A program made the position numbers and the translations under genes. A DNA stretch of 33,669 bases. Source: an uncultured Bacilli bacterium. GTDB taxonomy: Bacteria > Bacillota_I > Bacilli_A > RF39 > UBA660. The stretch lies in NCBI GenBank assembly GCA_944371905.1, contig CALVYA010000001.1:69627-103295 (forward strand), read 5' to 3'. This document shows positions 1-33,669 of the stretch, in pieces (position 1 is the stretch's first letter; the number at the start of each line of letters is the position of its first letter). A model generated the notes under the pieces. That model worked only from the letters and a program-made list of their open reading frames with translations, had not been told where the DNA came from and made no database searches.

Positions 1-1
1 T

Positions 2-478
2 GAGTGTGAACTTACTATTTCGCCACTTCCGTCAACTACTCTTAATAAAATTTCAATTAAATTAAGTGATGATTTAATGTTAATAGACACTCCTGGTTTA
101 ATTGATCGTGGTAATATTGTGAATTATGTGGACCCATTATTATTAAAGAAGATTAATCCTAAAAAAGAAATTAAACCTAAAACCTATCAAATAAAGAAGG
201 GACAATGTTTAATAATAGGGGGACTAATAAGAGTAGATTATCAAGAAGGTGGAAAGAATAGTTTTACTGTTTTTATGTCTAATGATTTAAAGGTGCAAAG
301 ATTTAATATGTCACGTCAACAAGCGTTAAAAGATTTACATCCTAATGAACTTAATGTTTTATATCATGAAGATATAGTGGTTAATGGATTGGGATTTATT
401 AAAGTTGTTGAAAAAGCTGATGTTGTAGTTTATGCTGACAAAAATGTTGAGGTTTATACTAGAAGATCGTTAATATAA
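2..478 (+). CDS. yqeH: YqeH-type ribosome biogenesis GTPase, C-terminal part
   Basis: This is the 3' part of a circularly permuted GTPase of the YqeH family, which acts in assembly of the small ribosomal subunit. The frame is open from base 2 with no start, so the 5' end lies outside the window. Visible are a TISPLPSTTL stretch, matching the G2 region of the family, and LIDTPG, the G3 motif, followed by the family's C-terminal domain. In a circularly permuted GTPase G4, G5 and G1 come before these motifs, which fits their absence here. One difference from the usual PGTTL is Ser in place of Gly (PSTTL). A hairpin terminator follows directly. The identification rests on motif order and general resemblance, and I am fairly confident. 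Confidence 0.82.
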   Translation, partial: ECELTISPLPSTTLNKISIKLSDDLMLIDTPGLIDRGNIVNYVDPLLLKKINPKKEIKPKTYQIKKGQCLIIGGLIRVDYQEGGKNSFTVFMSNDLKVQRFNMSRQQALKDLHPNELNVLYHEDIVVNGLGFIKVVEKADVVVYADKNVEVYTRRSLI

Positions 479-479
479 G

Positions 480-508
480 GTTCTAATTATAATATTAGAA
501 CTTTTTTT
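480..508 (+). terminator. Rho-independent terminator after yqeH
   Basis: The 8-bp stem gttctaat/attagaac (480-487 and 494-501) has a 6-nt loop and is followed by seven T residues at 502-508, immediately after the yqeH stop codon. Confidence 0.85.
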
Positions 509-538
509 AAAAGTTTAATTAAATTTAATATTATATTA

Positions 539-547
539 TGTTATAAT
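539..547 (+). promoter_or_regulatory. Extended -10 promoter of the alpha/beta hydrolase operon
   Basis: TGtTATAAT (539-547) is a perfect extended -10 element with no good -35. It overlaps the first in-frame ATG at 546, so that ATG cannot be the start. Transcription should begin near 553-555, leaving a very short leader with GGGTGA at 554-559 just before the ATG at 564. Confidence 0.6.
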
Positions 548-563
548 GATTATGGGTGAAAAT

Positions 564-1289
564 ATGCGAATAAACATTAAATCAATCGATATTAATTACA
601 TACAATATGGTGAAGGTAATAGTGATATTGTCCTACTTCATGGTTGGGGACAAAATATAGCAATGATGAAGCCACTTGGTGATAAACTTGCTAAAAAACA
701 TCGCATTACTATTATTGATTTACCTGGATTTGGTGAATCAAGCGAACCCCAAGATGCATTAACTATTTATGATTATAGTGATATTCTAGATGAATTTTTA
801 CAGAAATTAAAAATTAAAAAGCCAATTTTAATTGGACATTCCTTTGGTGGGAGAATTTCTATTATTTATGCATCAAAAAAAGAAGTAAATAAATTAGTTT
901 TATTTGGAAGCCCATGCATTGCCAAACATACTCATCCTTCTTTAAAAGTAAAAACATTAAAGTTTTTAAAAAAAGTTCCAGTTGTAAATAAATTAGAAGG
1001 ATTCGCTAAAAAACATATTGGTTCTAGGGATTATAAAAATGCTAGTGAAACGATGCGTAAAATATTAGTAAATACTGTAAATGTTGATTTGAGTGAATGT
1101 TGTAAAAAAATTAAATGTCCTACTTTATTAATTTGGGGAGAAAATGATGCGGAAGTCAGTGTAGAAGAAGCAAAAGAGATAGAAAAATTAATAAATGATG
1201 CTGGTTTAATCGTTTTACCTAATTCTACTCATTATGCATATTTAGAAAATTTAAATTATGTGGTGAATATTTTGAAAAATTTTTTATGA
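564..1289 (+). CDS. Alpha/beta hydrolase
   Basis: This is an alpha/beta-fold hydrolase of about 241 residues; the substrate cannot be told from sequence. Visible are the oxyanion-side LLHGWGQN near the N-terminus, the nucleophile elbow GHSFGGR, the acid-bearing WGENDAEVS and a C-terminal STHYAYLEN that supplies the histidine, so the Ser-Asp-His triad looks complete. There is no signal peptide, so it is probably cytoplasmic. I chose the ATG at 564 because the in-frame ATG at 546 lies in the -10 box and GGGTGA is well placed before 564. It stops with TGA, evidence that TGA is not Trp in this organism. It leads an apparent operon with the MurF-like and Ddl genes, separated by only 11 nt, which suggests a link to cell-envelope metabolism. 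Confidence 0.88.
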   Translation: MRINIKSIDINYIQYGEGNSDIVLLHGWGQNIAMMKPLGDKLAKKHRITIIDLPGFGESSEPQDALTIYDYSDILDEFLQKLKIKKPILIGHSFGGRISIIYASKKEVNKLVLFGSPCIAKHTHPSLKVKTLKFLKKVPVVNKLEGFAKKHIGSRDYKNASETMRKILVNTVNVDLSECCKKIKCPTLLIWGENDAEVSVEEAKEIEKLINDAGLIVLPNSTHYAYLENLNYVVNILKNFL

Positions 1290-1300
1290 GGTGATTAAAT

Positions 1301-2905
1301 ATGGTTTTGTATTATCTTTCATACTTTTTGATTATAATTTATGTAGTGTCGGTTAGTCTTAGATCTTATCACATGTTACAACAGAACCTTTATAATGAAA
1401 ATAATCGTTATTTAAAATGGGTATGGAAAAATAAAAAGTTAATTTTTACTAATTTAGATTTATATGGAATTGTTTTCTCATTTTTTATATTACTTACTAG
1501 CAATATTCCACTAATTAACTTTTTTTTAGTTATTTTGATGAGTGTTTATGTCGTAGCTTATTTTAAATATTTAGAGCAAAGAAAAACTGATCAAAATAAG
1601 AAACCATTAGTTGTTACTAAACGTGTAAGGAGATTAATGGTAACGGTTAATATTTTATATTTAATACCAATTATTATTTCTATTTTTGCTAATCATTTAG
1701 CACCAATATGTTTATTGGTTTTAACCATTATGACTAGTCTTAATTTTTATATTATATTTATAGCTTTAATAATTAATCATCCAGTTGAGCGTATTGTATA
1801 TCATTATTATGAAGCTAAGGCCAAGGAAAAATTAAGAAGTATGCCTAATTTAAAAATTATTGGTATTACTGGTAGTTATGGTAAAACTAGTTGTAAAAAT
1901 ATTTTAGCGGATATATTAAATGTTAAGTATAATGCACTACCAACGCCAAAAAGTCTAAATACTTTTAATGGACTTATGATTACTATTAATAATAAGTTAA
2001 GCAAGTTTGATGATATTTTTATAGCTGAAATGGGAGCTTATGTTGTTGGCGAAATTCATAAATTGTGTGAATTAGTTGGGCCTAAATATGGAATCATCAC
2101 TTCTATAGGTACTGCACATTTAGAAACTTTTGGAAGCGAAGAAAATATTCAAAAAGGAAAAATGGAATTAATTGAATTTTTGCCAGAAGATGGAATAGGA
2201 GTATTAAATGCTGATGATCCTAAACAAAAATCATATAAAATAAAGAATAATTGTAAGATTCTATGGATTGGAATTGATAATATAGAAGATGCCAATGTAA
2301 TAGCTAAAGATATTAAATGTAGCAGTAATGGAACGACATTTAATGTTAAGTTTAAGGGAAATGATAAGGAATATAAGTTTGAGACTAAATTATTGGGACG
2401 TCATAATGTTTATAATATTTTATCAGCATTAACTTTGGGTTATGAATTTGGCATTAGCATTAAAGATTTACAATTAGGGGTTAGAAAAGTAAGACCTGTT
2501 GAACATCGATTAGAACTAAAGAAATTAGGTAATTTTTATCAAATTGATGATGCTTATAATTCTAATCCCATAGGAGCTAAAAGCGCTTTGGACGTTTTAG
2601 ATATGATGGATGGAGATAAAGTTGTGGTAACACCTGGTATGGTAGAACTAGGACCTAAAGAAGAGGAATTAAATGAAATATTTGGTGAACAGATTGCAGA
2701 GGTTGCGGATAAAGTAATTTTAATAGGAGAGAAAAGAACGAAACCAATCTATCATGGACTATTAAATAAAAAGTTTAAGAAAGAAAATATATATATTTCC
2801 AATGATGTTAGAGAAGCATATACTATTTTAAATGAAATAAAAGGTAGAAAGGATTTGTATGCGTTATTTGAAAATGATTTACCTGATACGTATACGGAAA
2901 AATAG
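1301..2905 (+). CDS. murF: MurF-like Mur ligase with N-terminal membrane domain
   Basis: This protein is predicted to join D-Ala-D-Ala to UDP-MurNAc-tripeptide, the last cytoplasmic step in making the peptidoglycan precursor. The Mur ligase core begins near residue 185 with the ATP loop GITGSYGKTS and contains the central-domain AEMGAYVVGEI and the MurF signature DDAYNSNP. Its length of 534 residues exceeds the usual 450 or so. Instead of the normal N-terminal uridine-binding domain, the first 170 or so residues hold several hydrophobic segments (around 1-20, 47-90 and 110-160), so the enzyme is probably membrane-bound. The neighbouring D-Ala-D-Ala ligase gene, 12 nt downstream, would supply its substrate. 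A general Mur ligase family role on a different acceptor remains possible because of the altered N-terminus. Confidence 0.85.
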   Translation: MVLYYLSYFLIIIYVVSVSLRSYHMLQQNLYNENNRYLKWVWKNKKLIFTNLDLYGIVFSFFILLTSNIPLINFFLVILMSVYVVAYFKYLEQRKTDQNKKPLVVTKRVRRLMVTVNILYLIPIIISIFANHLAPICLLVLTIMTSLNFYIIFIALIINHPVERIVYHYYEAKAKEKLRSMPNLKIIGITGSYGKTSCKNILADILNVKYNALPTPKSLNTFNGLMITINNKLSKFDDIFIAEMGAYVVGEIHKLCELVGPKYGIITSIGTAHLETFGSEENIQKGKMELIEFLPEDGIGVLNADDPKQKSYKIKNNCKILWIGIDNIEDANVIAKDIKCSSNGTTFNVKFKGNDKEYKFETKLLGRHNVYNILSALTLGYEFGISIKDLQLGVRKVRPVEHRLELKKLGNFYQIDDAYNSNPIGAKSALDVLDMMDGDKVVVTPGMVELGPKEEELNEIFGEQIAEVADKVILIGEKRTKPIYHGLLNKKFKKENIYISNDVREAYTILNEIKGRKDLYALFENDLPDTYTEK

Positions 2906-2917
2906 GAGGATGATAAT

Positions 2918-4108
2918 ATGATTAGAGTAGGAGTTATTTTTGGAGGAGAAAGTGTTGAACATGAAGTAAGTATTATTTCAGCTATTCAAGCAATGAATAA
3001 GATGGATACTGAAAAATATGAAATAATCCCAATATATATAACCAAAGATAGAGAATGGTATACTGGGGAGTCATTAAAAGATATAGAAATATATCAAGAT
3101 TTGGATTTATTGAAAAGATATAGTAAAAATGTTGTTTTATATTATAAAAAAGGACGATTTATTTTACAATCTAAAGGTTTTTTCAAAAGGACTGTAAAAG
3201 AAGTAGATTTAATTTTTCCAATTGTTCATGGTACAAATGTGGAAGATGGAGTATTGCAAGGATATTTAAGAAGTATTGGAATTCCGTTTGTTGGAAGCGA
3301 CGTATATTCAGCGGCGGTAGCTCAAGATAAAGTATTTCAAAAACAAATTTTTTCTTCAGCTAATCTGCCAATAACTGATTTTGTATGGTTCTTTGATTCT
3401 GAATATCTTGATGATCAAGAGTCTATTATTAAGAAAATAGAAAAATTAAAGTATCCTGTTATTGTTAAACCTGCAACTTTAGGAAGTAGTGTAGGAATTA
3501 ATAAAGCGAAGAATAAAGAAGAATTAGAAAAAGCGATAGAAGATGCTATTACTTACGATAATAAAATAGTAGTAGAAGAAATAGTAGATAATTTAATGGA
3601 AGTTAATATTAGTGTTCTTGGAAATTATGAAAATATGAGTTTGAGTGAAATCGAACAAGTAATGACGGATAACGATTTACTTACTTATGAAGATAAATAT
3701 ATAGGAGGTTCTAAAAAAGGAGCAGGTTCTGCTAAAGGAATGGCTTCCGCATTAAGAAAAATACCTGCTGATATTTCAGAAAAATTAAAAGAAGAAGTAC
3801 AAGATATTGCTTTAAAAGCATTTAGAGAATTAAATTCATCAGGGGTAGTTAGAATAGACTTTTTAATCGATAAGAAAAAGAAAAAAGTATATATTAATGA
3901 AATTAATTCTTGCCCTGGTTCTCTTGCATTCTATTTGTGGGAACCAATTGGAAAGGATTATTCTGAATTGTTAGATGATATGATAAATATTGCAATTAAA
4001 GATTATAAGAAAAGAATCAATAAGATTCATTCGTTTGATACTAATATTTTACAAGGATTTACTGGTACTAAAGGGGTTAAAGGATTAAAAAATATTAAAA
4101 ATAGTTAA
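2918..4108 (+). CDS. ddl: D-alanine--D-alanine ligase
   Basis: This ATP-grasp enzyme forms D-Ala-D-Ala for peptidoglycan. The N-terminal VIFGGESVEHEVSIISA is the family signature. PVIVKPATLGSSVGI and VVEEIVDN are ATP-grasp elements, and INEINSCPGSLAFYLWEP carries the metal-binding and substrate residues. The last motif is the variant form found in many clostridia-like enzymes (classical Ddl has NTLPGFT). At 396 residues it is longer than the usual 310-360, with extra sequence at about 60-85 and a tail after residue 350 (HSFDTNILQGFTGTKGVKG). A good GGAGGATG ribosome binding site precedes it. The gene order MurF-like/Ddl makes a shared transcript and a shared pathway very likely. Confidence 0.94.
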   Translation: MIRVGVIFGGESVEHEVSIISAIQAMNKMDTEKYEIIPIYITKDREWYTGESLKDIEIYQDLDLLKRYSKNVVLYYKKGRFILQSKGFFKRTVKEVDLIFPIVHGTNVEDGVLQGYLRSIGIPFVGSDVYSAAVAQDKVFQKQIFSSANLPITDFVWFFDSEYLDDQESIIKKIEKLKYPVIVKPATLGSSVGINKAKNKEELEKAIEDAITYDNKIVVEEIVDNLMEVNISVLGNYENMSLSEIEQVMTDNDLLTYEDKYIGGSKKGAGSAKGMASALRKIPADISEKLKEEVQDIALKAFRELNSSGVVRIDFLIDKKKKKVYINEINSCPGSLAFYLWEPIGKDYSELLDDMINIAIKDYKKRINKIHSFDTNILQGFTGTKGVKGLKNIKNS

Positions 4109-4129
4109 AAATAATAAGGGTGGTAGAAT

Positions 4130-5266
4130 ATGGTTGGAGCAATAGATTTAGATGTTAATAGTAAAATTAATTTACTTTCTAATTTGTCTTTTGATCACCC
4201 TTTGACTGATGCTGAATTTTATGATTTAGGGCAATTGCTTTCATCTTCAGTATTATTATCTCAAGTATATTTTAAAGATAATATTGATATAGAAAGTATT
4301 GAAAAAATAAAGTCGTTATTAGAACTATTACCTAATATTGATGATGCTAAAGTAGAAAAATTCATTATGAAGAAATTATCTAATGATGAAAAAGTGTGGT
4401 TAACTAATACAAATTTTGCTAATATTGATACTTGGAATGTGGCATATTTAATAGAAGGTAATAAATATGAGATTACATCATTAACTAAGTATCGTATACT
4501 AAATGAATGGTTTAATCAAATAATAGAAGAACTTGGTAGTTTAGAAGATGTATCTATATTAGATAAGGTATGTTATTTATATGATCGTATTAAATTGTTT
4601 AATTATGATTCTTCTAGTAAATATAATCGCTTACCTGAAATAATTAGCAATAGAAAAGCTAGTTCTTGTGGATATAATCTTGTTTTTAAAGAAGTATTGT
4701 CTAGATTAAATATTCCTTCTTTTGTATGTAAAACTTCTATGAATGATGAAAATTTTGTGTCTTTAATATCAATTAATGATGATGTTTATAAAGTAAATGG
4801 TATTTATTTATTTGATCCTTCTTCTGATACTATTTTCAAAGATCAATATCGAAATAATTTAGCTAGGCAGATGAATTATAATTTCTTTGCCATTACTTTA
4901 GATAAATATAATAATTCATTTTATAATGGTAATGCTATAGGACTATTAAAGCCATTATCGGCTAGAAATATGGATGAATATAATTATTATTTAAACAGTT
5001 ATATTCGTCATTTCGGTAAAAGTGAAATAAAAAGAATAGAACAAGAATTCAATATGCCATTTAGCACTTTTTATGATAGAGTAAGAGATAGTAATGATAT
5101 TTCTAAAGATACTATATTGAAAGTTATATCTAAAAGATTAGATAAATACCCAGATGTTTTCGTTAGTAAAGATTTCTTGATAAAAACAGTTACTGAAAAT
5201 TATAATATGCGTAATACAGAATTATTTTCTAATAATTATGTAAAAAGGAAAAAAATGGATAGTTAA
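4130..5266 (+). CDS. Transglutaminase-like protein with atypical catalytic site
   Basis: This protein of 378 residues has no signal peptide. Its middle part resembles the transglutaminase-like (papain-fold) core: ASSCGYNLVFKEVLSRLNIP fits the helix carrying the catalytic Cys, and VYKVNGIYLFDPSSD fits the strand ending in the catalytic Asp (usual pattern vDPtwD). The expected His (usually HaWn) would lie in NDENFVSLISI, where I see no His, so the triad is probably incomplete. The N-terminal 120 and C-terminal 110 residues are not recognised. It starts 21 nt after ddl with GGGTGG upstream, so it may be co-transcribed with the cell-wall genes. The fold assignment is moderately sure and the function is unknown. 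Confidence 0.6.
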   Translation: MVGAIDLDVNSKINLLSNLSFDHPLTDAEFYDLGQLLSSSVLLSQVYFKDNIDIESIEKIKSLLELLPNIDDAKVEKFIMKKLSNDEKVWLTNTNFANIDTWNVAYLIEGNKYEITSLTKYRILNEWFNQIIEELGSLEDVSILDKVCYLYDRIKLFNYDSSSKYNRLPEIISNRKASSCGYNLVFKEVLSRLNIPSFVCKTSMNDENFVSLISINDDVYKVNGIYLFDPSSDTIFKDQYRNNLARQMNYNFFAITLDKYNNSFYNGNAIGLLKPLSARNMDEYNYYLNSYIRHFGKSEIKRIEQEFNMPFSTFYDRVRDSNDISKDTILKVISKRLDKYPDVFVSKDFLIKTVTENYNMRNTELFSNNYVKRKKMDS

Positions 5267-5287
5267 GTTTAATCTATCTTTTTTTTG
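5257..5287 (+). terminator. Terminator overlapping the stop of the transglutaminase-like gene
   Basis: The stem gatag/ctatc (5258-5262 and 5274-5278) is followed by a run of eight Ts. The stem includes the last codons, and the stop codon lies in the loop. Confidence 0.65.
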
Positions 5288-5321
5288 TTTACATCTTATC
5301 GTAAAATCTAATTATTAGTTA

Positions 5322-5350
5322 TTGAAAATTATTTTTTTGTCTGCTATAAT
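5322..5350 (+). promoter_or_regulatory. Promoter of the first TasA-like gene
   Basis: The elements are TTGAAA at 5322-5327, a 17-nt spacer, and TATAAT at 5345-5350 preceded by TGc, giving an extended -10. It is one of the best promoter matches in the window and suggests high expression. Confidence 0.82.
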
Positions 5351-5379
5351 TGATTTATAAAATAGAAGAGGAGGATAAT

Positions 5380-5922
5380 ATGAAAGATAGTAAGAATTTA
5401 GTGATTGGAATGCTATGTGCAGTACTTTGTATAATGGCTGTAGCTTATGCAGCATTTACTACAACATTAAACATTAATGGTAGTGCTAACATCTCATCAA
5501 ACTGGTCAGTAATAATTCCTGCAAGTGATGGTATTTCATGTACTACACAAGCTGCTGCTGGTGGAAGTGAAGAAGGACTTTCAGCAAGTGGTACAGCAGA
5601 TGGAGGAACTTCTGCAACATTTACAATGAGTTTTGTTCAACCAGGAGACTCTGCTACATGTACTGTTAAAATTAAAAATGCTGGTACTTTAAATGCTAAA
5701 GTAAGTGATGTTCAAATAACAGGAAATGATGCAACAGGTGCTATTAGATTTAGTGTTCAAGGAATTGATAATACTAAAAAATTAGCAGCTGCAGGTGAAA
5801 TGACATTTACAGTTACTGGTACATATGATGCATCTACTTCAACTCAACCAGGTGCTGGAGACAAGACTAAATCATTAACAGTAACACCTATCTTTGTACA
5901 AGATATGGATGCTGGTGCATAA
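5380..5922 (+). CDS. TasA/camelysin-like exported protein, paralog 1
   Basis: This exported protein of 180 residues has a short charged N-terminus (MKDSKN), one hydrophobic segment and AYAAF, a plausible signal peptidase I site. The mature part begins TTLNINGSANISSNW. The stretch QPGDSATCTVKIKNAGTLNAK resembles the PGD...F.I.N.GTL pattern of TasA/camelysin fibre proteins. Two Cys residues (GISCTT and ATCTVK) are kept in all three neighbours and may form a disulfide. Composition is Ala, Gly, Ser and Thr rich, as in secreted structural proteins. The start at 5380 has AAGAGGAGG five nt upstream; the in-frame TTG at 5350 lies in the promoter. The role as a fibre or matrix subunit is an inference. 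It could also be a substrate of the Tad system downstream, though no Flp-type processing site is seen. Confidence 0.7.
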   Translation: MKDSKNLVIGMLCAVLCIMAVAYAAFTTTLNINGSANISSNWSVIIPASDGISCTTQAAAGGSEEGLSASGTADGGTSATFTMSFVQPGDSATCTVKIKNAGTLNAKVSDVQITGNDATGAIRFSVQGIDNTKKLAAAGEMTFTVTGTYDASTSTQPGAGDKTKSLTVTPIFVQDMDAGA

Positions 5923-5944
5923 AAAACACATTTGTGTTTTTTTT
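5921..5944 (+). terminator. Terminator after paralog 1
   Basis: aaaaacac pairs with gtgttttt around a 4-nt loop, and the run of Ts ends at 5944. Confidence 0.8.
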
Positions 5945-5966
5945 ATGTAAAGTATTAAAAATGATA

Positions 5967-5995
5967 TTGCATTTTTAATACAATCTTGTTATAAT
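5967..5995 (+). promoter_or_regulatory. Promoter of the second TasA-like gene
   Basis: The elements are TTGCAT at 5967-5972, a 17-nt spacer, and TATAAT at 5990-5995 with TGt just before it. The architecture is the same as for paralog 1. Confidence 0.8.
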
Positions 5996-6022
5996 GAAAT
6001 CATGAAAATAGGAGGAGATTAA

Positions 6023-6571
6023 ATGAAAGATAGTAAAAATATTGTAATTGGATTATTATGTGCAGTTGTTTGTATCATGGCTGTTGCATATGCAGCATTT
6101 AGTACTACATTAAATATTAATGGTACTGCTACAATTTCATCTAACTGGAACGTAGCTATTACTGGTATTGAATGTGAAGCTACTGCTGTTGAAGGTGGAG
6201 AAGCTGCAGCTGTTACAAAAAGCTTTACTGGAACTACAGCAACATTTAATTTTACATTTAATCAACCAGGTGATACTGGACAATGTAGAGTTACAATTGC
6301 CAATACTGGTACATTAGATGCTGTAGCAAGTAACATCAGTATTGTTACAAAAGATGGTAGTACTGCAGCTACTGGATTAACTGATGGACCTATCCAATAT
6401 CAAGTGAGTGGAATCAATCAAAATGACAAATTAGTTGCTGAAAGTGGAACTGCTACTTATACAATTGATGCTGAATTTGTTGACAATCTTGGTGGAGCTG
6501 CTCCAACAGATGATCAAAAAACTAAAACATTAACTGTTACTATTGATTATACTCAAGATTTAACAGCTTAA
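6023..6571 (+). CDS. TasA/camelysin-like exported protein, paralog 2
   Basis: This exported protein of 182 residues closely matches paralog 1 at its N-terminus (MKDSKN, hydrophobic stretch, AYAAFSTTLNINGTATISSNW) and shares the NQPGDTGQCRVTIANTGTLDA block. The Cys pair is at GIECEA and GQCRV. The rest is diverged, so the duplication is old and the two products have probably specialised. It has its own AGGAGG site, promoter and a perfectly palindromic terminator, so it can be expressed independently of its neighbours. As for paralog 1, I infer a secreted fibre or matrix subunit. A signal-anchored surface protein is the alternative if AYA|AF is not cut. Confidence 0.7.
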   Translation: MKDSKNIVIGLLCAVVCIMAVAYAAFSTTLNINGTATISSNWNVAITGIECEATAVEGGEAAAVTKSFTGTTATFNFTFNQPGDTGQCRVTIANTGTLDAVASNISIVTKDGSTAATGLTDGPIQYQVSGINQNDKLVAESGTATYTIDAEFVDNLGGAAPTDDQKTKTLTVTIDYTQDLTA

Positions 6572-6586
6572 TAATAATAGGTAATT

Positions 6587-6612
6587 AAGATATAGAATTC
6601 TATATCTTTTTT
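6587..6612 (+). terminator. Terminator after paralog 2
   Basis: A perfect 22-bp palindrome (6587-6608, centred on gaattc) runs into Ts to 6612. The transcript would form a hairpin of up to 9 bp with a small loop. Confidence 0.78.
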
Positions 6613-6640
6613 ATTTAAAAAAAATAACATAATATTTTTC

Positions 6641-6676
6641 TTGCTTTTTTAATCTTTATAATGCTATACTTATAAT
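6641..6676 (+). promoter_or_regulatory. Promoter region of the third TasA-like gene
   Basis: TTGCTT (6641-6646), an 18-nt spacer and TGcTATACT (6662-6670) form one promoter. A perfect TATAAT (6671-6676) directly follows and another is at 6657-6662. Which one is used cannot be decided from sequence. Confidence 0.6.
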
Positions 6677-6697
6677 GTAAATAGTAGAGGAGGATAT

Positions 6698-7198
6698 ATG
6701 AAAGATAAGGGTTTATTAATTGTAATGTTATGTGTAGTAGTTATAGTTATGTCAATTGCCTTTGCAGCTTTTAATTCAGCATTAAATATTAATGGTACAG
6801 CAAGTATTGCTTCAACTTGGGCAGTAGGATTTGATGAGGATAATAGTTCTTGTGAAGCAGGTGGTAGTGTTAGTATTTCAAGTAGCAGTACTGCTATAGT
6901 TGGATTTAACTTAGATGTTCCAGGCCAAGAAATCACATGTACTCTTACTGTTAAGAATACGGGTACACTAGATGCTAAATTAGCTTCTATCACAGCTACA
7001 CCAAATGGTGATGCTCCAATAACATTTACTGTTACGCCATCTAATGATGATTTAGCAACTAGACCTGTTTTAGTAAAGACTAATGGAACAGAGACTATAA
7101 CTGTAAAAGCTACTTATGATGATATCGAAGCTCAACCAGAAGATATAACTAATACACTTGTAGTAACAGCTAATTATGTTCAAAATTTAACACAATAA
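6698..7198 (+). CDS. TasA/camelysin-like exported protein, paralog 3
   Basis: This 166-residue member of the triplet is the most diverged. The N-terminus is MKDKGLLIVMLC..., with the conserved AFAAFNSALNINGTASIASTW after the hydrophobic segment, then VPGQEITCTLTVKNTGTLDAKLASI. The two Cys residues (SSCEAG and ITCTL) are conserved. The PGD motif is PGQ here, so the acidic residue is lost. AGAGGAGG lies 7 nt before the ATG. The opposite strand is open over part of the gene, but that frame has no ribosome binding site and is a compositional shadow. It is the nearest of the three to the Tad operon but is separated from it by a terminator. Confidence 0.68.
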   Translation: MKDKGLLIVMLCVVVIVMSIAFAAFNSALNINGTASIASTWAVGFDEDNSSCEAGGSVSISSSSTAIVGFNLDVPGQEITCTLTVKNTGTLDAKLASITATPNGDAPITFTVTPSNDDLATRPVLVKTNGTETITVKATYDDIEAQPEDITNTLVVTANYVQNLTQ

Positions 7199-7210
7199 TT
7201 AAACTAAAAA

Positions 7211-7239
7211 AATAAGACTTAATAGTTTTATTTTTTTTT
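7211..7239 (+). terminator. Terminator between paralog 3 and the Tad operon
   Basis: aataagac pairs with gttttatt (one G-U pair) around a 6-nt loop, followed by nine Ts. Confidence 0.7.
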
Positions 7240-7245
7240 GCCATG

Positions 7246-7254
7246 TGATATAAT
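7246..7254 (+). promoter_or_regulatory. Extended -10 promoter of the Tad operon
   Basis: TGaTATAAT lies 30 nt before the first Tad start codon, with a poor -35 inside the preceding T-rich terminator. It is the only good promoter seen ahead of the six Tad genes. Confidence 0.6.
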
Positions 7255-7278
7255 GATACATATAATAGGGGTGGTAAG

Positions 7279-7635
7279 ATGCTAGATAAAAAAGGACAAG
7301 CATTGATTGAATTTGTTTTAATTCTACCAATTCTTATCATGCTTATTTTTGCGGTTATTGATTTTGGAAGAATTTTTGTCAATAAAAATGAATTAGAGAC
7401 ATCTTTAGGAATAATTGATGATATAGATCGGGATAGTATTGATTATGATACACTTTATGACGAAATAAATAAAAATGCAACTTCAAAAATCGATGTGTCT
7501 TTACAAGAAGATAACGAAGGATATTTAACAGTTACATTACAGAGAAATATTGATCTTATTACACCGGGTTTAAATTTAATCCTTACTTCACCATATCCAG
7601 TTACAGCTACTAGGGTGATAAAATATGAACAATAA
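7279..7635 (+). CDS. TadE-like pseudopilin
   Basis: This small protein (118 residues) has the TadE-like N-terminus KKGQALIEFVLILPILIMLIFAVIDFGRIF: a short basic leader, a GQAL|IEF-type prepilin site with the conserved Glu, and one long hydrophobic helix with LP in the middle. In Tad systems such minor pseudopilins are processed by a prepilin peptidase and help assemble the fibre. The rest is a small soluble domain ending TATRVIKYEQ. It heads the operon with GGGGTGG as ribosome binding site, and overlaps the next gene by 11 nt. The family assignment rests on the N-terminus and on context. Confidence 0.8.
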   Translation: MLDKKGQALIEFVLILPILIMLIFAVIDFGRIFVNKNELETSLGIIDDIDRDSIDYDTLYDEINKNATSKIDVSLQEDNEGYLTVTLQRNIDLITPGLNLILTSPYPVTATRVIKYEQ

Positions 7636-7993
7636 AGGTCAAGCATTAATTTTCTTTGTTTTAATTCTTCCGCTTTTATTATTGCTAGCAGCATATATCG
7701 TTGACAATACTTATATTGCTTATAATACTAACAAGCTTAATCAAATTAATAAGTTAATAGTAAAAGATGCTGTTATAAATAAAATGACGAAAGAAGAAAT
7801 AAAGGAATATGTGGAAAAAAACGATAAAGATATCAAAATAGATTTTATGTTTGTAAGCAGTGATAAAGTAGAACTTACTTTAAAAAAAGAAATCAAAAGT
7901 TTATTTGGTAGTATTATTGGAAAAGATCATTATACTTTAACTTCAAAAGAAAGTTTTGATTATACTAATGATGATTTTCCACCATATCAATAA
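7625..7993 (+). CDS. TadF/TadG-like second pseudopilin
   Basis: This second minor pseudopilin-like protein (122 residues) begins NNKGQALIFFVLILPLLLLLAAYIVDN. The layout equals that of its neighbour but the conserved Glu after the cleavage point is replaced by Phe (IFF versus IEF). The soluble part is Lys and Asp rich. The start overlaps the previous gene by 11 nt, which suggests translational coupling and a fixed ratio. In Tad clusters TadE, TadF and TadG form such sets; which one this corresponds to cannot be told here. Loss of the Glu may mean different processing or assembly. Confidence 0.72.
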   Translation: MNNKGQALIFFVLILPLLLLLAAYIVDNTYIAYNTNKLNQINKLIVKDAVINKMTKEEIKEYVEKNDKDIKIDFMFVSSDKVELTLKKEIKSLFGSIIGKDHYTLTSKESFDYTNDDFPPYQ

Positions 7994-8010
7994 AATAAGG
8001 ATGTGATAAC

Positions 8011-8805
8011 ATGGCTAAAGTTAGAAAAGGTAAGGTAATAACAATTACATCAATGAAAGGCGGAGTAGGTAAGTCTATTGCCATTTTACAATTAGCAGCC
8101 GTTTTAAAAAAGATAAAGAAGAGAATTTTAATAATTGATTTAGATTTGTATAATGGTGATATTGCTTTTGCCCTTAATTTAGATGTTAAAGGAAATATCT
8201 ATAATTTGTGTGATGATGTAGCTAACAACCGTTATAAATATGACGATAATAAAGAATATATTGTCAAATACGATGAATATATTGATGTTTTAGCATCTCC
8301 TAAAGATCCAAGACAAGCTTCTAGAATTGATCGTAAGTATTTGGAAGTAATTTTAAGAAGTTTTGCAAATCGTTATGATGTAGTACTAATAGATACAAAT
8401 CATATTTTAAGTGTTACTAATATGGTAGCATTCGAATGTTCGGATACTATTTTAGATATTTTTACTAATGATTCATTAGATATTAAAAGTACTAAAGTTT
8501 TTGTATCTATTTGTAACAATATGAATGTTGATAATTTATTATTAGTTTTAAATAATGCAGTAGATGATAGAAAAAAATATTTTAGTGAATATGATATGGA
8601 GAATCTTATTAATGAAAAAATTAATTTTATTATTCCAAAATCATTTTATGTAAGGGGAATTGATAAATATATTATTGAAGGCAAAACTTTAGATGTTTTT
8701 GAGAAAATGTTAAATAGTAATTCTAAAGATTCGGTTAATTTTTCTCATTTAGCTCTTAGATTATTAGAAGATAATAAAGAGGAGGATGAAGATGAAGAAA
8801 AATAG
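8011..8805 (+). CDS. tadZ: TadZ/CpaE-like ParA-type ATPase
   Basis: This is a ParA/MinD-family ATPase of 264 residues that in Tad systems places the secretion machine in the cell. ITITSMKGGVGKS near residue 15 is the deviant Walker A with its signature Lys, and ILIIDLDLYNGD is the Walker A-prime region with the Asp. YDVVLIDTNHI takes the Walker B place. It lacks the N-terminal receiver-like domain found in many CpaE proteins, so it is a short form. The C-terminus is very acidic. It sits between the pseudopilins and the TadA motor, and its 3' end overlaps the start of tadA, so the pair is probably translationally coupled. Confidence 0.85.
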   Translation: MAKVRKGKVITITSMKGGVGKSIAILQLAAVLKKIKKRILIIDLDLYNGDIAFALNLDVKGNIYNLCDDVANNRYKYDDNKEYIVKYDEYIDVLASPKDPRQASRIDRKYLEVILRSFANRYDVVLIDTNHILSVTNMVAFECSDTILDIFTNDSLDIKSTKVFVSICNNMNVDNLLLVLNNAVDDRKKYFSEYDMENLINEKINFIIPKSFYVRGIDKYIIEGKTLDVFEKMLNSNSKDSVNFSHLALRLLEDNKEEDEDEEK

Positions 8806-10174
8806 TTGGTTAAAAGAATTTGAAGTAGAAAACGAAAATATTGATGGTAGTTATAGCAAAGATGTAACAAATGATTATGATATTTTTAAAGATAAAGATT
8901 TATTAGATAAATTTAGAAATACTATTATTCAAGAATTAATTGATAATCAAATACCAGATGAGAAGTTATTAACACAATATATTAATGAAGAAATAGATAG
9001 AATTACAGAAGGTTATGATTTGTCTAATGTGGAAAGGAATCATATCTTCAATCTAATTGAAAATGAAATCAATGGATATGGACCAATTACTGAATTACTA
9101 GAAGATAAAAATGTAACAGAAATTATGGTTAATGGTCCTAATGAAATTTATATTGAAGTAGATGGACAATTGTTAAGAGATAACTCTGTATCGTTTATTA
9201 ATGATGATCATATTATTAGAACGATTCAGCGAATTGTTCAACCATTAGGTAGAACAATTGATTCTAGTAATCCAATGGTTGACTCTCATTTACCAGATGG
9301 TTCAAGAATTAATGCTATAATTCCACCATTATCTGTCAAAGGTCCTGTTATGACAATTCGTAAATTTAAAGAAAGTATTAGTAATATTGAATCTTTAATA
9401 GGAAATGGTACAATGACACCTTATATGGCAAGATTTATGGATGCTTGTGTTGAGGCGAAATTAAATATTGTAGTTTGTGGTGGAACAGGATCAGGTAAGA
9501 CAACGCTATTAAATGTTTTATCTAATTTCATTAATCCGGATGAGAGAATTATTACAATAGAAGATGCCGTTGAACTTAAATTAAAACAAAGTCACGTTAT
9601 TTCGTTAGAGACAAGAAATGTTAATTATGAGCGTGAAGGAGAAGTAACAATAAGAGACCTAGTTAGGAATTCATTACGTATGAGACCAGACCGTATTATT
9701 GTTGGAGAAGTTCGTGGTAAAGAAGCATTTGATATGTTACAAGCTATGAATACTGGTCATGATGGGTCATTAACTACACTTCATGCAAATTCCGCAGAAG
9801 ATGCTCTAAATAGATTGGAAACCATGATTCTAATGGGCGGAATTGATATCCCATTAAAAGCTGTAAGGGAATATATAGAGAAAGCTTTAGATATTGTTAT
9901 TAATATTGAAAGACTTAGTGATGGTAGAAGAAAAGTTACTAGTATTTCTGAAGTAGTAGGTTTTGATGGAGAGAATATTTTACTAAAAGAAATATTTGCT
10001 TTCCGCCAAAAAGGGCTAACTGATAAAGGGGAAGTAAATGGAGAATTTATTTTATATAATTATATTCCCCAAGTATATAAGAAGATGAAAAGTAGAGGAG
10101 TTACTTCTGTAGATGATATTTTCATGGGAATTGAAAACGAATTAAATAAAAAAGATAAGAAGAAAAAAGACTAG
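8792..10174 (+). CDS. tadA: TadA/CpaF secretion motor ATPase
   Basis: This cytoplasmic hexameric ATPase of the VirB11/CpaF family powers Tad pilus assembly. [15 protein letters not shown] near residue 230 is the Walker A, followed by an Asp box ([11 protein letters not shown]), Walker B region [16 protein letters not shown] and the His box [13 protein letters not shown]. All catalytic boxes look intact and the length of 460 residues is normal. I prefer the ATG at 8792 over the one at 8786, because GAGGAGG directly abuts 8786 but lies 6 nt from 8792. The next gene, tadB, starts 11 nt after the stop. Confidence 0.95.
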
Positions 10175-10185
10175 GAGGGATCACT

Positions 10186-11202
10186 ATGCCAAGTGGTTAT
10201 AATATAAATTTACTTATTGTGCAAATAATTATTATTGTATTATTATTTGGCATAGTAATATGGCTATTAAGATTAAATCGACTTACTAGATTAGAAAGAC
10301 GTTTTAGTAAGTTTACAGTGAATACTATTAAAAGTAATGGATTATCACTTTTTGATAAACTAATAAAAATGTATCATTATAGTCAAAAAAGAATGTCGAA
10401 ATTCTTATATAAGATTAAAATTTTTGATGAATATAGTAAGAAATATGAAAAATATTGTGATAATACTAGAATAATTAGAGAAGATCCAATGGATTATATG
10501 TCTAATAAAGTCTTTGCAGGACTTGCTATGATGGCTTTGATTGTTGTATCTGATGTTTTTCAATATAAGCCTATTACTTTTTTTCAATTATTTTCAACTT
10601 TTCTAATAGGATTTTTTATACCTGATGTTTTCTTGATATCTAAGACTAAAATGCGTAAAATACAAATAGAAAAAGATATGCTAAAAGCAATTATTATTAT
10701 GAATAACTCATTTAAATCAGGACTTAGTATTATGCAAGCAATTTATATTGTTTCAACAGAATTAACAGGACCTATTAGTGAAGAGTTTAAGAAAATGTAT
10801 ATTGATTTAAGTTTTGGATTAAATATGGAGGTAGTATTTGAACGCTTTACTAAACGAATAGATACTAAAGAAGCAAGATATATTACAACTTCCTTAAATG
10901 TTTTAAATAAAACTGGTGGAAATATCGTTCAAGTTTTTGCATCTGTTGAACGTAATTCATTTACTAGAAAAAAATTACAAGAAGAATTAGGGGCACTTGC
11001 TGCATCAGCTAATGCAATATTTAAAATATTAGTAGCAATACCTGTTCTATTATTTGTTGGTATCTTTATACTAAATCCAACATATTTTGTACCTCTATTT
11101 ACTGATCCTATAGGAATTTTCTTATTAATAGTGATAATTTTAATATATATATTATATATAATTATTATAAGAAGAGTAATGAAAGTTAAGGTGATGATGT
11201 AA
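10186..11202 (+). CDS. tadB: TadB inner-membrane platform protein
   Basis: This type II secretion F-domain membrane protein is half of the platform on which TadA acts. It is 338 residues long, with hydrophobic segments near 10-27, 108-125, 130-148 and two at the C-terminus (about 280-330). The cytoplasmic F domain carries DMLKAIIIMNNSFKSGLSIMQAI and LNVLNKTGGNIVQVF, the usual pattern of two helical hairpins. Its stop codon overlaps the tadC start by one base (TAATG), a typical coupled pair. No residue looks unusual for the family. Confidence 0.92.
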   Translation: MPSGYNINLLIVQIIIIVLLFGIVIWLLRLNRLTRLERRFSKFTVNTIKSNGLSLFDKLIKMYHYSQKRMSKFLYKIKIFDEYSKKYEKYCDNTRIIREDPMDYMSNKVFAGLAMMALIVVSDVFQYKPITFFQLFSTFLIGFFIPDVFLISKTKMRKIQIEKDMLKAIIIMNNSFKSGLSIMQAIYIVSTELTGPISEEFKKMYIDLSFGLNMEVVFERFTKRIDTKEARYITTSLNVLNKTGGNIVQVFASVERNSFTRKKLQEELGALAASANAIFKILVAIPVLLFVGIFILNPTYFVPLFTDPIGIFLLIVIILIYILYIIIIRRVMKVKVMM

Positions 11203-11912
11203 TGAAAAAAAAGAAAAAAAGTCTTAACTTAGCTTATAAAATTTATTCTGAAGATACAATTAATAAATATCAAAAACGAATCGATTTATTGGGATATAAA
11301 AACTCTTATGATGCAGTTATTTTCTTAAACGTAAGACTTTTAACTACCATATTTTTGTTTTTTATGTTATTATATATATTCGAGTTGGGATTTATTATTG
11401 CGCCAGTGATATCTATAGTTTATTTTTACTTTTTACCTAAGATAATAATTGATAAAAAAGTAGCAGCTAGAGCAGATAGTTTAGATAATGATGCTATGTA
11501 TTTCTTTGAGGTTTTAACTCTATCATTAGAGACAGGACGTAATTTAAAAACAGCATTAGAAATAACTGCTAATAGTATTGATTCAGAATTATCTTATGAA
11601 TTTAGGCAAGCATTAAGAGAAGTAAGATACGGTAAAAGTTTAAACGAAGCGTTGGATAGTCTAAAATTAAGAATACCTTCGGATACTATTAATAATATTA
11701 TTTTAAATATTGCTCAATCGAATATATTTGGTAATAGTATTATAGAAACTATGTATAACCAAATAGATTATATAAGAGATAAACAAATATTATCAGCTAA
11801 AGCAAAAATAAGTAAAATCCCTTTAAAAGTATCGGTAATATCAGTAATATTTTTTATTCCACTAATAATGTTATTGATTTTATCGCCAGTAATTATACAA
11901 TTTTTAAGTTAG
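11202..11912 (+). CDS. tadC: TadC inner-membrane platform protein
   Basis: This second F-domain platform protein partners TadB. At 236 residues it is shorter than many TadC proteins (about 300), mainly at the N-terminus. Visible are a hydrophobic pair near residues 45-85, the F-domain stretch LTLSLETGRNLKTALEITANSI, the second half IAQSNIFGNSIIETM, and a C-terminal membrane segment. It is the last gene of the Tad operon here. Flp pilin, TadV peptidase and RcpC-like genes are missing, so they must lie elsewhere or be replaced. The following yebC starts only 10 nt later and may share the transcript. Confidence 0.9.
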   Translation: MKKKKKSLNLAYKIYSEDTINKYQKRIDLLGYKNSYDAVIFLNVRLLTTIFLFFMLLYIFELGFIIAPVISIVYFYFLPKIIIDKKVAARADSLDNDAMYFFEVLTLSLETGRNLKTALEITANSIDSELSYEFRQALREVRYGKSLNEALDSLKLRIPSDTINNIILNIAQSNIFGNSIIETMYNQIDYIRDKQILSAKAKISKIPLKVSVISVIFFIPLIMLLILSPVIIQFLS

Positions 11913-11922
11913 GAGTGAAGTT

Positions 11923-12642
11923 ATGAGTGGACATTCAAAATGGGCAACAATACACAGAAAAAAAGGCGAATTAGATCAACAAAGAGGAAAAATATTTCAA
12001 AAAATAGCAAAAGAAATTTATGTAGCAGCTAGAGGTACGGATGGAAATCCTGATCATAATCCGGCTTTGCGTGCGGTATTAGAAAAAGCTAAGAGTAATA
12101 ATATGCCTAAAGATAATATTCAAAAAGCAATAGATAAAGCAACAGGTGCTTTAGGTGGAGAAGATTATGAAGTAGTAAGATATGAAGGATATGGACCTAG
12201 TGGAGTTGCTTTTATGGTAGATTGCTTAACAGATAATCGTAATCGTACAGCGTCTCAAGTAAGGAGTGCTTTTACTAAAAAAGGTGGTAATTTAGGTACG
12301 GATGGGTCTGTTTCTTATTTATTTGAACGTAAAGGAGTAATCGTTACTGATAAGAGTATCGATGAAGATACAGCTATGATGATAGCTCTAGATAATGGAG
12401 CACTTGATTTTATTGTTAACGATGATAATTATGAAATATATACTGATACTGATCACTTTATAGCAGTAAAAGAATCTTTAGAAGAAGCGGGTGTAAAAGA
12501 ATTTATTACTAGTGAAATTACTTTTGTAGCATCAAACTTAATTGAAGTTGATGATGAGGCCAAAGAAAAAGTATTAGGACTAGTTGAAGTATTAGAAGAT
12601 TTAGATGATGTACAAGATGTTTATTATAATTTAAGTGAATAA
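11923..12642 (+). CDS. yebC: YebC/PmpR family regulator
   Basis: This is a conserved protein of 239 residues with the invariant start MSGHSKWATIHRKKGELDQQRGKIF, the GYGPSGVAFMVDCLTDNRNRT block and the GSVSYLFERKG block. The family is described as a DNA-binding transcription regulator in some species and, more recently, as a factor helping ribosomes through difficult proline stretches, so the exact role here is open. The length is normal and no residues look odd. AGGAGTGA stands at good distance before the ATG. Its position after tadC is probably by chance, since the gene is a housekeeping one found in many contexts. Confidence 0.96.
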   Translation: MSGHSKWATIHRKKGELDQQRGKIFQKIAKEIYVAARGTDGNPDHNPALRAVLEKAKSNNMPKDNIQKAIDKATGALGGEDYEVVRYEGYGPSGVAFMVDCLTDNRNRTASQVRSAFTKKGGNLGTDGSVSYLFERKGVIVTDKSIDEDTAMMIALDNGALDFIVNDDNYEIYTDTDHFIAVKESLEEAGVKEFITSEITFVASNLIEVDDEAKEKVLGLVEVLEDLDDVQDVYYNLSE

Positions 12643-12666
12643 AGGTAGTTATCTATCTTTTTTCTT
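12641..12666 (+). terminator. Terminator after yebC
   Basis: aaaggtag pairs with ctatcttt (one G-U pair) around loop ttat (12649-12652), followed by Ts. The stem starts within the stop codon. Confidence 0.65.
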
Positions 12667-12681
12667 TAAGAGGAGTAAATT

Positions 12682-13860
12682 ATGAAAAAGCTATTATTAT
12701 GTTTATTAGTATCAATTTTAATTATAACTGGATGTGAAAATAAAGAAACTAACAACACAGAACCAAATGAAGTGGATAAAATAAAAGAGCAATTAAATGA
12801 AATGAGTTTGGAAGAAAAAATTGGTCAAATGTTAATTGTATCTTATCGAAGTACAGTAGCAGATGAGAATCTAATTAGTATTTTAAATGATGTAAAACCA
12901 GGTGGATTTATTTTATTCTCTGAAAATTTTGAAAGTTATGAACAAACTAAAAAGTTTGTAAATGATATTAATGCAACTAGCAAAATTCCAATGTTCATTT
13001 CTGTTGATCAAGAAGGTGGAACAGTTCAGAGATTGAAACAATTAACGGATCATGAGGTAACTGTTATTCCTCCTATGTATGAATTAGGTTTAACTAATGA
13101 TGAAGATTTAGCATATGATGTTGGAAGAGTCATGGGTGAAGAATTAAGAGTATTTGATATCAATATGGATTTTGCTCCTGTGTTAGATATTTACTCTAAT
13201 CCTAATAATACAGTAATTGGAACTAGAGCATTTGGAACTACTAGTGATACTGTTTCTAAAATGGCCTTATCTTTTTCTAAAGGATTAGAAAGTACCGGAA
13301 TAATTTCCGTTTATAAACATTTTCCAGGTCATGGAGATACTGATGAAGATTCTCATTATACTTTACCAGTAGTAACAAAAACTAAAGAAGAATTACTTGA
13401 TTTAGAATTAAAACCATTTATAGAAGCAATTGATGAAGGAGCCGATGTAATTATGATAGGTCATTTAGCTGTACCTAGTATTACTGGAGATGATACGCCG
13501 GCATCTTTATCAAAAGAGATTATAACTGACTTATTAAAAGAAGAATTAGGCTTTGATGGATTAGTGATAACAGATGCTTTGAATATGGCCGCATTAACAA
13601 ATGATTATACTAAAAAAGAAATTTATATTAAGGCAATTAATGCTGGAGTTGATATTCTGTTAATGGCATCTCCTAGTAAAGAAGCTATTCAAATCATTAA
13701 AGAAGCAGTAGTAAATGGTGATATTACAGAAGAACAAATAAATACTTCCGTAGAGAAAATTTTAAGATTAAAAGATGAAAAATTACCAAAAGAAAATAAA
13801 TATACTAGTGATTATTTAGGCAGTAGTGAACACAAAGAAATTATTTCTAAAATAAAATAG
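12682..13860 (+). CDS. nagZ: NagZ-type beta-N-acetylhexosaminidase lipoprotein (GH3)
   Basis: This glycoside hydrolase family 3 enzyme (392 residues) is likely to cut GlcNAc from peptidoglycan fragments in wall recycling. The N-terminus is a lipoprotein signal ending in ITGC, so the enzyme is tethered outside the membrane, as in other Gram-positives. Visible are ISVDQEGGTVQRL for substrate binding, the NagZ motif KHFPGHGDTDEDSHYTLP with the catalytic His-Asp pair, and VITDALNMAAL with the nucleophile Asp. It consists of the single barrel domain only. A strong AAGAGGAG site precedes the ATG. A small lipoprotein gene follows 10 nt later and is probably co-transcribed. Confidence 0.93.
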   Translation: MKKLLLCLLVSILIITGCENKETNNTEPNEVDKIKEQLNEMSLEEKIGQMLIVSYRSTVADENLISILNDVKPGGFILFSENFESYEQTKKFVNDINATSKIPMFISVDQEGGTVQRLKQLTDHEVTVIPPMYELGLTNDEDLAYDVGRVMGEELRVFDINMDFAPVLDIYSNPNNTVIGTRAFGTTSDTVSKMALSFSKGLESTGIISVYKHFPGHGDTDEDSHYTLPVVTKTKEELLDLELKPFIEAIDEGADVIMIGHLAVPSITGDDTPASLSKEIITDLLKEELGFDGLVITDALNMAALTNDYTKKEIYIKAINAGVDILLMASPSKEAIQIIKEAVVNGDITEEQINTSVEKILRLKDEKLPKENKYTSDYLGSSEHKEIISKIK

Positions 13861-13870
13861 GAGATATAAA

Positions 13871-14155
13871 ATGAAATTAAAATTATTATTGGTTTTATCT
13901 ATTTGTCTTTTGTTAGTTGGATGTGGTTCTAATCAAGAAGAATTAAAGTGTGATATAGGAGCAACAACTATAACAATAACAATACAAAAAGGTAAAATTA
14001 TTAGTTATTATGATGAAATAGAGGGAGATTTATCACAAGATGAAATCGATGTATTAAATGAATCACATTTAAAAGATATAACTAACAATCAAGAGGCACT
14101 TGATAAATTAAGAGATGTAATAGCAAGTAGTGGTGGAAACTGTAATAGTAATTAA
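13871..14155 (+). CDS. Small lipoprotein of unknown function
   Basis: This protein of 94 residues has a lipoprotein signal (LLLVLSICLLLVGC) and a mature part of about 75 residues containing two further Cys (KCDIG and GGNCNSN) that could form a disulfide. The mature part starts ELKCDIGATTITITIQKGKIISYYDEIEGD. I do not recognise a family. It follows nagZ closely and ends at a good terminator, so the two may work together at the outer membrane face. Confidence 0.75.
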   Translation: MKLKLLLVLSICLLLVGCGSNQEELKCDIGATTITITIQKGKIISYYDEIEGDLSQDEIDVLNESHLKDITNNQEALDKLRDVIASSGGNCNSN

Positions 14156-14187
14156 AGAACGTTTGAGAAATCATATGTTCTTTTTTT
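14154..14187 (+). terminator. Terminator after the nagZ/lipoprotein unit
   Basis: aaagaac (14154-14160) pairs with gttcttt (14177-14183), followed by Ts to 14187. Confidence 0.75.
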
Positions 14188-14227
14188 GTCAACTAAAAAA
14201 ATTGTACAAAGCTTGTATTGAAAAACT

Positions 14228-14314
14228 CTGGTGTATCCGGTTATCAATTGGAAATCTGATGTTGAAATTACTAGTGGAGATATCCATATGTCATTAAAGC
14301 AAATTGTTTTTTAA
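14228..14314 (+). pseudogene. Decayed 3' end of a surface-protein gene
   Basis: This gap before the sortase gene holds traces of a coding end. One frame reads PVINWKSDVEITSGD (from 14237), a second gives the preceding GV (14230-14235, bases ggtgta), and a third gives PYVIK (14284-14298). From general familiarity, surface proteins of gut Firmicutes often end in a GVRPVINLKxDVxIxxGDGTxxxPYxI-like tail, so the pieces fit a tail broken by at least two indels. A terminator follows at its end. No start or upstream body is left. The family name is unknown to me, so I give only the pattern. Confidence 0.5.
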
Positions 14315-14315
14315 G

Positions 14316-14337
14316 TACACAACAGTGTATTTTTTTT
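14316..14337 (+). terminator. Terminator of the decayed gene
   Basis: tacac (14316-14320) pairs with gtgta (14325-14329) around a 4-nt loop, followed by eight Ts. It stands after no intact gene, which supports the remnant at 14228-14314. Confidence 0.65.
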
Positions 14338-14437
14338 ATTGTAAAAAATATTTAGTTTGGTCGTTATATCTACAAATTTCGTCATTAATAATTTTTATAA
14401 TAAAGACGTATATTTGATTAGTAGAAGGAGACCATTT

Positions 14438-15166
14438 ATGAAATTAAAAAAGACATTTAAATTGATTCTAATTATAGCTATTTTTTGTGTAACTTTTTCT
14501 ATAGGTTTAACATTACATAATAAAGAGGAAGAAAGTAAAACTAAGTCTAGTGATATTGATTCAATTAAAGTTCTTTTTAATGAGACTTCTTCTACAGTCA
14601 ATAAAATAGAAGTACTAAGAAAGGAGTTTGATAATCAAGAGATACAAGCTATATTATCAAGTGAATCTATAGGGTTAAATAGTGCTGTTGTGCAAAGTAG
14701 TGACAATAATTTTTATATGGATCATGATATAAATAAAAATCATGATGTTGTAGGTAGTCTTTTTATGGATTATCGTAACAATTTCGATAGTAAAAAGATA
14801 CTTATTTATGGTCATAATTCTGAAACACTCGAGACTGATTTTGGTAAATTAACAAAATATTTAAATGAAAAATTTACTAAAGAAAATCCTTATATGTATT
14901 TTGCTACTGGTGATGGAGTTACTAAATGGGAAATATTCTCCGTTATGATTGTTCCTGATAATACTACTACTCATACAAAGATCGAATTTTCTACAGTAGA
15001 AGAATTACAAAACCATATAAAATGGATGATGGAAGAATCAGTGATAAAGTTAGATGTTGTAGTTACTATTAATGATCAATTCATGACTTTGCAAACTTGT
15101 TACTATGAACCAGATGATTCGTTTTTATTGATTAATCTTAAGAAAGTAGAGGATAATAATGAGTAA
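14438..15166 (+). CDS. Class B-like sortase
   Basis: This is a membrane-bound transpeptidase that attaches surface proteins to the cell wall. It has 242 residues, with an N-terminal membrane anchor at about 7-27. The class B features are FYMDHDINKNHDVVGSLFMDYRNN, KILIYGHNSE with the catalytic His126, and MTLQTC with the catalytic Cys221. The Arg usually found about eight residues after the Cys (ARFVVV-like) is absent: the sequence runs DDSFLLINLKK. I chose the ATG at 14438 because AGAAGGAG precedes it by 7 nt; upstream in-frame codons have no such site. It overlaps the VWA adhesin gene by 8 nt, a strong sign that the adhesin is its substrate. Confidence 0.88.
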   Translation: MKLKKTFKLILIIAIFCVTFSIGLTLHNKEEESKTKSSDIDSIKVLFNETSSTVNKIEVLRKEFDNQEIQAILSSESIGLNSAVVQSSDNNFYMDHDINKNHDVVGSLFMDYRNNFDSKKILIYGHNSETLETDFGKLTKYLNEKFTKENPYMYFATGDGVTKWEIFSVMIVPDNTTTHTKIEFSTVEELQNHIKWMMEESVIKLDVVVTINDQFMTLQTCYYEPDDSFLLINLKKVEDNNE

Positions 15167-16814
15167 AACGATAAAAAAAATAATTAGTAGTTTTCTTATT
15201 TTAATAGTTTTTGTAGGAATGATACCAGTTCATGCAGAGACGAAAGGTGATTTAGTAGATCCTATAAATTCTATTGGTGATGATACAACAAGTGGAGGAA
15301 TAAAACTTACTAAGACGGTATCAACGGTAGATAAAGAAAAAGGAATTTATAATGTTAAATTTGATATTTCTAGTAAAGATTCAGTAAAATCTAATAGTGT
15401 GACTAATCCATTATATGCTGTAGTTGTATTTGATACCTCTGGAAGCATGTGTGAATCCTTTAAACATGAGTGTGGCGATAAATGGCAAAATGCTACAGAA
15501 GGCGCTATTAATTTTTCTAAAGAATTATTAGAAAAAGTAGAAGGATCTAAAGTAGCATTAGTTACTTTTGATAATAAAGCAACTGTAGCTAGAAGTTTTG
15601 ATACGAAAGAATTAAAGTATTCAGATTTTAATGAACCTGATGGTGGAACTAATATGGCAAAAGGATTACAAGAAGCATTTAATTTGTTATCTAACATCAA
15701 AGAAGATAATGCTAAAAAATTTGTAATTTTAATGTCTGATGGTGAACCTCAAGTATATACTAATATATTTACAGATTATATAGCAAGAAAAGAAGCGAGT
15801 GATGCTGCAACTAATATTAAGAACAATAATATTGAATTATTTGCTGTAGGCTATGATACTACAGAAAGTAATGAAGAGTTTTTAAAAACTTTAGTTACTA
15901 GTCCTGATGCTAAGTATTATTCTTCAGGTAAAATTGATGATATTTCAACTAAGTTTAATAATATAGTATCCCATATTTCTAAATTTCCAGCTGGTGTTAA
16001 TGTGACTGTTAAAGATATTATAGGAGATAACTTTAATTATGTAGATAAAAGTGCAACGGATGGAGTAATAGTGGATAATAATACTGTTACTTATAAAATA
16101 GATAAGTTATCTGAAGAGGAAGATATTACTTTTAATTTTAATATTCAAGTAAAAGACAATATTAAAACAGGATGGCATGACACTAATAATAATGCATCGA
16201 TTAGTTATACAGATTCTTTAGGAGAAAATAAAAATTTAGAACTAGAAAAGTCTAGTAAAGTATATTGGAAAATTCCTAAATATGATTATGTAATTAATTA
16301 CTATAAAGATGAAATATCTAAAGATAATTTAATTGATAGTATTAAAGGTAATGATGAATATGATAAAGAAATAACTGTGGATACTACTTATAAATTACCA
16401 GAAGGATATTATTATAAAGGAGAAGAAATAAAATTTAATATTAAAGAAGAGGGAAATGTTATTAATGTAGTTTATTCTATCAAAGATAACTTAAGTTATT
16501 GTGTTAACTATTTCTATGATGGAATCATTGATATTAATGCAACTGAATGTTATTATGATCAAACATATGGTAAAGAGATAACTTCTTTTATAGATAAACC
16601 AAAAGAAGGTTATGTTTTTGATAATTTCGAACCTATCGTAGTTTTAGATCAAGAAGAAAATATCATGAATGTTTATTATAAAAAGGTTGCATCTGGAGAA
16701 ATAGTACCACCTAAAACAGGGGTTGATACTTCTTTGGATGGAGTGAGTTTTGTTTCCATCTCTAGTTTAATTTTATTAGGAATTTACAGTGTAAAAAAGT
16801 ATATTAATGTATAA
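15159..16814 (+). CDS. VWA-domain adhesin with PPKTG sorting signal
   Basis: This surface protein of 551 residues is likely to be wall-anchored by the sortase encoded just upstream. It starts with a signal peptide ending near VHA|ETK. A von Willebrand A domain (about residues 75-275) shows the metal site FDTSGSM, PDGGTNMAKG and LMSDGEPQ. A beta-rich domain follows, then two MucBP-like repeats (YDYVINYYKDE... and LSYCVNYFYDG...), and a C-terminal sorting signal VPPKTG, a hydrophobic stretch and the charged tail KKYINV. PPKTG differs from the standard LPxTG. Extra Cys pairs lie near the metal site (SMCESFKHECGDK) and in the repeats. Binding of host or matrix ligands is expected from the VWA and MucBP parts. 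Confidence 0.88.
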   Translation: MSKTIKKIISSFLILIVFVGMIPVHAETKGDLVDPINSIGDDTTSGGIKLTKTVSTVDKEKGIYNVKFDISSKDSVKSNSVTNPLYAVVVFDTSGSMCESFKHECGDKWQNATEGAINFSKELLEKVEGSKVALVTFDNKATVARSFDTKELKYSDFNEPDGGTNMAKGLQEAFNLLSNIKEDNAKKFVILMSDGEPQVYTNIFTDYIARKEASDAATNIKNNNIELFAVGYDTTESNEEFLKTLVTSPDAKYYSSGKIDDISTKFNNIVSHISKFPAGVNVTVKDIIGDNFNYVDKSATDGVIVDNNTVTYKIDKLSEEEDITFNFNIQVKDNIKTGWHDTNNNASISYTDSLGENKNLELEKSSKVYWKIPKYDYVINYYKDEISKDNLIDSIKGNDEYDKEITVDTTYKLPEGYYYKGEEIKFNIKEEGNVINVVYSIKDNLSYCVNYFYDGIIDINATECYYDQTYGKEITSFIDKPKEGYVFDNFEPIVVLDQEENIMNVYYKKVASGEIVPPKTGVDTSLDGVSFVSISSLILLGIYSVKKYINV

Positions 16815-16837
16815 AGAGTAGAAATACTCTTTTTTTT
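16814..16837 (+). terminator. Terminator after the adhesin gene
   Basis: The 7-bp stem aagagta/tactctt closes a GAAA tetraloop (16821-16824), followed by Ts to 16837. Confidence 0.85.
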
Positions 16838-16838
16838 C

Positions 16839-16847
16839 TGTTATACT
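16839..16847 (+). promoter_or_regulatory. Extended -10 ahead of the glycosyltransferase operon
   Basis: TGtTATACT directly follows the terminator T-run and has no recognisable -35. It is 25 nt before the first glycosyltransferase start. Confidence 0.5.
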
Positions 16848-16871
16848 AAATATATAGTTAGGAGTGATAAT

Positions 16872-17822
16872 TTGGTAAAAGTTAGTATCATTGTCCCTGT
16901 TTATAATGTAGAAAACTATTTAGAAAGATGTCTTGATAGTTTAATAAATCAAACATTAGAAGATATTGAAATCATAGTAGTAAATGATGGAAGTCCAGAT
17001 AATAGTCAAAAAATTATTGATAGGTATAAAAAGAAAGATAAAAGAATAGTTTCCATTATGAAAGAAAATGGTGGATTATCTAGTGCTAGGAATTATGGAT
17101 TAAAAAAAGCAACGGGTGAATATATTGGATATGTAGATAGTGATGATTGGATATCTCCATCTATGTATGAAAAGATGTATGATAAGGCAAAAAAAGAAAA
17201 TAGTGATATAGTATCGTGTGATTATTATAAAGCTTATGATAATGGTACTAATATTAAAATGCCAGGATTATTATTAGAGTCTAGTGATATGAAGAAAAAT
17301 TATATTATTAGTGTTCCTTGTGCATGGAATAAAATATATAAAAAAGGAATCATTAGTAATAAACATTGGCCAGAGCAAATGATCTATGAAGATTTTGCAT
17401 CTAATCCTTTATTAGTAAAGAAAGTAAAAAAGATAAGTTATGTTGAGGAAGCATTATATTATTATTTTATAAGAGAGTCTTCCATTATGAATGATAAAGA
17501 ATTTAAACCTAAATTCTATGATATTTTAAAAGCTAGTAAAATTTTAAGTGACGGAATTAATAAAGATAAATATTATTTAAAATATAAAGATGAATATGAA
17601 TATTTAATTATTGATAATTTATTAAGGGATACCTATTTTAGATTAAAAGATGTAAGTGGTAGTGAACAGTTATTAAAGGACATTGTAGATTTTATAAAAG
17701 AAAATTATAGTGGTTTTTTAAATAATCCTTATATTAAAAAAATGGGATGGAAGTATAGGTTTATTACAAAACAAATTTATAAAAGACATTATAAATTATT
17801 AAATTTTATATCTAGGAGTTAA
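16872..17822 (+). CDS. Family 2 glycosyltransferase (GT-A), copy 1
   Basis: This GT2 enzyme of 316 residues transfers a sugar from a nucleotide donor to a surface polysaccharide or glycoprotein. Visible are VSIIVPVYNVENYLERCLDSL for the nucleotide fold, VVNDGSPDNS, GGLSSARN, and the metal-binding YVDSDDWI. The C-terminal third resembles the tails of the two sister copies (IYKRHYKLLNFI). The start is a TTG codon at 16872 with GGAGTGA upstream; no ATG fits. It heads a run of four glycosyltransferase genes with 1 to 7 nt gaps. Acceptor and sugar cannot be read from sequence. Confidence 0.9.
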   Translation: MVKVSIIVPVYNVENYLERCLDSLINQTLEDIEIIVVNDGSPDNSQKIIDRYKKKDKRIVSIMKENGGLSSARNYGLKKATGEYIGYVDSDDWISPSMYEKMYDKAKKENSDIVSCDYYKAYDNGTNIKMPGLLLESSDMKKNYIISVPCAWNKIYKKGIISNKHWPEQMIYEDFASNPLLVKKVKKISYVEEALYYYFIRESSIMNDKEFKPKFYDILKASKILSDGINKDKYYLKYKDEYEYLIIDNLLRDTYFRLKDVSGSEQLLKDIVDFIKENYSGFLNNPYIKKMGWKYRFITKQIYKRHYKLLNFISRS

Positions 17823-17823
17823 T

Positions 17824-18771
17824 ATGAAGAAAGTAAGTGTGATTATACCGGTTTATAACGTAGAAGATTATTTAGAAAAATGTTTAGATTCTGTTGTTAA
17901 TCAAACATTAAAAGATATTGAAATTATAGTAGTAAATGATGGAAGTCCAGATAATAGTCAAAAGATCATTGATGAATATAAAAAGAAAGATAAAAGAATA
18001 ATTTCCATTATGAAAGAAAATGGTGGACAAGCTAGCGCTAGAAATTTAGGAATCAAGAAAGCTCGTGGAGAATTTTTGTGTTTTGTTGATAGCGATGATT
18101 GGATTGAACTAGATATGCTCGAAGTATTGTATAATAATGCTAAAGAAAATCATAGTGATATAGTTACTTGTGATTATTTTAGAGTGATGGATAATGTGTA
18201 TACTAAAATGGCATTCATTCAAAGAAATGGTAATGATCCAATTAAAAATTATATTTTAAATTCTTCTGGCCCATGCTGGAGAATTGTTAAAAGAGATATT
18301 ATTGTTGATAATAATTTATATTTTCCAGAAGGAATTATATACGAAGATTATGCAGTGGTTCCACTATATGCATTATTTTGTCATAAGATAACGCATGTAG
18401 ATAAACCTTTATATTATTATTTAATAAGAGAAAACTCTACTATGACACAAAAAAAATTTAATAAAAAATTTAGTAATATTATTGATGCTAGCGATAATCT
18501 TTATAAGTTAGTTAGAAATAGTAAATATCATGATGAATACGAATATTCATTAATTATAAATTTACTAAGAGACAGTTATATTAGATTAAAAGAATATAAA
18601 GAAGGAAAAGATATTTTAAAAGAAATATCTAAATGGATTAAGACAAATATTCCTAATTGGTATAAAAACCCTTATTTAAAAAAAGAATCATATAAAACTA
18701 GATTATTTAATTTTTTAGTTTATAAAAGATGTTATAAATTATTAGATTTTATTCATAACATTAGAAAGTAG
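17824..18771 (+). CDS. Family 2 glycosyltransferase (GT-A), copy 2
   Basis: This 315-residue paralog of the preceding gene has the same motif set: VSVIIPVYNVEDYLEKCLDSV, VVNDGSPDNS, GGQASARN and FVDSDDWI. The N-terminal 75 residues are almost the same as in copy 1, including at the DNA level, whereas the remainder is only moderately alike. That suggests shared donor binding but different acceptors. A second conserved point is IIYEDYAVVPLYAL, which lines up with MIYEDFASNPLLV of copy 1 and VWYEDLSYTVKLL of copy 3; it lies in the catalytic-base region of GT2 enzymes. It starts one base after the stop of copy 1. Confidence 0.9.
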   Translation: MKKVSVIIPVYNVEDYLEKCLDSVVNQTLKDIEIIVVNDGSPDNSQKIIDEYKKKDKRIISIMKENGGQASARNLGIKKARGEFLCFVDSDDWIELDMLEVLYNNAKENHSDIVTCDYFRVMDNVYTKMAFIQRNGNDPIKNYILNSSGPCWRIVKRDIIVDNNLYFPEGIIYEDYAVVPLYALFCHKITHVDKPLYYYLIRENSTMTQKKFNKKFSNIIDASDNLYKLVRNSKYHDEYEYSLIINLLRDSYIRLKEYKEGKDILKEISKWIKTNIPNWYKNPYLKKESYKTRLFNFLVYKRCYKLLDFIHNIRK

Positions 18772-18776
18772 GTACT

Positions 18777-19892
18777 ATGAAAAAGAAGAAATTATTATTT
18801 GTGATATGGACGTATTCTTGGGGTGGAGGAGCAGAAAATATATTAACTAATTTAGTGAATCATTTAGATCCTAATAAATACGAAATAGACATTTTAGAAT
18901 ATTTCCATTTTAATATAAAAAAAGAACCAGTAAATGATAATATTAATGTTTTACCTCCTATTGTAGATGTTAATCATACAAATAAGATAGATAAATTTTA
19001 TAAGATGTTTTTAGTTAAACATAATCCATCTATACTAAGACGTAAGTATACTTATAAAAAATACGATTATGAGATTGCTTTTACAAAAATGATTCCTTCT
19101 TTTTTATTAGATTATAGTAGAAAAACGATTATTTGGTTGCATGGTCAAATTAGTAATGAAACAGATAAAAAAAGTGATATTAAATTACAAGATAAATACT
19201 TTAGAAAAGTAGATAAGGTTATCATGATATCTAAATATAATGAAGAAGTTATGACTAATATGTTTCCTGTTTTAAAAGATAAAACTGTAACTATATATAA
19301 TTCTTTTAATTTCGATCTTATTGACAAGAAATCTAAAGAAGAAAAACTACCTAAAAGTAGTGTTCCTATTTTACTTTCTTTAGGAAGATTGGATGAAGTA
19401 AAAAATCCTTTGATGTTACTAGAAGTGGCTAAAAAACTAAAAGAGAAAAAGATAAAATTTAAATTACAATATATAGGACACGGTTCATTAATGGAAGAAT
19501 TAAAAAGAAAAATAATTACTTTGGATTTAGAAGATGAAGTAGAAGTTTTAGGATTTAAAGAAAATCCATATCCATATGTAAAAAATAGCACCTTATTGGT
19601 TCAAACTTCTAAACATGAAGGCTTTCCTACTGTATTTGCAGAAGGACTTTATTTTGGTAAACCATTTGTATGTACTAAAGTAGGGGGTGCCGAAGAATTA
19701 TCTGATAATAATCAATGTGGTTATGTAATTGATAATATGGATATTAATTTGTTTACAGAAAAAGTTATCAGTTTACTAGAAGATAAAAAGTTGTATAATA
19801 ACTTTAGTGAACATGGTAGAGAAAATGTTAATCAATTTACAATTGATAAACAGATATCATCCTTTGAAGAGCTATTAGATTCCATAAAGTAG
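18777..19892 (+). CDS. Family 4 glycosyltransferase (GT-B)
   Basis: This GT-B-fold retaining glycosyltransferase has 371 residues. The N-terminal half starts LLFVIWTYSWGGGAENILTNL, with the Gly-rich acceptor-side loop. The C-terminal half has LLSLGRLDEVKNPLMLLEVAKKL and the donor-binding SKHEGFPTVFAEGLYFGKPFVCT with the E-x7-E motif of GT4. It stands between two GT2 genes in the same tight operon, so it adds a different linkage to the same glycan. The substrates are unknown. Open frames on the opposite strand here have no start signals and are shadows. Confidence 0.9.
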   Translation: MKKKKLLFVIWTYSWGGGAENILTNLVNHLDPNKYEIDILEYFHFNIKKEPVNDNINVLPPIVDVNHTNKIDKFYKMFLVKHNPSILRRKYTYKKYDYEIAFTKMIPSFLLDYSRKTIIWLHGQISNETDKKSDIKLQDKYFRKVDKVIMISKYNEEVMTNMFPVLKDKTVTIYNSFNFDLIDKKSKEEKLPKSSVPILLSLGRLDEVKNPLMLLEVAKKLKEKKIKFKLQYIGHGSLMEELKRKIITLDLEDEVEVLGFKENPYPYVKNSTLLVQTSKHEGFPTVFAEGLYFGKPFVCTKVGGAEELSDNNQCGYVIDNMDINLFTEKVISLLEDKKLYNNFSEHGRENVNQFTIDKQISSFEELLDSIK

Positions 19893-19899
19893 GTGAATT

Positions 19900-20883
19900 A
19901 TGAAAAAAAAGGTTAGTGTTATTATACCAGTGTATAATGTAGAACTTTATCTAAAAAAATGCTTAGATAGTATTATAAATCAAACATTAAAAGATATTGA
20001 AATCATAGTAGTAAATGATGGAAGCCCAGATAATAGTCAAAAGATTATTGATGAATATAAAAAGAAAGATAAAAGAATAGTATCTCTTATCAAAGAAAAT
20101 GGTGGACAAGGTAGTGCTAGAAATTTAGGATTAAAGAAAGCAAGTGGAGAGTATATTGCATATATTGATAGTGATGATTGGTTAGATTCCAATATGTTAG
20201 AAAGATTATATGAAAAAGCAGTTATGAAAGATAGTGATATTGTTATTTGTGGATATAAAAATATTTATCCAACTAGAACAGAAGATTTTTTATTAGATGA
20301 GAAGTTAATGAATGATACTATACAGGGAAAAAATAGTCGCCTCTTCAATCCTATTGGTACATGGTGTAAACTTTATAAACGTAAGTTTTTACTTGAGTCA
20401 GATATTCTTTTTACAACAGATAAGGTATGGTATGAAGATCTTTCTTATACAGTAAAGTTATTGGTTTTAACAGATAAAATAGAGTATGCTAATTTACCAA
20501 TGTACAATTATTTAATAAGAGAAAATTCTACTATGAATAATTCTAAAATATTAAAGAATTTAGATTTATTAATTGCTTTTAATGATATTATTGATTTCTT
20601 TGTTGGAAAATCACTTTATAATAAGTTTTATTCTGAACTTGAATTTTTAGCAATTGAACATATTTTAATATATGGAGTTACTAGAGTTTGTAGGATAGTT
20701 GGGGATAAAAATACAAAAGCAGAAGTTATTAAGCAATTTAAAAATTATATAAATAATAAGTTTCCTAATTATAAAAAGAATAAATATTTAAAGAATTTAT
20801 CTAGAAATAGAAAAATAATCTATAATTTATCAATAACTAAACAATATTGGTTAATATCTTTGATTTTTAAAATAAAAAAATAA
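19900..20883 (+). CDS. Family 2 glycosyltransferase (GT-A), copy 3
   Basis: This third GT2 paralog (327 residues) has VSVIIPVYNVELYLKKCLDSI, VVNDGSPDNS, GGQGSARN and YIDSDDWLD. It is closest to copy 2 over the first 75 residues and differs most at the C-terminus. The acceptor part has FNPIGTWCKLYKRKFLLE where the other copies have PCAWNKIYKKGII and GPCWRIVKRDIIV. It has no own promoter that I can see and ends the glycosyltransferase run, 28 nt before the signal peptidase gene, which has its own AAGGAG site. Confidence 0.9.
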   Translation: MKKKVSVIIPVYNVELYLKKCLDSIINQTLKDIEIIVVNDGSPDNSQKIIDEYKKKDKRIVSLIKENGGQGSARNLGLKKASGEYIAYIDSDDWLDSNMLERLYEKAVMKDSDIVICGYKNIYPTRTEDFLLDEKLMNDTIQGKNSRLFNPIGTWCKLYKRKFLLESDILFTTDKVWYEDLSYTVKLLVLTDKIEYANLPMYNYLIRENSTMNNSKILKNLDLLIAFNDIIDFFVGKSLYNKFYSELEFLAIEHILIYGVTRVCRIVGDKNTKAEVIKQFKNYINNKFPNYKKNKYLKNLSRNRKIIYNLSITKQYWLISLIFKIKK

Positions 20884-20911
20884 AGATATTTATTTTAACA
20901 AGGAGAATACT

Positions 20912-21445
20912 ATGGACTGGTTAGATATTAAAGAATTTATAAAAGATACATTTAAATATATCGCACTTATAATAGTTGTTTTAGTAGTTGCTATTTATGT
21001 TGTTAGCTTACAACAGGTAGTAGGACCTTCTATGTCCAATACGTTAAATAATAATGATATAGTTTTATTAGATAAGATTAGTTATCGTTTTATAGATATT
21101 AAACGTGGGGATATAGTATCACTTTATTATGCTGATACTAAATATCTAATAAAAAGAGTAATAGGATTACCTGGAGAACATGTAGAGTTTCAAGATAATA
21201 AATTATATATTGATGGTAAATATATAAGTGAAGAGTATTTAGAAAATGTTGAAACTTATGATTTCTCTTTAGATGAATTAGGTTATAGCAAGATACCGGA
21301 TGACATGTATTTAGTTTTGGGGGATAATAGAGAAGATTCGTTAGATAGTAGAGATAAATCAGTAGGTCTTATATCTAAAGAAGATATTATTGGTAAAGTA
21401 AGAGTAAGAATTTGGCCATTAAATAAAATTGAAATTGTGAAATAG
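20912..21445 (+). CDS. lepB: Type I signal peptidase
   Basis: This 177-residue membrane enzyme removes signal peptides from exported proteins. One N-terminal membrane helix (about 16-33) is followed by the catalytic Ser box VGPSMSNTL, the Lys box YLIKRVIGLPGEHVEF and the LVLGDNREDSLDSR box. Ser and Lys are both present, so it is a bacterial-type enzyme and not the ER-type SipW that normally processes TasA. That matters for the TasA-like proteins upstream, whose AYA|AF sites would suit this enzyme. Its place next to glycosyltransferases and surface proteins suggests it serves this surface locus, but it may also be the general peptidase of the cell. Confidence 0.93.
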   Translation: MDWLDIKEFIKDTFKYIALIIVVLVVAIYVVSLQQVVGPSMSNTLNNNDIVLLDKISYRFIDIKRGDIVSLYYADTKYLIKRVIGLPGEHVEFQDNKLYIDGKYISEEYLENVETYDFSLDELGYSKIPDDMYLVLGDNREDSLDSRDKSVGLISKEDIIGKVRVRIWPLNKIEIVK

Positions 21446-21470
21446 ATTTAAGTAAAAATCTATTTTATTT
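21441..21470 (+). terminator. Terminator after the signal peptidase gene
   Basis: The 9-bp stem aatagattt/aaatctatt (21441-21449 and 21456-21464) is followed by a broken T-run (ttatttt). Confidence 0.7.
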
Positions 21471-21531
21471 TGTCACAAAAATTAATATTAAATTTTGTTA
21501 ATTTTTTTATGTCGAATTTTGTTGTTTTTTG

Positions 21532-21560
21532 TAGACAAAATTAAATATTGACCTTATAAT
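21532..21560 (+). promoter_or_regulatory. Promoter of the large Ig-like surface protein
   Basis: The elements are TAGACA (21532-21537), a 17-nt spacer and TATAAT (21555-21560). The leader of about 65 nt before the ATG at 21634 contains GGGAGG as ribosome binding site. I see no known riboswitch in it. Confidence 0.65.
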
Positions 21561-21633
21561 AAATGGTGAATTCAGGCATAGGGTATTTTCGTCGTATTTT
21601 ATGGTTGAATGTAATTAATAGGGAGGTTTATTT

Positions 21634-23187
21634 ATGAGTGGTAAGAAGAAGTATATTATTGCAATTGTACTATTTATCTTTATTGGACTAATGATATTTA
21701 CTTTTGCTAATCCATTAGATGATGATGATACTAAAAGATTAGATAATGGTACTCAGTCTGATATTGAAGATGACGATAGCGGTAGTGAAGATGATGGACA
21801 AGATGATGAAATAATTACTGATGATGAAGACGACAATGCAACTGATAATGTTATCAATCCAGTTCCATTAGTAGATAATTCTTATGAATTAGCGTTACAA
21901 GCAGTAATTAATGCTGAAACAAAACTAGATGAAGATTCTTATAATGCAGCATTAGATTTGATTAATAAAGTAACAGATAATAGAAAAGAAGAATTAGCAG
22001 ATCGTCTAGAAGAAGTTAAAAACAGTATTGATGTTATTGCTTTAGTAGAACAACTAGAAAGCAAAGTTAATACTTCAGCTGATAAAGATGATATGGATGA
22101 TGCTAGAGATTTTAGAGCTGATGAAAAAATTATTGAAAAAGTAGAAGCATTACAAAATGCAAATGTAAAATCAGATTTACAAGCAACATTAGATGAATTA
22201 GCAAAATTATTAAATGATGAAAATGAACCAGTGATAAATATTGAAGACGGAGCAATATTATCTAGCAAAACAAAAATCGAAGTAGAAGATGAAAACGAAG
22301 TTACTATCACTGTTCAAAATGATGGAAGTACTGATAGTATTGAAATACCTAATGGTTATGAAGTAGAGGAAGGTAAATATTCATTAACAGTTGTTGATGC
22401 GGCATTTAATGAAGTTACTATTACATTTACTGTTGACTATAGTGATCCAGCATTTAATATAACAAGTGGTACTCATAGTGATAGTGATATTAATGTAGTT
22501 ATTAGTGATTTATCTTTCGATTATGTGGAAATTTATAATCAAGATGAAAATACTAAAGTGTTAGAAACAAAAGACGAATTTGTTTTAACCAGTGAAGCTA
22601 CTTATCGTTTAACTGCATACGATAAATTAGGAAATGAAACAGTAATTTGGGTAGCAATTGATAAAACAGACCCAACCATAGATGCAACAGGTACTGGTGT
22701 TGGTACTTACTTTAGAGATGATGTAACATTAACAGTATTTGATAAATTCTTAACTGAAGTAAAAGTTAATGATGATGTATATACTACTAGTGATTTTACA
22801 AACGAAGCAAATAATGAAAATAGAATATTTGAAAAAGTATATACAGAACCAGGTGTATATAATGTTGTTGCTAAAGATAAATTTGGTCATGAGACTGAGT
22901 ATACATTTACAATTGATAAAACTATTCCAAGTGTAAATGTTAAAAATGGTGGATATTATAAAGATCCTATCACTTTAGAAATAACTGAAGAATATCTTCA
23001 TAAAGCAGAACTTACTTTACCAAATGGTGAAAAAGAAACTGTTAATAGTGGATATGTTATTGACGAACAAGGAAAATATTATTTGAAAGTTCGTGATAAA
23101 GCTTATAATGTATTAGAAATAAGCTTTATAGTAGATTTTGAGGCCCTAAGTTTAAACCAAATCAATGGAATTATACACTTGAAGTAG
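21634..23187 (+). CDS. Large Ig-like surface protein, 5' part before a frameshift
   Basis: This is the N-terminal 517 residues of a large exported protein. A basic start and one hydrophobic segment (about 6-25) make a signal or anchor, followed by a run rich in Asp and Glu (residues 30-70). A helical region near 85-200 is rich in Ala, Leu, Asp and Lys. Several Ig-like units then carry the repeating pattern YxLTVVDxAxNxVTITFTVD and IDKTDPTI. The frame runs off at 23140-23187 into an unrelated tail (ALSLNQINGIIHLK), while the neighbouring frame picks up sensible sequence at once. Most likely it is one gene with the part starting at 23142, giving about 1236 residues in total. Confidence 0.8.
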   Translation: MSGKKKYIIAIVLFIFIGLMIFTFANPLDDDDTKRLDNGTQSDIEDDDSGSEDDGQDDEIITDDEDDNATDNVINPVPLVDNSYELALQAVINAETKLDEDSYNAALDLINKVTDNRKEELADRLEEVKNSIDVIALVEQLESKVNTSADKDDMDDARDFRADEKIIEKVEALQNANVKSDLQATLDELAKLLNDENEPVINIEDGAILSSKTKIEVEDENEVTITVQNDGSTDSIEIPNGYEVEEGKYSLTVVDAAFNEVTITFTVDYSDPAFNITSGTHSDSDINVVISDLSFDYVEIYNQDENTKVLETKDEFVLTSEATYRLTAYDKLGNETVIWVAIDKTDPTIDATGTGVGTYFRDDVTLTVFDKFLTEVKVNDDVYTTSDFTNEANNENRIFEKVYTEPGVYNVVAKDKFGHETEYTFTIDKTIPSVNVKNGGYYKDPITLEITEEYLHKAELTLPNGEKETVNSGYVIDEQGKYYLKVRDKAYNVLEISFIVDFEALSLNQINGIIHLK

Positions 23188-23216
23188 ATAAAGATGCAGA
23201 ATTTACATGTCCTGAT

Positions 23217-25343
23217 ATGAGTGACTATGTAACTGATAATTTATCTGGTGTGGCAAGTGTAGTAGTAGATAAATGGCATTCAAAACCAGATCAAACAAAA
23301 GTTGGTAAATTTACATGTCGCTATATTTCAACTGACAAAGCTGGAAATAGAGTAAGTAATGATTTACACTATACAGTAGTAGATACCACAGATCCAGTAA
23401 TTACAGTAGTAGATTCTAACAGATATCCGCTTGAAGTAGGAAGCACATATGTGGAAAAAGGATATACTGCAATAGATAATTATGATGGTGATATAACTGA
23501 TAAAGTAGTAATTACATATCAATTCCAAGCAAAAGGAGAGAGTACATGGCCATTTGTAGATGAAATGGATACCAATAAATTAGGAACATATAAAGTAATT
23601 TATACAGTAACTGATTCAAATGGTAATGTAGGACGTGGAACAAGAGTTGTACAAATTGTAGATACAACAGATCCAGTAGTTACAGTAGTAGATTCTAACA
23701 GATATCCGCTTGAAGTAGGAAGCACATATGTGGAAAAAGGATATACTGCAATAGATAATTATGATGGTGATATAACTGATAAAGTAGTAATTACATATCA
23801 ATTCCAAGCAAAAGGAGAGAGTACATGGCCATTTGTAGATGAAATGGATACCAATAAATTAGGAACATATAAAGTAATTTATACAGTAACTGATTCAAAT
23901 GGTAATGTAGGACGTGGAACAAGAGTTGTACAAATTGTAGATACAACAGATCCAGTAGTTACAGTAGTAGATTCTAACAGATATCCGCTTGAAGTAGGAA
24001 GCACATATGTGGAAAAAGGATATACTGCAATAGATAATTATGATGGTGATATAACTGATAAAGTAGTAATTACATATCAATTCCAAGCAAAAGGAGAGAG
24101 TACATGGCCATTTGTAGATGAAATGGATACCAATAAATTAGGAACATATAAAGTAATTTATACAGTAACTGATTCAAACGGTAATGTTGGACGTGGAACA
24201 AGAGTAGTCGAAATAGTAGATACTCATGCTCCAGTGTATACAGAATTAGTAATTTCTGGTGGAAAACTTTTCAATGGTAAATGGTATGTGACAAATGACA
24301 ATTTAATTTACATTAATGTTCATTTTGATGAAAAATTAGCTACAGCTCCAAAGGTAAGTATAAATGGAACTGAAGTTTTCCAATATGGAGAACCTGCAGA
24401 AAGAGTAAATGATGAAGGAGAGACATATTACATTTATTCAAAATCTTATAAAATTAATCCAGATGATGGATTAGATGGATTTTTAGATATTGAAATTTAT
24501 GGATATGCTGATGAATCAGGTAATGTGGGATCAACATTAAATGCTGCAAACACAACAGCAGGAGCTCAAAACGGGCAAATAATAGTTGATAAAACAGCTC
24601 CATCATTAGTTGTTGATGAAGGAGATAATCCACAAGTTCATGCTAATGATATTCTTCCATTTACAATAGAAGTAAAAATTAATGGTGTATCACAAAGAAT
24701 AGACCCTACAACTACAGATCCACAAGAAGAATATGGATCATGGTTTGGTATTGGATATATGCCAGATGGAGATTATGAAGTAATTGCAACAGATTTAATT
24801 GGAAACACTAAAACAGTTACATTTAAACAAGATAGACTTGTGATAACTGAAAGTGCAGTTGGTTCTTACTATATTGATGAAAATAAAGATGGTGGAACAA
24901 TTAATAATTTTAATTCCTTTGCAATTAAATTTAATAGAGATTTAACATTTACTTATGGTTCTGCAACCGAAGGATATAGAATAGAAATGTATTATAGTAC
25001 TGATAATGGTAAAACTTATCAAAAAGATGATAATACAACGATTAGTAATTGGTGGACTGGAGTTTTATGTGATAGTACTACTAGTAAATATCCAAATTCA
25101 GATTCTACATTTACTATAAGTGCTAATTCTCCAATATATTGGAGTGGTACTAAAATTTCTAGTAAATATCCTGAAATTTATCAAGCAATTCTTGATACTA
25201 AAGATACAGAAAATAAAGTATATGTTAAAACAGTATTTACTGTGATTCAACCAACTTATACAAAAGTATTCGAACTTGATCCAGTAATATATTCTAAAGG
25301 TGGTACAGAAGTAACACCACTAGGATTAGCTGATTTTCAATAA
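23217..25343 (+). CDS. Large Ig-like surface protein, 3' part with DUF5011 repeats
   Basis: This is the continuation of the preceding protein in the -1 frame. The frame is open from 23142, giving GPKFKPNQWNYTLEVDKDAE before the ATG at 23217, which has no ribosome binding site; independent translation is therefore unlikely. It contains three copies of a 93-residue DUF5011-type Ig-like domain (DPVITVVDSNRYPLEVGSTY, AIDNYDGDITDKV, YTVTDSNGNVGRG), then further beta-rich domains. The end, EVTPLGLADFQ, has no sorting signal or membrane segment, so anchoring must come from the N-terminus or from binding the cell surface. A domain set of this kind usually forms an adhesive stalk. Confidence 0.82.
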   Translation: MSDYVTDNLSGVASVVVDKWHSKPDQTKVGKFTCRYISTDKAGNRVSNDLHYTVVDTTDPVITVVDSNRYPLEVGSTYVEKGYTAIDNYDGDITDKVVITYQFQAKGESTWPFVDEMDTNKLGTYKVIYTVTDSNGNVGRGTRVVQIVDTTDPVVTVVDSNRYPLEVGSTYVEKGYTAIDNYDGDITDKVVITYQFQAKGESTWPFVDEMDTNKLGTYKVIYTVTDSNGNVGRGTRVVQIVDTTDPVVTVVDSNRYPLEVGSTYVEKGYTAIDNYDGDITDKVVITYQFQAKGESTWPFVDEMDTNKLGTYKVIYTVTDSNGNVGRGTRVVEIVDTHAPVYTELVISGGKLFNGKWYVTNDNLIYINVHFDEKLATAPKVSINGTEVFQYGEPAERVNDEGETYYIYSKSYKINPDDGLDGFLDIEIYGYADESGNVGSTLNAANTTAGAQNGQIIVDKTAPSLVVDEGDNPQVHANDILPFTIEVKINGVSQRIDPTTTDPQEEYGSWFGIGYMPDGDYEVIATDLIGNTKTVTFKQDRLVITESAVGSYYIDENKDGGTINNFNSFAIKFNRDLTFTYGSATEGYRIEMYYSTDNGKTYQKDDNTTISNWWTGVLCDSTTSKYPNSDSTFTISANSPIYWSGTKISSKYPEIYQAILDTKDTENKVYVKTVFTVIQPTYTKVFELDPVIYSKGGTEVTPLGLADFQ
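23382..24218 (+). repeat. Three tandem 279-bp repeats coding DUF5011 domains
   Basis: The copies start at 23382, 23661 and 23940 and are each 279 bp (93 codons). Differences I can see are confined to the first few codons of copy 1 (accaca against acaaca, gtaatt against gtagtt) and the last codons of copy 3. The interiors read the same base for base, so the repeats are recent or are kept alike by recombination. Confidence 0.95.
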
Positions 25344-25347
25344 TTGT

Positions 25348-25377
25348 AAAGTTAAGGCTGTAAAGTCTTAACTTTTT
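25348..25377 (+). terminator. Terminator after the Ig-like surface protein
   Basis: The 9-bp stem aaagttaag/cttaacttt (25348-25356 and 25367-25375) is followed by Ts. Confidence 0.8.
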
Positions 25378-25438
25378 CTTTTGTTTATTTTTATAATGTG
25401 ATACACTAATTTTAAGAATAGTAGTAGAAGGTGAAGTT

Positions 25439-25846
25439 ATGGCTTATATTAAGTATAAAGAGTTAGCTTATTGTAGATTTTCTCGTAAAATAGATGTTAA
25501 GGAGTTGCCACCATTTGTATTTGATTATATAGAACCAGTCGAGAATATTTGGTGTAGTTATTCGTCCTTTCGTAAAAAGTTACTATTAACAGATCGTAAA
25601 ATTATTATTTTTATCCAAAAAGGTATCTTTGGAAAAACCAAAAAAATACATTTTTTTCCTTATGTCAACATTTCGTCTTCTGCAATAGAATATAAAGATT
25701 CTAGTACTAGTTTATTGTTTTCTATGGATAGTGGATATCAATTAACAATTAATCTTGCTAATACTAGTCCATCTGATAAAACAGAAATAAGACAAATGTA
25801 CTTTAAATTAATAGAGAAGATAGGTAAAAAGGAAACCAATAATTAG
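25439..25846 (+). CDS. Small PH-like domain protein
   Basis: This 135-residue protein has no signal peptide or membrane segment. The pattern KKLLLTDRKIIIFIQKGIFGKTKKIHFFPYVNISS followed by LLFSMDSGYQLTINL resembles bacterial PH-like (bPH/YokE-type) domains, where a strand pair reads LTxxRIIf and is followed by i.y..I..i. Such domains usually act as small binding modules. GAAGGTGAAG precedes the ATG. It is a single-gene unit placed between the big surface protein and the kinase-like gene. The fold call is tentative and the function is unknown. Confidence 0.6.
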   Translation: MAYIKYKELAYCRFSRKIDVKELPPFVFDYIEPVENIWCSYSSFRKKLLLTDRKIIIFIQKGIFGKTKKIHFFPYVNISSSAIEYKDSSTSLLFSMDSGYQLTINLANTSPSDKTEIRQMYFKLIEKIGKKETNN

Positions 25847-25862
25847 TGTTTTCTTTTTTTAT
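25828..25862 (+). terminator. Terminator after the PH-like gene
   Basis: aaaggaaac near 25828 pairs with gttttcttt, with one G-U pair and a loop containing the stop codon, followed by a run of Ts. Confidence 0.55.
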
Positions 25863-25891
25863 TTGCTATAACAATACTTTTATGGTATAAT
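25863..25891 (+). promoter_or_regulatory. Promoter of the kinase-like gene
   Basis: The elements are TTGCTA (25863-25868), a 17-nt spacer and TATAAT (25886-25891) with TGg before it. Confidence 0.75.
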
Positions 25892-25916
25892 ATACCTCAA
25901 TTTAAGGGGGGATTGT

Positions 25917-26804
25917 ATGAATATCATATCTATTTCTTCAAAAAAATTTGCTTCGTTAACACCATTGAAATTATCTAAAGAAATTTTTAATACGGAAGGA
26001 AATATTTATGAATTTGAATATCGTGGGAAACCAGAAATTCTTAAATATCTTCATCATTTAAGCGGACCAATATTTGCTAGTAAATTATATACTGTGGAAA
26101 TGTTAGATAGTAATAGTGAATATTTACCAGAAAGTTTTTACTGCCCTGATCATTTATTCTCTATTGGTTCTACAATATCGGGTTTTACTGTTCCTTGGGC
26201 TAAAGGTGTTAATTTATCTACATTTTTAAGTGATCGTCATGCTGATTTAAAGGAACAAGTATATTATTTAAAGAAAGTAGGAGAACTTCTTCAGCAATTA
26301 AAAACTATCAGAAAATATACTCCATTAAAAACTCTTTTTATTAATGATTTACATGAATCCAATTTTATTGTTAATCCAGATAATAAACATCTGTATGTAA
26401 TAGATTTAGATAGTTGTAAGATTGGTAATAATTTGTCATTTCCTGCTAGATATTTAACTCCTTTTTCTTTATTAAATGAAGTACATGGTAAATATAATAT
26501 TAATGATGATAGTAGCATTCCTGGATATGTGATGGCTGATGAAAATTCTGATTTGTATTGTTATAATATTATGATTTTAAATTATTTATATGGTAAGAGT
26601 GTTAATTCTATGAATGGATCAGAGTTTTATGAATATTTAAACTATTTAAATAAAATAGGTATTAATGGAAACTTATTAAATAGTTTTAGTGCTATTATTG
26701 TGAATAAAGATAATGAAAACCCAGTTAATTATTTAGATTCTCTAACTACTGAACAAATATATAGATCTAAAAGTATTGTATATAAAAAGACAAAAAATAG
26801 TTAA
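25917..26804 (+). CDS. Protein-kinase-fold protein
   Basis: This 295-residue soluble protein keeps the core of the kinase/aminoglycoside-phosphotransferase fold. PEILKYLHHL may hold the ATP-binding Lys. FINDLHESNFIV matches the catalytic loop (D, then N five residues later). HLYVIDLDSCKIG takes the place of the DFG metal site. The usual Gly-rich loop is not clear, and the catalytic loop begins ND rather than HxD. It may phosphorylate a small molecule or a protein, or serve as a pseudokinase. GGGGGA lies well before the ATG. The following gene codes for a penicillin-binding protein, so a role in the cell envelope is possible but not shown. Confidence 0.65.
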   Translation: MNIISISSKKFASLTPLKLSKEIFNTEGNIYEFEYRGKPEILKYLHHLSGPIFASKLYTVEMLDSNSEYLPESFYCPDHLFSIGSTISGFTVPWAKGVNLSTFLSDRHADLKEQVYYLKKVGELLQQLKTIRKYTPLKTLFINDLHESNFIVNPDNKHLYVIDLDSCKIGNNLSFPARYLTPFSLLNEVHGKYNINDDSSIPGYVMADENSDLYCYNIMILNYLYGKSVNSMNGSEFYEYLNYLNKIGINGNLLNSFSAIIVNKDNENPVNYLDSLTTEQIYRSKSIVYKKTKNS

Positions 26805-26848
26805 TTATAAAAACATATTTTTCACATATAAATTAATAGGTGAAGAAT

Positions 26849-27931
26849 ATGTTTTTTAAAAGTATTGATAAACGAATTAGAATAGTTTTAATCATTGTTA
26901 TTGCTATGTTTGTAGTTATTGTTTTAAAAGTTGCCTATGTTCAATTAATAGATTATGTTAAATTAAATGAATTAGCGGATGATTTATGGAGTAGAGAATT
27001 ACCGATTGCTGCAGATAGAGGGAGAATATTAGATCGAAATGGGGTAGTACTTGCTGATAATATAACTACCACTAGTCTAGTTCTTATTCCTAATCAAATC
27101 ACTGATAAGGAAAAAGCATCAACTCTTCTTGCAGAAATATTAGGAGTTACGAAAGAAGAAATGGATAAACATGTGTACAAAGAAACTTCTATTGAAAGAG
27201 TTCATCCGGAAGGTAGACAATTATCGTATGAAGTAGCGGATAAAATAGATTCTCTAGGTTTAGATGGAGTATATTTGGTAAAAGAATCAAAGAGATATTA
27301 TCCCTATGGTACTACATTATCACATGTTTTAGGGTATGTGGGAATTGATAATCAAGGATTATCTGGATTGGAATTAGAGTATGATGATTATTTAACTGGT
27401 GAGAATGGAGCAATTAAATATTTCTCTGATGCTAAAGGTAATACTTTAGATATATCTGAAGTATATGAAGCTCCTCAATCGGGAATAGATATTCAATTAA
27501 CCATTGACTATAATATTCAAAAATCAATTGAAAGAGAGTTAGATAATGTTGTAGATATGTTTTCGCCAGATATGGCTTTAGCAGTTGTCATGGATCCTAA
27601 TACAGGAGAGATTTTAGGAATGAGTAGTCGTCCTACATACGATTCTAATAACTATAGTGATTATTCTATGGAAGTATTAAGTAGAAATTTACCAATATGG
27701 GCTTCTTATGAGCCAGGATCAACTTTCAAAATTATAACAACTGCCGCAGCGGTAGAGGAAAAAGTAATAGATTTAGAAAATGATACTTTTGATGACTCTG
27801 GTTCAGTTACTATAAGTGGCGCTAGAATTGGTTGCTGGAAAGCAGGGGGGCATGGTCATCAAACTTTTCTCCAAGTACTAGAGAACTCTTGTAACCTAGG
27901 TTGCAGACTAGAGATACCAAGATCACTCTAG
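26849..27931 (+). pseudogene. Class B penicillin-binding protein, truncated by element insertion
   Basis: This is the N-terminal 360 or so residues of a class B PBP of the FtsI/SpoVD type, a septum or elongation transpeptidase. Visible are the membrane anchor (about 8-30), the conserved AADRGRILDRNGVVLA, the GLSGLELEYDDYLTG dimerisation-type region, and the transpeptidase motifs SxxK (EPGSTFKIIT) and SxN (ENSCN). The sequence then runs into LGCRLEIPRSL and a stop. The KTG motif and some 200-350 residues are missing, so the product cannot be active. I chose the ATG at 26849, with AGGTGA 5 nt upstream, over the GTG at 26840. The break coincides with the left end of the serine-recombinase element. 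Confidence 0.88.
27891..27903 (+). other. Candidate attL core
   Basis: GTAACCTAGGTTG lies in the codons for C-N-L-G next to the PBP SxN motif, which is a conserved target. It contains the palindrome CCTAGG. It is matched imperfectly at 33593-33605. Confidence 0.4.
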
Positions 27932-28115
27932 AAACCTTGAAAATGAAAAAGAAATTGATATTAATGAAAAGTTGTTAGATATTGCCGAAACAAATAGAAA
28001 GCCAATGAATAAAAGATTTATTATAAATAATGAAGAAGATATGTATTATGTACAAAAATACAGAAAAGTTATTTTATGGACTACAAGTGTAGTTCTTTTT
28101 ATATGCATAATTTAA
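27912..28115 (+). other. Short open frame at the left end of the element
   Basis: An open stretch of 67 codons follows an in-frame stop at 27909. It reads DHSRNLENEKEIDINEK... and ends KVILWTTSVVLFICII, a possible C-terminal membrane segment. The only ATG (28005) lacks a ribosome binding site, so it is more likely the tail of a lost gene than a real gene. From 28116 to 28170 I see only the leader of the next gene. Confidence 0.3.
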
Positions 28116-28170
28116 CAATTGATTTAATGTGTAATAAAATACAAAAAACCAATAAATATGGGTGATATTT

Positions 28171-29358
28171 GTGAATAAAGCTTTTGATTTTAACAATATT
28201 AATCAATATGATACTTATATAATTAATATCAATAAAAAAGATTATGAAAAAATGCAAGAATGTATATATAGTTTGACAAAGAAATATAATTGCATAATAA
28301 AAAAATTTTATGCAATAGAAAAAAATAATACAAAAGAATTTGAATTTAATAATCAAAGAAACTTCATAATATTACATAAAAAATTATTGATAAATATTAT
28401 TAATGATGTATTAAAAATATATAATGAAGAGTTAAAAGACTTAGGTGTAGTTTTTTTATCAGGTAGTTTTGCAAGAGGAACCAATAAAATGAGTAGCGAT
28501 GTAGATTTACATTTTTTCTATAAAAACGACAGTTATAATTATATTTACGAGGAAATAATTTCTTATATAATTTCTAGGGTTATTAATAAATCGAGAGATT
28601 GTATTGATCCAACTTTTATCTTTAATATTCAAAATGAAAATAAAATTATGATAACAAGTAAAATGGATAAAAGCAAATTAAGTGTAATATTAAAATATAA
28701 AAACACAGAAATTAAATATTCATATAAATATGGTAAAAAGAGAAGATTTTATTTACAATATACTAATACTAGAGATATAAACAAATTATTTAATTATCTT
28801 AATAATGAAATGAATAAACATAACGAAGAATGGTGTCATTGTTTTAAAGTCATAAAAGGGAAAAATATTTTTAATAAATTGTATGATAAAATGTATATTC
28901 AAGAACAAAATCTTGTAAATAATGATTATATCAGTAATAAGATAAATGCATTAATAGAAACTATAAAAGTTAGTAGAAAGAATATAATAAATAATTCTAT
29001 ATCACAATATAAAAATTACTATCAAAGTAAAACTTTTGAATGGATATATGAATATGTATCTATAATCAGATTTATTCTTATAAAAGAAAATTATATAGTA
29101 AAATATTTAAATTTATTAGATATATATGACACTATAGAAGAAAATTCAATTATAAATAAAAATATACTAATAAATATATATAAATATATGTGGAATTTAG
29201 AAAAATTATCAGTATATTGTTATGAAAATCAGATTAATTATGGATTGCATAATGATGACATGATTGATTATTCGACAAAAGAATTAGATAAAAATTTAGA
29301 GTTGTTAAAAAATCAAATTCTAAATGATTTAGAAAGGTTAGGAGTATTATATGAGTAA
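28171..29358 (+). CDS. Nucleotidyltransferase-fold protein (element cargo)
   Basis: This 395-residue protein contains the minimal nucleotidyltransferase core LGVVFLSGSFARGTNKMSSDVDLHFF: the GS pair at about 98-99 and the metal-binding Asp residues at about 110 and 112. A third acidic residue may lie in DCIDPTF. The first 85 residues and the last 230 are mainly helical and Asn/Lys/Ile rich, and I do not recognise them. The arrangement is similar to GlnD/DUF294-type proteins more than to small antitoxin or aminoglycoside enzymes. I chose the GTG at 28171, as GGGTGA stands 5 nt before it. It is the first gene of the cargo operon and overlaps the next gene by 8 nt. The transferred nucleotide and the target are unknown. 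Confidence 0.75.
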   Translation: MNKAFDFNNINQYDTYIININKKDYEKMQECIYSLTKKYNCIIKKFYAIEKNNTKEFEFNNQRNFIILHKKLLINIINDVLKIYNEELKDLGVVFLSGSFARGTNKMSSDVDLHFFYKNDSYNYIYEEIISYIISRVINKSRDCIDPTFIFNIQNENKIMITSKMDKSKLSVILKYKNTEIKYSYKYGKKRRFYLQYTNTRDINKLFNYLNNEMNKHNEEWCHCFKVIKGKNIFNKLYDKMYIQEQNLVNNDYISNKINALIETIKVSRKNIINNSISQYKNYYQSKTFEWIYEYVSIIRFILIKENYIVKYLNLLDIYDTIEENSIINKNILINIYKYMWNLEKLSVYCYENQINYGLHNDDMIDYSTKELDKNLELLKNQILNDLERLGVLYE

Positions 29359-30421
29359 AGCTATTTTAACACTACCTATGATGCCAGTAGATGGTCATAA
29401 TTATGGAAAATTTGTAACTCCGATTATTTGTGAAACATTAAGTAATATTTTTAGTTGTGATTATTATCACTGTATAAATATATTAGATTCATTTAATGAT
29501 AGAAGTGTGATGATAGATAATTATATTGCATCTTTAAATGAGAATAATATTCATTATGATAAACTGTGGTATGATATAGAAAATGTTCCAAAATTATTAA
29601 AAAATATAGAATTTTTAATTAAAAATGGATATATATTTGAATTGGATTCTAGTATATACAGGTGTGAATGTGGTATTGTAGAACTAGAGAAAGATAAAAT
29701 TAACACATGCAATCCAAATAACTTGAAATTTTATTATGATAAAGATAAGTTAGTGTGTAAACAATGTGGCTCAATTTGCAAAGAGTATCAAGAAAAAATA
29801 TTAGTTTTTGTTCCAAATGGTATTAAATTACAAGATATAAGTATTCTTCCAGGATATTTAAATAAGGATATTAAAACTTATGAGCAAACTGTTTTGAAGT
29901 CATATACAACAATTTCTAGAAAGAGAAATACGGGAGTTACCATTAATTATAATGGAACTAGATATAATATTGATATAGATTTTTTATGGGAGACATATTT
30001 AAATACGTTCGAAGAACAGGAAAAGATTGTTGTGTCTGGCAATAGAATGATTTATCAATTATTTTTAGTGAACGTATTAGAAAAATGTTTATCTCCAGAA
30101 AATAACACAATTTTAATCGGAACTCCATATATAACAAATATTAAGAGTATTTTACAAAAACCAAATTTTATTGATAATGAAGAATTAAGAAAACTATTTA
30201 TATTATTTAATACAAAATGGCAAAGAAAGGAAATATTATATGATGAAACAATACTTACATATTTAAGAAATTTGTCAAGTGATAAAAGAAAGCAATTATA
30301 TGATATAATAAATATGCCCATAGTAGAAAATAGTGATTTTTATAATGATACAGAAGAGATACTAAAAAAACAATTGAATATGCAAGAGAGTGTAAAAAAA
30401 TTAAAATTAGAAAGAAGGTAA
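29351..30421 (+). CDS. Class I aminoacyl-tRNA synthetase-like protein (element cargo)
   Basis: This 356-residue protein resembles the catalytic half of class I synthetases of the Met/Cys group. ILTLPMMPVDGHNYGKF at the N-terminus takes the place of the HIGH motif (HNYGK at 16-20). INILDSFNDRS and NIEFLIKNGYIFELDSSIYRCECG follow the usual order up to a zinc knuckle (Cys105, 107 and 120, then 136, 139 and 143). TISRKRNTG (187-195) is a possible KMSKS equivalent. There is no room for an anticodon-binding domain, so charging a normal tRNA by the usual mode is unlikely. It may activate an amino acid for another acceptor. It sits between a nucleotidyltransferase and a peptidase gene in one tight operon. 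The assignment is by motif pattern only. Confidence 0.6.
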   Translation: MSKAILTLPMMPVDGHNYGKFVTPIICETLSNIFSCDYYHCINILDSFNDRSVMIDNYIASLNENNIHYDKLWYDIENVPKLLKNIEFLIKNGYIFELDSSIYRCECGIVELEKDKINTCNPNNLKFYYDKDKLVCKQCGSICKEYQEKILVFVPNGIKLQDISILPGYLNKDIKTYEQTVLKSYTTISRKRNTGVTINYNGTRYNIDIDFLWETYLNTFEEQEKIVVSGNRMIYQLFLVNVLEKCLSPENNTILIGTPYITNIKSILQKPNFIDNEELRKLFILFNTKWQRKEILYDETILTYLRNLSSDKRKQLYDIINMPIVENSDFYNDTEEILKKQLNMQESVKKLKLERR

Positions 30422-30424
30422 TTT

Positions 30425-31108
30425 ATGTATAGTGTATTATTAAGTGAATATGAAAAAGGTATGGAACTAGTTGAAAGTAAATTAAAAAAATTGATTAATC
30501 CTACACAAAAGGCTGTAATTATTGCTTGGACTTTCCCTACAGAAATAGATAAGAAAACATTTGATGAAGAATGGTTTCCAAAGGGTGGGAGAAGATATAA
30601 TAAATATGTTGGGTCATTATTAAAATTAGGAATTAAGGAAGAAAATATAACTGTTTTGAACTGTTATGATAAAGATAACTTTAAAAACTTTAAATCGATA
30701 ATATATGATAGTGATATATTGGTAATAACTGGGGGTAATCCTGAAATGTTATATAGTAAGGTTACTCAAGAAACTGAAATTTTATATAGTATAAAACATT
30801 ATAAGGGAATTATTATTGGATTTAGTGCAGGTGCAGATTTGCAATTAAAAAGATATTTTATTACAGCTAAAAATAATTATTATAAATATTTTGCTTTTTA
30901 TGATGGCTTTGGAGTTTTAGATGATCCATTTTATATGGATGTTCATTCAATAAATAATAAGAGATATTTAGAAAAATTACAAAAAGTTGCTAACGATAAA
31001 AAGAAAAATGTATATGCAATTTTTGATGATGGTGCAATGATTTATGATAGAAGCACTAATAAACTAGAAATATTCGGAAATGTTTTAACGTTCGAACCAA
31101 AGGAATAA
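30425..31108 (+). CDS. Peptidase S51 (PepE-like) family hydrolase (element cargo)
   Basis: This 227-residue enzyme has the class I glutamine-amidotransferase-like fold of peptidase E. Visible are VITGGNPEMLY, the nucleophile elbow IIGFSAGAD (Ser134) and MDVHS (His174), the usual pattern for S51 peptidases. PepE itself cuts Asp-X dipeptides and related proteins cut cyanophycin; what this one cuts cannot be told. The N-terminal part AVIIAWTFPTEIDKKTF... has the length of the family. It starts 3 nt after the synthetase-like gene and is 1 nt from the HAD gene, so all four are surely on one transcript. Confidence 0.82.
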   Translation: MYSVLLSEYEKGMELVESKLKKLINPTQKAVIIAWTFPTEIDKKTFDEEWFPKGGRRYNKYVGSLLKLGIKEENITVLNCYDKDNFKNFKSIIYDSDILVITGGNPEMLYSKVTQETEILYSIKHYKGIIIGFSAGADLQLKRYFITAKNNYYKYFAFYDGFGVLDDPFYMDVHSINNKRYLEKLQKVANDKKKNVYAIFDDGAMIYDRSTNKLEIFGNVLTFEPKE

Positions 31109-31109
31109 T

Positions 31110-31445
31110 ATGAAACTATTAGTTACAGATTATGATAATACATTAGAGTTACATTATGATTTTACTGATAATATTTCCATTTTAAAGAGAAATATAAAGG
31201 CGATAAACAAATTTATGAAAAAAAACCTTGTTTGTATAGCGACTGGCAGACATTTTGATGCTATATATAAAACGTTAATAGAAAACAATATCAAATTTAA
31301 TTATTTATGTGCTAATAATGGTGCAGAATTATATGATGGTACTTATAATTTATTGTATTGTTTGCCTATTGAAGAACAAGATTTAGGAATTTTGATAAAG
31401 TTAGGTTCAAAGTTTTTTTTAGAAATCCTTGTAATAGTAAATTAA
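31110..31445 (+). CDS. Cof-like HAD phosphatase, N-terminal part (frameshifted)
   Basis: This is the first part of a HAD-superfamily phosphatase of the Cof type, which removes phosphate from small phosphorylated compounds. Motif I is LVTDYDNTLE (Asp7 and Asp9) and motif II is CIATGRH. The frame ends after LGSKFFLEILVIVN, which is not family-like. At 31413-31420 a run of eight Ts (ttt ttt tta in frame) allows a -1 shift into a frame that gives FRNPCNSKLISSANLYFDNL and the rest of the enzyme. Together the two parts make about 227 residues with all four motifs, so the shift is either programmed, a length variant of the T-run, or a sequencing error. Confidence 0.75.
   Translation: MKLLVTDYDNTLELHYDFTDNISILKRNIKAINKFMKKNLVCIATGRHFDAIYKTLIENNIKFNYLCANNGAELYDGTYNLLYCLPIEEQDLGILIKLGSKFFLEILVIVN
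31413..31421 (+). promoter_or_regulatory. Possible -1 ribosomal frameshift site
   Basis: The zero-frame codons ttt ttt tta contain the canonical slippery heptamer T TTT TTA (31415-31421) in the right phase. The -1 frame continues AGA AAT CCT and joins the HAD halves. I did not identify a strong stimulating structure just downstream. Confidence 0.4.
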
Positions 31446-31792
31446 TTTCTTCTGCAAATCTATATTTTGATAATTTAAAAGATTTTGAACAAGTAAAAGA
31501 ATATTTAGATAATAATTTAACGAAATCGTTTGTTGAATATAAATATCCAAAAATAAAAGTAATTAATGAAAAGTGTAATAAATTGGATATAATAAAAATA
31601 ATACAAGATGCTGAAAAAATAGATAATAAAAGTATTTACACAATAGGTGATGATATAAATGATATTCAAATGATTAAACACTATAACGGATATTCTTTAA
31701 TAACAGCAAAAGAAGAAACTAAAAGAGCTGCTTCTAAACTGTATGAAGAATTAAATCAATTAATAAAAGAAATTGATAAAGAGCAAGATTAA
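31415..31792 (+). CDS. Cof-like HAD phosphatase, C-terminal part (-1 frame)
   Basis: This is the remainder of the HAD enzyme, open in the -1 frame from the T-run to 31792. It contains the motif III Lys in NEKCNKLDIIKIIQ and the motif IV metal site YTIGDDINDIQMIK, then the usual end (YSLITAKEETKRAASKLY). The internal TTG at 31583 has no ribosome binding site, so separate translation is not expected. Conserved motifs on both sides of the shift argue that the protein has been under selection until recently or still is. Confidence 0.75.
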   Translation, partial: FFRNPCNSKLISSANLYFDNLKDFEQVKEYLDNNLTKSFVEYKYPKIKVINEKCNKLDIIKIIQDAEKIDNKSIYTIGDDINDIQMIKHYNGYSLITAKEETKRAASKLYEELNQLIKEIDKEQD

Positions 31793-31805
31793 TTCTTGCT
31801 TTTTT
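31782..31805 (+). terminator. Terminator of the cargo operon
   Basis: agcaaga/tcttgct (31782-31788 and 31794-31800) forms a 7-bp stem whose 5-nt loop carries the stop codon, followed by Ts to 31805. It separates the cargo from the recombinase unit. Confidence 0.8.
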
Positions 31806-31849
31806 CATATTTATCCAAATTTATAATAAAATTATTTTGGGAGGTAAAT

Positions 31850-31987
31850 ATGGAAAATATTATAAAAGAATTAAAAATAACAATTAATAAGTATTTGCTG
31901 CAAAATGAAATAATCAGTTTTGAAGAATTTAAAATCATGAATGAAGAATTGTTAAGGGAGAAAAATAATGAACATTCTAAAAACTAG
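31850..31987 (+). CDS. Small SHOCT-like protein ahead of the recombinase
   Basis: This 45-residue protein begins at the ATG at 31850 with GGGAGG 5 nt upstream; a longer in-frame reading from 31796 would start inside the cargo terminator and has no site. The sequence INKYLLQNEIISFEEFKIMNEELL fits the short SHOCT-type pattern (L..g.Is.eEFe..k..LL), which often mediates oligomerisation. It overlaps the recombinase start by 20 nt, so it is probably coupled to it. It could be an accessory or directionality factor, but nothing in the sequence proves this. A TATAAT at 31822-31827 may be its promoter. Confidence 0.55.
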   Translation: MENIIKELKITINKYLLQNEIISFEEFKIMNEELLREKNNEHSKN

Positions 31988-33548
31988 AGGTGAATTATTA
32001 AGTGGAAAAACAATTTATGATATGGATTTAAATGTTGGTTATTATGCAAGAGTATCCACAGATAAAGATGATCAATTAAATAGTTTAGAAAATCAATCAA
32101 AATATTTTAGAGAAATGATAAATGAAAATAAAAATTGGAATCTTGTTGGAGAATATATAGATGAAGGTATTAGTGGTACACAAGTAAATAGAAGAGATAA
32201 CTTTTTAAGAATGGTAAATGATTCTAAAAAAGGAAAATTGGATTTAATTGTTACAAAAGAAATATCAAGATTTTCTAGAAATGTTGTAGATAGTATTAAA
32301 TATACCGAAGAATTATTAAATAATGGTACAGTAGTATATTTTTTAAGTGACAATATAAATACTATATATCCCGATAGTGAATTTAGATTAACTTTGATGT
32401 CAAGTTTAGCTCAAGATGAGGTAAGAAAACTTTCTGAAAGAGTAAAATTTGGAATTAAAAGAATGATAAAAGATGGTAAAATAATAGGAAGTAATTTGAC
32501 CGGTTATTATAGAAAAGATGGTAAATTAATAATAAATGAAAATGAAAAAGAAATTATAGAAATATTATTTAATCTTTATTCTACAGGTAAATATTCGTTT
32601 GATAAAATATCTAGTATTTTATCTGATAAAGGATATTTAAATAAAAATGGAAAACAATATTCTAGTTCTACTTTAAAAAAGTTTTTAACTAATCCACGAT
32701 ACAAAGGATATTATACTGCTAATTTAACATATGTTGAAAATTATAAAACTCATAAAAAGGTAGCTGTGCCAGAAAGTGAAAGAATAATTTATAAAGATGA
32801 AAATATACCTGCAATCATCTCGGAAGAATTATGGAATAAAGCTAACAATGTATATAATGAAAGAAGAAATGTTAAAAATAAAAATATAATAAATAAAGAA
32901 AAAATCATAGAAAACTCAAAATATACAAACAAAATCATTTGCAACAAGCATAATGAAATTTTTGTAAGATGTGCTGGTGGTAAAAGAAAAAAGAGACCAG
33001 TATGGACTTGCAATGAATATAAAAAAGGTGGGGTTTTAAAATGCAATTCACCTATAATTGTTGAATCTAGTTTAGATAAAAAAATATCAGAGATAATAGA
33101 AAAATTTATAAAAAACTTCAAACAAGAAATTAGAAAAAGTTTATTAAAAGAATATGTTAATGTTTTAGACATAGTTAATAATAAAGAATTAACTAATTTA
33201 AAAGAAAAATTATTGGAGTTAGATAGAAACAGAGAAAAATTAATTGATTTAAATTTAAAAATGATTATTAACAATGATGAGTTAAAAACTAGATTATCAA
33301 AAATTGATAAAGAGAAAAATGAAATTAATTATAGAATTAAGTCAATAAAGAATAAAGATGATAGTAATAAAATTTTAGCAATTGAAAAAAACATAAATCG
33401 ATTACTCAATATCAGTGATAATTTAAATATATACACTAATTTGTTTATAGATAGGATTATTGTTACTGAAGGGGATACAAGATATAAAATGAATTTTGAA
33501 ATTCATTTAAAAAATAAGGAAATAGTTAGTACTTTTTTTGAAAATTAA
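31968..33548 (+). CDS. Large serine recombinase (integrase/TnpX type)
   Basis: This 526-residue site-specific recombinase is likely to integrate and excise the element. The resolvase domain starts VGYYARVSTDKDDQ with the catalytic Ser30, then DEGISGTQVNRRDNF, LIVTKEISRFSRN and LSSLAQDEVRKLSERVKFGI. The recombinase domain follows (SILSDKGYLNKNGKQYSSSTLKKFLTNPRYKGYY), then a zinc ribbon (IICNKHNEIFVRC and WTCNEYKKGGVLKCNSP), a coiled-coil region rich in Lys and Glu (about 390-480) and a short beta end. It looks complete. GGGAG precedes the ATG at 31968. It is the last gene of the element, about 45 nt before the candidate attR core, the usual position for such enzymes. Confidence 0.95.
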   Translation: MNILKTRGELLSGKTIYDMDLNVGYYARVSTDKDDQLNSLENQSKYFREMINENKNWNLVGEYIDEGISGTQVNRRDNFLRMVNDSKKGKLDLIVTKEISRFSRNVVDSIKYTEELLNNGTVVYFLSDNINTIYPDSEFRLTLMSSLAQDEVRKLSERVKFGIKRMIKDGKIIGSNLTGYYRKDGKLIINENEKEIIEILFNLYSTGKYSFDKISSILSDKGYLNKNGKQYSSSTLKKFLTNPRYKGYYTANLTYVENYKTHKKVAVPESERIIYKDENIPAIISEELWNKANNVYNERRNVKNKNIINKEKIIENSKYTNKIICNKHNEIFVRCAGGKRKKRPVWTCNEYKKGGVLKCNSPIIVESSLDKKISEIIEKFIKNFKQEIRKSLLKEYVNVLDIVNNKELTNLKEKLLELDRNREKLIDLNLKMIINNDELKTRLSKIDKEKNEINYRIKSIKNKDDSNKILAIEKNINRLLNISDNLNIYTNLFIDRIIVTEGDTRYKMNFEIHLKNKEIVSTFFEN

Positions 33549-33592
33549 ATAATATGTCAAAATATTTTTTTTAAATCTTGTTGTAGCTCCCA

Positions 33593-33605
33593 GTAATCTT
33601 GGTGG
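33593..33605 (+). other. Candidate attR core
   Basis: GTAATCTTGGTGG matches 27891-27903 at 10 of 13 positions. The inner arm atcttgt (33575-33581) mirrors accaagat on the left side. Beyond it (33606-33669) I see no recognisable coding sequence. Confidence 0.4.
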
Positions 33606-33669
33606 TTACACAGGAACATTTTTGAGTTCGAAGATGCTTATATAAATAAGAAAAGTCATTCCAATATAG

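Follow-up and report, generated by a model that had tools for sequence, protein, structure and literature searches.

The window analysed here, a stretch of 33,669 nucleotides from a bacterium of an uncultured, gut-type Bacilli lineage, carries four tightly packed genes that an earlier note had read as an enzyme operon on a mobile element, and the question raised by this locus is what such a set could do, which of its members belong together, and in what it travels.

Composition and recurrence of the gene set

Four coding regions were found on the plus strand, overlapping or separated by 1–3 nt as had been described, each with a Shine–Dalgarno-like stretch 5′ of its start. The first, NT (28,171–29,358), encodes a nucleotidyltransferase with a GS...SDxD core and a predicted GlnE/DrrA-like fold (Pfam, alignment, and structure model). 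It overlaps by 8 nt the gene for SYN (29,351–30,421), a protein of predicted MetRS fold lacking the HIGH and KMSKS motifs and bearing a Cys cluster (105/107/136/139/143). After a gap of 3 nt follows S51 (30,425–31,108), a peptidase-like hydrolase, and 1 nt further on a Cof-type HAD phosphatase gene (31,110–31,792). The reading frames of NT, SYN, and S51 are intact. In the HAD gene, the family assigned earlier was recovered on both halves (Hydrolase_3 in Pfam, 2e-10 and 4e-11), but the single open frame was not, due to a 1-nt frameshift near 31,404. Intact relatives of this gene are present in loci L014 and L015. A T8 run as the site of the frameshift was ruled out, as L015 has an identical run; the missing base lies just upstream.

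A search among 84,980 species genomes identified 24 SYN loci, the majority of them with NT, SYN, and S51 in that order and in different surroundings. Since this order is repeated in about 20 loci with differing neighbours, the set is more than a product of chance, and the co-occurrence of the families extends well beyond the present locus, with HAD taking part in a minority of cases. In L037, NT and SYN are fused as one protein, and S51 is missing from the genomes of both L037 and L028, which carry NT and SYN; thus, the smallest unit seen is NT plus SYN. We take this pair, usually accompanied by S51, as the functional core, and HAD as an optional, non-core member, broken in the present copy. 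The four-gene operon described earlier was confirmed in part.

The occurrence of the module is patchy (14/385 genomes of the family and 1/392 in a sample of the phylum), and no relatives of SYN or of S51 were detected in plasmids, phages, or viral contigs. Stand-alone S51 relatives from elsewhere in the class were discarded as carriers of the same module, as NT and SYN were absent within about 1.5 kb of them. Additional enzymes (GNAT, radical SAM, GatZ-like, NUDIX, and glyoxalase) appear in or beside the operon, each at single loci. A serine recombinase adjoins only one other copy of the module (L024), which indicates that the cargo is not tied to the present recombinase. As the earlier note had presumed, PADLOC, NCBIfam, and the literature searched yielded no described system matching the set.

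The nucleotidyltransferase, the MetRS-like protein, and the hydrolase

NT matched NTP_transf_2 in Pfam (4e-7), and the GS...DxD core pointed out before was present, with its catalytic residues G101, S102, D113, and D115 invariant in 17/17 members. Its structure model (pLDDT 90) aligned over its full length with GlnE and DrrA (Z 16–17, 283–305 residues, rmsd 4.5–5.0), with Z scores of 17.4 for the N-terminal domain of GlnE across 305 residues, 16.5 for its C-terminal domain, and 16.1 for DrrA, whereas the ANT enzymes reached a Z of 7.5. GlnE, the glutamine-synthetase adenylyltransferase, and DrrA are protein AMPylators. On the basis of the model, NT is better called GlnE/DrrA-like, with a protein AMPylator fold, than a generic nucleotide mover, as it had been labelled, although its assignment as a nucleotidyltransferase stands. 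This predicted fold would not by itself prove protein AMPylation, since ANT antibiotic adenylyltransferases and MntA have the same catalytic core and match NT at lower scores. In addition, NT differs from GlnE and DrrA in having only one copy of the unit, in giving no match to the GlnE family in Pfam, and in having a MetRS-like protein as its genetic partner.

SYN gave no family match in Pfam, NCBIfam, or PADLOC, and nothing significant among solved structures when compared by sequence. Its predicted structure (pLDDT 89) matched the MetRS catalytic fold (Z 21.3, 319 residues, rmsd 3.5), and a profile match to MetRS was obtained across the zinc region (E 2.6e-4), in line with the class I synthetase-like fold with zinc Cys noticed earlier. 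Both HIGH histidines and KMSKS are missing in 18/18 members, in all of which N43, D75, five Cys, S189, R192, D208, D210, W213, N231, and W290 are invariant. Since both adenylation motifs are gone, it is unlikely, judging from the alignment, that SYN activates amino acids in the ordinary way, which weakens the activity once attributed to it but leaves the synthetase fold in place. A normal MetRS is retained in its own genome.

The MetRS-like domain of PyrN ranks among the best fold matches of SYN. The paralogous MetRS proteins of the cupin/lysine-monooxygenase pathways (PyrN type) also represent a MetRS catalytic fold outside translation and in mobile gene sets, but they retain the adenylation residues (PMC2922099) that SYN has lost, and SYN in turn adjoins NT and S51. 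In cyclodipeptide synthases, too, a class I synthetase fold has lost HIGH; SYN differs from them in its predicted MetRS-like zinc insert and appears nearest to MetRS by fold.

The S51 protein was assigned to Peptidase_S51 (PF03575, 8e-7 in Pfam) and shows the GxSAG motif reported before, as GFSAG with Ser134 conserved. It is the best-conserved member of the set (48–93% identity, Ser134 and His174 invariant), and its comparison by sequence with solved structures gave nothing significant. S51 hydrolases cleave Asp-type bonds. The present protein shares its Pfam family and the conserved catalytic Ser and His with PepE and cyanophycinase, but belongs to a clade of its own with a conserved block, RYFITAKNNYYKYFAFYDGFG, and, unlike it, its relatives in the rest of the class are solitary genes.

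The carrier element and its insertion in spoVD

A small serine-recombinase element carries the four genes as cargo and interrupts spoVD at about codon 352, an insertion missed in the earlier note. The 5′ part of spoVD (26,840–27,896; TIGR02214, 1e-106), on the plus strand like all features of the element, covers residues 1 to about 352 and is intact up to the junction, where the core TGTAACC (27,890–27,896) leads from spoVD into the element at site B, the point at which uninterrupted relatives continue with CCNGGNTTTGT (PGFV). Downstream of the cargo, a small ORF of 45 aa (31,850–31,987) lies directly upstream of the large serine recombinase gene and overlaps it (31,968–33,548; Resolvase 3e-31, Recombinase 3e-19 in Pfam). 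This ORF has a relative in the same place in L179, and a role as, for example, a directionality factor is only a guess. In many genera, relatives of the recombinase (50–67% identical) immediately precede 3′ parts of spoVD. The right end of the element (33,545–33,598) is similar to those of L169, L170, and L171, and is followed by the core TAATCTTGG and a left end resembling the one in L170 (33,594–33,669), where either a further site-B element begins or a circular junction lies. That the element is simply inserted with spoVD on either side is unsupported, as its right end meets the left end of another element; the sequence beyond this junction had no real match elsewhere in the genus. As the contig stops there, at 33,669, the element is visible only in part, and the previous statement that this serine-recombinase element has neither transfer nor phage genes applies to the 5.7 kb available.

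Of 47 genomes of the family, 26 have an uninterrupted spoVD, about 15 have the gene cut at one of three fixed codons, and 5 lack it. In relatives L169, L170, L175, L176, L185, and L173, joining the flanks restored the SpoVD frame, a comparison for which the window lacks the right flank. On one contig, spoVD was found in three pieces. A search of the G000 assembly for a middle piece of spoVD (residues 348–408) found none. Thus, spoVD is a recurrent three-site landing gene for such elements across this large family of uncultured Bacilli, and no report of elements intervening in spoVD was found in the literature searched.

This arrangement resembles that of skin in sigK and of gin in gerE of Bacillus cereus, where a non-phage or phage-like element resides inside a sporulation gene, encodes a large serine recombinase, and has precise junctions that share a short core, its flanks rejoining into an open gene. 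Here, however, the interrupted gene is spoVD, at three separate codons, one gene copy sometimes holds two elements, and the elements are small (about 3–15 kb in the relatives measured). By analogy with skin and gin, whose type is excised in the mother cell during sporulation with the aid of a directionality factor, the carrier element would probably leave spoVD by means of its recombinase when SpoVD is needed, an excision that we infer because the junctions in relatives are precise and restore the frame. A reduced presence or absence of spoVD has been reported for the order RF39 (PMC10868615); if the family belongs to RF39, as we infer, part of this absence may correspond to splitting rather than loss.

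Possible roles of the module

None of the genes found is a transporter, a toxin domain, or a known defence gene that defines the output of the module. The reading that we prefer is that NT adenylylates SYN, or what SYN binds, a tentative proposal that we consider quite possible. NT would belong, as its model suggests, with protein adenylyltransferases such as GlnE and DrrA and act on SYN or a SYN-bound molecule, and SYN would be an altered MetRS whose ligand, an amino acid, an aminoacyl nucleotide, or an aminoacyl-tRNA, it may bind but would not make. In the same pathway, S51 would either generate or remove this ligand by hydrolysing an aminoacyl or peptidyl bond, and the module as a whole would be accessory and horizontally spread, with a regulatory or immunity function rather than that of a housekeeping pathway. 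No paper on AMPylation with synthetase-like proteins was found in the literature searched, and NT and SYN make a concrete testable pair for a so far undescribed role of a MetRS fold that has lost its adenylation motifs.

The earlier interpretation, namely the making or destruction of an aminoacyl- or peptidyl-nucleotide compound, immunity to it, or phage defence, was partly supported. A small biosynthetic pathway, in which SYN would be a MetRS-derived ligase for an amino-acid-derived metabolite, NT would adenylylate an intermediate, S51 trim it, and HAD dephosphorylate it, with tailoring enzymes joining in single loci, seems rather doubtful. Pathways of this kind are known to include MetRS paralogs (PMC2922099), MshC and the cyclodipeptide synthases, the latter also devoid of HIGH, are comparable synthetase-derived ligases, and both the PyrN likeness and the GatZ-like, radical SAM, GNAT, NUDIX, and HAD genes in or beside the operon at single loci would fit. 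However, no cupin, lysine oxygenase, transporter, or carrier protein was recognised among the neighbours read (a part of the total), the tailoring genes mostly differ between loci, and NT resembles a protein AMPylator. This last resemblance, with its far higher Z scores than those of the ANT enzymes, also argues against resistance or immunity to an aminoacyl- or peptide-nucleotide antibiotic, with SYN as decoy target, NT modifying the drug, and S51 cleaving it. The proximity of the NT core to aminoglycoside nucleotidyltransferases, the Asp-type bonds cut by S51 hydrolases, and the GNAT and glyoxalase/bleomycin-resistance-type genes adjoining some copies are consistent with such a role, but the altered and yet strongly conserved active-site residues of SYN are not those of a simple decoy, and we regard it as unlikely. 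Equally improbable is anti-phage defence or a toxin–antitoxin system in which SYN senses an infection cue and NT adenylylates a host target: its status as mobile-element cargo, the sporadic distribution, the fast-diverging NT next to a conserved S51, and the weak resemblance of NT to MntA point in this direction, but the hits in PADLOC were weak and partial, most of them to NT, no known defence genes adjoin the module in the loci read, and a search of phage and plasmid records and of viral contigs yielded no relatives.

The AMPylation of SYN or of its ligand could be extended to a new circuit, in which a GlnE-type enzyme would modify a pseudo-MetRS sensing an amino acid or aminoacyl ligand, and S51 would close the loop, on elements that dock at three sites of spoVD and that the mother cell loses as SpoVD is restored; this wider picture is rather speculative, and we hold it as somewhat unlikely. 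The extra enzymes seen at single loci are also compatible with a biosynthetic or a resistance role, which weighs against the AMPylation reading.

Coding content of the cargo operon

An earlier note had described a four-enzyme operon at 28171–31792, and four plus-strand coding regions, overlapping or separated by 1–3 nt, were indeed found there, each with a Shine-Dalgarno-like stretch 5' of it: NT (28171–29358, NTP_transf_2), SYN (29351–30421, no family match), S51 (30425–31108, Peptidase_S51) and HAD (31110–31792, Hydrolase_3). Intact genes were confirmed for NT, SYN and S51; that of HAD is broken, with its halves in different frames and one base absent near 31404 compared with locus L015, through mutation or assembly error.

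The nucleotidyltransferase core proposed for NT was corroborated, as all 17 members compared keep its GS and SDxD residues unchanged. The predicted model of NT (pLDDT 90) resembled both halves of glutamine synthetase adenylyltransferase (GlnE; Z 17.4 and 16.5) and DrrA (Z 16.1), each over about 300 residues, against Z 7.5 for an aminoglycoside nucleotidyltransferase whose alignment covers most of NT. Since GlnE and DrrA adenylylate proteins, our leading guess for the putative activity of NT is protein AMPylation.

Regarding SYN, the best solved-structure matches of its AlphaFold model (pLDDT 89) were methionyl-tRNA synthetases (MetRS; Z 21.3 over 319 residues), in agreement with the suggested synthetase-like fold with cysteines. 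Its profile also matched one built from the MetRS of the family and a Clostridia copy (E 2.6e-4) across the zinc region and the ISRxRxTG segment that comes after it. Both histidines of HIGH, as well as KMSKS, are missing from all 18 members of the alignment; the positions were assigned by reading that alignment, and the motifs are missing whatever the assignment. N43, D75, five Cys, S189, R192, D208, D210, W213, N231 and W290, by contrast, never vary; the predicted active site is remodelled rather than decayed. An ordinary MetRS is also encoded on another contig of this genome.

S51 keeps Ser134 and His174 in every member compared, and its copies are closer to that of the window (48–93% identity) than are those of NT (18–71%) or SYN (25–78%). 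In other families of the class, S51 relatives are stand-alone genes.

Recurrence and possible role of the module

SYN is encoded at 24 loci across the 84,980 species genomes searched; by profile search, 14 of 385 family genomes have it, against one of 392 drawn from the phylum, the window's own. As to whether the four families recur together, NT-SYN-S51 appeared in the same order at most SYN loci, among unrelated neighbours; a HAD of this kind followed in L014, L015 and L018, and L016 carries a different HAD, 3' of a GatZ-like gene. The order is SYN-S51-NT in L019 (the same locus as L010), and in L037 NT and SYN are fused as a single 742-residue protein. No S51 was found in the genomes of L037 and L028, both of which were searched. 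Several copies (L015, L021 and L036) are decayed, as expected for an accessory trait.

The smallest unit is thus the NT and SYN pair, and, as this pair is once fused, NT would most likely act on SYN or on a molecule bound by it. Biosynthesis, antibiotic immunity and phage defence are rival readings of the module's role, each with some probability. In addition, a radical SAM gene lies between SYN and S51 at a single locus (L030:2593-3441), and a Clostridia locus (L033:7950-11638) shows truncated SYN and S51 with a full second MetRS and a thymidylate-kinase-like gene.

spoVD as insertion target

The 5' part of spoVD lies left of NT, its match ending at TGTAACC (27890–27896). Members of the clade of the recombinase at 31968–33548 nearly all adjoin a spoVD piece directly where flanks are readable, and these pieces end or start at residue 350–355. 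The gene was in pieces in all five genomes of the genus. Of 47 family genomes, counted from result rows, 26 have it intact and 16 have it split, although the split in one of the latter, G005, may just reflect the end of a contig; no spoVD was found in the other 5. Breaks lie at residues ~295, 350 or 412. Both pieces lay on one contig, 8–15 kb apart, in three genomes, and at L185:2434-14747 and L176:6774-14549 three pieces are separated by two serine-recombinase elements on one contig. Joining the flanks in silico gave stop-free read-through in six relatives. Third-site recombinases from three genomes share 74–94% identity with one another in the regions compared and ~43% with that of the window, so each recombinase clade appears, from sequence, tied to its own spoVD site.

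In the window's genome, spoVD is divided between two contigs into two or more pieces (26840–27896 and G000:C17:23174-23848), the third site holds a second recombinase element, and a search of the assembly did not recover the middle piece. A small ORF just 5' of the recombinase (31850–31987), with a relative at the equivalent place in L179:3921-4244, is a candidate directionality factor.

Non-prophage serine-recombinase elements in sporulation genes are already known, as for gin in gerE (PMC5595907), whose text does not mention spoVD, the target here; our literature search found no paper linking spoVD to intervening elements. Reduced or absent spoVD has been reported in RF39 (PMC10868615), the order to which we infer that the family belongs, judging by its gene content, size and count of genera, and split genes may account for part of that report.

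Element ends and other cargo

Inverted repeats are present at the left and right ends of elements, as in the attP arms of serine integrases. The final 50 bases 5' of 33594 resemble right ends in L169, L170 and L171, and the sequence 3' of the core resembles left ends of other elements at this site (site B, codon ~352), not spoVD. This is either a second element in tandem or a circular junction captured by the assembly; the contig ends at 33669. The window's own left end is unlike every other left end read, so its element may be composite.

Another site-B element (L174:5881-14558) carries an NAD salvage set: NAD kinase, NAD synthase, nicotinate phosphoribosyltransferase, a nucleotidylyltransferase and a PRPP-synthetase-like protein. 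Cargo looks similar in L169:6529-9974 and L074:1306-4952, whose elements come from separate genera and occupy different spoVD sites; in L169 it comprises a methyltransferase-containing protein and uracil-DNA-glycosylase-like and deoxyribosyltransferase-like proteins. Finally, the spoVD elements of L177, L179, L182 and L183 encode a large protein whose start resembles a VirD4-type coupling protein, so part of the element family may be conjugative.
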